This document shows, one piece after another, positions 1-48,406 of a DNA stretch of 48,406 nucleotides. The DNA lies in contig CALVJW010000009.1 in NCBI GenBank assembly GCA_944332435.1, positions 1 through 48,406 of the forward strand. Direction: 5' to 3'. The notes under the pieces are model-generated. The model was not told where the DNA came from. It ran no database searches and was given only the letters and a program-made list of their open reading frames with translations. This DNA comes from an uncultured Bacilli bacterium (GTDB lineage: Bacteria > Bacillota_I > Bacilli_A > RF39 > UBA660). The position numbers and the translations under genes are program-made. Positions within the stretch are counted from its first letter, which is position 1, and each line of letters begins with the position of its first letter.

Positions 1-125
1 TGCTTTGCTTTTTTAATTGCTTCTTCCAATTTTCCAAAGTCTACTCCTTCTAAATTTCTTGCATACTCTGAAATATCGTTTAATCTTTCACTTTCAGCTA
101 AATCTTTTTTTCCCCAATCAGACAT
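1..125 (-). CDS. Hypothetical protein, N-terminal part (cut by window edge)
   Basis: An open frame starts at the ATG at 125-123 and runs off the left edge after 41 codons. The start has a good ribosome binding site, GGGAAGGTGAA, just upstream. The visible residues begin MSDWGKKDLAESERLND and are charged and probably helical (ending in a KLEEAIKKAK stretch), with no signal peptide or membrane segment. I do not recognise the family. It lies downstream of greA on the same strand but is separated from it by almost 600 bases and a hairpin, so it is probably a separate unit. Confidence 0.55.
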   Translation of the reverse strand, partial: MSDWGKKDLAESERLNDISEYARNLEGVDFGKLEEAIKKAK

Positions 126-630
126 AAATTTCACCTTCCCTAACAATTATTCTAACACCTAATAATATTGTCGTCAAGCCGATAGTAAAAGGATTGGGCT
201 GTACCATCAACTATGCTTGGTAAAAGAAGCAAGAAATAAGTACAATATAGTTCTACTTCTTATATATATTTCTAACAAGTCAAATTAAAATTTAACTTAA
301 TAGTTTATCATTTATACTAGTATCATTCTAAAATTGGGTAATCCATCTTTAAATACTGATTAAAAAAACTTATCTTGTTTTTTGTTGTTCTTCTAAGTCC
401 ATATCTTCAGACAAATATAAATCATTAAGTCTTCCATCTAACCATGTTTTTCCAATTGCATCTTTCAATTTTACCTAAATCTGTTATTTTTCTCCAATTA
501 AGTGTCATAACACTACTTTTAATTCATTGAAACATAAAAGATATTTAAATATATCATCAAATAAAAATTGGCAAGATATTATTCAGTTTTAAAACTCCTT
601 CTAGTTCTCATTTAAGTTTTTTATAAATCA
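126..630. other. Intergenic stretch with a possible gene remnant
   Basis: No intact gene is visible. On the minus strand at about 370-508 there is coding-like sequence: an ATG-led frame (MTLNWRKITDLGKI) shifts by one frame into LKDAIGKTWLDGRLNDLY and ends with a TAA at 372-370. That reads like a frameshifted remnant of a short protein that I cannot identify. The rest shows nothing recognisable. Confidence in the remnant is low because the sequence is short and AT-rich. Confidence 0.25.
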
Positions 631-667
631 AATAAACAGGTAGACGAAAAATTTCTACCTGTTTATT
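631..667 (-). terminator. Hairpin downstream of greA
   Basis: A perfect 14-bp inverted repeat, AATAAACAGGTAGA / TCTACCTGTTTATT, encloses a 9-nt loop. It lies about 40 bases past the greA stop and is the likely end of the greA transcript. The T-run is weak on both sides, so termination may be partial. Confidence 0.6.
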
Positions 668-709
668 ATCCTTTTTAATGATTGAGAACTTTTTAATTTT
701 AATAATTTT

Positions 710-1174
710 CTAAGCGATTGCCATAATCTCAACTTGATAAGAACCAGCTGGACTATCTACTGTCACAACATCTCCTACTTTTGCATTCATAATTGCACTA
801 GCAATTGGTGATTCATTTGATATTTTATTTTCAAATGGATCTGCCTCTGTACTTCCTACAATAGAGTATTTTTCTTCTTCGCCATCTTCCACATATTTAA
901 TTGTTACTTCTGTTCCTAATGACACTTTATCTGTTGCACCTTTTTCTAACAATACAACATTTTCTAACATTTTCTCTATTTCAACAATACGTCCTTCTAC
1001 CATTGCTTGTTCATTACGAGCTGCATCATATTCAGCATTTTCACTTAAGTCTCCTAGTGCTCTTGCCTCTTTTAACGATTCAATTACAGCTGGTCTCTTT
1101 ACTAATTTTAAATCATCTAATTCTTTTTTTAATTCATTTAACCCTTCAATAGTTAAATATACTTCTTTTGACAT
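710..1174 (-). CDS. greA: Transcription elongation factor GreA
   Basis: GreA enters the secondary channel of backtracked RNA polymerase and stimulates cleavage of the extruded RNA 3' end. The protein has 154 residues (the family is about 157). The N-terminal coiled-coil half (about 1-75) carries the signature GDLSENAEYDAARNEQ, whose acidic tip residues coordinate the catalytic magnesium. The C-terminal half (about 80-154) is the FKBP-like domain that docks on polymerase. The start is preceded by GAGGTGA. In Bacillus greA ends the yrrK-yrrO-udk-greA block. Here it directly follows the trhP2 homologue with no udk between them. Confidence 0.96.
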   Translation of the reverse strand: MSKEVYLTIEGLNELKKELDDLKLVKRPAVIESLKEARALGDLSENAEYDAARNEQAMVEGRIVEIEKMLENVVLLEKGATDKVSLGTEVTIKYVEDGEEEKYSIVGSTEADPFENKISNESPIASAIMNAKVGDVVTVDSPAGSYQVEIMAIA

Positions 1175-1242
1175 ATTTATTCACCTCAATTAATCATTTT
1201 TTTGTTAAGCCTCCCAAATGATACTACAAATTAGAAACTTTG

Positions 1243-2436
1243 TCAAATGTTTTTTCGCATCATCGATAATTTTGTTACTTCTTTTGGAACTTTTACTTTT
1301 ACAACCTGTAATGGATGGTTTACTACTTCAATTTTTTGATTTTCTTCATCTAATATTTCAGTAATTTTAAACGAGAATGTTTCCTTTTCTGGACCAAAAA
1401 TTTCAACTTGATCTCCTAGTTTAAAATAATTTCTTTCTTCAATCGTTGCATACCCTGTTTCATCATCATAATCAATAATAACACCTAAGAAATCTTGATT
1501 TGACAACTCTATTCTACCATTATAATATTGTGCTTCTACTCCATAAGAACCATTAAAAAATTGGACAGTTGATTCTCTATTAGCACAATTAGTTAAAATC
1601 TGCTCATATCTTTCTTGATATTGATAGTGTTCTTTATCTTTGAAGTAACTATCAATTACTTTTCGATATACACTTACAATTGTTGCAATATAATAAATAG
1701 AGCGCATTCTACCTTCAATTTTAAAAGAATCAATTCCAAGCTCTATCATCTTTGGAAGCACTTTTAGCATTGATAAATCTTTCGTACAAAAGGTAAATGG
1801 TTTTTCTCCTTCTAACTTTTCATCGTCACCATATAAATCAAAATCCCATCGACAAATTTGACTACAACCACCACGATTAGAATCCCTTGCAGTTAAAAAA
1901 TTAGATAACACACAGCGTCCACTATAAGATGCACACATTGCACCATGAATAAAACATTCTAATTCAATTGCAACATGATTTTTAATATCCGCAATATCCG
2001 CTTCTGATGCTTCCCTAGCTATAACAACTCTAGTTACTCCTAACGCTTTCCATAACTTGACTGCTTCATAATTTAACGTAGATTGTTGTGTTGATAAATG
2101 CACTTCTAATCCCACTTTATGTGCAACAGGAATAATAGCTGGATCACTAATAATAATGGCATCAACTTGACACTCTTTTAAATGTTTTAAATAGGTTTCT
2201 AATGCTTCTAATTCTTTATTATGCATAACAATGTTTACTGTTACATAGACTTTTTTCCCTTTTTCATGAGCAAACAAAACGCCTTCTTTTATTTCTTCTA
2301 AAGAAAAATTATTCGCATTTGCTCTTAGTCCAAACATAGGGCCACCTAAATAAACAGCATCTGCCCCATATAAAATTGCAATTTTTAAACGTTCTAAATC
2401 ACCGGCTGGTGCTAATAACTCTGGTTTATTTTTCAT
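1243..2436 (-). CDS. trhP2: U32 family tRNA hydroxylation protein TrhP2 (YrrO-like)
   Basis: Peptidase-U32-like protein of 397 residues that, with its partner upstream, is expected to catalyse prephenate-dependent formation of 5-hydroxyuridine at the tRNA wobble position. It opens with the hallmark PELLAPAGDLERLKIAILYG and has the U32 core to about residue 300. Four cysteines at 168, 175, 191 and 195 fit the conserved Cys cluster that binds an Fe-S cluster in relatives. The C-terminal 90 residues form a small beta-rich domain. The start lies 11 bases inside the end of trhP1 with the site AGGGTGAAGAAGT, so the two are translationally coupled. The assignment rests on sequence signature and on synteny with Bacillus yrrN-yrrO. 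Confidence 0.9.
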   Translation of the reverse strand: MKNKPELLAPAGDLERLKIAILYGADAVYLGGPMFGLRANANNFSLEEIKEGVLFAHEKGKKVYVTVNIVMHNKELEALETYLKHLKECQVDAIIISDPAIIPVAHKVGLEVHLSTQQSTLNYEAVKLWKALGVTRVVIAREASEADIADIKNHVAIELECFIHGAMCASYSGRCVLSNFLTARDSNRGGCSQICRWDFDLYGDDEKLEGEKPFTFCTKDLSMLKVLPKMIELGIDSFKIEGRMRSIYYIATIVSVYRKVIDSYFKDKEHYQYQERYEQILTNCANRESTVQFFNGSYGVEAQYYNGRIELSNQDFLGVIIDYDDETGYATIEERNYFKLGDQVEIFGPEKETFSFKITEILDEENQKIEVVNHPLQVVKVKVPKEVTKLSMMRKNI

Positions 2437-3304
2437 ACTTCTTCACCCTAAATACAGTTTCTTTATAGAAAAATCCTTTATCAGTTGGTTTTTCTAATAA
2501 TAAATTTATCTCTTCTTCTAACACTGGTGCTGTTTTTTCATTGGCTTCATGAAAATTTTTTAATATCTTTACCATATCATCCATTTCAATCATAAAACTA
2601 GTAATTAGTCCATAATCAATACTCGCTTCTTTTAATACAATACTTTCTGTAAGACCATTTAATATCGATGCAGAATAAACTTCTGTACCATATTTATGGT
2701 CGATAATAGGATATGTATTTCCTTCTTTTTTTATGAAATAAGTTGTATTTTTTTTTGAAAGTTGAAACTTTTCTAAATAATTTTTTACTAAATGTCTTTT
2801 TGATACAAACATTGGTAAATAGCCAAAAATTGGTACAATTAATTTCATGGTAGTATGCTTTCTAATTTCTAATATTTCATCTAATGTAATTTCTCCTGAT
2901 AGTAAAGCCATGTCAACACCTTGTTTTTGCCAAAAATTACAAGTATCATAATTTGTTGTTAAATGTTCCTGACTCCATATTAATGGAAATGGTATCATTC
3001 CTTCTTGTTTTAATGTTACTAAAGCAATATCGTAATAAAAAATACCATCAATTTCTAATGTTTTTAATGCTTCAAGAAGTTGTTTTAAACCTTCTAGTTC
3101 TTCATGATGAAAATTTTTATTAAGGGAAACAAAAACTTCTTTCTTTTTTGCCTTTAATTTTATCACCAACTCTTTTAATTCATCTAATGATATGTAATAT
3201 GGGAAATTAACACTATAATCTTGAATTCCAAAAAGAAACGCATCACATAAATCCCAAACTTTTTCAACCATTTCTTTTTTATTTACTACCATCATATATT
3301 TCAT
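2426..3304 (-). CDS. trhP1: U32 family tRNA hydroxylation protein TrhP1 (YrrN-like)
   Basis: A smaller, divergent U32-family paralogue of 292 residues upstream of trhP2. It lacks the cysteine cluster of its partner, as expected for the YrrN type, and keeps the TIM-barrel-like pattern (LIWSQEHLTTNYDTCNFW, GVDMALLSGEITLDEI). In Bacillus the YrrN/YrrO pair acts together in 5-hydroxyuridine formation on tRNA, and TrmR then methylates the product. I chose the ATG at 3304 because GGAAGTGAT precedes it; a longer frame begins at 3328 without a site. The gene is more diverged than trhP2, so the family is clear but the exact role is inferred from neighbours. Confidence 0.82.
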   Translation of the reverse strand: MKYMMVVNKKEMVEKVWDLCDAFLFGIQDYSVNFPYYISLDELKELVIKLKAKKKEVFVSLNKNFHHEELEGLKQLLEALKTLEIDGIFYYDIALVTLKQEGMIPFPLIWSQEHLTTNYDTCNFWQKQGVDMALLSGEITLDEILEIRKHTTMKLIVPIFGYLPMFVSKRHLVKNYLEKFQLSKKNTTYFIKKEGNTYPIIDHKYGTEVYSASILNGLTESIVLKEASIDYGLITSFMIEMDDMVKILKNFHEANEKTAPVLEEEINLLLEKPTDKGFFYKETVFRVKKYEK

Positions 3305-3356
3305 CGTATCACTTCCATTCCTATTCATTATAACAAAATTTTAAAATATTACAACT

Positions 3357-3381
3357 ATAAAAAAAACCAAGAAAACTTGAT
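3357..3381 (-). terminator. Terminator after the 3384-4418 gene
   Basis: On the minus strand ATCAAG-TTTT-CTTGGT forms a 6-bp stem with a TTTT loop, followed directly by eight T. It would end transcription of the inserted exported-protein gene before trhP1. Confidence 0.6.
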
Positions 3382-3383
3382 CT

Positions 3384-4418
3384 TTATTTTTTAATTTTTA
3401 TAAAAGTATCTGGTTCTAATACTCGATATTTAGCTTGTTGTCTCATATATGTTTTCGCAATCTCTGGCATTTTCTCTATTTTTAATACAACAGAGCTTTT
3501 TTCTTCAATTTGTATTCCAGTATCGTTTGGATCGGCTAATTTAGGATTATCAGATGGAGCTGTAAAAATATCAATTTTTACACCATTAGTTGCACTACAA
3601 TATCCTTTTTCTTTTTCCGTTTTTGGGGCATATACTCCATCAGAAGTAGTAGACCAATCCATACAAGCACCACAACTATCTAATACAATAGCTTGGTATT
3701 CCTTGGAACCATTTTCTGTAGTCACTTTTAATTTAAATGTATCATCATAATCATAATATGAGATTTTATCATTTTCTTCATATGTATATTGTCCAATTAA
3801 ATGATTCGTAGCTGTTGCGACAACAAGGTAATCAGTTCCTTCTTCTCCATATACTTTTCCATTTAATTTTGACTTTGTTCCGCCTTTCCACATTGCAAAC
3901 CCATTTTCATCAAAATACATACTTCCCTCTTCCAAATAAGGTGCGACAAGACCAACACTACCACCTAAGCGTTTTTCACTATCGTCTGGTGTATAATGAT
4001 ATGTAGTAAGACGTACTTTCTTTTCTGTTCTTTCTATTTCTTGTTGTAAAGAACCATCTACAATAGCTTGCTCAATCATTACTTGTAACCCGTTTTCAAT
4101 ATCATCTTGTTCCAATAAATTTTTCATATTCATTTTTGTATATGCCTCCAAGTCATCAACATCAACTTGATATAAATCAGCAAGATATGCAAGATAATTA
4201 TGATACTCTACTTCCCCAGGTATAAATGACAACTGAGCTATATCATTATTAATTGTATTATTTTCTACTTGATTCGTTTCTAGGCTTTGTATTTCTGGAT
4301 CTACAATATTTGTTGGAAGCCAAGTTGAATCAATCGATACTGCTATTCCTAACATTCCTGTAACAAATATTTTTTTACCATTTAAAATTCTTAAATGCTT
4401 AACCACTGTTCCTTTCAT
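3384..4418 (-). CDS. Exported protein, possible double-psi beta-barrel (3D/RlpA-like) cell-wall protein
   Basis: A protein of about 345 residues with an N-terminal hydrophobic segment (around residues 10-30, GKKIFVTGMLGIAVSI), probably an uncleaved signal anchor. The middle (residues 60-150) is acidic and helical. The last 180 residues are beta-rich and contain AIVLDSCGACMDW followed about 30 residues later by VKIDIFTAPSD. A strand-Asp-Cys-Gly ... Lys-Ile-Asp pattern of this kind resembles the double-psi barrels of 3D-domain/RlpA lytic enzymes, but this is an inference from a short motif. The two cysteines of CGAC could pair. The start at 4418 follows GGAAGGGGAG. It interrupts the otherwise Bacillus-like order between trmR and trhP1 and has its own terminators on both sides. 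Confidence 0.6.
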   Translation of the reverse strand: MKGTVVKHLRILNGKKIFVTGMLGIAVSIDSTWLPTNIVDPEIQSLETNQVENNTINNDIAQLSFIPGEVEYHNYLAYLADLYQVDVDDLEAYTKMNMKNLLEQDDIENGLQVMIEQAIVDGSLQQEIERTEKKVRLTTYHYTPDDSEKRLGGSVGLVAPYLEEGSMYFDENGFAMWKGGTKSKLNGKVYGEEGTDYLVVATATNHLIGQYTYEENDKISYYDYDDTFKLKVTTENGSKEYQAIVLDSCGACMDWSTTSDGVYAPKTEKEKGYCSATNGVKIDIFTAPSDNPKLADPNDTGIQIEEKSSVVLKIEKMPEIAKTYMRQQAKYRVLEPDTFIKIKK

Positions 4419-4502
4419 ATAAAACTCCCCTTCCTTTTTACACAATTTTTATAGTATACCATTTTAAAATAGAAAAAGTCAAGGAAAATGTCACAAATAC
4501 AC

Positions 4503-4532
4503 AAAAAAAGTGTTATAAAAACACAAAAAAAA
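4503..4532 (-). terminator. Terminator after trmR
   Basis: GTGTT/AACAC with a short A-rich loop is followed on the minus strand by seven T. A second potential stem using the AAAAGAG at 4526-4535 and the CTCTTTT at 4551-4558 overlaps the end of trmR. Together they close the upstream operon before the exported-protein gene. Confidence 0.6.
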
Positions 4533-4541
4533 GAGACCAAT

Positions 4542-5135
4542 TTAATCTTGACTCTTTTTTCGACTAATACCAATTCCATCACCAATTGGTAAAAATGTAG
4601 TTGTAAATTCTTTATTTTCTTCTAAAAAAGTAATATATGCATTAATTTTTCTAACAAGTTGTCTTACATTTCTACTTTCTATTTTTTCTTTTGTATGGAC
4701 AAGCCCATGAAATTCTAAATTATCAGAAATAATTGTTCCTTCTTCTTTTAAATTCTTTTTAAATTTTTCAAAAAATTTAATATATTGACTTTTTGCTGCA
4801 TCAATAAAAATTAAGTCATATTGTTCTGCCAATTCTACATCAAAAGCATCAGCATATAAAATCGTAATTTGCTGTTCTACTCCAAATTCACGTATATTTT
4901 GACAAGCTAGTTTGTATCTTTCTTGATCACGTTCAATCGTTGTAACATGAATTTTTGGATCAACCAGTGCCATTTTAATTGCAGAATATCCAATTGCACT
5001 CCCAATTTCCAGTATTGTTTTAACCTGGTTCTTTTTTATGTAATCTGTTAAATAAGCAATACCATCTGGTAGCATAATTGGAATATTATATTTTTTTGCA
5101 TATTCTTCTAAATCTTCTATTCGAACTCGTACCAT
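4542..5135 (-). CDS. trmR: tRNA 5-hydroxyuridine O-methyltransferase TrmR (YrrM-like)
   Basis: A SAM-dependent O-methyltransferase of 197 residues that converts 5-hydroxyuridine to 5-methoxyuridine at tRNA position 34 in Bacillus. Motif I is ILEIGSAIGYSAIKMA (about residues 41-56). The acidic ribose-binding residue lies in TTIERD, and YDLIFIDAAKSQY near residue 110 is the catechol-O-methyltransferase-like metal-binding strand. It overlaps the end of mltG by 19 bases, and its site GTGAGGG sits inside mltG. Together with trhP1/trhP2 downstream it supplies both steps of the wobble modification. Confidence 0.88.
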   Translation of the reverse strand: MVRVRIEDLEEYAKKYNIPIMLPDGIAYLTDYIKKNQVKTILEIGSAIGYSAIKMALVDPKIHVTTIERDQERYKLACQNIREFGVEQQITILYADAFDVELAEQYDLIFIDAAKSQYIKFFEKFKKNLKEEGTIISDNLEFHGLVHTKEKIESRNVRQLVRKINAYITFLEENKEFTTTFLPIGDGIGISRKKSQD

Positions 5136-6214
5136 AATCCCTCACTACGTAATTGTTCGATGATAGCATTATGTTCAGCATCAGTTTTTGTAAAATAAAC
5201 TTTTCTGTTCTTATCAGCAACAAAATATAAATAATCGCTTGGTGCTGGATGAATTGCTGTTTTAATGGCACTAATACCTGGATTACAAATTGGCCCTACT
5301 GGTAATTTTCCTGCCATACTAGCACTTCTCGTGTTATAAGCATTGGCATCATTAATTTCTGACATATATAAATCTCTTTCCCCAACATTGACTTTTGCCG
5401 CATAATAAGTTGTAACATCACTACCAAGACTCATATTAGCATCTAAACGGTTATAGAATACCCGAGCCACTTGTTCCCGGTCACTCTCAGAAATAGCTTC
5501 TATTTCACTCATTGACGCTACTGTCATAATTTGATGTACGGTATAACTTGACTTACTAAATTCATTTTTATAAGGTTCTAATTGTCGTTCTGTTTCATCT
5601 AACATTACTTTTACAATTTCTTCAATACTAGCCCCTTTATCAAATTCATATGTGTTTGGATATAAATAACCTTCTAATGGATAATAAATTTGCGAATTTT
5701 TTATTTCATCGGTTAAAAACCAATAGTTTTGAATTAATTGATCAAGATACTCTGGATTACTCATAAACGTAATTACTTCTTCACTAGAATACGTTGTATT
5801 ATCTGCGATAATTTTCGCAACTTGTCGCATATTCAATCCTTCTTTAAATGTTAATCGCATAACATTCGTATTTTGTGGCGATTTTCCCAATTCTTCCACA
5901 ATTTGTTTTAATGACATACTTTTTCTTAAATAATGATTTCCTGCCTTTAACGTTTCTTTTGGAGGATGTAACTTAATATGTATTTTATATCCTAAAGAAG
6001 AACGAATTAGTCCTTGATCTTCTAAAAAATCAGCAATAGAGGAATAAGTATCCCCTGCTTCCATGATAACAAGATAATTTTTACTATCTTTTTTATTAAC
6101 AGGACTCATTAACAACTGAAACACCAAACAACAAACAAGAATAATAGCAAGGAAGATTAAAATTCCTACTAATATTTTTCCATTACGATTTAGTTTTATT
6201 TTTTTCTTTTTCAT
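5117..6214 (-). CDS. mltG: Endolytic murein transglycosylase MltG (YceG/YrrL)
   Basis: Membrane-anchored lytic transglycosylase that cuts nascent glycan strands, limiting strand length. A basic N-terminus (KKKKIKLNRNGK) is followed by one membrane helix at about residues 13-35. A LysM-like subdomain spans roughly 50-110 and the YceG catalytic domain 110-360. The catalytic glutamate is expected in VASMSEIEAIS (around residue 218), and the downstream YNRLDANMSLGSDVT is the usual substrate-groove motif. Length (365) is normal. The ribosome binding site before 6214 is poor; translation may depend on coupling to the DUF1292 gene ending 18 bases upstream. Confidence 0.93.
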   Translation of the reverse strand: MKKKKIKLNRNGKILVGILIFLAIILVCCLVFQLLMSPVNKKDSKNYLVIMEAGDTYSSIADFLEDQGLIRSSLGYKIHIKLHPPKETLKAGNHYLRKSMSLKQIVEELGKSPQNTNVMRLTFKEGLNMRQVAKIIADNTTYSSEEVITFMSNPEYLDQLIQNYWFLTDEIKNSQIYYPLEGYLYPNTYEFDKGASIEEIVKVMLDETERQLEPYKNEFSKSSYTVHQIMTVASMSEIEAISESDREQVARVFYNRLDANMSLGSDVTTYYAAKVNVGERDLYMSEINDANAYNTRSASMAGKLPVGPICNPGISAIKTAIHPAPSDYLYFVADKNRKVYFTKTDAEHNAIIEQLRSEGLWYEFE

Positions 6215-6232
6215 ACACTAAAAGGCGAGCTA

Positions 6233-6532
6233 TTATTGCTCGTCAGTTGCTTGTCCTTCTTCTCTTGCTTGTGCTTGAATTTCATCTAAAATAGTTTCAA
6301 TAATTTTCCATTCTTTTTCTGTTTCAATTGGTTCTAGTACAGTTGGTTCTTGATCTGGTTGATAAATAGAAGCATATACTTTTACATTTCCTTCTTCATC
6401 TGTTGTATTATCTGTATAAACCATATAATTTTTATTTGTTTCCTCTGATTCAAATGTAAATAATACTTCACACTCTACATCTTTTCCATTATTATCTTTT
6501 ACTTTAAATGTCATTCTTTCGTCACTCATCAT
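6233..6532 (-). CDS. yrzB: DUF1292 protein (YrzB-like)
   Basis: A 99-residue acidic protein of the DUF1292 family, with the typical core VLFTFESEETNKNYMVYTDN and the Glu-rich tail ending EEGQATDEQ. The family is usually encoded next to ruvX and mltG; its function is not established. The ATG overlaps the ruvX stop codon (ATGA type), so the two are coupled. A second ATG follows directly and could equally be used. Position and size agree with Bacillus yrzB. Confidence 0.85.
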   Translation of the reverse strand: MMSDERMTFKVKDNNGKDVECEVLFTFESEETNKNYMVYTDNTTDEEGNVKVYASIYQPDQEPTVLEPIETEKEWKIIETILDEIQAQAREEGQATDEQ

Positions 6533-6960
6533 AAATTCTCTTTTCCTTTCATTTTATCTAAATATGTTTGTAAAATGATGTTGGCTGCCAAACTATCCAC
6601 TTTTTCTTTTCTTTTCTTTCGAGACATATCCCCTGCAATCATATACTGATGGGCTGAAACAGTTGACAATCGTTCATCTTGTAAAATTACTTCCATATTT
6701 AAATATTCCTGTAATTTTTTTTGAAACTCGATAGTTGCTTCACCACGAGGTCCAATTGTATTATTCATATTTTTAGGGAATCCCAATACGATTTTACCAA
6801 CTTGAAATTCTTCAGTGATTGCTTTAATTTGAGGAAGTAAACTATCATAATCTTCTTCTGAAAAACGAATTGTTTTTAATGTCGTTGCAATCGTTGCTGT
6901 CGTATCAGAAAGTGATAATCCTAACGTTCTCGTTCCTAAGTCTAGTCCCAAATAACGCAT
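6529..6960 (-). CDS. ruvX: Putative pre-16S rRNA nuclease / RuvX-YqgF resolvase
   Basis: A YqgF-fold nuclease that trims the 5' end of pre-16S rRNA and is classed as a Holliday-junction resolvase homologue. It opens with RYLGLDLGTRTLGLSLSD, where the first Asp is a metal ligand. ILQDERLSTVSA (about residue 95) holds the conserved Glu, and KVDSLAANIILQTYLD the C-terminal Asp. The frame can start at a GTG (6969), but the ATG at 6960 sits 5 bases after AGGTGAT and gives the family's usual N-terminus, so I use it (143 residues). Confidence 0.93.
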   Translation of the reverse strand: MRYLGLDLGTRTLGLSLSDTTATIATTLKTIRFSEEDYDSLLPQIKAITEEFQVGKIVLGFPKNMNNTIGPRGEATIEFQKKLQEYLNMEVILQDERLSTVSAHQYMIAGDMSRKKRKEKVDSLAANIILQTYLDKMKGKENL

Positions 6961-7028
6961 TTCTATCACCTACCCTATACAATACAATTTTATTGTAACA
7001 TGAACCTAGTATTTTCGCAACATCTAAA

Positions 7029-7062
7029 TCAAAAAAAGGCAGATGATTTATCTGCTTTTTTT
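7029..7062 (-). terminator. Terminator after the small gene downstream of alaS
   Basis: GCAGAT/ATCTGC stem with a 5-nt loop inside A- and T-runs, giving a T-run after the stem on the minus strand. It separates the alaS unit from ruvX. Confidence 0.7.
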
Positions 7063-7398
7063 CTAACGAGGTAATTGAAAATTTTTTTTCTTTTTTTGTT
7101 TTGAACATTCAATAACAGATTCACAATTTGGATATAACTCATATAATTGTTCTTTTTGTACTTGTTTTAATGCCGCTTCTATCTCATTTAATTCTTTTCG
7201 AATATGAAAACGTTCTTCTAATATTTGATCCACTTCATTATCATAATCTATTGAAGAATCATCATCATCATAAAATAAATCAACCATACAATTTGAAGCG
7301 CTTACCTCTAAATATTTGTATCTTGATTGTAATTGTCGCATTTTTGTCTTTAATATTAATTCTGCTATTTGTAATTTTGTTATATAGCGATATTCCAT
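7063..7398 (-). CDS. Hypothetical protein in the alaS-ruvX gap
   Basis: An uncharacterised 111-residue protein with a strong site (TTGGAGGAAC) and a start one base after the alaS stop, so it is co-transcribed with alaS. Residues 1-35 and 60-100 look helical (LQIAELILKTKMRQLQSRY, EERFHIRKELNEIEAALKQ) with an acidic linker (DLFYDDDDSSIDYDNEVD) between them. The tail is basic (KQKKKKNFQLPR). In Bacillus and relatives this slot holds the IreB-type gene yrzL; this protein shows no resemblance to IreB. I do not recognise a family. Confidence 0.7.
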   Translation of the reverse strand: MEYRYITKLQIAELILKTKMRQLQSRYKYLEVSASNCMVDLFYDDDDSSIDYDNEVDQILEERFHIRKELNEIEAALKQVQKEQLYELYPNCESVIECSKQKKKKNFQLPR

Positions 7399-7399
7399 T

Positions 7400-9157
7400 T
7401 TATTGTTCCTCCAATATTGCTTTAATTCTTCTTACCCCAGCACTGCTTGATTCTTCTTTTTTTATTTTGAAATGTCCAAGTTCTTTTGTATTTTCAACAT
7501 GTGGTCCACCACAAATTTCTAAAGAAACATCATCAATTTTATAAACAGTAACAACATCTCCATAACGCTCAATAAATTGTGCTTCTGCTCCCATTTTAAC
7601 AGCTTCTTCTTTCTTCACGTCAAAATGTTCTACTGGAATACTTGCTTGAATCCACTCATTTACTTGATTTTCTAACATGCTTTTTTCTTCATCTGTTAAT
7701 TTATGATCACATGGAAAATCAAAACGCATTCTTTCATCCGTAATATTACTTCCTTTTTGATAACTATCCGGATTAATTAATTTTTTAATTGCTGCATTTA
7801 ATAAATGGGTTGCAGTATGATATTTAATATTCATATCTGAGTCACTAGCAAGACCACCTTTAAATTTTCCAGTACTTCCAGCACGTGATTTTTCTTGATG
7901 CTCTTTAAATTTTTCTTCAAATCCAGCTACATCAACCGCAATATTTTTTTCACTTGCAAGTTCTACTGTTAATTCAATAGGAAATCCATATGTATCATAT
8001 AAATGGAATGCTTCAACCCCATCAATTTTTGTACATCCTTCTTTTTGAATTAGCTTATCAAATTCTCTTAATCCTTTATCTAGTGTACGACCAAATTTTT
8101 TCTTTTCAGTTGCTAATACTTCCATAATATGTTTTTCATTACGTTCTAACTCTGGATAATATTTTTTATATTTATTAATATAATTACGTGCGATTTCTAA
8201 ATCAAAATCACTATTTAAATCAATCCCAATTTTTTTAGCATGACGAATCATACGACGAATTAATCTTCTTAAAATATAGCCACGATCTGTATTAGATGGC
8301 CAAAGAATTGCATCATCTCCACTAATCATTACGATTGCACGTAAATGGTCAGCAATAATACGCATACTTGTTTGATTTTCTTCATATTTTTTGCTTGATA
8401 CTTTTTCAATATATTCAATAATATCTTTTAATAAAGAAGTTTGATAATTATCGCTCGTACCTTCCAATACAGCAGTAATTCTTTCTACTCCCATACCAGT
8501 ATCCACATTTTTTTGTGCAAGTTCAGTAATCATACCATCACTTGCTTTATGATATTGCATAAACACGTTATTCCAAATTTCTACCCAACGTTCATCTTTA
8601 GGATCATATAATTCTGGCGCTTCTTCTAATCCTGTCCAATAAAAAATTTCCGTATCTGGTCCACAAGGTCCACTATCCCCAGCAATCCAAAAATTATCTT
8701 CTACACCTAATCTAGCAATTCTCTCTTCTTTTATCCCCATTTGTTTCCATAATTCAATGCTTTCTGTATCCGCAGGAATATCTGCATTTCCTTCAAATAC
8801 AGTTACTGCTAATCTAGATACTGGGATTTTTAAAACAGTTGTTAAAAATTCAAAACTCCACGCAATCGATTCTTTTTTAAAGTAATCTCCTAAACTCCAA
8901 TTTCCTAACATTTCAAAAAAAGTATGATGTGTATTATCTCCAATTGCATCTAAGTCTGTACAACGTAAACATTTTTGTACATCTACTAATCTTGTTCCTT
9001 CTGGATGCTTTTCTCCCATTAAATAAGGAATGAGTGGTTGCATACCAGCCGTATTAAATAAACAACTTGGATCGTTTTCTGGTATAATTGGTGCACTTTT
9101 AATAAATGCATGTCCCTTACTTTTGAAAAATTCAATATATAAATCTTTAATATTCAT
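7400..9157 (-). CDS. alaS: Alanine--tRNA ligase, short form without C-Ala domain
   Basis: Class II synthetase that charges tRNA-Ala. The catalytic core (about 1-240) has the family start FFKSKGHAFIKSAPIIPEND, motif 2 in VQKCLRCTDLDAIGDN and the motif 3 region WPSNTDRGYILRRLIRRMIRH. The editing domain follows directly (about 445-585) with the metal-binding HTATHLL and CGGPHVENT motifs, ending GVRRIKAILEEQ. At 585 residues it is nearly 300 shorter than the usual 870. The beta-barrel before the editing domain is reduced to a short linker (GKFKGGLASDSDMN) and the DHHA1/C-Ala domain is absent. The end is natural: a stop and then a closely spaced downstream gene. The start follows GGAGGGATAAG. Confidence 0.95.
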   Translation of the reverse strand: MNIKDLYIEFFKSKGHAFIKSAPIIPENDPSCLFNTAGMQPLIPYLMGEKHPEGTRLVDVQKCLRCTDLDAIGDNTHHTFFEMLGNWSLGDYFKKESIAWSFEFLTTVLKIPVSRLAVTVFEGNADIPADTESIELWKQMGIKEERIARLGVEDNFWIAGDSGPCGPDTEIFYWTGLEEAPELYDPKDERWVEIWNNVFMQYHKASDGMITELAQKNVDTGMGVERITAVLEGTSDNYQTSLLKDIIEYIEKVSSKKYEENQTSMRIIADHLRAIVMISGDDAILWPSNTDRGYILRRLIRRMIRHAKKIGIDLNSDFDLEIARNYINKYKKYYPELERNEKHIMEVLATEKKKFGRTLDKGLREFDKLIQKEGCTKIDGVEAFHLYDTYGFPIELTVELASEKNIAVDVAGFEEKFKEHQEKSRAGSTGKFKGGLASDSDMNIKYHTATHLLNAAIKKLINPDSYQKGSNITDERMRFDFPCDHKLTDEEKSMLENQVNEWIQASIPVEHFDVKKEEAVKMGAEAQFIERYGDVVTVYKIDDVSLEICGGPHVENTKELGHFKIKKEESSSAGVRRIKAILEEQ

Positions 9158-9158
9158 C

Positions 9159-9704
9159 TTATCCCTCCAACAAACTAATTACCTTTTCCTTTAATTGTTC
9201 AATTGTCCCATCATTAATAATAATCGCATCATAATACTGATTATTTACTAATCCATGTTCTGTACTATGATTTCCTAAATCTCCAAGTGAATCTTGAAAG
9301 TTTGGTCTTTCTACTTTTATCGTATAAACTTTTGGAAAAGCTTTTTGAATCGACTCCACTTCATGATCAAATCGGGCATCACTAAGCGTTATTATATCAT
9401 AAAAATAAGAAAAAACTTTAATATCTTCAATAATTCTTCGTACAAAAAGATCATTATCTATTTCTTTTCTAATTAAATCCGTCCCTAAATATTGTAAAAA
9501 GGCTCGTGGTTTTGTCTCTTCTCTTCCATCCCAATCGGTTACTAATCGTGCATATTCTTTAATATAATAAGCAAAATCAACATCAATTGTTTTCTTACCA
9601 CGTTCTTTATAATAATCACCAATGATTTTAGCAATCGTATCTTTCCCTTGTCGGGCTTTCCCCGCAATCACAAATATTTTAGGGTTTCTTTGTTCTATTT
9701 TCAT
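9159..9704 (-). CDS. P-loop kinase, deoxynucleoside monophosphate kinase-like
   Basis: A protein of about 181 residues with an N-terminal Walker A motif, FVIAGKARQGKDTIAK, of the kind found in dNMP kinases and dephospho-CoA kinases. Further conserved-looking elements are VDFAYYIKEYAR, GTDLIRKEIDNDLFVRRI and IITLSDARFDHEVESI; the last resembles the acceptor/lid region of dNMP kinase-like proteins. The substrate cannot be read from sequence. The frame could start at 9719, but the second ATG (9704) is preceded by AAAGGAA at good spacing. It is the first gene of the alaS operon and ends one base before the alaS start. Confidence 0.75.
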   Translation of the reverse strand: MKIEQRNPKIFVIAGKARQGKDTIAKIIGDYYKERGKKTIDVDFAYYIKEYARLVTDWDGREETKPRAFLQYLGTDLIRKEIDNDLFVRRIIEDIKVFSYFYDIITLSDARFDHEVESIQKAFPKVYTIKVERPNFQDSLGDLGNHSTEHGLVNNQYYDAIIINDGTIEQLKEKVISLLEG

Positions 9705-9725
9705 ACTTATTCCTTTCATATCAAA

Positions 9726-9757
9726 ACCGCGATTTTATAAAAAGGGAAAACCGCGGT
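9726..9757 (-). terminator. Terminator after the AI-2E permease gene
   Basis: The stem ACCGCGGTTTT / AAAATCGCGGT on the minus strand includes one G-U pair (an A-C mismatch on the other strand) and is followed by TTTT. The strand asymmetry fits termination of the leftward permease transcript just before the kinase-alaS operon. Confidence 0.65.
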
Positions 9758-9773
9758 ATTTACTGCAAGTTAT

Positions 9774-10958
9774 CTAATCATTAACCGTAATTGTTTTCTC
9801 AGTTTTCTTTTCTTCGTCCTTAAATCCAAAGATTTCATATTTTCGATCATAAAATAATATAATTGCTTTAATAGAACCAATAATTGGTGTAGATACTACC
9901 ATCCCGATTATTCCCCAGAAATGACCAAATACAAGCAATCCGGTAATAATTGTAACTGGATGTAACTTTGTTGTTTTACTCATAATATATGGTTGGAAGA
10001 AGTTTCCTTCAATAAATTGAATAACTACAATCAATAATAATGTTAAAATACCAGTCGTAGTACCTTGTGAAAATCCCACAATCACAGCAGGAAATCCACC
10101 AATATATGGTCCTGCATAAGGAATAACATTGGTTACTCCACAAAATAATCCAAATAATAATGGTGCTTTTAAACCGATTAATCCTAAACCAATAGATGAT
10201 ACAATAAAAATAATAGTAGAATCTAGGCAAGCACCTTGTACATAGCGAATCATAGACGAATTTACTAATTCTGCTAATTCATGTGTACTTGTTTGTAATC
10301 GTTTTGGTAAAAAACCAATTAAAGTATCCCCAACTCCGTCAAATGTAAGTAATAAATAAAATCCAATAATAAGACCGATTACAATTGCTCCGATACCAGA
10401 AAATAATGTTTTCACAAAAGAGATGGTCATTGTCGGTAAAGACTCTGTTAAACCATTTCCAAAACTCTTTAAAGAAGCTGAAACATTATTTTGAACCATA
10501 TTAACATCAATATATTCAATATTATCAAATTGATATAATAAATCTTCAAGCCAACCACTAACAGAATCTACTACACTTGGAATTGAATGTGCGAAGTCAT
10601 TGACTTGTGCAATTAACAATGGAATTAAAGCATTTAATAAAATCGAAATAACACCAATAATTAAAGCATATGTTATCGTTGTCCCAATACTACGACGAAT
10701 TCCTTTTTTCTGCATCCAAGTAACAAAAGGATTAAATAGCCATGCGATTAATAATCCAATAAATAACGGAGATAAAACTTTTAAAATCGTCAGCAAAAAG
10801 TTTTTAACTTCCCACTCTTTTAATATCATTGTAACTCCTACTACTACGGCAATAATAATAAAGAAATAGGATACCTTTAAAATCTTTTTTAATAGTGACA
10901 TAACATCATTTAATGTTTTTACATCTACTTCTTTATCACTTATCTTTCTTCTAAACAT
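9774..10958 (-). CDS. AI-2E family transporter (PerM/YtvI-like membrane protein)
   Basis: Polytopic membrane protein of 394 residues in the AI-2E/PerM family, whose members export small molecules or act as Na+/H+ antiporters. Two membrane helices lie near residues 30-75 and one near 90-120. A periplasmic helical region (about 125-180, DFAHSIPSVVDSVSGWLEDL) follows. The C-terminal bundle holds the signatures GLFCGVTNVIPYAGPYIGG and GNFFQPYIMSKTTKLHPV. The substrate cannot be assigned from sequence. A sigma-A promoter and the site GAGGTGAAGGT precede the start, and a terminator follows, so it is monocistronic. Confidence 0.9.
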   Translation of the reverse strand: MFRRKISDKEVDVKTLNDVMSLLKKILKVSYFFIIIAVVVGVTMILKEWEVKNFLLTILKVLSPLFIGLLIAWLFNPFVTWMQKKGIRRSIGTTITYALIIGVISILLNALIPLLIAQVNDFAHSIPSVVDSVSGWLEDLLYQFDNIEYIDVNMVQNNVSASLKSFGNGLTESLPTMTISFVKTLFSGIGAIVIGLIIGFYLLLTFDGVGDTLIGFLPKRLQTSTHELAELVNSSMIRYVQGACLDSTIIFIVSSIGLGLIGLKAPLLFGLFCGVTNVIPYAGPYIGGFPAVIVGFSQGTTTGILTLLLIVVIQFIEGNFFQPYIMSKTTKLHPVTIITGLLVFGHFWGIIGMVVSTPIIGSIKAIILFYDRKYEIFGFKDEEKKTEKTITVND

Positions 10959-10977
10959 ACCTTCACCTCATAATCAC

Positions 10978-11006
10978 ATTATAACATTATTAAAATTTGA
11001 TGTAAA
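10978..11006 (-). promoter_or_regulatory. Sigma-A promoter of the AI-2E permease gene
   Basis: On the minus strand TTTACA, a 17-bp spacer and TATAAT lie just upstream of the permease start. Confidence 0.75.
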
Positions 11007-11083
11007 TAAAAGGATAACATCATTTCGACTTTACATTCGACAAAAGGAGAGATTTTTTTCTATAGGTGCGTATTATAATTTTG

Positions 11084-11092
11084 TGCTATAAT
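11084..11092 (+). promoter_or_regulatory. Extended -10 promoter of the sortase gene
   Basis: TGCTATAAT is a perfect extended -10 box; no good -35 box is seen. The predicted transcript starts near 11099, nine bases before the ATG at 11108. This rules out the longer frame starting at 11066. Confidence 0.7.
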
Positions 11093-11107
11093 AGAACTGG
11101 TGATGCT

Positions 11108-12049
11108 ATGAAAATAAACCTGAAACATAAAAATACTTCAAAAAATATTGAAGCTTATGGAAAAATAGTCGACTTAGCTGATAATGAACAAATGTCTACT
11201 GTTATGAAAGAAAAAGAGAAAAAAGAAATCATCAAAAAGATGACGAAAAGACAGTATTTTTGGATTATCATCTTACTCATATCTCTCCTCATTTTGTCAT
11301 TTGCTGGATTTAAAATACTAAGCTGGGAACAAGACAATAAAAAAACAAGTAAGCAAATTGAAGAAATTGATAAAACAATAAATGTGGAAGAAATTCCTGC
11401 CTCTAATAAAGATACTTTAGTAAATGAGCCAAAAAAAGACGATAAAAATAATGATTATTGGAACTACATTAAGTTACCATTAATTAATGTCAATTTTAAT
11501 GATTTACTTAATAAAAACCCTGATACCGTTGCTTTCTTAAAAGTCAATGGAACAAATATTAATTATCCTGTTGTACAAACAAATGATAACAAATTTTACT
11601 TAACGCATTCATTTGATAAAACATATAATGAAGCTGGATGGGTATTTATGGATTATCGTAATGATATCAATCAATTAAGTGATAATACCATTATATATGC
11701 ACATGGTAGATGGGATACGACAATGTTTGGATCATTAAAAAATGTTTTTAAAAATAACTGGTACCAAAATACAGATAATTATGTGGTACACCTATCGACA
11801 CCAACATATAATAGTTTATGGCAAGTATTTTCTGTTTACACAATACCAACAGAGACCTATTATATTACAAGTAACTTCGGAACAGATGAATCCTATCAAA
11901 AATTCTTAACAACAATTCAAAACCGTAGTCAATACTCATTTAATGCAAATGTAAATACCAATGATAAGATTCTTACCTTATCAACTTGTCTAAATAATAA
12001 AGAAAAAGTTGTATTGCATGCAAAATTAATTAAATTACAATATAAGTAA
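11108..12049 (+). CDS. Class B-type sortase
   Basis: Membrane-anchored transpeptidase expected to join surface proteins to the cell wall. Residues 1-50 are basic and cytoplasmic, and a membrane helix lies near 53-75 (FWIIILLISLLILSFAGF). The sortase fold spans about 130-313. The catalytic His is in IIYAHGRWDTTMFGSL and the catalytic Cys in ILTLSTC. The usual Arg of the beta-8 strand after the Cys appears to be Lys here (NNKEKVVLHAKL, confirmed in the codons). The start at 11108 follows GGTGATG and fits the promoter. A likely substrate with an NPETFD signal is encoded 3 kb downstream on the other strand. Confidence 0.88.
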   Translation: MKINLKHKNTSKNIEAYGKIVDLADNEQMSTVMKEKEKKEIIKKMTKRQYFWIIILLISLLILSFAGFKILSWEQDNKKTSKQIEEIDKTINVEEIPASNKDTLVNEPKKDDKNNDYWNYIKLPLINVNFNDLLNKNPDTVAFLKVNGTNINYPVVQTNDNKFYLTHSFDKTYNEAGWVFMDYRNDINQLSDNTIIYAHGRWDTTMFGSLKNVFKNNWYQNTDNYVVHLSTPTYNSLWQVFSVYTIPTETYYITSNFGTDESYQKFLTTIQNRSQYSFNANVNTNDKILTLSTCLNNKEKVVLHAKLIKLQYK

Positions 12050-12056
12050 TATTTAT

Positions 12057-12092
12057 AAAAGATTGTAAATTTTTTTACAATTCTTTTTTATT
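12057..12092 (+). terminator. Terminator after the sortase gene
   Basis: AAAGATTGTAAA pairs with TTTACAATTCTTT (one bulge) and is followed by TTTTTTATT. Confidence 0.7.
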
Positions 12093-12137
12093 ATAATAAA
12101 AAATGTTTCTATTCATTAATTCCTTTTTATTAACCAC

Positions 12138-12175
12138 CATATCTTAATATTAGATTTGGAGTTGCTATCCAAATC
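12138..12175 (+). promoter_or_regulatory. CATAnnnTA motif and inverted repeat upstream of the 12204 gene
   Basis: CATATCTTA at 12138-12146 fits the sigma-E/sigma-K -10 pattern CATAnnnTA. It is followed by a perfect 8-bp dyad with a 7-nt loop, GATTTGGA / TCCAAATC (12153-12175), that would lie in the 5' leader. No convincing -35 box was seen, so the promoter is tentative; the dyad could be an mRNA stem or an operator. Confidence 0.35.
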
Positions 12176-12203
12176 AATATTCAAAATATAGAAAGGAGAA
12201 TAT

Positions 12204-13556
12204 ATGGCAAATAAACCGTTTGAATGTTCAACTGAAGGATTACAAATAGCTGGTAACCCGTCAAAACTATATAATATTGACTTAGCAACAGGGCAATTAA
12301 CAGAGCGTGGGGAAATTACTCCGGCATCTGTTTACAATGCAGCTGGTTTTAATATTAAAGACAATAATGTTTATGCAATGCGTGGAAATACTATGCTTAT
12401 TATCAACAATGATCAAACAATTGAAATTCTACCAATAATTCCCAATTTACCAGATCAATCTTATATTGCAGGTGACATAAACTTAGATGGACTATACTAT
12501 ATTTACTCACTATCTACACCACAAATCATATATATTGTTGACGTCGATCCACAATCACCAACCTATTTAAAACTAGTTGACCCAGTTACTAGATTAGAAC
12601 AAACGAATTCACCCTTTGGAATTCCTACTACAACCGCATTTTACGCAGATTGGGCCTTCAGTCCAATCGACAATAATTTATATGCAGCAATTAGTAATAC
12701 CAACACAGTTGCACGTATTAATCCATTAACAGGAGAACAAACAATTCTAACAACAACAGGATTACCTAATCCTAGTGAACTTCCTGCATATGGAGCCGCA
12801 TTTGCAGATAGCTCAGGAGCAATTTATTTTATTAATAATAATACAGGAAATATATATCGTACCGTTATCAATGGAAACAATGCGACTGCTAATTTATTTT
12901 CTATTGCCGAACCAGCCACTGCAAATGATGGGGCAAGATGTGCATTAGCACCAATTAATGCTCTTACAATTGAAAAAATAGTAGACAAAGTTGTAGCCAA
13001 ACCTAACGATATTCTTACTTATACAATCATCGTAAAAAACATCTCATTATTAACTTTAACAAATGTTATAATTACAGATGTAGTTCCTAACAATACTACA
13101 ATAATTACAGACTCAATAAAACTAAATGGTACTTCTATTACTGGTAATATCAATACTGGAATTAATATCGATAGTTTAGTTTCCAATCAAGTAGCAACGC
13201 TTACTTTCCAAGTATTAGTAAATAGTAATATTCCTACACCAACAACGATTATTAATACTGCATCCGTAACTTTTGATTCTAGTGATACTACAAATAGTAA
13301 TCCAGTTGAAACATTAGTCACTAGTGATGAATGTCAACCATTAAACGATATTATAACAAGTGTCGCCTTAGAACAAACTGCTCTTTCACATATTTTAAAT
13401 GCCAAAGGAGAAAAAATTCAAAAAGCCCAAAAACTAAATTTAGAAAATAATGATTTAATCAACATCAACAAATCTGTAGAATCCATGATTAATACAATTA
13501 CAAAATTAGAATTAATATTACAGAACAAATTAAAGCTATATCAAAAAAATAAATAA
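12204..13556 (+). CDS. Leaderless beta-propeller/DUF11 protein with C-terminal HILNAxGEKIQK module
   Basis: A 450-residue protein in three parts. Residues 1 to about 250 have propeller-like repeats (SKLYNIDLATGQLTERGEI, NLYAAISNTNTVARINPLTG) resembling DUF6923. Residues 253-375 form a DUF11-type Ig-like repeat (DKVVAKPNDILTYTIIVKN, NTASVTFDS). Residues 377-450 are a helical module (SVALEQTALSHILNAKGEKI) repeated in the next two genes. DUF11 proteins are usually exported, but no signal peptide, membrane segment or sorting signal exists here. This suits assembly from the mother-cell cytoplasm onto a spore, which is an inference. The start follows AGAAAGGAGAA. Confidence 0.8.
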   Translation: MANKPFECSTEGLQIAGNPSKLYNIDLATGQLTERGEITPASVYNAAGFNIKDNNVYAMRGNTMLIINNDQTIEILPIIPNLPDQSYIAGDINLDGLYYIYSLSTPQIIYIVDVDPQSPTYLKLVDPVTRLEQTNSPFGIPTTTAFYADWAFSPIDNNLYAAISNTNTVARINPLTGEQTILTTTGLPNPSELPAYGAAFADSSGAIYFINNNTGNIYRTVINGNNATANLFSIAEPATANDGARCALAPINALTIEKIVDKVVAKPNDILTYTIIVKNISLLTLTNVIITDVVPNNTTIITDSIKLNGTSITGNINTGINIDSLVSNQVATLTFQVLVNSNIPTPTTIINTASVTFDSSDTTNSNPVETLVTSDECQPLNDIITSVALEQTALSHILNAKGEKIQKAQKLNLENNDLININKSVESMINTITKLELILQNKLKLYQKNK

Positions 13557-13577
13557 GATAAACACATATTCATTATT

Positions 13578-13600
13578 AATATATCATCATATGATATATT
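13578..13600 (+). promoter_or_regulatory. AT-rich palindrome with CATAnnnTA motif before the 13629 gene
   Basis: A perfect 10-bp inverted repeat, AATATATCAT / ATGATATATT, has a 3-nt loop. It contains CATATGATA (13588-13596), which fits the sigma-E/K -10 pattern. No T-run follows, so it is not a terminator. The -35 spacing is not convincing. Confidence 0.3.
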
Positions 13601-13628
13601 GTAAATTACATTAGAAAGGAGAAAAAAT

Positions 13629-13907
13629 ATGGGAATGCCTATTATAACACCTGGGGAAGGTAAACGTTGCCAAGCAATTTCCGATATCATTACCAGTGTT
13701 GCCTTAGAACAAACTGCCCTATCACACATTTTAAACGCCGAAGGAGAAAAAATTCAAAAAATTGTAGCCGTTGCCGACAATGTTGACGATATGCTTGAAG
13801 TAAATAAATCTGTAGAATCCATGGTTAATACGATTACTAAATTAGAATTTATATTACATAATAAACTTGAATTATTTAAAGATTGTATTTGTACAGAATG
13901 CTTATAA
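13629..13907 (+). CDS. Stand-alone HILNAEGEKIQK-module protein
   Basis: A 92-residue protein that is almost entirely the helical module found at the C-termini of its two neighbours. After a short N-terminus (MGMPIITPGEGKRCQ) comes SVALEQTALSHILNAEGEKI, then NKSVESMVNTITKLEFIL, ending in a Cys-containing tail (CICTECL). The first half is nearly identical to the 12204 protein's module. Two helical stretches with heptad-like spacing suggest self-assembly or binding to the modules of the neighbours; this is an inference. It has no signal peptide. The start is preceded by TAGAAAGGAGAA. I know no established function for the module. Confidence 0.8.
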   Translation: MGMPIITPGEGKRCQAISDIITSVALEQTALSHILNAEGEKIQKIVAVADNVDDMLEVNKSVESMVNTITKLEFILHNKLELFKDCICTECL

Positions 13908-13944
13908 TCTAATGTTTTTCTAACATTATTAATCACAATTATTT

Positions 13945-13986
13945 ATTAGTCCTAATTCATATTTTATTGAATTAAGACTTTATTTA
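13945..13986 (+). terminator. Terminator after the stand-alone module gene
   Basis: AGTCCTAATTCA pairs with TGAATTAAGACT (one C-A mismatch) across an 8-nt loop, followed by TTATTTATT. A weaker hairpin (TAATGTT/AACATTA) sits just upstream at 13910-13928. Confidence 0.55.
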
Positions 13987-14003
13987 TTACAATAGAAAAT
14001 GTA

Positions 14004-14035
14004 ACAATATCGTCAATTTTACATATCATACAGTA
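14004..14035 (+). promoter_or_regulatory. Candidate mother-cell (sigma-K/E type) promoter of the 14046 gene
   Basis: AC at 14004-14005, a 16-bp gap and CATATCATA at 14022-14030 match the sigma-K pattern AC-N16/17-CATAnnnTA. An overlapping CATACAGT at 14027-14034 with AATATC 15 bases upstream resembles a sigma-E promoter. Both would start transcription very close to the GGTGATG ribosome site, so the exact box is uncertain. Confidence 0.4.
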
Positions 14036-14045
14036 TGGTGATGAT

Positions 14046-15068
14046 ATGAAAATTTTAAAAACAATACCTTTAAAAAATTTAACAGTATATACAAACGGCT
14101 TTTATAAAAATAATCATTTTTTATTTCAACAAACATGTAACAAATTAATAGATCAATACGATTGTAAATTTGATAAAATAAATCAATTTGTTTTATCAAA
14201 CTTATATTTAACAATTTCGCCAATTAAAAATAAGTTCTATGCCAGTAAAAAAAATGATTTCTGTAATATTTATATTTTAGATTGTAATTACAACGAAATT
14301 GATGTAATCTCATTAAAAAAAGTTCCAACTTGTTATTTAGGAGATATCATCTCAATTGCAATAAATCAAAAAGATAATAAAATCCTATTAGCAACAAAAA
14401 CAAAAGTTTACTCTATTACACTAAATGGCTACTTTATACGAGATGAGTTAACACAATCAGCATATCAAACAATTAGTAAAACCGATTATGATACAATTTT
14501 AACAAAAAAATTAGATGGTAGCTGTTGTTTACAAAAATTTCATGTTTTGGATACAAACATCACAGCTATTGCCTATATTCATTGTAAGATAATAATTGCA
14601 TATTCCATTGATAATCAAGCTTTCATCGCAACAATATCAAAAAGTAGAAATCTTTGTAATCCATGCTTTATCGAAAATAATATTACCATTAATGCAATTA
14701 TGTCTAATTGCATTAAAACTTACTTATTAGTTACAAAGTGTAAATGCTATAACTATATATATATGATTGACTATAATAAAAAATATAATCAGAGAGATTG
14801 CTACTGCTACAGAAAACATAATAGTAAAAATGATATTATTGAATCAATTGCTTTAATCGAGGCTTCTTTAGCTCATATTTTAAACGCTGAAGGTGAAAAA
14901 ATTCAAAAAGCTGTAAAAAAACACAAAAATTTATGTGAATTATTATCTATTAATAATTCAGTAACTGATACGATCAATAAAGTCACTTTATTAGAACAAG
15001 TCTTATTAAATAAATTAGAGATTGCATCAAGCCAATGCGATGAAAAAAAAGAATGTAATGAAAAATAA
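14046..15068 (+). CDS. Cysteine-rich propeller-like protein with HILNAEGEKIQK module
   Basis: A 340-residue protein whose first 260 residues alternate short strands and turns with many aromatic residues (LTISPIKNKFYASKK, DIISIAINQKDNKILLATK). This suggests a divergent beta-propeller, although no named family is recognised. Cysteines are frequent, clustering at CYCY just before the C-terminal module. Residues 261-340 carry SIALIEASLAHILNAEGEKI and the second helix LSINNSVTDTINKVTLLEQ, the third copy of the module in this cluster. No signal peptide or membrane segment is present. It has its own putative promoter and is followed by a strong terminator. Spore-surface location is inferred. Confidence 0.75.
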   Translation: MKILKTIPLKNLTVYTNGFYKNNHFLFQQTCNKLIDQYDCKFDKINQFVLSNLYLTISPIKNKFYASKKNDFCNIYILDCNYNEIDVISLKKVPTCYLGDIISIAINQKDNKILLATKTKVYSITLNGYFIRDELTQSAYQTISKTDYDTILTKKLDGSCCLQKFHVLDTNITAIAYIHCKIIIAYSIDNQAFIATISKSRNLCNPCFIENNITINAIMSNCIKTYLLVTKCKCYNYIYMIDYNKKYNQRDCYCYRKHNSKNDIIESIALIEASLAHILNAEGEKIQKAVKKHKNLCELLSINNSVTDTINKVTLLEQVLLNKLEIASSQCDEKKECNEK

Positions 15069-15102
15069 AATCATACTTATATTTTACATAGCATATTATA
15101 AA

Positions 15103-15133
15103 AAAACCTCGTTTTTACCTAAAACGAGGTTTT
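15103..15133. terminator. Bidirectional terminator
   Basis: A perfect 13-bp stem, AAAACCTCGTTTT / AAAACGAGGTTTT, has a 5-nt loop. It serves the rightward 14046 gene and the leftward surface-protein gene. Confidence 0.9.
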
Positions 15134-15143
15134 ATTGTTTTAA

Positions 15144-16025
15144 TTAAGCTTGAAATACTTTTTTAGAACTAATTACTAATGCTCCAAATCCTAAGATAGC
15201 AAGTGCAATATAAGTTGCAATACCATCAAAAGTCTCTGGGTTTTCACTTGGTTTTTCATCTGGTTTTGGTGTAGGTGTAGGATTTGGTGTTGGAGTTGGT
15301 TCAACAATTGTTTCGTCGCCGTTAACTGTTACTCCATCTTTTGCTTCATTAGAAGTTGCTACTACATCACCATTAGCATCTTTTAACACTAATGTTTTTC
15401 CATCCGTTGCTAATTTCATAGTAGAACCTTCTTCATTCTTAACAATAACTTCTCCTAAGTTATCATTTTCAGCAAGAACTAATAATTCATCTTGAGAACC
15501 ATTAATAACACCGTTCATTGTTAATGATGGGGTATTATTAACACCTACTCCTTGCCCAAATTCAATTCCATATGCATTTGCATTCATTGTTAAATCAATA
15601 ATTGTTGCAGCACCACCATTTAATAATACTGCTCCAAATCCTGAATTCGTAATTGTCGCTTTATTAAATACGACATTACCACCAGCATATGCTTGAACAC
15701 CATATTTTTTTGCTCCATTAAGTTTTACATTATTTAATGTAAGTGTAGCATTATTATTAACCGCAATAATACTACCATTTGGTCCATCATTAACAAATGA
15801 TGTTCCTGCACTAATTGTGAAATCTCCACCATTTAATACAACATCTTTACTTACATATAATGGTGCATTGACTTCTACATCACTTGTAAGTGTAACTTCT
15901 CCACCTGCTTCTAACGCAGCTTTCAAAGTTTCTTCATTATTTGCTTCTAACGCACTAACATTTAACATTGGTACAGCAACAATAGCAAATACAGCCATAC
16001 CGATTAATCTTTTTAAATTTTTCAT
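15144..16025 (-). CDS. Sortase-anchored surface protein with beta-helix repeats and NPETFD signal
   Basis: A 293-residue exported protein. Residues 1-25 are a signal peptide (KRLIGMAVFAIVAVPMLNVSALEA). Residues 35-190 have right-handed beta-helix-like rungs rich in Asn, Gly and Val (TLTLNNVKLNGAKKYGVQAY). A Pro/Thr linker (TPTPNPTPTPKPDEKP) would span the wall. At 262-268 comes NPETFDG, then a hydrophobic stretch (IATYIALAILGFGALVI) and a short basic tail, SSKKVFQA. That is the layout of a sortase sorting signal, and NPxTx is the class B type; the sortase at 11108 is the obvious candidate enzyme. The start follows AGGAGGAGA. Confidence 0.85.
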   Translation of the reverse strand: MKNLKRLIGMAVFAIVAVPMLNVSALEANNEETLKAALEAGGEVTLTSDVEVNAPLYVSKDVVLNGGDFTISAGTSFVNDGPNGSIIAVNNNATLTLNNVKLNGAKKYGVQAYAGGNVVFNKATITNSGFGAVLLNGGAATIIDLTMNANAYGIEFGQGVGVNNTPSLTMNGVINGSQDELLVLAENDNLGEVIVKNEEGSTMKLATDGKTLVLKDANGDVVATSNEAKDGVTVNGDETIVEPTPTPNPTPTPKPDEKPSENPETFDGIATYIALAILGFGALVISSKKVFQA

Positions 16026-16168
16026 TCTTTCTCCTCCTATTTTATTCTCAATATTTTGTTCTAATTATTTTCAAGCTCCTCCTATCTTTCCTACAATCCT
16101 ATCATATCACACATATTACCATTTGGAAATATTTATTCTCTACTTTTTTTCGACATAATATCAAATTA

Positions 16169-16197
16169 TTGTCAAGTTGTATAAATTTTGCTATAAT
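16169..16197 (+). promoter_or_regulatory. Sigma-A promoter of the DUF368 gene
   Basis: TTGTCA, a 17-bp spacer and TATAAT with an extended TG. It sits 29 bases before the start codon. Confidence 0.85.
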
Positions 16198-16226
16198 GAT
16201 TTCTGTATTATGATAGGAGGAAAAAA

Positions 16227-17081
16227 ATGATACGTAATTTAATCGGAGGTATTGCTGTAGGGGTTGCTAACATTATCCCTGGTGTAAGTGGTGGTACGAT
16301 TATTGTATTGCTAGGATTATTTGATCGTTTAATAGAAAGTATTAGTAATCTTTTTAATTTTAAAGTAAAATTAACAGAGAAAAAGAAAGATGTTATTTTC
16401 TTATTTCAATTTTTACTAGGGGCTGCAATTGGTCTTATTGGATTTGCTAAAATCTTAGAAATCCTATTTGTAAAATTTGAAGTACAAACCCTATATTGGT
16501 TTATTGGTCTTATTTTATTATCAATACCAATGTTAAAAAGAAAAGAAATGGATGGAGAAAAAATCAATTGGATTTTCTTATTCATTGGAATTTTATTAAT
16601 TGGGGGGCTTGCTTATATCGCACCTGGTGAAGAAGGTAATATTGTTCCTTTAAAAGAACTACTTGCCAAAGATTTAAATCTTGGATACTATCTAGTTTTA
16701 GTAGGAATTGGAGCGATTGGTGGAGCTAGTATGATGTTTCCTGGTGTAAGTGGTTCTATGGTATTATTAGTACTTGGATATTATCATTTATTTAAAGGTT
16801 ATGTTGCAAACGTTACAACTTTTGAACTAAATATATTAATTCCTTTAGTATTTATTGCAATTGGAGTTGGAATTGGAATTGTTGTAAGTGCTGTCATTAC
16901 TAACTATTTATTAAAACATTATAAACGTAATACAATGAGTTTTATCCTAGGATTAATTATTATGAGTGCCATTACAATTATTCCTAGAACAACTTATGAC
17001 TTACCTCTTCTAATAAGTTCTATTATTTGTTTTATCTTTGGTGGGGCCGTTGTATTATTATTTGATCGCTATAGCAACTAA
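16227..17081 (+). CDS. DUF368 polyprenyl-phosphate transporter (PopT-like)
   Basis: A polytopic membrane protein of 284 residues in the DUF368 family, members of which recycle undecaprenyl phosphate across the membrane for cell-wall synthesis. It has the internal repeat that marks the family: VGVANIIPGVSGGTIIVLLG at residues 11-30 and GASMMFPGVSGSMVLLVLGY near 171-190, in inverted re-entrant segments. Some eight hydrophobic helices are visible. The start follows TAGGAGGAAAAA. It is monocistronic between its own promoter and terminator. Confidence 0.88.
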   Translation: MIRNLIGGIAVGVANIIPGVSGGTIIVLLGLFDRLIESISNLFNFKVKLTEKKKDVIFLFQFLLGAAIGLIGFAKILEILFVKFEVQTLYWFIGLILLSIPMLKRKEMDGEKINWIFLFIGILLIGGLAYIAPGEEGNIVPLKELLAKDLNLGYYLVLVGIGAIGGASMMFPGVSGSMVLLVLGYYHLFKGYVANVTTFELNILIPLVFIAIGVGIGIVVSAVITNYLLKHYKRNTMSFILGLIIMSAITIIPRTTYDLPLLISSIICFIFGGAVVLLFDRYSN

Positions 17082-17110
17082 AAACAGTAGAAAAATCATC
17101 TACTGTTTTT
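17081..17110 (+). terminator. Terminator after the DUF368 gene
   Basis: AAAACAGTAGA / TCTACTGTTTT stem with a 7-nt loop followed by a T-run. Confidence 0.85.
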
Positions 17111-17114
17111 TGTA

Positions 17115-17138
17115 ATAAAAAAGGAGTTCATACTCCTT
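17115..17138 (-). terminator. Terminator after frr
   Basis: AAGGAGT / ACTCCTT stem with a 4-nt loop, followed on the minus strand by TTTTTTATT. It touches the frr stop codon. Confidence 0.8.
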
Positions 17139-17682
17139 ATACACTCATTAATTCATCTTCTTTAACTTTTAATTTTTCATCAACAATCTTATTATACTTA
17201 TTGATTAAATCTTGTACGTCATCCATAGATCCTTTTTTTTCGTCTTCCGTTGCTTCACTTTTCTTAATATCATTATTTGCATCTTGTCTTGCATTTCTTA
17301 ATGCAATACGGCAATCTTCGGCCATTCCTTTTGCTTGTTTTACATAATCTCTTCTTGTCTCTTCTGTAAGTGCTGGAATATTTAAAATAATCACTTCACC
17401 ATTATTATTTGGCGTCAATCCAATATTTGCTTCATAGATTCCCTTTTCAATTGCACTTAAACAAGATTTATCAAATGGCTTAATTTGTAATTGTCTTGCT
17501 TCTGGAATAGAAATCGTAGCAAGTTGATTTAGTGGTGTTGCCACTCCATAATATTCTACCATAACACTACTTAAAATTGCTGGATTCGCACGTCCAGCAC
17601 GAATATTCACGAAACGCTTCTCCATCGTTTCAATTGCCCCACTCATTTTCTCTTCCGCATTCAATAAAATTTCATCTATCAT
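17137..17682 (-). CDS. frr: Ribosome recycling factor
   Basis: RRF splits the post-termination ribosome together with EF-G. From the ATG at 17682 the protein has 181 residues (typical 185) and begins MIDEILLNAEEKMSGAIET. The tRNA-mimic three-helix bundle is interrupted by the beta-sandwich domain at about 30-105, and MEKRFVNIRAGRANP is the family signature. A longer frame to 17739 adds 19 residues that do not belong to the family. The AAAGGAAG ribosome site is rather far (about 13 bases) from this ATG. The usual pyrH and uppS neighbours are missing. Confidence 0.95.
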   Translation of the reverse strand: MIDEILLNAEEKMSGAIETMEKRFVNIRAGRANPAILSSVMVEYYGVATPLNQLATISIPEARQLQIKPFDKSCLSAIEKGIYEANIGLTPNNNGEVIILNIPALTEETRRDYVKQAKGMAEDCRIALRNARQDANNDIKKSEATEDEKKGSMDDVQDLINKYNKIVDEKLKVKEDELMSV

Positions 17683-17815
17683 AATAAATTCAATCTTCCT
17701 TTCACTAATATTATATCGAAAGAATGATTTTAAAGTCAATTTTTTTAAGTAAAATATTTTATTCTTTTTTTATTTATGATATGATTAATTATGGTAATAG
17801 TAAAGGATGGTAGTT

Positions 17816-19294
17816 ATGAAAATTGGATTTGATAATGATTTATATGTAAAAAAACAAAGCGAAAAAATTAAAGAAAGAATTCAGAAATTTGATAAATTAT
17901 ATTTAGAATTTGGGGGAAAATTATTTGATGATTATCATGCATCAAGAGTTTTACCTGGATTTTTACCAGACTCAAAAATAAAAATGTTATGTGAATTAAA
18001 AGATATGTCTGAACTAATTTTATGCATTAATGCAAATGATATTGAAAGAAAAAAAATTAGAGCTGATTATGGAACAACTTATGATACGGAAATTTTAAGA
18101 TTAATTGATGTCTTTACTAATTTAGGACTTTCCGTAAATAGTGTTGTCATTACTTTATTTAAAGGGCAAAACGACGCTTTAAAATTCAAAGAATTATTAG
18201 AACGAAGAAAAATTAAAACTTACTTACATACACCAACTAAAGGATACCCTACTGATGTTGATACCATTGTAAGTGAAGAAGGATATGGGGCAAACCCTTA
18301 TATTGAAACAACAAAACCACTTGTTGTTATAACGGCACCTGGACCTGCTAGTGGAAAACTCGCAACTTGCCTATCTCAACTTTATCATGAGCATAAAAGA
18401 GGTATCAAAGCTGGTTACTCTAAATTTGAAACATTCCCAGTTTGGGATCTACCACTAAAACATCCTGTGAATGTAGCGTATGAAGCAGCAACCGCTGATC
18501 TAAAAGATGTGAATATGATTGACTCTTTCCACTTAGAAAAATATGGAGTTTCTGCCGTTAATTATAACCGTGATTTAGAAGTATTTCCAGTCTTAAAAGC
18601 AATTCTTCATAGAATTACAAATGAAGATATTTACTACTCCCCTACTGATATGGGAGTTAATATGATTGGAAGTTGCATTATAGATGATGATTGTATTAAA
18701 GAAGCGAGTAAGAAAGAAATTATTCGTAGATATTACCAAGCTGCATGTAGTGAGTTAACTGGAAGTGGGACAAAAGAAACAACAGAACGTATTAAACTTT
18801 TAATGAATGAGTTAGAAATGGAACCAGAAGATTATTTACCAGTCATTTCAGTAGCAAAAGAAAAAGAAAAAAAAGAAAATTTACCAGTCGTTGCCCTCCA
18901 ATTACCAAATGGTAAAATTATTACTGGCAAAAAAACAGAATTATTAAGCCCAGCAAGTAGTTTAATTTTAAATGCCATTAAAGAACTTACAAACATTCCA
19001 GATGATGTATATTTACTTGCGCCAAATATCTTAGAGCCAATTTTAAAATTAAGGCCAAAAACAAGTAATAATCAAACACTCAATTTACAAGAAGTATTGA
19101 TTGCTCTTAGTATTTGTAGTGTTACAAATCCAATTATTGAAAATGCAATTAACGCACTAAAAGAGTTAAATGGTTGTGAAGCACATGCTACGTTTATGGT
19201 TTATAACGGAGATTTAAATACTCTTCGCAATTTAAACATTAGATTAACATGCGAACCAGTTTATTACTCAAAAAACTTATATATACAAGATTAA
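17816..19294 (+). CDS. DUF1846 family protein
   Basis: A 492-residue cytosolic protein of the DUF1846 family, widespread in Firmicutes and without established function. It starts MKIGFDNDLYVKKQSEKI and includes FGGKLFDDYHASRVLPGFLP, VITAPGPASGKLATCLSQLY (a P-loop-like Gly-rich turn), GTKETTERIKLLMNELEMEP and LRNLNIRLTCEPVYYSKNLY, all typical of the family in this order. The start at 17816 was chosen because the AAAGGA site abuts an upstream ATG at 17807 too closely. It is divergent from frr and followed by its own terminator. Confidence 0.9.
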   Translation: MKIGFDNDLYVKKQSEKIKERIQKFDKLYLEFGGKLFDDYHASRVLPGFLPDSKIKMLCELKDMSELILCINANDIERKKIRADYGTTYDTEILRLIDVFTNLGLSVNSVVITLFKGQNDALKFKELLERRKIKTYLHTPTKGYPTDVDTIVSEEGYGANPYIETTKPLVVITAPGPASGKLATCLSQLYHEHKRGIKAGYSKFETFPVWDLPLKHPVNVAYEAATADLKDVNMIDSFHLEKYGVSAVNYNRDLEVFPVLKAILHRITNEDIYYSPTDMGVNMIGSCIIDDDCIKEASKKEIIRRYYQAACSELTGSGTKETTERIKLLMNELEMEPEDYLPVISVAKEKEKKENLPVVALQLPNGKIITGKKTELLSPASSLILNAIKELTNIPDDVYLLAPNILEPILKLRPKTSNNQTLNLQEVLIALSICSVTNPIIENAINALKELNGCEAHATFMVYNGDLNTLRNLNIRLTCEPVYYSKNLYIQD

Positions 19295-19325
19295 AAAAGA
19301 TATCCCATAAGTTTTATCGGAAATG

Positions 19326-19361
19326 GTGTTAGTATCGTATCAGTTACTGACACTGTTTTTT
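19326..19361 (+). terminator. Terminator after the DUF1846 gene
   Basis: GTGTTAGTA pairs with TACTGACAC (one U-G pair) across a 10-nt loop, followed by TGTTTTTTATT. Confidence 0.7.
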
Positions 19362-19362
19362 A

Positions 19363-19391
19363 TTGTATAACCAATATATTTTTGTTATAAT
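19363..19391 (+). promoter_or_regulatory. Sigma-A promoter of the aminopeptidase gene
   Basis: TTGTAT, a 17-bp spacer and TATAAT, directly after the preceding terminator and 24 bases before the start codon. Confidence 0.7.
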
Positions 19392-19415
19392 AAACTTCAA
19401 AAGGAGAGAAAATAT

Positions 19416-20669
19416 ATGCACGATTTACAATTACTAGATGAAAAATATGCTAACTTTTTAATAAGTTATTGTTTTCCTAATAATACGAATCGTCCTATCA
19501 CAATACTATATAAAGGAAAAGCGCTAGAACCATTTGCTCACTTTCTTGCAAATAAAGCAAAAAAGAAAGGGTTTCAAAACATTTTATTCTATAATACAAG
19601 TCAATATGAAAAGATGAATTATTTATATCAAACAAATATTGATGATCTTAAGAAAGAAGCTTATTTAGACGCATATCCTTTAGAATATGTTGCTGCTAAT
19701 AATGGACATATTTTGCAATTAGAAGCTTATGAAAAAAAATTTGAATATCATGTTAGTAATGACAAACTGATAAAGTCTCGGCAAATCATTGGCAATCAAT
19801 TTCAAGATTATCCTAGTAATTTATATAATTTAAAATGTACTGGTACTGTTGTCGTTTATCCAACGATAGACTGGGCTAAAAAATTATACCCTAATTTACC
19901 AGAAAAAAAAGCTTATGAAAAATTATATTTACAAATTATGAAAATGTGTTTATTGGATTCTAAGAACCCAACAAACACATGGGATCAATTGAAAAATAAA
20001 TATCAACAATTAGGCCAAAAAATAAATGCATTACAAATTAAGCGATTGCACTATCAAAATACAAATGGCACAGATTTATTCATTGATTTACCAGAAGAAC
20101 ATCAATGGTGTACTCCATTTAGTACCGATTATTTTGGAAATGATTTTATGACCAATATGCCATCTTATGAAATTTTTACGTCACCTATTGCTCATGCAAC
20201 AAATGGAACTGTATTTTTTTCAAAACCGCTTGTTTTATCACGCCAAAAAAATTATATAATAGATCATTTTGGTTTAACCTTTAAAAATGGAGAAGTTATC
20301 GACATTATAGCACCAAACCAACAAGATTATAACGAATTAAGTGACTTCTTCTCTGCACACCCTAATGCAAAATTTTTAGGAGAATGTGCTATAGTTGAAA
20401 ATGATACACCGATTTGTAAAACAGATACCCTATTTTATCATGGACTTTTAGACGAAAATGCAGCCTGTCACTTAGCCCTTGGATTCGCTTTTCCTGAAGC
20501 AATTAAACACGGAATTCATATGAGCCATGAAGAATTAAAAAAAACGGGTATCAATCTAAGTTCTGGGGTTCATATTGATGCAATGATGGAAACTAATCAT
20601 TTAGAGATTGAAGCAGAAACAAAAAATGGAAAACAATTGATTTATCAAAATGGAAAAATTACAATTTAA
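19416..20669 (+). CDS. M29 family metallo-aminopeptidase
   Basis: A 417-residue cytosolic aminopeptidase of the thermophilic aminopeptidase (M29/AmpS) family, which uses two divalent metals to remove N-terminal residues. Expected ligands are all present: Glu252 (NMPSYEIFTSP), Glu323 (LGECAIV), Tyr341 and His352 in YHGLLDENAACHLALG, and His386/Asp388 (GVHIDAMM). The N-terminal half (1-230) is more diverged. The start follows AAGGAGAGAA. It forms a single-gene unit between its own promoter and a shared terminator. Confidence 0.92.
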   Translation: MHDLQLLDEKYANFLISYCFPNNTNRPITILYKGKALEPFAHFLANKAKKKGFQNILFYNTSQYEKMNYLYQTNIDDLKKEAYLDAYPLEYVAANNGHILQLEAYEKKFEYHVSNDKLIKSRQIIGNQFQDYPSNLYNLKCTGTVVVYPTIDWAKKLYPNLPEKKAYEKLYLQIMKMCLLDSKNPTNTWDQLKNKYQQLGQKINALQIKRLHYQNTNGTDLFIDLPEEHQWCTPFSTDYFGNDFMTNMPSYEIFTSPIAHATNGTVFFSKPLVLSRQKNYIIDHFGLTFKNGEVIDIIAPNQQDYNELSDFFSAHPNAKFLGECAIVENDTPICKTDTLFYHGLLDENAACHLALGFAFPEAIKHGIHMSHEELKKTGINLSSGVHIDAMMETNHLEIEAETKNGKQLIYQNGKITI

Positions 20670-20674
20670 ACAAT

Positions 20675-20710
20675 AAAAAAATCACACAGAAATTCTTGTG
20701 TGATTTTATT
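20675..20710. terminator. Bidirectional terminator between the aminopeptidase gene and dnaJ
   Basis: AATCACACA / TGTGTGATT stem with an 8-nt loop flanked by A- and T-runs. It overlaps the dnaJ stop and ends both convergent transcripts. Confidence 0.85.
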
Positions 20711-21824
20711 TTTCATTTTGTTTTACAAATTTATCAAAATTTTTAAATTCTACTGTTTCATCTAATTTTGTTTTTGCTAATTGTTCAAATAATTTCTTTT
20801 GCTCTTTTGATAACTTTTTAGGAGTAATGACATTAATTAGTACATACATATCTCCAGCTCGTTTCGTATTTACATCTTTAATTCCTTTTCCTTTTAATCG
20901 ATGTTTATCATTTGTATCACTACCAGCAGGAATTGTTAATACTACATTCCCTGTTAAAGTAGGAATTTCCTTTTTACATCCTAATGCAGCTTCTGCCATG
21001 GTAATTGGAACACGTAAATAAATATCATTGTCATCACGAATAAAATATTCATGTTCTTTTACCGTAAATTCTAAATAAACGTCACCATTCGGTCCACCAT
21101 TTATTCCAGACTCTCCTTTTCCAGGAATACGAAGTTGATTTCCGGTATCAACTCCTGCTGGTACTTTAACACTAATTGTTTTATTTACTTTTTCTTTTCC
21201 TTTTCCATGACAATTCGTACATGTTCTATCAAATGTATGACCTGTTCCATTACAAGTAGAACAAGTTGTTTTACTCATAAATGTTCCGAACATAGTACGT
21301 TGTTCAGTTGACACACTACCCGTTCCATGACATCTAGAACAAGTATGTTCCCCATGTCCACCTAATCCATGACATTCATGACAATCTTCCATCACATTTA
21401 ATTGTAATTCTTTTTCACAACCAAAGACTGCTTCTTCAAATGTTAAATTGATATGAATGAGGCTATCGTTTCCTTTGCGTGGACGATTACTACTTCTTCC
21501 ACCTCCAAAGTTAAATCCAAAACCTCCTCCAAAAATATCACCAAAAATATCTGAAAAATCGAAGTCAGAAAAATCAAATCCGCCAGCCCCTCCGGCACCA
21601 CCTTGGAACGCTGCATGACCAAATTGATCATATTGACGACGTTTATCTGGATCACTTAATACAGCATAAGCTTCTTGTACTTCTTTAAATTTAGCCTCTG
21701 CATCTGGTTCTTTTGAAACATCAGGGTGATATTTCTTAGCTAATTTACGAAACGCACTTTTAATTTCTTTGTCATCGGCATTTTTACTAATACCTAGTAC
21801 TTCATAATAATCTCGTTTCTCCAT
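20706..21824 (-). CDS. dnaJ: Chaperone protein DnaJ
   Basis: The Hsp40 partner of DnaK, 372 residues. The J domain (1-70) has the HPD triad in KKYHPDVSKEP. A Gly/Phe-rich linker (about 75-115) follows. Four zinc-finger repeats lie at about 140-205: CHECHGLG, CSRCHGTG, CSTCNGTG and CTNCHGKG. The first two CxxC repeats are separated by an unusually compact GGHGEHT. The substrate-binding C-terminal domains (210-350) contain VPAGVDTGNQLRIPGKGE. It is the last gene of the heat-shock cluster and is separated from dnaK by pepF. Confidence 0.97.
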   Translation of the reverse strand: MEKRDYYEVLGISKNADDKEIKSAFRKLAKKYHPDVSKEPDAEAKFKEVQEAYAVLSDPDKRRQYDQFGHAAFQGGAGGAGGFDFSDFDFSDIFGDIFGGGFGFNFGGGRSSNRPRKGNDSLIHINLTFEEAVFGCEKELQLNVMEDCHECHGLGGHGEHTCSRCHGTGSVSTEQRTMFGTFMSKTTCSTCNGTGHTFDRTCTNCHGKGKEKVNKTISVKVPAGVDTGNQLRIPGKGESGINGGPNGDVYLEFTVKEHEYFIRDDNDIYLRVPITMAEAALGCKKEIPTLTGNVVLTIPAGSDTNDKHRLKGKGIKDVNTKRAGDMYVLINVITPKKLSKEQKKLFEQLAKTKLDETVEFKNFDKFVKQNEK

Positions 21825-21838
21825 ATTTTACCTCCTTA

Positions 21839-23638
21839 CTAACTATGATAGATTTTTTTAAATTTCTCTATCGTTTGATCAAACATATCAATTGCACTTT
21901 CAATATAATCAGGTTTTGTAATATCAATTCCAACCATTTTTAAATGTTCAATTGGATGATCTTTACTACCATGTTTTAAAAATGCAATATAATTTTCCTT
22001 TGCATTTGGCTTGTTAGATAAAATATCTGTTACAATTTTACAAGCACATGATAATCCTGTCGCATATTTAAAAACATAAAATGGTGTATAGAAATGTGGA
22101 ATTCTAGCCCATTCATACTTAATTTTATCATCTAGTATTACTTCATTTGCAAAGTACTTTTTATTTAATTCATAATATTCATGAGAAATCGTATCACTCG
22201 TTAATGCAAGTCCTTGTTGTTTTTTATCATGCATCATCTTTTCAAATTCAGCAAACATGGTTTGACGATAAATCGTTCCTTTAAATAATTCCATAAGTTC
22301 AGCTAGAATCTGTAATTTTTCTTCTTTATCATTCGTATGTTCTAATAAATAGTGGCTTAGTAATAACTCATTTACAGTACTTGCTATTTCTGCAACAAAG
22401 ATACAATAATCACCTGTTTGATAAGGATTATTTGTTCTAGCATAATAACTATGTACTGAATGACCTAATTCATGAGCGAGTGTCGATATATCATTTAAAC
22501 TTCCATTATAATTTAGTAACACATAAGGAAGGGTATCATAACATCCACCAGAATAAGCTCCACTACGTTTTCCTTTATTTGGATATATATCAATCCAACG
22601 TTCCGTAAAAGCACGATGTAGCGTTTTTTGATATTCTTCTCCAAAAATAACGAATGCATTCTCAACTATTTTTTGTGCTTCTTCAAAGGTATAATTTTTA
22701 TCACTACCTTTTACAATATCAACATAAATATCATATAAATGCATCTCATCTAAACTTAACACTTCTTTTTTTAATTGAAAATATTTCTTAATAACATCTA
22801 TTTTATTATTTACAGTATCAATTAACGTTTGATAAATATCTTCTGTTAATTCATCCCTAAATAAATAGGCTTGTAAACTCGTGTTATAGTGATGTGTTTC
22901 TGCATAAGCTTTTGCCTTTTCGATATTTCCAACAAAAGTTGAAGCAATAGTATTTTTAAATTGCTCATAACTGGAAAATAATCGATGAAAAGCTTGCTTT
23001 CGAACTTCACGATTTTTAGAACGAATATAAACACTATAATTTCCTTCTGTTAATTCTACTTCTTCCCCTTCTTCATTTTTTATCATTCCAAGATTCATAT
23101 CACTATTCGTTAAAACATCAAACACATTATCAATTGTATTTAATGCACCAGAATAAGATGCTAGTAATTTTTCTTTTTCTTCACTTAAAGTATGTGGTTG
23201 ATAACGATATATTTCTTGTAAACTAAGTTCAAACTCTTTTAACTCTGGTTTTTCTTGATACCAAGCCTCTATTTTTGAATATGGATATTTTAAAAGGGTT
23301 GGCGTAATATAAACACTCTTTTTGATAATTTCTTGATAAAGTATTTCGATATTGGAACTCATTTCTAAATATGTTGTATTACCTTTATCTTGATCACTTT
23401 TCATACTTGCATATACATAAAGCTTCTCTAGTTTTCTAGATATTTTTTCATCAAATTTTAGTAATGCATATAATTGTTCTGCACTTTCCATCATCGTTTC
23501 TTTATATTGATCATAAGCAGGATATTCTTGTTTTAATGTTTCTAACTCTTGATACCATGCATCATCTGATGGATAAATTTTCGTTAAATCCCATGTACTT
23601 GATACTGCTATTTCATCTCTTAATTTTAATTTTCCCAT
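21839..23638 (-). CDS. pepF: Oligoendopeptidase F (M3 family)
   Basis: Cytosolic zinc metallopeptidase of 599 residues that cleaves short peptides. The M3 zinc motif HELGHSVHSYYA lies near residue 390, with the downstream Glu ligand in CIFVAEIASTVNELLLSHY. The N-terminal oligopeptidase F domain (about 110-190) and C-terminal YATGLSCACKI region are typical. The gene sits between dnaK and dnaJ, 14 bases before dnaJ, an uncommon place. Whether it shares the heat-shock promoter depends on the hairpin between it and dnaK. Confidence 0.93.
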   Translation of the reverse strand: MGKLKLRDEIAVSSTWDLTKIYPSDDAWYQELETLKQEYPAYDQYKETMMESAEQLYALLKFDEKISRKLEKLYVYASMKSDQDKGNTTYLEMSSNIEILYQEIIKKSVYITPTLLKYPYSKIEAWYQEKPELKEFELSLQEIYRYQPHTLSEEKEKLLASYSGALNTIDNVFDVLTNSDMNLGMIKNEEGEEVELTEGNYSVYIRSKNREVRKQAFHRLFSSYEQFKNTIASTFVGNIEKAKAYAETHHYNTSLQAYLFRDELTEDIYQTLIDTVNNKIDVIKKYFQLKKEVLSLDEMHLYDIYVDIVKGSDKNYTFEEAQKIVENAFVIFGEEYQKTLHRAFTERWIDIYPNKGKRSGAYSGGCYDTLPYVLLNYNGSLNDISTLAHELGHSVHSYYARTNNPYQTGDYCIFVAEIASTVNELLLSHYLLEHTNDKEEKLQILAELMELFKGTIYRQTMFAEFEKMMHDKKQQGLALTSDTISHEYYELNKKYFANEVILDDKIKYEWARIPHFYTPFYVFKYATGLSCACKIVTDILSNKPNAKENYIAFLKHGSKDHPIEHLKMVGIDITKPDYIESAIDMFDQTIEKFKKIYHS

Positions 23639-23662
23639 ATAAATCTCCTATAGATACACGAC

Positions 23663-23687
23663 AAAGTTCTAGGATATCTAGAACTTT
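23663..23687 (-). other. Hairpin between dnaK and pepF
   Basis: A perfect 10-bp stem, AAAGTTCTAG / CTAGAACTTT, with a 5-nt loop but only three T after it on the minus strand. It may be a partial terminator or an mRNA-stabilising stem that sets the ratio of dnaK to pepF-dnaJ. Confidence 0.5.
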
Positions 23688-23699
23688 ACCGTCTTATTT

Positions 23700-26250
<2,551 letters not shown>

Positions 26251-26251
<1 letters not shown>

Positions 26252-27246
26252 CAATCATCACCTTCCAAATGTTCTTTAATATATTCTAATAAAGCGATTA
26301 CTCTTCCATATTCCATTCGTTTTGGTCCTACCAAAGCAATCGTACCTTCTTCCCCATTTACCGAATATTTTGTTTTAATAATACTTACATCATCATCAAA
26401 CTCTGTTTCACTACCTATATAGATATGAACACCACTATCATCTTCTTTGATATTTCTAACCATATTTTTATCATCAAATTTACTAATAATTTCACGAATT
26501 TTGTCAGCATCATTAAATTCTGGTTGCATTAAGATATTACTTGCATGACTAACTTTTACTTCTTCTTGTCGCGCAATATCGTAAAATGCATGGTAAAAGG
26601 CATTGTATAAAATTTCATGTTGTTTTACGACCTGATTGATAACTGGTTTTACTTCATACTCTAATTTTTCATTGACTTCATCAATTGGAGTTCCAACAAT
26701 TAATTTATTAATTAAATCAACTGTCTTCTTTAACTCTTCTTGATTAACAGCAGCACCTAAATGAATATTTTTATGTTCGACATGACCTTTATCAGTAATC
26801 ACAATCGCAATCATATTTTGTTCATCCAACTGTTCTACCATAACCCTGGTAATACGATTTTCTCTCGATGCACTTCCTAAGGTAATGGTTGTACAGTTCG
26901 TAATCTCTGCAATGAGTTGCATCGATAATTTAATCGTATCAGAAATAGCCAAGGAGTTATTTTTAAAAATCGTCTGTAGTTTTAACATATCTTCTCCAGT
27001 AAGTTCACTTGGTTTCATAATATAATCAACATAATAACGATATCCCATTTCACTAGGAACACGTCCTGAAGAAGTATGCGTTTTTTCTAGTAACCCTAAT
27101 TCTTCTAATAATCCCATCTCATTTCTGATGGTGGCACTAGAACAATTCATTAAATCACATAATGATTTAGAACTAACCGGTCTTGCTGTTTTAATATAAT
27201 CTTCTACAATTAATTTTAATAGATTTGTCTGTCTTTCATTTATCAC
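26251..27246 (-). CDS. hrcA: Heat-inducible transcription repressor HrcA
   Basis: HrcA binds CIRCE operators and represses class I heat-shock genes. The protein has 331 residues. The N-terminal winged helix (1-80) includes ARPVSSKSLCDLMNCSSATIR and the signature THTSSGRVPSEMGYRYYVDY. The GAF-like and dimerisation regions follow. The start is a GTG with AGAGGTGA at good spacing. It is the first gene of the hrcA-grpE-dnaK-pepF-dnaJ cluster and has two CIRCE-like elements upstream, so it is autoregulated. Confidence 0.96.
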
Positions 27247-27258
27247 AGAATCACCTCT

Positions 27259-27285
27259 TTAGCACTCATGCTTCCTAAATGCTAT
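27259..27285. promoter_or_regulatory. CIRCE element, copy 1 (half degenerate)
   Basis: TTAGCACTC, 9 bases, AAATGCTAT. The left half is perfect and the right half keeps 6 of 9 positions of GAGTGCTAA. It lies over the expected transcription start of hrcA. Confidence 0.85.
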
Positions 27286-27289
27286 CTAC

Positions 27290-27318
27290 ATTATACTAGT
27301 ATACGTTAGCATTGTCAA
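27290..27318 (-). promoter_or_regulatory. Sigma-A promoter of the heat-shock operon
   Basis: On the minus strand TTGACA, 17 bases, TATAAT: a perfect consensus. Its -35 box is inside CIRCE copy 2 and its start site falls in CIRCE copy 1. Confidence 0.92.
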
Positions 27319-27332
27319 TATATGAGTGCTAA
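27306..27332. promoter_or_regulatory. CIRCE element, copy 2 (half degenerate)
   Basis: TTAGCATTG, 9 bases, GAGTGCTAA. The right half is perfect and the left keeps 7 of 9. The change to TTG in the left half supplies the TTGACA -35 box on the other strand. Confidence 0.88.
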
Positions 27333-27343
27333 AAAATAAAAAT

Positions 27344-27371
27344 TTGACAAAACAATAATTTTCTATATAAT
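27344..27371 (+). promoter_or_regulatory. Sigma-A promoter of the kinase-like gene
   Basis: TTGACA, 16 bases, TATAAT. It lies only 11 bases beyond CIRCE copy 2, so HrcA bound there could influence it. Confidence 0.8.
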
Positions 27372-27399
27372 AAATCAAAGTTTTTTAAAGGGGAATTAT

Positions 27400-28191
27400 A
27401 TGAAAAAAATTGTTTTATATCAAACAGATATTTTAAAATTACCTATTTTAGCACAAAAAGAATTCCATACTTTATATCACTATAATGGAAAAATTATTAA
27501 AATTATTCGTGGTGATATACCTGACCAAAAGAAACAAATTTTGCAACAATTAGAAAAAGTAAAAATACACCAAGTCGATTCTATCAACTTTCATAACAAT
27601 CATCTTATCCCTAAAGCAGTTGTTTTAGATGAACATGGTTATTGTGGCTATTGTATGGAAAAGGAAGAAAATCAACTATTCAATTCATCTAATTTAGAAG
27701 AAATTTGTACTTATTATAAAAACGTAGAGCACACCATGGAATACGGTCATCAACAAGGGATTATTTTTCCCGATCTTTTTTCGCAAGGAAATATTATTTA
27801 CAATCAACAATTAAAGCAACCAAAGTTTATTGATTTTGATGGATGGCAAATAAAGCAAATTCCAGCAGGAACAAGATCTAATTTAAAACCTTATCGAAAT
27901 CAAATATGTCAAAATCCTAAATTCAAACAAAAAAATTTATATCAAGTAAATTTTGATCGCCTGATGTTATTAAGACAATTTTTAATTCATTTAACGAATA
28001 TTGATATATTAGAGCATGATATTCCATCTGCGTTACAAAATATTATCAATTTTCTTTCTATTCAAGATAATCCATTATTAATTCAAGAATTGCAAACTAT
28101 TTTCAACTTAGAATCCACCACTCCAATTCCAGTATTAAAGCCATTGATTGAAGAAATAGAACATCACCTAAAAACAAAAAAGAAACATTAA
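27400..28191 (+). CDS. Protein kinase-fold protein, function unknown
   Basis: A 263-residue cytosolic protein with an apparent kinase/aminoglycoside-phosphotransferase fold. Residues 111-150 read HTMEYGHQQGIIFPDLFSQG followed by NIIYN and, 12 residues on, FIDFDGW. This matches a catalytic loop (Asp125, Asn131) and a DFD/DFG metal-binding motif (Asp145/Asp147). A candidate lysine for ATP binding lies in GKIIKIIRGD (31-40). The substrate is unknown. The start follows AAAGGGGAATT. The gene is divergent from the heat-shock operon and overlaps the end of the MerR gene by four bases. Confidence 0.65.
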   Translation: MKKIVLYQTDILKLPILAQKEFHTLYHYNGKIIKIIRGDIPDQKKQILQQLEKVKIHQVDSINFHNNHLIPKAVVLDEHGYCGYCMEKEENQLFNSSNLEEICTYYKNVEHTMEYGHQQGIIFPDLFSQGNIIYNQQLKQPKFIDFDGWQIKQIPAGTRSNLKPYRNQICQNPKFKQKNLYQVNFDRLMLLRQFLIHLTNIDILEHDIPSALQNIINFLSIQDNPLLIQELQTIFNLESTTPIPVLKPLIEEIEHHLKTKKKH

Positions 28192-29198
28192 TTTGTTTCT
28201 TTTTCAAATACATAATATCCTGGTATTCTCTTACCAAAAATATAATCTCCGTTTTTCCATTCAACAATTAAATAAGTCTTTCCATTTTCTTTTAAATACT
28301 CATATTTCGATACAGTATTTCTAGAACAAAATGGTGTAAAGAATCCTTTCGTATAACAAAAATCAATATGATTTGTTCCAGTTACCATGATTCCTGTTCC
28401 ATCTAATGAAATCATAATTTTTTTAAGCCATAAATCTCTTTCTGTAAAACGTTTACCAGGAATAAATTGATCTTTTTCACAAACATAATCAACAACATTC
28501 CAAATACCAGCAATTTCACTATCCTCTACAAATGGTAAATTCGTATCATCTTGGTGTGCGATTTCTGGAATCGTATATTCTTTATGATCAACATTTTCAT
28601 ATACCGCTACCTTATTTGCAACTAAAGCAATAGAATCTTGTAAAGCAACATATAAAATACCATCTTTGATTGTATATTCATTTTCAATATTATTGATATA
28701 TAGATATCCCTTTGTCCAACCAAAAACCCAATATTCTTGTCCACCTGGTAAAAAATATAATTCTTGAATATCATAATCATCTTCTATAAAATTTCTTTGT
28801 TTTGCATCACTTTGTTGACTAGCAACACCAAGTAATTTCCATTTTCCGATTGCTGCTTCATCATTAATAAATTTTCTCATTTTTGATATACTCCCTTCTC
28901 TTTTTGAAAAGGTCTCCAAAATATGAATTTTATTTTTCATGTTTTCTATTTCTTTACTATATTCGTTTACTTTCTCCTCTAATTTACTTGGTTCATACTC
29001 TCTAATCTCTTCTAAAGAAAAACCTAAGTCTTTTAAATTTAAGATAACAGTCATTTCTTCGATATTTTTCTCATTATAATAACGCTACCCAGAATAAACA
29101 TCGACAAAGCATGGTTTTAATAACCCCTTTTGTTCATAAAAACGAACTGTCTTAATTGATACGTCAAACATTTTAGCAAAGTCTCCTATTTTTATCAT
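28188..29198 (-). pseudogene. MerR family regulator interrupted by an in-frame amber codon
   Basis: The full frame runs from the ATG at 29198 (site GGAAAGGAG) and encodes MIKIGDFAKMFDVSIKTVRF YEQKGLLKP, a complete MerR helix-turn-helix start. At codon 38 (29087-29085) a TAG replaces the expected Tyr in YSGxRYYNEKNIEE, after which the same frame continues intact for 298 codons. A coiled coil follows (about 60-105), then an unrecognised beta-rich sensor domain (GKWKLLGVASQ, GTGIMVTGTNHIDF). Nothing else is broken, so the mutation is recent, polymorphic, a sequencing error or read through. Restart at the ATG 29054 would give a protein without the DNA-binding domain. Confidence 0.85.
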
Positions 29199-29220
29199 AT
29201 TTTTTCTCCTTTCCGAGTTC

Positions 29221-29251
29221 ACTATACATCTAACCTTAAGGGAAGAGTCAA
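29221..29251 (-). promoter_or_regulatory. MerR-type promoter/operator with 19-bp spacer
   Basis: On the minus strand TTGACT, 19 bases, TATAGT. The spacer holds the imperfect dyad CTTCCCTTAAGGTTAG. The over-long spacer with a dyad is the hallmark of promoters twisted into activity by MerR proteins, so this gene is probably autoregulated. Confidence 0.75.
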
Positions 29252-29262
29252 TACTATTATAT

Positions 29263-29298
29263 CAAAAAAAGAAATAATGTATCACATTGTTTCTTTTT
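29263..29298 (-). terminator. Terminator after the PepSY gene
   Basis: AAAGAAACAAT pairs with ATTATTTCTTT on the minus strand (one mismatch), followed by a T-run. Confidence 0.55.
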
Positions 29299-29827
29299 AA
29301 TAGCGGTCATAGTCGTAATAAATAATTTCACCAGTATCTACTCGAACTTTATATTCATATTCTTGATTCTGATAAATAAAATCAATCTCATAAACAGAAA
29401 TTCCATCATCCATTTCTTGTTTCTTTTCTTTCCATGTTACTTGTTTCCCTGTTAAATTCGCATGATCTAGTACTTTTTGAACTGCTTCTTCCAATGAAAT
29501 ATTTGTTATCTCTTCTACTTTATTTTCCGGTAACTTTTCTTCTGTTTTCTTATAATTCGTATAAATAACGTTTCCATTTTTCGCATTAATTTTAAATTCA
29601 TATTCTTGATTTTGATAATAAAGTTCTACTTCGTAGATTTCTTTTTCTAATTCAAAATCAATTGCGTCAAAAAAAACATCCTTCTTTGATAAATCCATAT
29701 ATTCTACTACGACATCTTGAACTTTATTTTTTCCAATAAAATTCATTTTATAATATCCAAATATTAATGATAAAAATAATATGATTACAACAATGACTAT
29801 AATAAAAATTCTTTTTGTCTGTTTCAT
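29297..29827 (-). CDS. Membrane-anchored protein with two PepSY domains
   Basis: A 176-residue protein with one N-terminal membrane helix (residues 5-25, IFIIVIVVIILFLSLIFGYY) and two extracellular PepSY-type repeats. The first is at about 55-90 (YEVELYYQNQEYEFKINAKN GNVIY) and the second at about 120-172 (SLEEAVQKVLDHANLTGKQV ... YEYKVRVDTGEIIYYDYDRY). PepSY domains are often peptidase inhibitors or cell-wall enzyme regulators; the target here is unknown. The start at 29827 follows GAAAGGAGACATT, which rules out the in-frame ATG 15 bases upstream. Confidence 0.82.
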   Translation of the reverse strand: MKQTKRIFIIVIVVIILFLSLIFGYYKMNFIGKNKVQDVVVEYMDLSKKDVFFDAIDFELEKEIYEVELYYQNQEYEFKINAKNGNVIYTNYKKTEEKLPENKVEEITNISLEEAVQKVLDHANLTGKQVTWKEKKQEMDDGISVYEIDFIYQNQEYEYKVRVDTGEIIYYDYDRY

Positions 29828-29884
29828 AATGTCTCCTTTCATTATCTATTATTATATCAAGGAGAGTTATGAACTTCAAATTCC

Positions 29885-29933
29885 TTGCATATTCTCATGT
29901 TTATCTATCATAATAAAATAGATAGATAGATAG
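29885..29933 (+). promoter_or_regulatory. Putative promoter and (ATAG)4 repeat before the DUF2179 gene
   Basis: TTGCAT, 18 bases, CATAAT is a plausible sigma-A promoter. Four ATAG copies (29918-29933) fill the leader and run directly into the AGGTGAT ribosome site. Confidence 0.4.
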
Positions 29934-29941
29934 GTGATCAT

Positions 29942-30448
29942 ATGAATTGGCTATTATATGGAATGATTTTTTTCTCTAAAGTAATTGAAAATTCTTTAGG
30001 TACTTTGCGTTTAATTGTTGTTGCCAATGGAAAAAAATTACTAGGTGCGATTTTACAATTTTTAATTGCCTTAGTTTGGGTATTAGTAACAGGTGCCGTT
30101 GTTGTTAATATTCATCAAGATCCTCTTAAAATCATATTTTTTGCCCTTGGCTCTTTTGTTGGTTCCTATTCTGGTAGTTTCATAGAGGAAAAAATGGCAT
30201 TAGGTAGTAATATGTTAATGGTGATTATTGAAAAAGATTTAGAAAAACAAATTGTTCCTACACTACGAAATTATGGATATCAAATCACAACCATGAATGC
30301 TGCTGGTATGTATAATAAGAAGACAGTCTTAATGATTGTAATTGCTAGAAAAGAAAGAAGAAAACTAGTACATTTAATTCATACTTTAGATTCTAAGGCC
30401 CTCATTATTTCTGAATCAGCCAAAACAATCCGGCATACAAAACCTTAA
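29942..30448 (+). CDS. DUF2179/UPF0316 membrane protein
   Basis: A 168-residue protein with three N-terminal membrane helices (about 1-85) carrying the family motif FFSKVIENSLGTLRLIVVANG and FVGSYSGSFIEEKMALG. A C-terminal DUF2179 domain (about 95-160) is a small alpha-beta fold like the cytosolic part of YitT proteins (KDLEKQIVPTLRNYGYQITT, MIVIARKERRKLVHLI). The function is not established. The start follows AGGTGAT. It converges on the glycerophosphodiesterase gene with a four-base overlap and no room for a terminator. Confidence 0.88.
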   Translation: MNWLLYGMIFFSKVIENSLGTLRLIVVANGKKLLGAILQFLIALVWVLVTGAVVVNIHQDPLKIIFFALGSFVGSYSGSFIEEKMALGSNMLMVIIEKDLEKQIVPTLRNYGYQITTMNAAGMYNKKTVLMIVIARKERRKLVHLIHTLDSKALIISESAKTIRHTKP

Positions 30449-31122
30449 TTTTTATATAACTTACTTGCATAATCAGTAATAATACCAACATTTTTACTTT
30501 TTTTTAATATTTTTTCTAATTCTTTTTGATTATTTACCGTCCAAATAAATGTTTCTTTCTTAAAATCACATTTGTCTAAATAATGTCTATTTACTAAAAT
30601 AAAATCTAAATCAGTATTAAAATGATTGGTGTTGAGTAAGAAACCAATTATGATTCCTACTTTATCTTTGGGATATTTTCTTTTCCAATATGATACCAAT
30701 GGATAATGAAAACTACAAATATAAAAATTTAAATAAAAATATTTTTTTAGTACTTGGTGAATTTGTTTGACAATTTCTTTATATCCAAGTCCTTCTTCTT
30801 TAATATCAATAATAACTTTTTTATGACTATGAACTTTTTTTAACACTTCATCTAATGTTGCTACTTCTAACTTCTTTTTACCAGGATCTAAATCATATTG
30901 TTTGATTTGTTCTAATGTTAACGATGATACAAATTTTGTTTCGTTATTATGATCACTAATCGTTAGCCCATGAATGACAACAATTTTTTTATCTTTCGTC
31001 ATTCTAACGTCTAATTCAATTCCATCAATATAATCTTGATTCAGACTATTTACAATTCCCGTAATCGAATTTTCTAACCATTTTTTATTATCATTACCCC
31101 TATGTGCAATTAAAGATATCAT
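30445..31122 (-). CDS. Glycerophosphodiester phosphodiesterase
   Basis: A 225-residue GDPD with a TIM-barrel fold that releases glycerol-3-phosphate from glycerophosphodiesters. The N-terminal catalytic set is complete: LIAHRGN (His/Arg), GIELDVRMTKDKKIVVIHG (the metal-binding Glu and Asp and the second catalytic His). The second metal Glu is probably in VIIDIKEEGLG. There is no signal peptide, so it acts in the cytosol. The start follows AGGTGAAAGT. Confidence 0.92.
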   Translation of the reverse strand: MISLIAHRGNDNKKWLENSITGIVNSLNQDYIDGIELDVRMTKDKKIVVIHGLTISDHNNETKFVSSLTLEQIKQYDLDPGKKKLEVATLDEVLKKVHSHKKVIIDIKEEGLGYKEIVKQIHQVLKKYFYLNFYICSFHYPLVSYWKRKYPKDKVGIIIGFLLNTNHFNTDLDFILVNRHYLDKCDFKKETFIWTVNNQKELEKILKKSKNVGIITDYASKLYKN

Positions 31123-31152
31123 ACTTTCACCTAGTTTATTATATGTAAATAG

Positions 31153-31181
31153 TTAGAAAAAAAGAAACCACAATGGTTTCT
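31153..31181 (-). terminator. Terminator after khpA
   Basis: AGAAACCA / TGGTTTCT stem followed on the minus strand by seven T. Confidence 0.85.
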
Positions 31182-31425
31182 AGAAAGAATCAATACTAAT
31201 ACGTACTAATTTATTTTCATGATTGTAACTTGCTGCTTGTACAAGTGTACGAATAGCATTTGCTATTGTACCCCCATGACCGATTACGTTTCCCATATCG
31301 GTTTCATCTACTAGTACTTGAATGATCATGGTATCTTCTGTGTCATCAAATAATTTTACTTTTACCGCATCCTTATTTTTCGCAACACTTTTAATAAGAT
31401 ACTCAGTCAAATTGACAAGTTCCAT
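31180..31425 (-). CDS. khpA: KH-domain RNA-binding protein KhpA (YlqC)
   Basis: An 81-residue single KH domain protein, in other Firmicutes the partner of KhpB/Jag in post-transcriptional control of division and cell-wall genes. The GxxG loop is in MGNVIGHGGTIANAIRTLV. It starts three bases after the rpsP stop with GAAAGGAAA, so it is co-translated. In Bacillus the order rpsP-khpA continues into rimM-trmD-rplS; here a terminator follows at once. Confidence 0.93.
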   Translation of the reverse strand: MELVNLTEYLIKSVAKNKDAVKVKLFDDTEDTMIIQVLVDETDMGNVIGHGGTIANAIRTLVQAASYNHENKLVRISIDSF

Positions 31426-31428
31426 AGA

Positions 31429-31707
31429 CTAGTTTCCTTTCTTCATTTTAGATTCATGTAATTTTTTCATAATACCTTTTGAACTTAAAATATTACGAAC
31501 TGTATCTGTAGGTTGTGCTCCATTATTTAACCATTTTAAAGCAACTTCTTCGTTTACTTCAACAACTGCTGGTTGTTTTGTTGGATCATAAGTTCCAACT
31601 GTTTCAATAAATTTTCCATCTCTTGGGCTTCTTGAATCAGCTGCTACAATACGATAAAATGGTTTTTTTGTACTTCCCATTCTCTTTAATCTTAATTTAA
31701 CTGCCAT
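31429..31707 (-). CDS. rpsP: 30S ribosomal protein S16
   Basis: A 92-residue S16. It begins [20 protein letters not shown] and continues [19 protein letters not shown], diagnostic of the family. The longer frame to 31746 is ignored because GGAGGGATAAC precedes the ATG at 31707 and the promoter -10 box lies inside the longer version. ffh, the usual upstream neighbour, is replaced by the 3' part of cotE. Confidence 0.97.
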
Positions 31708-31731
31708 GTTATCCCTCCATTCATTACCACC

Positions 31732-31777
31732 ATTATAGCATCCCACAACAAAAGTGTCAACCTTTTTTTGTTGACAC
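31732..31777 (-). promoter_or_regulatory. rpsP promoter overlapping the cotE terminator hairpin
   Basis: The promoter on the minus strand is TTGACA, 17 bases, TATAAT with an extended TG. Its -35 box is the 3' arm of an 8-bp hairpin, GTGTCAAC / GTTGACAC (31754-31777), which directly follows the cotE stop and can act as its terminator. Confidence 0.85.
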
Positions 31778-31781
31778 CTAA

Positions 31782-32183
31782 TTATATATATTTTTCATCT
31801 ACAGTTTGATCGATTTGTTCCAATACTGTATTATCTACATCATCTTCAATTTCATCCCATGGATCTTCCTCTTCTTCCACAGAAATCTTAACTTTTCCTT
31901 CTCCAACAATTTCAACACCAAGTTCTTTTTCGATATCAAAATTGATATCACCGTTTTCTAAAATTTGAACTTTCACACAGTTTGGTTGTTTTAATGTACG
32001 TACAATGACATCCGTTTCCCCTGATACATTTTCTTTTGTTCTTACATTGAATACATCATTGTAATCAATTTTTTTACTAACAACCGTTGTCTTTGAGTCA
32101 TTATCATAAGAATACCAAATATTAATATCAAAAGATCCATCTACACCAATTTTTTCTCCCGTCTTATATCCTTTAAATTGATG
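31782..32183 (-). CDS. cotE: cotE, 3' segment (split gene)
   Basis: Encodes the C-terminal three quarters of the outer spore-coat morphogenetic protein CotE. Diagnostic stretches are [40 protein letters not shown] and the acidic tail [16 protein letters not shown], all matching Bacillus CotE in order. The first 43 residues are missing; they lie 6.3 kb away at 38440-38570. An ATG at 32189 opens the frame but has no ribosome site and lies in the element's end. Recombination at the CATCA core (32183-32179) joins codon 43 (His) to Gln-Phe-Lys in frame and gives a 175-residue CotE (181 in Bacillus). Confidence 0.93.
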
Positions 32184-32205
32184 TGTCATGGTTTTTGGTG
32201 ATAAC
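32179..32205. repeat. Left attachment site: TGATG core plus inverted-repeat arm
   Basis: The core TGATG at 32179-32183 is identical to that at 38440-38444. The element-side arm TTGGTGATAAC (32195-32205) is the inverse of GTTATCACCAA at 38421-38431. The arms are 11 and 8 bases from their cores, so the closed circle would have an attP-like dyad of 11-bp arms 24 bases apart, centred on the CA of CATCA. Confidence 0.8.
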
Positions 32206-32218
32206 TTTTTGCATTTTT

Positions 32219-33880
32219 TTAAACAACTTGATTCAGTTGTTTTAATTTGAAATATAAATCTACTGTTTTGTCTTGATGAATTTCTATTTTGTCAACAATT
32301 TTTAATATTAACTCTTTAGGTGGCTTTTTTCTAGATTTCAAATATTTTTTTACTATAGTTTGAGTTTCTAATAATTGATCAATAGAATTATTCTTTTTAT
32401 ACTCTTCTACACTTACTTTTAATTCGTTAGTTTCTTTTTGTTTTGATTTTTTTTGTTTCTCAAATTTGTCTGTTAATTTCTTATATGTGTCAGGAGTGAT
32501 AATGTCGTCCAATCTATCCATATATAATTTCTCAATTTTTAAATCAATACTTTTTATATCAATTTCTAATCTACCTATCTTTTTTTCAAGTTCTTCAGAG
32601 TATGTATTTAAAGTTTTTTTCCGATTACTTACAATATCATCATAACCTATTAAGTCAATATACTTATTACAAACAGATGTAATAATTGATAGTAATTGTT
32701 CTTCTAAATTATTATAATTCATTGTATGAGGAGTACATTTATTATAAGCACTATTTTTTCTATAATAGTTACAATAAGTATATACATATTGTTTTTCTTT
32801 AGGTCGATTATCTCTTTTAGGATTGCCAACACCTATTTTATGGCCACATTCATGACAAAACATAATGCCACCAAAAATTCTTTCATATGGTTTTGTAGGT
32901 TGCCTGTAATTTGCATCTAATAAATTTTGTACTCTATAAAATGTATCTTTATCAATGATTGGTTCATGCGTTCCTTCTACTATTACCCAATCCTCTTTTG
33001 ATGTTTTTACAATTTTTTTCTCACGAAAACTTTTTTTTACATGAACATTTTGTACCATATCACCAATATACATTCTATTCCTTAAAATACTCCTTACAGT
33101 ATGATAATTCCAGTCATAAGGATGTTTTGCTTTAACACCCCTTCTCGTTTGCTTATAAACTTCAGGAATTGGTATTTTTTCGTTTGTCAAAATTTTCATA
33201 ACACCACTTTGCGAATGTAATTTTAAATAAAGTTCAAATATTCTTTTTACATTTTTTGCTGCTTCTTCGTCTATTATCAATTTATGCTTATCATTTGGAT
33301 CTTTTATATACCCATATACAGGCTTGCCACCCATATATTCTCCTGCTTGTTGTTTAATTCTATATACTCTTTTAATATTTTTAGATAAATCTCTAGAATA
33401 TTTTTCGTTAATAAAATTATTAAGTGCAGCATACTCATTATTTGAATTTTCATTATTAAAAGTATCAATCTGTTCTTGAATAGCAATATATCTAATATTG
33501 TTTTCGGGAAAATAATAATCTAAAAAATAACTACATTCAAAATTACTTCTTCCAAGTCTTGATAGATTTTTAGTAATAACAACTTTAATTTTTCCAGATT
33601 CCATATCTTCTTGCAATTTATTCCAACCCGGTCTGTCAAAATTAGTTCCACTAACTCCATCATCGATAAACTCTTTACATTTTTCGCCTACATTTCCATT
33701 GCGATCAATAAATTCGTTCATCAATCTTCTTTGATTGGAAACACTTTCACTTTCATCGATTGGTTTATCTAGTTCATCTTGTTTTACTTCATCAGCCAAT
33801 GATAGTCTAATATATTTCGCTATTTCTTCTGGTTTATATGCTTTTAATAATAAATTAACAATACCACAATCATAATTCAT
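32219..33880 (-). CDS. Large serine recombinase (excisionase of the cotE element)
   Basis: A 553-residue large serine recombinase. The resolvase domain (about 20-170) has the catalytic Ser27 in KYIRLSLAD, DGVSGTNFDRPGWNKLQEDM and the Arg motif TKNLSRLGRSNFE. The recombinase domain (about 190-300) has GGKPVYGYIKD and RSILRNRMYIGDMV. A zinc ribbon has Cys342/345 (FCHECG) and Cys370/382. A coiled coil spans about 430-510. The gene reads towards the cotE junction and stops 35 bp from the core, as integrase genes commonly flank their att site. The start at 33880 follows GGAGGAGATAAC. No frameshift or missing catalytic residue is seen. Confidence 0.95.
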   Translation of the reverse strand: MNYDCGIVNLLLKAYKPEEIAKYIRLSLADEVKQDELDKPIDESESVSNQRRLMNEFIDRNGNVGEKCKEFIDDGVSGTNFDRPGWNKLQEDMESGKIKVVITKNLSRLGRSNFECSYFLDYYFPENNIRYIAIQEQIDTFNNENSNNEYAALNNFINEKYSRDLSKNIKRVYRIKQQAGEYMGGKPVYGYIKDPNDKHKLIIDEEAAKNVKRIFELYLKLHSQSGVMKILTNEKIPIPEVYKQTRRGVKAKHPYDWNYHTVRSILRNRMYIGDMVQNVHVKKSFREKKIVKTSKEDWVIVEGTHEPIIDKDTFYRVQNLLDANYRQPTKPYERIFGGIMFCHECGHKIGVGNPKRDNRPKEKQYVYTYCNYYRKNSAYNKCTPHTMNYNNLEEQLLSIITSVCNKYIDLIGYDDIVSNRKKTLNTYSEELEKKIGRLEIDIKSIDLKIEKLYMDRLDDIITPDTYKKLTDKFEKQKKSKQKETNELKVSVEEYKKNNSIDQLLETQTIVKKYLKSRKKPPKELILKIVDKIEIHQDKTVDLYFKLKQLNQVV

Positions 33881-33979
33881 GTTATCTCCTCCAATCGAAG
33901 GATTCAAATTGCTAAATTATATGCCCAACCATGTAAAACAATTATAGTATAAATTTAGTCAAAAAGAATCCATGTTAAG

Positions 33980-34099
33980 CTACTTAATATACTTTTTTAT
34001 ATAATCATTAAAAAAATCTTTAAAATCCTGTTCCAAAATTTCTAATATAGTATTGCCATCGTTTTTATAAAATACATTTATGTTTAAAGTTTTATTCAT
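33980..34099 (-). CDS. Small protein upstream of the recombinase (candidate directionality factor)
   Basis: A 39-residue frame, MNKTLNINVFYKNDGNTILE ... and ending FFNDYIKKYIK, with an excellent site, AGAGGTGATTG, at correct spacing. It is on the same strand about 100 bases upstream of the recombinase and probably shares its transcript. It has a short strand and a charged C-terminal helix. No family is recognised. Serine-recombinase elements that excise need a small directionality factor (SprB for SPbeta, CD1234 for the C. difficile skin), and this is the best candidate by position; the role is inferred. Confidence 0.6.
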   Translation of the reverse strand: MNKTLNINVFYKNDGNTILEILEQDFKDFFNDYIKKYIK

Positions 34100-34126
34100 A
34101 CAATCACCTCTTTCATATTCATTTTA

Positions 34127-34154
34127 AATATATGTTTTTTAAAGCAAAATATTT
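34127..34154 (-). promoter_or_regulatory. Candidate sigma-E-like promoter of the recombinase operon
   Basis: On the minus strand AAATATT, 13 bases, CATATATT, 28 bases before the start of the 39-aa gene. Compared with the Bacillus sigma-E pattern (KMATATT, 14-15, CATACAMT) it keeps 6 of 7 and 6 of 8 positions with a spacer one base short. AT-rich DNA makes chance matches common. Confidence 0.35.
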
Positions 34155-34207
34155 TTAATAAAATAATAAAAAAAACTATTTTTGTAGTTCTTTAATTCAT
34201 TAAATAT

Positions 34208-34443
34208 TTAGGATAACTTATTTTTTATCATATTTGCAATTTCAAATCCATTGAATTCTGAATGCAATAATATTGATAGTATATTATTTTTAATATAAGT
34301 TCTATTATCATATCTAATTAATATTTCTGCAATAACATCAAGGTTTTCATTAAATGATAATTTTTCAAAATGCGAAATAACATCTACTTGATTTTTAGAA
34401 TAATAAAATCCAATTATATTACCAAAAGAAGAATCTAATAGTA
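34208..34443 (-). pseudogene. Gene remnant inside the element
   Basis: A minus-strand frame without a start codon encodes about 78 residues ending in a TAA at 34210-34208 (LLLDSSFGNIIGFYYSKNQV ... HSEFNGFEIANMIKNKLS). It looks like the C-terminal end of a helical protein whose upstream part has been replaced by the LysR fragment on the opposite strand. The family is not recognised. This and the next remnant fill the stretch between the 39-aa gene and the 34824 gene. Confidence 0.4.
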
Positions 34444-34706
34444 GAAAATTACTAAATTATATTGCTCTTAATAATAATGTTAAACTTATTCCTAAAATGA
34501 AAATTGTAAGTCAAGAATTAATAACAAAATTTATTGGACTAGGCATTGGGTTTACTATGATAGATTTAGTAAAAAGGAATTATAATAATTTAGAAGAACT
34601 AAAAATAAATAAAAAAATACCAAATATAAATGTATATTTGGCTTCAAATAAATCTATTTTACCTACTTTCGCAAGTAAAACATTTATTAATTTAATAACC
34701 TACTAA
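34437..34706 (+). pseudogene. LysR-type regulator, C-terminal fragment
   Basis: About 90 residues matching the end of the LysR effector-binding domain: LLNYIALNNNVKLIPKM, then GLGIGFTMIDLVKRNYNN and NINVYLASNKSILPTFASK, stopping at 34706. The DNA-binding domain and most of the sensor domain are missing and no start with a ribosome site is present. The fragment is a leftover of an earlier rearrangement in the element. Confidence 0.6.
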
Positions 34707-34823
34707 GAATATTTCTTTATTATTATTTTCTTAAAAAGTATTGTCATTTAATTACTCTTAATATATAATAACTATCACATATAAAAGTTACTTTACGTGC
34801 ATTAAAATATTAGGGAGGTTTTT

Positions 34824-35963
34824 ATGGAAACAACAAACAAAAATGATTTTATTAATATTTATGTTTTAAAAACATTAAATGAAATCAAAGATATGGTTAA
34901 AAGTAATATTAAATTAGAAAGCGAAAAAGAGAAAGAAATAGATAAAAAAATGATTATTGTATTAAATGATTTAATTAATGCTAATTTTAAAAATCTTCAA
35001 AAAGACCCAAAAGGGAATCTAATTTATACACTTCTTCCCATTGTGGATGAGAAAGAAAATAAAAAAATTAGATTATCTTTAGCATTATATTATACAGCAT
35101 TATATTATGACAACGTAGATTTATTACATGATTTATTAAAAGAAAATATTAGATTTGAAGAAAGTCGGCATATTAATCTTCAGTATCTAGATAAATCTAT
35201 ATCATCAAGATTTGAAAGAAAAAAATATATTGAAACGATTAAAACTTGTGGATATATTTTTAGAAACTTTGCCAAAAGTATTGAAAATTTAACTGAAAAA
35301 GAAAGAGAACAATACATTCAAAAATTTGTAAAATTAATTAACTTAAAATATGATTCAATCTGTAATATTATAAACAAGAAACAATGGTATGAAAGTTTTA
35401 AATTAGAACATTTATTTGAAAAAGAAAATTTAGATACATTTACAGACGAAACATATATACAAGCAACTGATGAACAATTAAATTTAATTAATTGTAGTTA
35501 TACAGAAAATTGTTCAAAAGAGGTTCGTGACAGATTAAATAATTTGATGCAAACAAAAGGCTTTTCTAATAATCTATCTAATTTTGAGTTAATGATGACA
35601 TTATATACAGATGAAGAACTACAATCATTAAATCATCATATAAGTTGGGCTATAAGCAACTTTTCAGAAACTGAAGAAAGTTTAAACAAAATAATTGATT
35701 TTATTAAAAGAAGACCTGATTTAGCTACTAGCATAATTACAATATCAAAAGAAATGTTTATGAAATTTGATAATTTTACTTTAATAGAATTATGTGATAA
35801 ATATGTTTATCCTCATAATATAGAAAAAGAATACTTAAACACTATAGTTAAATTTTTAAAATTAAAAATAGCATTAAAAAAAGTATTAGGTGCTTATGAT
35901 CCTAAAAATACTCAAGAACAAAATGGTAGTTTGAAAAAAAAATTAACACAACATAAAAAATAA
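34824..35963 (+). CDS. Unknown 379-aa helical protein, intact cargo of the element
   Basis: An uncharacterised cytosolic protein with a strong site, TAGGGAGGTTTTT. It is predicted almost wholly helical. The first 60 residues are charged (KLESEKEKEIDKKMIIVLND). Residues 75-125 resemble a helical repeat (KIRLSLALYYTALYYDNVDL LHDLL). The rest (RFERKKYIETIKTCGYIFRN, ISWAISNFSETEESLNKII) alternates amphipathic helices, and the tail is basic. No catalytic motif, signal peptide or membrane segment is visible. It is the longest intact cargo gene, opposite in direction to the recombinase, with its own terminator. Function cannot be assigned. Confidence 0.75.
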   Translation: METTNKNDFINIYVLKTLNEIKDMVKSNIKLESEKEKEIDKKMIIVLNDLINANFKNLQKDPKGNLIYTLLPIVDEKENKKIRLSLALYYTALYYDNVDLLHDLLKENIRFEESRHINLQYLDKSISSRFERKKYIETIKTCGYIFRNFAKSIENLTEKEREQYIQKFVKLINLKYDSICNIINKKQWYESFKLEHLFEKENLDTFTDETYIQATDEQLNLINCSYTENCSKEVRDRLNNLMQTKGFSNNLSNFELMMTLYTDEELQSLNHHISWAISNFSETEESLNKIIDFIKRRPDLATSIITISKEMFMKFDNFTLIELCDKYVYPHNIEKEYLNTIVKFLKLKIALKKVLGAYDPKNTQEQNGSLKKKLTQHKK

Positions 35964-35988
35964 TATATAACATATTAAATAGTATTAT

Positions 35989-36019
35989 AAAAGTAGACCT
36001 GTATAAAAGTCTACTTTTT
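35989..36019 (+). terminator. Terminator after the 379-aa gene
   Basis: AAAAGTAGAC / GTCTACTTTT, 10-bp perfect stem, followed by TTC after five T. Confidence 0.8.
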
Positions 36020-36169
36020 CTAATTTAGTATATATTTTTATCTATAAAACAATACTTCATTAAGTTAAAAATCTATAATAATTATTATCTTCCTGTCCTA
36101 GAAGTTCCAACATTAGGTACTCCTAAATTTTGTCTTTTTATTCATAATTATTAAACACTTCAATTTGTT

Positions 36170-37204
36170 TCACATTTTTTTATTTGGTACATTTTCTTCA
36201 TTAACTAATTTATTAACAGATAGTTTTATTTTTCTAACTAATAAAATTGGATTAGAAATCCTAATAAATAATTTTTCAAAATTCTCCATTATTACTTTAG
36301 AAGAAGATGTTAAGTGATCTAAGTTAACGGTTTCATGTGAGTGCTTTGGAACTTTTCTACCATACGATTCGATTGTTATTTCACCAAAACACTTATTTAC
36401 TATGTTAGTATTAGTTAAATTTTCTATATCGCATTCAACTGTCATTACTAATTGTTCGGTAAGTAATTTTTTATTTACCAAATCTAAAGCAAGATTGTCT
36501 GCCATTTTCTTCACAATTAATTTTGCTTTTTTATTATCATAAGGACAATGTAAAACTTGTCCTGAACTTAAACTTGTTGCTAAAGAGTTATAACTCTTTG
36601 CAATAGAGATTGTACAAGGCTCCCATCCCCAAGAATGATTTATCAAAAGCATTTACTCCAAATTCATTTGGTTTACTTTTTTTAGCGACTATATCCATTG
36701 CTACTTTAACCAAAAACATATTAGTTCCTATTCCTGCAGTAGCAGTAATACCAGTTGTTTTATAAACATCTTGAATGAATTTCGTAACTAATTGACTTGG
36801 AGAACATTTGTAAAGAGAACTATAATTTGTTATGTCAATAAAAACTTCATCTATTGAATATACGAGTATATCTTCTGGAGCAATATATTTTACGTAATAT
36901 GCCATTCGTGGTGGTGCAATTATTAGATCTAATTCTAAATTTTTATTATTCTTTAATTCATTATCCAAATATAATTTACCACCAAATTTTTTATAATCAT
37001 TTAATTTTTTTTATTTTTTGTTTTACTTCAAATAATCTTGCTCTTCCACCAATACCATATTGGTTTAAGGATAGACTAACTGCCAAGCAAACCGTCTTTT
37101 CAGTACTTGATTCATCGGCAACAACTAAGTTAGTATTCAAAGGATCTAATTTTCTTTCAACACATTCTACTGAGGTATAAAAGTTTTTTTAAATCAATAC
37201 ACAT
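36170..37204 (-). pseudogene. Y-family DNA polymerase (UvrX/UmuC-like), multiply frameshifted
   Basis: A decayed lesion-bypass polymerase. From the ATG at 37204 it reads MCIDLKK, shifts frame at a run of seven A, continues FYTSVECVERKLDPLNTNLV and GRARLFEVKQKIKK, then meets a stop. A third frame gives LIIAPPRMAYYVKYIAPEDI and the catalytic YSIDEVFIDITNY (36588-36968). After another shift near 36640 it continues SSGQVLHCPYDNKKAKLIVK to a stop at 36170. Nearly the full length of the gene is recognisable, so it is a recent wreck with at least three breaks. Such genes are common prophage and plasmid cargo. Confidence 0.88.
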
Positions 37205-37212
37205 ATATATTC

Positions 37213-37249
37213 TTTTCACAAATATCACCATATACAATTATGGTGAAAA
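37213..37249. promoter_or_regulatory. Nested inverted repeats upstream of the polymerase remnant
   Basis: TTTTCAC (37213-37219) pairs with GTGAAAA (37243-37249), and inside it TCACCATA (37225-37232) pairs with TATGGTGA (37239-37246). The dyad lies between the XRE regulator gene and the polymerase remnant and may be an operator for the regulator; this is a guess from position. Confidence 0.4.
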
Positions 37250-37331
37250 CGTTTGTTTTCTGAAATAATTTCTTTCTTTTTTTCATAAATTTACATAAAT
37301 TTTCAATTTTTTGTTAAAAAAAGAAAATAAT

Positions 37332-37997
37332 TTATTTTTTATTTTCTTTTTTCAATTTTTCATTGACTGATAATTGAGCAAAAATAGCACAAAATAAACT
37401 AGGAATTATTGCATATCCTGCGTTAACTTGTCCTTTATTTGATAAAACATATCCTGCACCTACAAATGTTAATATCATAAAGACAAATGTTAATATCCTA
37501 TATATTTTTTCTTTTTTCATAACTTTTTCCTCTATATTCATTTTTGTAATAGCTTTTCTTAATTTTATTCTCAGCAACAATCCATATCCCCATATAAAAC
37601 AACCTATTCCAATCACTAATATTTTTTGGATAGTTGTAGTTGCCAATAAAGAAGTTAATGTCATTGTTATAACAATTCCTGCAAATATTAAAAGTTCAGT
37701 TAATATTTGCAGATTCTCCAATTGATCTCTTGTTATCAAAATTGATAAAATATTTTTATCAGATACTTTTTTTTGTTCGTCAAAATTTAATCGTTTTCCT
37801 TCTAAAAGTTCATTAATTGTTATACCTAATATATTACATAGTTCGGGAATATTAGAAGTATCTGGTAAGTTTAAACCTCTTTCCCATTTTGAAACAGCAT
37901 TAACACTTACATTCATTTTCTCTGCTAATTGCTCTTGCGTTAATTTATTTTCTTTACGACAATCTGTAATAAAATTTCCTATTTTTATTTTATCCAT
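37332..37997 (-). CDS. XRE-family regulator with membrane domain
   Basis: A 221-residue protein. An N-terminal helix-turn-helix of the Cro/CI type spans residues 1-68 (KENKLTQEQLAEKMNVSVNA VSKWERGLNLPD). A linker follows, then about four hydrophobic segments in 90-215 (TELLIFAGIVITMTLTSLLA, ILVIGIGCFIWGYGLLL, ILTFVFMILTFVGAGYVL). Such HTH-membrane proteins are frequent in Firmicutes and may sense a membrane signal. It is intact and has the site AAGGAGGAAAG. Within the element it is the only intact regulator, so it may control the recombinase or the cargo. Confidence 0.85.
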   Translation of the reverse strand: MDKIKIGNFITDCRKENKLTQEQLAEKMNVSVNAVSKWERGLNLPDTSNIPELCNILGITINELLEGKRLNFDEQKKVSDKNILSILITRDQLENLQILTELLIFAGIVITMTLTSLLATTTIQKILVIGIGCFIWGYGLLLRIKLRKAITKMNIEEKVMKKEKIYRILTFVFMILTFVGAGYVLSNKGQVNAGYAIIPSLFCAIFAQLSVNEKLKKENKK

Positions 37998-38059
37998 AAC
38001 TTTCCTCCTTATATATTAAGACTATCAAAATTTATACAAAATCTCCACATACCATAAGT

Positions 38060-38374
38060 TTAATTTATATTTAACATTCTAAAATTTATTCTATCTTCAG
38101 TTCCATAGATAGTCCTTCGTTGAAAAGTTATTTCATTACTTTCATTTAAAATTGGCATTTGAACATGACCACCATAGAGATATATCATGTTCATTTCAAA
38201 AGCATAAACCTTATAACCTCTTTTAAGAAAAGGAATGGTATAAATATCATCTAAACATCCTACATCACAAATTTCTAGATTTTCTCCATCATTTTCTTTA
38301 ATATACTTTAACAATGTATAAAAAGTTGTTCCTACAACTCCAAAGGAACTGACTTTCATTGTTATTGTTTCCAT
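38060..38374 (-). pseudogene. SAM-dependent methyltransferase, N-terminal fragment
   Basis: About 104 residues with a methyltransferase motif I-like stretch (NLEICDVGCLDDIYTIPFLK) and the strand GYKVYAFEMN, ending at a stop at 38060. Only the first third of a class I or FkbM-like methyltransferase is left. There is no good ribosome site before the ATG at 38374. A longer frame continues upstream into the cotE 5' segment out of register, which is a coincidence of the insertion. Confidence 0.5.
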
Positions 38375-38420
38375 ATAAAAATCAGAATTCAAACCCTCGG
38401 TATTTGCTAAGTTTAGAATG

Positions 38421-38444
38421 GTTATCACCAACGACCAAGTGATG
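38421..38444. repeat. Right attachment site: TGATG core plus inverted-repeat arm
   Basis: The core TGATG at 38440-38444 and the arm GTTATCACCAA at 38421-38431, the mirror of the arm at 32195-32205. Left of the core is element DNA and right of it is cotE codons 1-43. Confidence 0.8.
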
Positions 38445-38570
38445 ATTAATGACCCAACACCCAAGTACTGTAGTTGGCTTATCTGTTGGTGTTAAAGTAT
38501 AATTATTTTTAAAATACTTCTTTCCTTTCCCGATGACTGTCTTTGTTACGATTTCTTTATATATAGCCAT
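38440..38570 (-). CDS. cotE: cotE, 5' segment (split gene)
   Basis: Encodes CotE residues 1-43: MAIYKEIVTKTVIGKGKKYF ... TTVLGCWVINH, the N-terminal region that matches Bacillus CotE (YREIITKAVVAKGRKF and LGGWIINH). In the present arrangement the frame runs on into the element for 19 junk residues to a stop at 38382. The start has the site GAGGGGTGAAG. It is joined in frame to the 3' segment by recombination at CATCA. CotE directs assembly of the outer spore coat, so the unexcised genome should be unable to build a normal outer coat unless the element leaves. Confidence 0.92.
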
Positions 38571-38587
38571 ATCTTCACCCCTCACTT

Positions 38588-38596
38588 TAATGTATG
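38588..38596 (-). promoter_or_regulatory. Sigma-E type -10 box of cotE
   Basis: CATACATTA on the minus strand, 17 bases before the cotE ATG, fits the sigma-E -10 consensus (CATACAnT) and the sigma-K pattern. Bacillus cotE is transcribed by both factors. The -35 region is a T-run and not convincing. Confidence 0.55.
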
Positions 38597-38599
38597 CGA

Positions 38600-38634
38600 A
38601 AAAGAAAAAAAATGAACTAATTTCTTAGTCCATT
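38600..38634 (-). terminator. Terminator after the glycosyltransferase gene
   Basis: AATGGACTAA / TTAGTTCATT (one G-U pair) with a GAAA loop, followed by eight T on the minus strand. It isolates cotE from the upstream gene. Confidence 0.8.
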
Positions 38635-39539
38635 TATAAACTTCTACTATATTGCATATTTTTATTCATTTCATCATATCCATCATATACTTTATCTGCC
38701 ATAAAGCGTAATGACAATGTTTCATCTAAATTATCATAAGTACGTGATAATAAATCATTACAAACTTGTAGCATTAATTGATTCAGTGCTTCATTATATT
38801 TACCATTTGGATCATGTTCTTGAAATTCACTTTTTAAACTTTCTATTTCTTTATCTGTATCTGATACAGCTACATGACTATAGAAACTAGATAGTCCACG
38901 ACTCTTTGGCGTAAAATAATATACTGTTTTTTCTGTTTCTGTAATCGTATTAGCATGTAAGAAAGCACGTGCTACAAAAAATACATCTTCATTTAATTGT
39001 AAGTCAACAAAGAAATTGTCGTTAATTAAGTCTTTTCGATATAACTTATTCCAAATATTTCTTCCTTGTAAGAATAAAGTAGATGGATAAGTCTTTAAGT
39101 TATGACTTAGTTCTACATCTGTATGTTGATATTGATAAAAGTCAATATCACTCTTTTTTACTCTTCCATCAATTGGACTTGGATATTCATAATTTCCTAT
39201 TACCATATCAGATTGATTTAACTTTGCTTCCCTTACAAGACTATCAATAGCTCCAAGCGGTAACATATCATCGGCATCTACAAACATGACATATTCCCCA
39301 TTTGCTTGATGAAATCCAGCTTTTCTAGCATAACTGACACCTTGTTTTTCTTCATCAATAATTTTAATTCTTGCATCATTTTTTTGTAATTTTTCTAATA
39401 ACTCTTTACTTCCATCATTTGAGTTATTATTAACAAAAATGAATTCTAAATTTTGATAATATTGTCCTTCTAATGTTCCATATAAATTTTCTAAATAAGG
39501 TTTAGCATTATAAACTGGGATAATTACACTAACTAACAT
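38634..39539 (-). CDS. Family 2 glycosyltransferase
   Basis: A 301-residue GT-A fold glycosyltransferase. It opens LVSVIIPVYNAKPYLENLY, with FVNNNSNDGSKELL and the metal-binding DxD in YVMFVDADDMLPLGAI (about residue 90). The C-terminal half is helical and there is no membrane segment. The donor and acceptor cannot be read from sequence; polysaccharide or teichoic-acid decoration is typical. The site GGAGAGAAAG precedes the start. It is a single-gene unit between tex and cotE. Confidence 0.88.
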   Translation of the reverse strand: MLVSVIIPVYNAKPYLENLYGTLEGQYYQNLEFIFVNNNSNDGSKELLEKLQKNDARIKIIDEEKQGVSYARKAGFHQANGEYVMFVDADDMLPLGAIDSLVREAKLNQSDMVIGNYEYPSPIDGRVKKSDIDFYQYQHTDVELSHNLKTYPSTLFLQGRNIWNKLYRKDLINDNFFVDLQLNEDVFFVARAFLHANTITETEKTVYYFTPKSRGLSSFYSHVAVSDTDKEIESLKSEFQEHDPNGKYNEALNQLMLQVCNDLLSRTYDNLDETLSLRFMADKVYDGYDEMNKNMQYSRSL

Positions 39540-39643
39540 AACTTTCTCTCCTATCTTTTATTCTTTATCCGGAAGTATCTCTTCTCTACTATTACTTTAT
39601 CATAACCATGTCTACTTTACAATTATCAACGAGTCAACTTTAC

Positions 39644-39674
39644 ACAAAAAAAGAACTACTTTACATAGTTCTTT
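39644..39674 (-). terminator. Terminator after tex
   Basis: AAAGAACTA / TAGTTCTTT stem with a 7-nt loop, followed on the minus strand by TTTTTTT. Confidence 0.8.
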
Positions 39675-41826
39675 ACTTATTATAATTTGGTTGTTTCATT
39701 GTAAGTGCAACTTTATTTTTTTCTAAAAAAATTTCGTCTACATAACAAGTAATAATATCTCCGACACTTACTACTTCTGATGGATGTTTAATATAATGAT
39801 CCGTTAATTTCGATATATGAATTAAACCATCATTTTTTAGGCCAACATCAACAAATACTCCAAAGTCAATCACGTTACGTACCGTTCCTTGAAGTTCCAT
39901 TCCTACTTTTAAATCTTCTAAATGTAATACATCACTTTTTAAAACGGGAGCAGGAATCGAATCACGTGGATCTCGATTTGGTTTTTCTAATGTTTTCATA
40001 ATATCTTCTAGTGTATAAATATCCGTACCTAATTCTTTTGCTAGTTTTTCTAAATCAAAACGAGCTTCTAAATTTTCTAATGATGCCGTTCCTAAATCAG
40101 ATAAACTAGCATCAATCTTAGAAAGTAATTTCATTACAATTTGATAGCTTTCAGGGTGAATCCCAGTAGCATCCAATACATTCTCTCCATCCGTTATTCT
40201 TAAAAAACCAATTGCTTGCTCATACACTTTTGGTGTAAGCAATTTCTTTAATTCTTCTCTTGAATGAAATTTTCCGTGTGCATCTCGATACGTTAAAATT
40301 TTATCAATATGTTTCTTTGTTAAACCTGATACATATTGTAATAAAGAACGACTAGCCGTATTGATATTTACACCAACCATGTTCACTGCTTTACTGACTA
40401 CAAAATCTAATGAAGAACTTAATTCTTTTTTTGATACATCGTGTTGATATAATCCAACACCAATACTTTCTGGATCTATTTTTACAAGTTCAGAAAGAGG
40501 ATCTTGTAATCTTCTTCCAATACTAATCGCACTACGTTTTTCAACTGTTAAATCAGGATATTCAAGAATTGCAAGTTTACTTGCTGAATAAACACTGGCT
40601 CCTGCTTCATTGACAATTACATAAGAAAACTTTCTTGGACTTACCTTAATCGTATCTACAATAAAATCAACACTTTCACGACTTGCTGTCCCATTTCCAA
40701 TTGCTACAATATCAATCTTATATTTTTCAACTAAATCTAATACAATTTTTCTTGCTTCCTCTACTTTTTTCACTGGTTCATGAGGATAAATTACTTGAAT
40801 TTCTAATAATTTTCCAGTTGAATCAATCACTGCTAATTTACATCCTGTACGATAAGCGGGATCAAAACCTAATACAACTTTTTCTTTCATTGGTGGTTGT
40901 AATAATAACTTTTCTAAATTTTTACCAAAGTTATCAATCGCTACTACTTCAGCTTTTTGGGTTAATTCACTTCTAATTTCTCTTTCAATACTTGGTTCAA
41001 TCAATCGTTTATAACTATCTATAATACTATCTTTGATAATTGGTAGCACAAATGATGTTTGATTCTTTATCAATTTCTGTTCTAAATAATCATATACAAG
41101 CTCTTTTTCTAATTCAATATTAACCGCAATAATCTTTTCTTTTTCTGCTCGATTCATCGCAAGTACACGATGTGGCTTTACACTTCGTACTGGTTCTTTA
41201 TAATCATAGTACATTTCGTATACTCTTGTTTCATCCACTGCATTTTTCTTTTTCTTCGTTAAAAGAATTCCTTTTAAATACATTTGCTTACGAATCCATT
41301 TACGATAATAAGCATTATCACTAATCCACTCTGCAATAATATAGGTAGCTCCCTGAATTGCTTCTTCGACTGTTTTTACTTTGTCATTTAAAAACTTACT
41401 AGCTAACGTAGATACATCTCCCGTTGTTGGCTGTGCCATAATCATCTTAGCTAGCGGTTCTAATCCGGCAGCAATCGCATCTGTTGCTTTAGTTTTTTTC
41501 TTTTCTTTATAAGGTCGATATAAATCTTCTACTTCCACTAATTTCGTAGCTTCCATAATTTTTGCCTGTAATTCATCTGTCAATAATCCTTTTTCATCAA
41601 TTAAACGAATAACATCTTCTTTTCTTTTTAATAAATTTACTTGATATTCATACACTTCATTTATTTTTCTAATTTGTTCTTCATCTAAAGAACCAGTTAC
41701 TTCTTTTCTATAACGCGCAATGAAGGGAATTGTATTCCCTTCACTTAATAATTCTAACGTCTTGGTAACTTGATTCTTCGTTACTGCTAAACTAGCAGCA
41801 ATTTCTTTTATAATTACCTCGTTCAT
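39673..41826 (-). CDS. tex: Tex family RNA-binding protein
   Basis: A 717-residue Tex protein, a conserved nucleic-acid-binding protein linked to transcription. In order: an N-terminal helical domain (NQVTKTLELLSEGNTIPFIA), a YqgF-like RNase H fold at about 320-450 (VVLGFDPAYRTGCKLAVIDS), helix-hairpin-helix motifs near 490-560 (VGVNINTASRSLLQYVSGL) and a C-terminal S1 domain at about 640-710 (GTVRNVIDFGVFVDVGLKND GLIHIS). Length and order are normal. The start follows TTGGAGGAAAC; it begins 11 bases after the end of the next upstream gene. Confidence 0.95.
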   Translation of the reverse strand: MNEVIIKEIAASLAVTKNQVTKTLELLSEGNTIPFIARYRKEVTGSLDEEQIRKINEVYEYQVNLLKRKEDVIRLIDEKGLLTDELQAKIMEATKLVEVEDLYRPYKEKKKTKATDAIAAGLEPLAKMIMAQPTTGDVSTLASKFLNDKVKTVEEAIQGATYIIAEWISDNAYYRKWIRKQMYLKGILLTKKKKNAVDETRVYEMYYDYKEPVRSVKPHRVLAMNRAEKEKIIAVNIELEKELVYDYLEQKLIKNQTSFVLPIIKDSIIDSYKRLIEPSIEREIRSELTQKAEVVAIDNFGKNLEKLLLQPPMKEKVVLGFDPAYRTGCKLAVIDSTGKLLEIQVIYPHEPVKKVEEARKIVLDLVEKYKIDIVAIGNGTASRESVDFIVDTIKVSPRKFSYVIVNEAGASVYSASKLAILEYPDLTVEKRSAISIGRRLQDPLSELVKIDPESIGVGLYQHDVSKKELSSSLDFVVSKAVNMVGVNINTASRSLLQYVSGLTKKHIDKILTYRDAHGKFHSREELKKLLTPKVYEQAIGFLRITDGENVLDATGIHPESYQIVMKLLSKIDASLSDLGTASLENLEARFDLEKLAKELGTDIYTLEDIMKTLEKPNRDPRDSIPAPVLKSDVLHLEDLKVGMELQGTVRNVIDFGVFVDVGLKNDGLIHISKLTDHYIKHPSEVVSVGDIITCYVDEIFLEKNKVALTMKQPNYNK

Positions 41827-41837
41827 GTTTCCTCCAA

Positions 41838-42425
41838 TTAATACATATCATTATCTTCTAAGAATTTAATTACTGTTGCTTCATCTAAATATCCAACCAT
41901 CATTCCTGTTGGAACTCCCGTATTTTTGTCTTTTCTTTCATCGACAATTTTTCCATTTTCTACTACTAGTAACATTGGTACAACCAATGAATTTTGTGTT
42001 TCTACAAACACATTTTGGATCTTAGTTATATCTTTTGGATCTGTTATATCAGAAATATCAAAATATTGATACTGTTTATCAGAATTTTTTGCAAATCCTT
42101 GCATAATTGGATCTAATTCTTGGCTAATCGTATCATCAGACCCAATGTAAATTAACGTTCTTTCTTGAATTTTATTTGCTTTTAAATAATCCTCTAAAGA
42201 AATAGTTACAAGTCCTCCACGAGAATTATAAAATAATACAATAAAGAAAATAAGTGATGCGATAGCAACCCCAATAATTGCTATAAAATATTTCCACATT
42301 CCTAATTTATAATTACTTTCTTTTGTTTCTTTCACTACCTTTTTACGTGGTTTACGTGCTTTCTTCTTTTTCTTTGCCATTTGATCAAAATCTTTTAAAT
42401 CTATTACTTCTGTTTTATCATTCAT
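41838..42425 (-). CDS. Membrane-anchored thioredoxin-fold protein without CxxC
   Basis: A 195-residue protein. A basic N-terminus (KKKKKARKPRKKVVKE, about 18-33) precedes one membrane helix (about 45-68, YFIAIIGVAIASLIFFIVLF). The outer part resembles a thioredoxin fold (RTLIYIGSDDTISQELDPIM, VPMLLVVENGKIVDERKD, MVGYLDEATVIKFLE), but the CxxC active site is missing, so it is unlikely to be a redox enzyme. AAAGGAG is closest to ideal spacing for the ATG at 42425; an ATG at 42431 is only two bases from the site. It is followed by tex with 11 bases between, probably co-transcribed. Confidence 0.7.
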   Translation of the reverse strand: MNDKTEVIDLKDFDQMAKKKKKARKPRKKVVKETKESNYKLGMWKYFIAIIGVAIASLIFFIVLFYNSRGGLVTISLEDYLKANKIQERTLIYIGSDDTISQELDPIMQGFAKNSDKQYQYFDISDITDPKDITKIQNVFVETQNSLVVPMLLVVENGKIVDERKDKNTGVPTGMMVGYLDEATVIKFLEDNDMY

Positions 42426-42491
42426 AATCATCGCTCCTTTATCCTTCTAATAGTATTATAACATACTTTTCACAAAGTCGATATTTTTTTG

Positions 42492-42526
42492 AAAAAAAAA
42501 TACTTAGTATTTTTACTAAGTATTTT
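42492..42526 (-). terminator. Terminator after parC
   Basis: A 13-bp perfect stem, AAAATACTTAGTA / TACTAAGTATTTT, with a 4-nt loop and nine T (minus strand). Confidence 0.9.
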
Positions 42527-45038
42527 ATTTTTGTTCAAATTCATCTAAGAAATCATCAATTGTTAGAATCTTTTCATCGATTTCTTTTAACGACACCATC
42601 TCTTTTTCCATGCTAACTTCTTCTTTCACTTCAAAATCCGTTACATTTTGTAATGGCGCATCTAAACAAATCACATCCATCTTTTCTTTCATAATACTTC
42701 CAGTTGAGTAACGATCAGCGATAGGAAATTCTGTAATCTTTAGCGTACGAATTGTATCTTCACTAACCACTTGTAATAATTGTTTATTTGGCACAACAAA
42801 TACAGTCTTAATATAATACGGATTCGTTTTTACATCACGAACTAATTGTACTCCTCTACGTGCTCTTGTTGTCTTATCAAACTCAGTTAATTTAATTCTT
42901 TTTGCCGTATTCTTCTCTGTTACTACTGTAACATATTCACAATCTTGATTAAATAGATTAGCACTTACAACATAATCATCTTTTAAACTAATTGCTTTTA
43001 CCCCACTTGCTTTTACGCCTGTAACTGGAACTTCTTCAATATCATACCAAAGTCCATATCCCATATGAGTTGCGATAAATACTTCTTTATGCGTACTCAT
43101 CATAACAGCAATTACTTCATCTTCTGCTTTTAACTTCATTGAAGTCATTGGTTTCGAATATCGTTGTACTTGATAATCAGATAGTAACGTACGCTTTACC
43201 ATTCCATTTTTAGTAAAAGTTGTAATATATTCTTGCTTTTGAAAATCATAAACTGGAATACTAGCAATAATTTTTTCTTCCGCACGTATTTTAATAATAT
43301 TGCTAATATGTTTTCCAAGTTCTTTCCATTTTAAATCTGGTATTTCATAAACTGGAACATATAAATAATTTCCTAAATTGGTAAATAGTAACACCGTATC
43401 CATGGTATTCATTTCATATTTACCAATCACATAGTCTCCCGCTTTTAATAATGTTTCTTCACTATTTGCTTGATAACTACGCTTACTTACACGTTTTACA
43501 TATCCTTCATTGGTAATTACAACCACAACATCTTCTTTTGGAATCATTTGTGTTGTATCAATTTTAATTTCTGTAATTTCATCTTTAATTTCGGTTTTTC
43601 TTGCTACACCATATTCTTTTTTAATTCTTCTTAAATCTTCTTTAATGACACTTCTAAGTTTATCAGGATTTTCTAAAATAGCTTCTAACCCTTTAATAAT
43701 AAGATGTAGATTTTTACTTTCCTCTTCTAATGCAACAACATCGGTATTGGTTAAACGATAAAGCTGTAACTTAACAATTGCTTCCGCTTGAAGTGGTGTA
43801 AAACCAAAGATATCAACTAAATTTTTCTCTGCATCACTTTTATTTTTACTAGAACGAATTACTTTAATTACTTCGTCTAAAATCGAAATCATCTTTAAAA
43901 AACCTTCAACAATATGAAGTCTTGATTTGGCTACTTCTAAATCAAATTTTGTACTTCTAGTTACAACTTCTAATTGATGTTTAATATAAGCATCTAATAA
44001 TGGAATAATTCCCAAAGTCATTGGTCTATGATTCACAATTGCAACCATATTATAATTATAAGAAATTTGTAAATCCGTATTCTTAAATAAATAAGCTAGA
44101 ATCAGTTCTTGATTCGCATCCTTTTTAATATCAATTGCAATACGAATAACATCAGTTGATTCTTCTCTTACTTCTAAAATTCCTTCAATTTTTTTATCTA
44201 ATCGAATTTCATCAATTTTCTTAACAATTCCCATCTTATTTACATCAAAAGGAATTTCATCAATCACAATACGATTTACTTTCTTTTCTTCTTCCATATG
44301 ATATTTTGCACGGACAATTACTTTTCCCCTACCAGTAGTAAAAGCATCAATAATTCCTTGCTTTCCTTCAACAATAGCTCCAGTAGGAAAATCTGGTCCT
44401 TTTACAATATCTAAAATCGTATCTAAACGACAGTTAGGGCTATCAATTCTCTTAATCGTCGCATCGATAATTTCCCCTAAGTTATGTGGTGGAATATTCG
44501 TTGCATATCCCGCACTAATTCCATTTGATCCATTGACAAGTAAATTTGGAAATTTACAAGGTAACACAGTCGGCTCTAAATCGGTATCATCAAATGTTGG
44601 TGACATATCAACCGTATTTTTTTTGATATCTCTTACCATTTCTGAAGCAATTTTAGAAAGTCTTGCTTCTGTATAACGCATGGCAGCAGCACCATCTCCA
44701 TCCATAGAGCCATTGTTTCCTTGCATGTCAACAAGACAACAATTTTGTTTCCACCATTGACTCATTCGTACCATCGCTTCATAAACACTAGAGTCTCCAT
44801 GTGGATGATAGTTTCCTAAAACATTTCCAACTGTCTTTGCACACTTACGATATCCATGTTCATGCGTATTTCTATCAACATACATTCCATAAATAATTCT
44901 TCTTTGAACAGGCTTTAACCCATCCCTTGCATCAGGAAGTGCACGATCTTGAATAATTGACTTAGAGTACCTTCCAAAGCGATCCCCCATAATTTCTTCT
45001 AATGGATAACTGTATATTTTTTCAAGTATTTTTTCCAT
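42525..45038 (-). CDS. parC: DNA topoisomerase IV subunit A
   Basis: The cleavage subunit of topoisomerase IV, which separates replicated chromosomes. The protein has 837 residues. The winged-helix region carries the quinolone pocket GNYHPHGDSSVYEAMVRM (Ser83/Ser84, a wild-type-like residue) and the catalytic Tyr122 in RYTEARLSKI. A C-terminal beta-pinwheel starts near 500 (VVVITNEGYVKRVSKRSY, TFTKNGMVKRTLLSDY). The gyrase GyrA-box glutamine motif is absent, which together with the parE-type neighbour argues for ParC over GyrA. The site GGTGATAAA precedes the start. Confidence 0.9.
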   Translation of the reverse strand: MEKILEKIYSYPLEEIMGDRFGRYSKSIIQDRALPDARDGLKPVQRRIIYGMYVDRNTHEHGYRKCAKTVGNVLGNYHPHGDSSVYEAMVRMSQWWKQNCCLVDMQGNNGSMDGDGAAAMRYTEARLSKIASEMVRDIKKNTVDMSPTFDDTDLEPTVLPCKFPNLLVNGSNGISAGYATNIPPHNLGEIIDATIKRIDSPNCRLDTILDIVKGPDFPTGAIVEGKQGIIDAFTTGRGKVIVRAKYHMEEEKKVNRIVIDEIPFDVNKMGIVKKIDEIRLDKKIEGILEVREESTDVIRIAIDIKKDANQELILAYLFKNTDLQISYNYNMVAIVNHRPMTLGIIPLLDAYIKHQLEVVTRSTKFDLEVAKSRLHIVEGFLKMISILDEVIKVIRSSKNKSDAEKNLVDIFGFTPLQAEAIVKLQLYRLTNTDVVALEEESKNLHLIIKGLEAILENPDKLRSVIKEDLRRIKKEYGVARKTEIKDEITEIKIDTTQMIPKEDVVVVITNEGYVKRVSKRSYQANSEETLLKAGDYVIGKYEMNTMDTVLLFTNLGNYLYVPVYEIPDLKWKELGKHISNIIKIRAEEKIIASIPVYDFQKQEYITTFTKNGMVKRTLLSDYQVQRYSKPMTSMKLKAEDEVIAVMMSTHKEVFIATHMGYGLWYDIEEVPVTGVKASGVKAISLKDDYVVSANLFNQDCEYVTVVTEKNTAKRIKLTEFDKTTRARRGVQLVRDVKTNPYYIKTVFVVPNKQLLQVVSEDTIRTLKITEFPIADRYSTGSIMKEKMDVICLDAPLQNVTDFEVKEEVSMEKEMVSLKEIDEKILTIDDFLDEFEQK

Positions 45039-45082
45039 TTTATCACCACAAACATTATAGCAAAGATCGATTTCTTTTGCAA

Positions 45083-45107
45083 AGAAAAAAGTGTGAAATC
45101 ACACCTC
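45083..45107 (-). terminator. Terminator after the 45108-45818 gene
   Basis: GGTGTGA/TCACAC stem followed by TTTTTTC on the minus strand. Confidence 0.7.
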
Positions 45108-45818
45108 TTATCTTACATAATGCTTCTTCTTTTCCCCACTTAGGAACTCAATTTGAGCAATTCTTTTTGCAAAGTCACTTACAATCTTTTCATTCATTGC
45201 AATATCATTATTACGATAAATCTGTTTAATTAAGTCATTCGTATAAGGCTTACTAAAAAAACAAGCTTGTTGCTTTAACTTTTGATAATATTCTTCATCT
45301 TCTCCCTCTTCAAAAAAAGAATCTCGAACATCAAACCACTCTTCAAAATGAGAATATTGTCTAACATTTTGAAATAAAGTTAAAGCAATTGTCAAATATT
45401 CCAATTGCTGTTCATAACTATCTTCAATTTCTTCATCGACATCATTACTATCTAGATTTTGAAAAACAGCATCTAAAATATGATACAATACATCCAATAA
45501 ATAAATTGTACATTCCATCCTATTATCTGCCTCTACTGGATCAAACTCAGAATGACGAATTAAATTTTCTATTTGTTTAAAACAATCAAGTTTATTTAAA
45601 TCTCTATTTTGAAACAATAATGCTTCTAAATCAGCCATTGTTAAATTAGTCTCTGCAGAATAATATAGTAACAGCAAAATTTTGTCACTATTTTGATATA
45701 AATATAATAATTTTTCAAAAAAACGTTCCTGATAAAGTTGTGCACTTTGTTTATGATTAATAAAATGCCTTTGTTCCATTGGTTTTTTTTTTGAAGAAAA
45801 ACCCCATATATCAAACAT
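45108..45818 (-). CDS. Hypothetical protein between parE and parC
   Basis: A 236-residue cytosolic protein, helical and acidic, beginning MFDIWGFSSKKKPMEQRHFI. Regions with regular helices include LYQERFFEKLLYLYQNSDKI and CTIYLLDVLYHILDAVFQNL; an acidic stretch FFEEGEDEEYYQKL follows. No motif, signal peptide or membrane helix is present, and I do not recognise a family. The start at 45818 has AAAGGCAGGA at 8-10 bases; two other ATGs lie 9 and 21 bases upstream. It has its own terminator, so it is probably not co-transcribed with parC. Confidence 0.65.
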   Translation of the reverse strand: MFDIWGFSSKKKPMEQRHFINHKQSAQLYQERFFEKLLYLYQNSDKILLLLYYSAETNLTMADLEALLFQNRDLNKLDCFKQIENLIRHSEFDPVEADNRMECTIYLLDVLYHILDAVFQNLDSNDVDEEIEDSYEQQLEYLTIALTLFQNVRQYSHFEEWFDVRDSFFEEGEDEEYYQKLKQQACFFSKPYTNDLIKQIYRNNDIAMNEKIVSDFAKRIAQIEFLSGEKKKHYVR

Positions 45819-45927
45819 AAAAAACATCCTGCCTTTCATTGCTCATTATTATAGCACGTTTTTTTCAGATTGCAAATTTACAGTAAATGCGATATTTTAT
45901 AACAGTTAAAATAAAAAATTGAACATA

Positions 45928-47838
45928 TTATTGTTCAATTTGATAATCATCTTCTAAAGAAAAATCAACATTTTCTTCAATCCATTCTTTACGTGGCTCT
46001 ACTTTATCTCCCATTAAAACACTCACTCTTTTTTCAGCAAGAGCAGCATCCGTAATATGTACTTTAAATAATCTTCGTGTTTCAGGATCCATCGTTGTTA
46101 CTTTTAATTCTTTAAAGTTCATCTCACCAAGACCTTTAAAACGTTGCACATAAGTACCTTTACTCTTATTTTTTTCTAAGTAATCTTTTCTCTCTTCTTC
46201 TGTCCATGCATAAACAACTTCTTTACCACACGTAATTTTATAAAGTGGTGGATCTGCTACAAAAAGTCTTCCCGTTTCAATTAGTCCCTTCATATAACGA
46301 TAAAAGAATGTTAATAGTAGAATTTGAATATGGGCACCATCATCATCAGCATCGGTCATAATAATAACTTTCGCATAATTAGAATCTTCTGCTGTAAAGT
46401 CACTACCAACTCCAGCTCCAATCGTATGAATAATTGTATTAATTTCTTCATTTTTTAAAATATCTTCCATACGAGCTTTTTCACAATTTAATACTTTTCC
46501 ACGAAGTGGTAAAATTGCTTGGAATTTATTATCTCTTCCTTGTTTTGCACTTCCTCCAGCTGAATCTCCTTCGACTAAGAATAATTCATTTTTTTTAGGA
46601 TCCTTTTTTTGTGCCACTGCTAGTTTTCCAGATAAAGCACGATCTTTTTTCCCTTTATCTTTTCCATTTCTAGCCTCATCACGAGCTTTTCTTGCAGCTT
46701 CTCTTACCTGTTTACTCTTTACCATCTTATTTAATATTTTCGTTGCAATTTCTTTATTTTCTTCCAAGAAAAATTGTAACTTTTCACTGACAATACTATC
46801 CACTACATTACGAGCAGCAGGTGTTCCTAGTTTTCCCTTCGTTTGACCTTCAAATTGTAATAAAGCTTCCGGTATTTGTAAACTAATAATAGCAGTAAGT
46901 CCTTCTCTTGTATCATTTCCTTCAAAATTCTTATCTTTCGCTTTTAAATAGCCATTATTTCTTGCATAGTCATTAAATACACGAGTGAGTGCGGTTTTAA
47001 ATCCAACTTCATGTGTTCCTCCATCACTCGTTTTTACATTATTAACAAACGAAATAATATTTTCTGAATAATCTTCAGTATATTGAAACGCAATTTCTAC
47101 TTTAATCGTATCTTTGGTTCCTTCAAATCCAACAACATTATGAAGTGGTTTCTTGTTTTCATTTACACTTTCAACAAAAGCTTCTAATCCTTTTTCATAG
47201 TGAAATACTTTTTCTTTTTTATCTTCTTCATCAATGACTTCTACCGTAAGTCCCTTTAATAAAAAAGCACATTCTTGCATTCTTTCACACACCGTTGTAA
47301 AAGAAAACTTAGTCGTAGAAAAAATCGTATCATCAGGTAAAAATCTTACTTTCGTACCAGTTTTACTAGTTTTTTCTATTTTCTTTAATGGAATATCTAC
47401 TTTTCCACCATCTTTAAAACGAATAAAATGTTCATAACCATCACGTTTAATCGTTACTTCTACCCACTTACTAAGGGCATTTACAACACTAGCACCAACT
47501 CCATGAAGTCCACCAGATACTTTATATCCACCTTCTTCAAACTTTCCACCAGCATGAAGTACAGTATAAATAACTTCTGGAGTTGACATACCAGATGGAT
47601 GCATTCCCGTTGGAATTCCACGACCTTCATCTTCAACACTTACTGTTCCATCTTCATGTAAGATAATTTTAATTTTCTTACCGTAACCATTAATTACTTC
47701 ATCAATACCATTATCGACAATTTCCCATACTAAATGATGAAGTCCACGTTTATCAGTTGACCCAATATACATACCAGGTCTTTTACGTACTGCTTCTAAA
47801 CCTTCTAATATTTTTATCGAACTTTCATCGTATGCCAT
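45928..47838 (-). CDS. parE: DNA topoisomerase IV subunit B
   Basis: The ATPase subunit of topoisomerase IV, 636 residues. The GHKL domain has WEIVDNGIDEVINGYGKKI (ATP-binding Asn/Asp), GRGIPTGMH and the K-loop QFEGQTKGKLGTP. The TOPRIM domain has LFLVEGDSAGGSAKQGRD with the catalytic Glu, and MTDADDDGAHI for magnesium. The ATG at 47838 is 5 bases after AGGTGAT; an upstream GTG at 47847 is in frame but lacks a site. The protein is short enough to lack the gyrase-specific insert. It is preceded by a strong promoter. Confidence 0.93.
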   Translation of the reverse strand: MAYDESSIKILEGLEAVRKRPGMYIGSTDKRGLHHLVWEIVDNGIDEVINGYGKKIKIILHEDGTVSVEDEGRGIPTGMHPSGMSTPEVIYTVLHAGGKFEEGGYKVSGGLHGVGASVVNALSKWVEVTIKRDGYEHFIRFKDGGKVDIPLKKIEKTSKTGTKVRFLPDDTIFSTTKFSFTTVCERMQECAFLLKGLTVEVIDEEDKKEKVFHYEKGLEAFVESVNENKKPLHNVVGFEGTKDTIKVEIAFQYTEDYSENIISFVNNVKTSDGGTHEVGFKTALTRVFNDYARNNGYLKAKDKNFEGNDTREGLTAIISLQIPEALLQFEGQTKGKLGTPAARNVVDSIVSEKLQFFLEENKEIATKILNKMVKSKQVREAARKARDEARNGKDKGKKDRALSGKLAVAQKKDPKKNELFLVEGDSAGGSAKQGRDNKFQAILPLRGKVLNCEKARMEDILKNEEINTIIHTIGAGVGSDFTAEDSNYAKVIIMTDADDDGAHIQILLLTFFYRYMKGLIETGRLFVADPPLYKITCGKEVVYAWTEEERKDYLEKNKSKGTYVQRFKGLGEMNFKELKVTTMDPETRRLFKVHITDAALAEKRVSVLMGDKVEPRKEWIEENVDFSLEDDYQIEQ

Positions 47839-47854
47839 ACTTATCACCTAGGTC

Positions 47855-47883
47855 ATTATATCAAAAAAATCAAAGTTTCTCAA
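47855..47883 (-). promoter_or_regulatory. Sigma-A promoter of parE
   Basis: On the minus strand TTGAGA, 17 bases, TATAAT. Confidence 0.85.
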
Positions 47884-47903
47884 ATAAAATAGTTCTTATA
47901 ATA

Positions 47904-47927
47904 GAAAAAAACATGGAATAATCCATA
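47904..47927 (-). terminator. Terminator after the right-edge gene
   Basis: ATGGA / TCCAT with an AATA-type loop and seven T following on the minus strand. It is a short stem. Confidence 0.5.
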
Positions 47928-47992
47928 TTTTTTTTCGTCTTTAACATCGCGGGTAAGCCATCAAAATTTTCCAACAATACCTTTTTCTATCT

Positions 47993-48406
47993 TTATGAGA
48001 GAATAGATTTTGAGATGGTGATAACTGGGCGCACCCCATAGAAAGCATTGCCAACATTGTCGTAGGCATAGTAACCATTAAAGCCCACGCACCAAGTGGC
48101 CTTCGTCTCCGAAACAGAAGGAGTACTTGTCCAATATCCAAAAGTACTATTTTCAGCGATATTACATCCATATTCTGTACATCCCAAAGTATAATCAAAC
48201 AACCATTTATATTTTGCTTCTCCTGGTTGTGGAAATTCAGATGGTAATTCAGTTCCCTCATTATATGATGAATCCTCTAACCAATATGCTAAATCTTTCC
48301 CTGGTACTGTTGCATCGAACTCGGTATTTCCAGTAATTTTTGCTATCTCATTGGCTTCGATTAATCGTGCTGTGCTTTTAACATCGTCATGCCAATTATT
48401 AGCATC
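47993..48406 (-). CDS. Surface-type protein with Lcl/FGE-like C-terminal domain (N-terminus outside window)
   Basis: The last 137 residues of a minus-strand protein; the start is beyond the right edge. The sequence has DLAYWLEDSSYNEGTELP, KWLFDYTLGCTEYGCNIAEN, GYWTSTPSVSETKATWCVGF and the end GVRPVITISKSILS. The GYWTSTP ... GVRPVI pairing is common to Lcl-C/DUF1566 and FGE-sulfatase-like C-type lectin folds on exported proteins and pseudopilins. Cysteines at CTEYGC and WCVGF could form disulfides, which suits an extracellular place. Another frame (47941-48261) over the same DNA is not coding. Confidence 0.7.
   Translation of the reverse strand, partial: DANNWHDDVKSTARLIEANEIAKITGNTEFDATVPGKDLAYWLEDSSYNEGTELPSEFPQPGEAKYKWLFDYTLGCTEYGCNIAENSTFGYWTSTPSVSETKATWCVGFNGYYAYDNVGNAFYGVRPVITISKSILS

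Follow-up and report, generated by a model that had tools for sequence, protein, structure and literature searches.

Known endospore appendage (ENA) proteins are believed to be produced inside the mother cell and not secreted. The S- and L-ENA pili of the Bacillus cereus group are endospore fibers built from small subunits. In F-ENA, DUF4183 alone makes the fiber, and DUF4183 fused to other parts provides the anchor and tip, which imitate the axial contact of the fiber domain (PMC11952670). A structure of A-ENA, a solved fiber from spores, has already been deposited (PDB 9IHH, "Ex vivo spore-silk A-ENA fibers", released 2026-03-04). No papers on A-ENA were found in a literature search that had subscription literature and preprints outside its reach.

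Here, a window of 48,406 nucleotides (the whole stretch of DNA analyzed, from an uncultured Bacilli bacterium) was found to contain three adjacent genes whose products share a module with 9IHH. The 92-aa product of the middle gene is most likely a subunit of an A-type endospore appendage. The products of genes 1 and 3 are most likely accessory subunits, a DUF6923-DUF11 rod and a Cys-rich beta-propeller plugged into the fiber. The sequence match to 9IHH is full-length with the N-terminal arm, at 42-44% identity, and the two-helix fold is common to both, although the quaternary structure could differ. The window's system differs from 9IHH in that the module is also C-terminal on two large adjacent proteins and in its host, a metagenome-assembled genome of about 1 Mb from what is probably a gut bacterium.

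The cluster resembles F-ENA in combining a small fiber domain with larger proteins bearing the same domain (F-Anchor, F-BclA; PMC11952670), and DUF11 occurs both in gene 1 and in a Clostridial F-Anchor (PMC11952670). However, the F-ENA protomer, a DUF4183 trimer, is unrelated, and there is no DUF4183 among the window's Pfam matches. The S-/L-ENA (Ena1/Ena3-type) protomer family likewise has no Pfam or NCBIfam match in the window. Among BclA-type collagen-like proteins, WP_129093701 of B. velezensis has the same module at its N-terminus, with an arm-like start. The window proteins differ from this type in bearing propeller and DUF11 parts and have no Gly-X-Y repeats, the longest GXX run being one triplet in the two large proteins. 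Lastly, choice-of-anchor A proteins (TIGR04215) bearing the module lack a leader peptide and are anchored by the fiber module; their domain is absent from the window. No papers linking choice-of-anchor A with spores were found in the literature search.

The three genes and their shared module

The cluster contains the following features:

12204..13556, +: gene 1, leaderless DUF6923-DUF11 protein with a C-terminal A-ENA module, 450 aa (open reading frame, Pfam, module alignment)
12249..12944, +: DUF6923 domain of gene 1, residues 16-247 (Pfam E=1.7e-28)
12963..13304, +: DUF11 (Ig-like) domain of gene 1, residues 254-367 (Pfam E=1.8e-11; TIGR01451 2.6e-11)
13329..13544, +: A-ENA-like module of gene 1, residues 376-447, lacking the N-terminal arm (nearest to the gene 2 module)
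13629..13907, +: gene 2, stand-alone A-ENA-like fiber subunit, 92 aa (sequence, profile and Foldseek matches to PDB 9ihh_A)
13629..13661, +: conserved N-terminal arm of gene 2, MGMPIITPGEG (M1, P4 and I6 in at least 90% of 38 sequences)
13662..13880, +: two-helix module of gene 2, with helices predicted at 13-48 and 52-82 (AlphaFold2 pLDDT 87.9)
14046..15068, +: gene 3, leaderless Cys-rich beta-propeller with a C-terminal A-ENA module, 340 aa, 18 Cys (open reading frame, AlphaFold2)
14046..14771, +: predicted beta-propeller of gene 3, residues 1-242 (AlphaFold2; fold likeness to 3mbr)
14817..15029, +: A-ENA-like module of gene 3, residues 258-328 (profile match)
15103..15133, no strand assigned: bidirectional terminator-like hairpin at the end of the cluster (hairpin search)

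The first-pass annotation had proposed that the three proteins share a C-terminal module and lack signal peptides, and both points were confirmed. An alignment of the last 70-75 residues has about 30 columns in which the three proteins agree, and the shared module is about 70-80 residues long. No hydrophobic N-terminal segment was seen in any of the three, whereas the leader-bearing gene at 15144 reaches 2.35 on the same hydrophobicity scale. The middle protein had been described as the module alone; its 92 residues do hold little else, but they include the arm MGMPIITPGEG, and stand-alone copies elsewhere keep its pattern.

The module of gene 1 is about 61-66% identical to that of gene 2 and is probably, judging by sequence, a recent local duplicate of it, while the gene 3 module is about 47-49% identical to that of gene 2. 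In the DNA, a 93-nt repeat occurs in three copies, two of which are 84% and 63% identical to the first. A search of 942,783 bp of the genome (66% complete) with the module profile returned exactly three copies (E=1.6e-43, 1.5e-32 and 3.1e-28), far beyond chance. Sequences resembling Shine-Dalgarno sites precede genes 1 and 2. An Rfam search of the window gave no match.

Gene 3 had previously been called Cys-rich and propeller-like, a description that fits its 18 Cys and its model. AlphaFold2, run with 17 relatives, gave a confident beta-propeller for residues 1-242 followed by two long helices. The best fold matches to the propeller scored Z about 20 over 206 residues, led by that of a glutaminyl cyclase, 3MBR (Z 21.3, rmsd 2.6 over 206 residues, 10% identity), and the N-terminal part of the protein matched no Pfam or NCBIfam family. 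A glutaminyl cyclase or NHL function was considered and rejected, as the likeness is one of fold, with no match to an enzyme family in Pfam or NCBIfam.

The module matches a subunit of spore-derived fibers

The module is covered by no model in Pfam or NCBIfam. Matches to Dynactin_p22 (1.7e-3) and EzrA (0.013) fell below the cut-offs and were set aside as coiled-coil noise, as were HopQ matches to the module profile at about 0.1. When the gene 2 protein was compared with all PDB sequences, the sole significant match was 9ihh_A (E=1.2e-13), covering residues 1-87 of 92 with the arm included. A profile of 38 sequences strengthened this match (E=1.1e-24), with the runner-up at 0.09.

For the 92-aa protein, AlphaFold2 predicts two helices (13-48 and 52-82) that form a hairpin (pLDDT 88); in this monomer model the arm is less confident than the rest. 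With this model, Foldseek ranked 9ihh first (E=4.9e-4, TM 0.73/0.71), followed by a second match at E=1.1. VIA-align gave Z 9.1 and rmsd 3.5 over 90 residues against 9ihh, a Z that alone is typical of generic hairpins; two-helix hairpins easily produce middling structural matches, and many coiled coils are matched at Z 7-9. Since the aligned range of 9ihh starts at residue 2, the arm is evidently ordered in the fiber model. The evidence for homology to 9IHH comes mainly from sequence, with the structure in agreement.

Occurrence and partner domains of the module

A scan of 84,980 species genomes yielded 386 module-encoding stretches, the best 80 of which were examined as loci. Among these 80, the carriers are mostly uncultured Clostridia, joined by Flavonifractor, Butyricicoccus, Intestinimonas, Angelakisella, Longibaculum, Sarcina, Anaerocolumna and several Bacilli. 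No relatives of the module were found in phage records. The cluster is patchy in its distribution, being carried by 2 of 38 sampled genomes of the window's own family (the window's genome and G097).

Stand-alone copies of about 90-105 aa, present at 67 loci, are by far the commonest form among the loci examined. They keep an N-terminus of the form M-[GS]-M-P-x-I, and M1, P4 and I6 are each found in at least 90% of 38 sequences. Copies fused at the C-terminus of larger proteins have no N-terminal arm, and this difference suggests that the fused copies end the fiber. The partner domains in 60 larger module proteins include choice-of-anchor A/pAdhesive_15 (21, mostly with a Thr/Ser-rich linker to the module), DUF11 (9), SdrD-B (8), choice-of-anchor G (2) and Ig-like domains. 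Cys-rich proteins, with or without a propeller, are also fused to the module. A three-part layout of a stand-alone copy, a Cys-rich fusion and a display fusion recurs at 8 of the loci examined, counting the window.

Most fused modules (43/50) are nearest to the fused module of another locus; the module of gene 3, for example, is nearest to that of a Cys-rich propeller in locus L056. Co-evolution of fused modules with stand-alone copies from the same locus was rejected, as it fits only 7 of 50. By these sequence comparisons, the fused modules appear to be old classes of their own, with gene 1 of the window as an exception.

Sporulation genes, promoters and export signals

The window's genome encodes SpoIVA (1.4e-109), Spo0A (Spo0A_C, 5.3e-40) and sigma-K (307 bits over the family cut-off). 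In a sample of the class (296 genomes), SpoIVA was found in 15/16 module carriers compared to 75/280 other genomes (Fisher p=9e-8, uncorrected for phylogeny). SpoIVA was missing from one carrier, whose genome is 55% complete, and is present in another genome of the same genus. A phylum sample, which overlaps the class sample, has 11 carriers, all with SpoIVA, and 36 of the 37 genomes behind the examined loci encode it too. In the Clostridia sample, the difference was not significant (10/11 carriers and 95/137 others, p=0.12) because most genomes there are SpoIVA-positive. The module is therefore not found mainly in non-sporulating species, a distribution that the first-pass annotation had named as evidence against a spore role; the carriers are sporulators by gene content. 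The profile search it had suggested listed choice-of-anchor A, DUF11 and SdrD-B as partners and SpoIVA-positive genomes as carriers.

The family of the window's genome has genomes of about 0.8-1.6 Mb, 32 of 38 with SpoIVA, and the window's own genome has Spo0A and sigma-K as well. It seems that even the very small genomes of this family belong to sporulating bacteria.

The sigma-K consensus of B. subtilis is AC, 16-17 bases and CATANNNTA. This consensus was fixed before counting, and full matches were sought at most 120 bp upstream of each gene. AC-N16/17-CATANNNTA preceded 24 of 61 stand-alone and 11 of 51 fused module genes, compared to 9 of the 835 other genes at these loci (2% of the AT-rich ones) and 0.5-1.1% in dinucleotide-preserving shuffles. 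Sigma-K-type promoters are thus 20-36 times more frequent before module genes than in the background. In the window, the following candidates were found:

12138..12146, +: sigma-K-type -10 element CATATCTTA upstream of gene 1; the -35 element differs from AC
13588..13596, +: sigma-K-type -10 element CATATGATA upstream of gene 2; the -35 element differs from AC
14004..14030, +: sigma-K-type promoter of gene 3, AC-N16-CATATCATA, a full match to the B. subtilis consensus

A sigma-E-type match, CATACAGT, overlaps the gene 3 promoter, and the leader behind the sigma-K-type match would be very short. A scan for sigma-70 promoters gave no more matches than shuffled sequence. A leader-like hydrophobic N-terminus was found in none of 140 module proteins.

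A proposed fiber and its alternatives

We propose that the cluster encodes an A-type endospore appendage with armless siblings docked on it, and we put the probability of this reading at about 0.8. The F-ENA design serves as the template for the mechanism. Late in sporulation, mother-cell RNA polymerase with sigma-K would transcribe all three genes, and the products, having no export signal, would remain in the mother-cell cytoplasm. The 92-aa hairpin subunit would polymerize through helix packing and its N-terminal arm, which would reach the neighboring subunit, forming a fiber on the forespore surface that lysis of the mother cell would release. The 450-aa and 340-aa proteins would dock on this fiber with their C-terminal modules as imitation subunits. 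Their armless modules could receive an arm contact but not give one and, since they lack the arm, these two proteins would probably sit at one fiber end or act as terminators. We infer polymerization in this species, its polarity, and the tip and anchor roles. Our best guess, at roughly even odds, is that the DUF11 rod is an outward tip or adhesin and that the Cys-rich propeller is a link to the Cys-rich spore coat.

This proposal keeps the outline of the first-pass annotation. Assembly onto the spore from the mother cell is supported computationally by homology to a spore-derived fiber subunit, by Spo0A, sigma-K and SpoIVA in the genome, by the sigma-K-type promoters and by the missing leaders. 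Because the module matches one solved structure, the spore-silk 9IHH, the spore idea can be sharpened to A-ENA. The stand-alone module had been seen as a self-assembling core on which the other two proteins display their domains; computationally this holds, given that the gene 2 protein is a full-length homologue of a fiber subunit from spores, and the core is best read as a fiber rather than a particle.

Another explanation is that the module is a docking tag of the spore coat or exosporium, with the three proteins side by side on a coat layer and no long fibers. The old, separate classes of fused modules (43/50) would be expected of specialized tags, and the Cys-rich partners resemble coat proteins. 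On the other hand, the only solved relative is a spore fiber that covers the whole stand-alone protein, arm included, and the predominance of stand-alone copies (67 loci) is what would be expected of a major fiber subunit. We consider a docking tag unlikely. Much less probable still is that these are vegetative cell-surface or biofilm proteins that use an unrecognized export route, perhaps tied to the nearby class B sortase (11066-12049). Vegetative surfaces are where domains such as DUF11, SdrD-B and choice-of-anchor A usually occur, and the cluster lies between a sortase gene and the gene of a putative sortase substrate. However, the 140 relatives have no leader or hydrophobic N-terminus, sigma-K-type promoters precede the module genes, the carriers are sporulators by gene content and 9IHH itself comes from spores. 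The hairpin could also be an ordinary cytoplasmic oligomerization coil with no spore role, its match to 9IHH reflecting generic helix similarity, in line with the Z values of 7-9 that such hairpins reach against many coiled coils. We give this the least credence of all, since the sequence matches to 9IHH (E=1e-13 to 1e-24) have no competitor, the N-terminal arm is common to both and the module has its associations with sporulation.

If the cluster does encode such an appendage, spores of the host probably bear fibers decorated with propeller and Ig-like heads. Docking on a spore fiber accounts for classic "surface" domains that have no export signal, and the plug-in module points to a natural way of mounting proteins on spores for display. 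A broader reading, on which we are evenly divided, is that A-ENA is a general modular display fiber on the spores of gut Firmicutes, in which any large domain could be mounted via a copy of the subunit and the arm decides whether the fiber extends or ends. The mountable domains may include the choice-of-anchor A adhesin, the DUF11/SdrD-B rod, the Cys-rich propeller and collagen. Many strict gut anaerobes pass between hosts as spores, whose surfaces are little characterized. The 386 subunit-encoding stretches in spore-forming Clostridia and Bacilli, lying beside adhesin-like plug-ins, provide testable spore-surface candidates, for example in Flavonifractor and Butyricicoccus. As far as could be checked outside subscription literature and preprints, there is no earlier description of the decorated variants, of the arm rule, of the sigma-K signature or of the spread in Clostridia.

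Neighboring genes and variant module proteins

The cluster is flanked by a class B sortase gene (11066-12049, +) and by a gene at 15144-16025 (-) for a leader-bearing beta-helix protein. The latter ends in a C-terminal sortase-like signal, NPETFDG followed by a hydrophobic stretch, an unusual sorting motif.

At the B. velezensis locus (L085, NZ_CP083716.1), WP_129093701, a collagen-like protein with an N-terminal A-ENA module and an arm-like start, is encoded together with a glycosyltransferase and a second module protein. The record that holds this locus, an 807-kb "plasmid" and the only one with module relatives to be labeled as such, is probably chromosomal because it carries metE and proBA. 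Another variant (L052:3564-5828, -) is a 755-aa protein with a Cys-rich propeller-like part and an A-ENA module, followed by about 430 more residues; it is possibly the single member that matches glycosyltransferase families.

In one group of Bacilli (L007, L014, L017, L018, L027 and L038), the stand-alone subunit continues at its C-terminus into an additional domain of about 100 aa, with which every subunit of the fiber would be decorated. At two other loci (L039:3310-5925 and L049:3348-5789), a module with an arm stands at the N-terminus of proteins of 800-870 aa. Since these modules keep the arm, unlike the C-terminal fusions, such proteins might decorate the fiber along its length.

Follow-up and report, generated by a model that had tools for sequence, protein, structure and literature searches.

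How could a spore gene that is interrupted by a DNA element be made whole in time, and what would steer the element out? The window analysed here (the whole stretch of 48,406 nucleotides, taken from a bin of 943 kb, estimated to be 66% complete, of an uncultured gut bacterium) raises this question for cotE, which lies in two parts on either side of a 6.26-kb element. Inside the element a large serine recombinase is encoded, and a gene of only 39 codons precedes it. In what follows we argue that these two genes probably form the machinery by which cotE is repaired during sporulation.

An element inside cotE

The element and its surroundings are set out in Table 1. The cotE sequence begins with the ATG at 38570 and stops at a CAT core (38442-38444); it resumes at a second CAT core (32181-32183). 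In the junctions read, the same CAT codon closes the 5' side and opens the 3' side, with GAC or ACA preceding it on the element side; the element ends adjoining the core bear, in the window, the arms GGTGATAAC and GTTATCACC. Joining the window flanks yields a CotE of 175 aa. Aligned with the intact CotE of a genome of the same genus (L216), and likewise with those of L034, L046 and L036, it shows no gap at the junction. Across the elements cotE is split at one codon. The locus has features of a sporulation gene-intervening element: a spore gene split at a short common core, a reading frame that excision would restore, and a large serine recombinase encoded within.

Table 1. Positions of the cotE parts, the element and its module in the window
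Feature	Position	Strand	Remarks
Gene for 39-aa protein, candidate recombination directionality factor	33980..34099	-	start ATG
Ribosome site GAGGTGAT ahead of the 39-aa gene	34103..34110	-	read directly; 3 bases before ATG
Large serine recombinase	32219..33880	-	553 aa from ATG 33880; Pfam Resolvase, Recombinase, Zn_ribbon_recom
Predicted sigma-E-class promoter of the 39-aa gene	34125..34154	-	-35 AAATATTT (34147-34154), -10 CATATATT (34127-34134)
cotE -10 element GCATACATTA	38588..38597	-	sigma-K-like class in the host's bacterial family
Putative excisable element	32181..38441	.	6261 bp between two CAT cores
5' cotE part, open frame	38382..38585	-	CotE profile positions 2-43
3' cotE part, open frame	31782..32189	-	CotE profile positions 40-172

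CotE was found in 335 of the 386 host-family genomes examined. By our reading of the listings, ten of the 386 combine a split cotE with such a recombinase (G000, G021, G053, G125, G173, G217, G225, G363, G383 and G402), and there are other fragmentary cases besides. An intact cotE contig in G363 was rejected as a sign of excision: with no more than 90-91% identity to the split copy, it represents another strain or contamination. In the 28 host genomes looked at, SpoIVA and SigK/SigE-type sigma factors were always present, and SpoIIID-like proteins occurred in 22, all below the curated cut-off. Literature searches on interruptions of cotE or spoIVA, with few subscription journals covered, listed elements in sigK, spsM, gerE and yabG; none of the listed titles and abstract openings describes one in cotE or spoIVA.

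Besides the recombinase and its small neighbor, the element in the window contains a gene for a DinB/UmuC-like polymerase (36170-36968, minus strand), which lies in two frames and is apparently broken, and a 379-aa cargo protein (34824-35963) of no Pfam family.

The small gene and the recombinase

The original prediction placed a short frame with an excellent ribosome site ahead of the recombinase, and both were located. The frame is a real gene under purifying selection and no chance ORF. Its dN/dS is 0.12 against L062 and 0.05 against L063. Eight pairs were computed, and six of them fall within 0.05-0.12; the weaker pairs are L064/L067 (0.40) and L069/L070 (0.54). Relatives of the recombinase were found at 18 loci, 12 of them cotE loci, to which the window adds a thirteenth. 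Wherever a cotE locus has sequence ahead of the recombinase, which is true of 12 (L078 is cut), the small gene is its immediate neighbor there, and it is so in a clostridial lineage as well. The six clostridial loci (L074:9681-13569, L072, L073, L075, L076, L079) count as one because they are 92-98% identical over their shared parts; they interrupt valS, the gene of valyl-tRNA synthetase, and no spore gene.

All eight complete elements (3.7-15.4 kb) contain the recombinase and seven of them the small gene by BLAST; the one that BLAST missed, in L077, has a divergent small gene of 35 aa. Apart from frames overlapping the recombinase, no other gene is common to more than two of the eight. Every element with this recombinase has kept the small protein, and it is the only widely shared candidate in them, so that the proposal of it as the best candidate for the directionality factor stands. 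This role, as for the 42-aa GirX, would be the best explanation of the gene.

GirX comes from gin, a likewise non-phage element that splits the spore gene gerE in Bacillus cereus ATCC10987 and encodes the recombinase GirC together with this tiny directionality factor, both expressed in sporulation (PMC5595907; this and the other papers cited here were used in excerpt). It is the closest precedent: GirX, too, was first singled out by its conservation, and complementation as well as recombination in vitro then served to test it (PMC5595907). Target gene and host differ from those described here, where both genes form one module behind one promoter of predicted sigma-E class.

No meaningful match to the small protein turned up in Pfam, NCBIfam, PHROGs or PDB sequences and none in phages, and the literature listed on small directionality factors upstream of recombinases does not name this protein family. 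The predicted structure has a helix at residues 18-37 (pLDDT about 90) and an N-terminal part of low confidence; overall, the mean is 78 and the pTM 0.45. The Pfam profile of TnpW (PF14202) did not match the small protein at E <= 1 (one of its copies was scanned alone, and nine proteins together at E <= 0.01), and homology to TnpW was rejected at an hhalign profile comparison probability of 2%. One enterococcal 69-aa protein gave E 0.00083 and a probability of 24%, which is a lead only. Outside the host's bacterial family, TnpW or DUF6870 genes lie directly ahead of some large serine recombinases (L206:1171-1374, L207:1124-1360), which suggests that a small upstream partner is common; upstream of recombinases in 22 genomes, the TnpW profile gave no match over the cut-off and one weak match inside a longer frame.

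Might the recombinase work without a partner? In that case the small protein would have a general accessory role, such as a leader that couples expression, a stabiliser or a regulator, and the sigma-E promoter alone would set the timing. The nearest characterised recombinases are the closest counter-example: TndX of Tn5397 (35% identity) and TnpX of Tn4451, the latter the best match by sequence to the recombinase among solved structures; both are reported to perform the two reactions alone and to need no directionality factor, as far as the excerpt of PMC5704250 goes. Small frames also precede most of the remaining large serine recombinases examined, so the role of the small protein may be a general one. 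Yet the protein is strongly conserved and present in every cotE element, and the characterised recombinases of SPbeta, of the C. difficile skin element and of gin do need a small partner according to the excerpts used. Hence we regard a partner-free recombinase as rather unlikely, and the directionality factor as the better explanation.

The same conservation bears on the question whether the element has decayed and stays put, cotE being simply broken in this lineage. The polymerase gene appears broken and the genome is an incomplete bin, as would fit such a loss. However, the recombinase, the small gene, its promoter, the att core and both cotE halves have stayed intact across several genera, in contrast to the variable remainder of the element, and no stop codon interrupts the recombinase frame, which makes decay highly improbable. 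(The Pfam scan of the recombinase was run from an upstream TTG; the ATG at 33880 is the best start.) No relative of the recombinase was found in viral contigs.

Between the small gene and the recombinase (33881-33979, minus strand), arms of the form GGATTC...GAATCC enclose a TATAAT-like box and recur in several loci. A short hairpin near the ribosome site of the recombinase, which it may cover, recurs by eye only. A conserved RNA structure, or one formed by this inverted repeat, was rejected, as no fold was common to the seven sequences compared (z-scores from 0.35 to -3.77).

Promoter classes and the predicted timing of excision

Upstream of the small gene, AAATATT (34148-34154) and CATATATT were found on the minus strand at the predicted spacing of 13 bases. 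Their likeness to a sigma-E promoter, which had also been claimed, holds by one measure and not by another. With the bare B. subtilis consensus the site matches 12 of the 15 constrained letters, and the best eight of the 46 window genes all score at least 12; as other window genes reach the same value, the raw match is not above chance and proves nothing, and it was rejected as evidence. The claim is borne out by a model trained on promoters of the host's bacterial family. As the sigma-E reference we used spoIVA, whose sigma-E control is carried over from B. subtilis (PMC517825), with 23 upstream regions of which 21 were non-redundant. The model learned -35 tcATATtT and -10 tCATAtAtTTt, and its leave-one-out scores range from 8.8 to 21.3 bits.

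With this model the small gene ranks first of the 46 window genes at 16.3 bits (next 11.2), and only three sites on both strands of the 48.4-kb window reach at least 16.2 bits. A site precedes the small gene in 10 of the 12 cotE loci; the shuffle P is 0.005 in eight of them, the smallest value possible with 200 shuffles, and 0.025 and 0.045 in the other two. The -35 and -10 elements resemble those of the spoIVA promoters of the same family, including the T at position 4 of the -35 element. This supports a conserved promoter of predicted sigma-E class ahead of the small gene. That a vegetative promoter drives the two genes and excision is independent of sporulation is the least probable reading of all: TATAAT-like boxes do occur between the two genes in several loci, but a sigma-70 promoter for the module was rejected on a scan of 33700-34500 that gave 6 matches versus 8.9 in shuffles and none in the intergenic gap, and the family-trained sigma-E model reaches a P of 0.005.

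The model found no such site ahead of the small gene in L071 and L077, nor at valS in the clostridial lineage (P 0.16). The cotE fragment of L071 ends and the small gene starts within the letters ATGA, stop and start codon overlapping, and because of this overlap the module is placed for reading from the cotE promoter. In L077 the module follows two sigma-factor-like genes that start 72 bp behind the cotE fragment. Sigma factor genes of the sigma-70 type were seen as such cargo in two cotE elements, both from the same genus: those of L077 (7969-9788) separate the cotE fragment from the module, and in L086 (153-1088) the cargo lies beside the 3' cotE part. L086 is another contig of the genome that contains L071, and with its sigma-factor gene it led us to reject L071 as a minimal two-gene element.

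The -10 element GCATACATTA that the original prediction assigned to cotE is present, but it belongs to another promoter class. A second model, trained on 39 cotE upstream regions of the host's bacterial family (37 non-redundant after filtering) and aligned at the same spacing, learned -35 GtACtTTT and -10 GCATAtATTAA. The cotE promoters of this family thus form a class of their own, in which C replaces T at the fourth -35 position, the position that separates sigma-E from sigma-K promoters (PMC517825; consensus table in PMC3416734). Each set preferred its own model when scored on the training sets (21/21 spoIVA and 37/37 cotE regions), and the cotE model ranks cotE first among the 46 window genes. 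Sigma-K control of cotE in this family is therefore likely from the promoter pattern, though not certain, because the cotE promoter of the window also permits a sigma-E reading if a shorter spacing is allowed. The cotE gene of B. subtilis carries one sigma-E and one sigma-K promoter (PMC517825).

It had been suggested that, if cotE is under the same early mother-cell factor as the module, the element would leave just as cotE is first transcribed. The sigma-K-like class of the cotE promoters does not support control by the same factor: excision should precede cotE expression, the element departing before transcription of cotE begins. An exception would be lineages such as L071, in which the module lies behind cotE's own promoter.

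Known systems differ from this arrangement, as far as the excerpts describe them. In the SPbeta prophage, which splits spsM, the 58-aa SprB times excision from a mother-cell promoter (PMC4191935). Here, too, a small protein would time excision, but SPbeta is a prophage whose sprA is expressed in growth and whose sprB lies apart with its own promoter. In the skin element in sigK of Clostridioides difficile, the directionality factor CD1234 is under sigma-E and SpoIIID (PMC5025042); unlike in the window, the recombinase CD1231 has a vegetative promoter and no operon with CD1234. The yin element splits the spore gene yabG of Clostridium botulinum and encodes a recombinase and a predicted small directionality factor (PMC10747680). 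Its predicted promoter is of the sigma-K type and matches that of yabG, whereas here the module appears sigma-E-class and the target gene sigma-K-like.

Our preferred interpretation, to which we give a probability of roughly 0.6, is that the small gene and the recombinase are one excision module, timed by sigma-E, in which the small protein acts as directionality factor and the repair of cotE precedes the need for it. Sigma-E would switch on the operon of the two genes in the mother cell, and the small protein would steer the recombinase to attL x attR. Recombination at the shared CAT core would then remove the element as a circle and bring cotE back in frame, so that the gene would be whole before its own later sigma-K-like promoter fires. 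The 39-aa protein thus probably helps to cut out the element and to repair cotE during sporulation. One point against this explanation is that co-transcription with its directionality factor would bias an integrase to excision whenever it is expressed.

A wider family and split spoIVA

Is the small protein peculiar to cotE? Among 27 other large serine recombinase loci (excluding the window and two cotE loci; some are close relatives and were not thinned), a profile built from just the 13 small proteins picked up the upstream frame in only six (E <= 0.01). After iteration it recovered the frame immediately ahead of the recombinase in 21 (round 2) and 23 (round 3) of the 27 at the same threshold, with no further hit among the 2206 small frames of these loci; later rounds admit one off-target. 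Judged by these profiles, the small protein is a member of an unnamed family whose genes lie ahead of the majority of the other large serine recombinases here. In 16 of the 27 loci, several close relatives included, the spoIVA model scores at least 10.5 bits upstream of the small gene; about 0.026 per region would be expected from the window.

Two modules of this kind split spoIVA itself, an essential spore gene in B. subtilis. In L199 (G053:C31) and L200 (G047:C7) the small gene is in place, and the promoter sites score 13.3 and 15.5 bits, respectively. In L020 (G022) the 3' part of spoIVA lies behind a recombinase. The small genes of the spoIVA modules are 60-73 aa long and stand with the large serine recombinase ahead of the 3' part, possibly also in L201/L202 (G003). 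In G053 both cotE and spoIVA are split. SpoIVA was found in 212 of 243 genomes, about 20 of which have it in at least two pieces with a reduced best score, as read from the listing and possibly including contig breaks. Other large serine recombinases end beside LysM or LysM-amidase genes (L013:3163-4323, L027, L028); in L013 the amidase domain starts at profile position 81, as if split.

A broader reading, which we offer tentatively, is that the small gene belongs to a wide family of tiny directionality factors encoded immediately ahead of large serine recombinases and that, in this bacterial family of spore formers with small genomes, sigma-E-driven modules have repeatedly split cotE, spoIVA, perhaps LysM-amidase and other genes. 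If this is true, several genes per genome would be pieced together anew in every mother cell.

If the interpretation given above for the window is true, cotE and spoIVA join the genes that are rebuilt by DNA excision during sporulation. The 39-aa protein and the recombinase would represent a compact excision module in one operon. They would also provide a sequence signature by which to search for directionality factors; so far these have been found one by one because the known cases share no similarity. Finally, the module with its own sigma-E promoter and that of L071, read from the promoter of the gene it repairs, would offer a natural contrast in timing.
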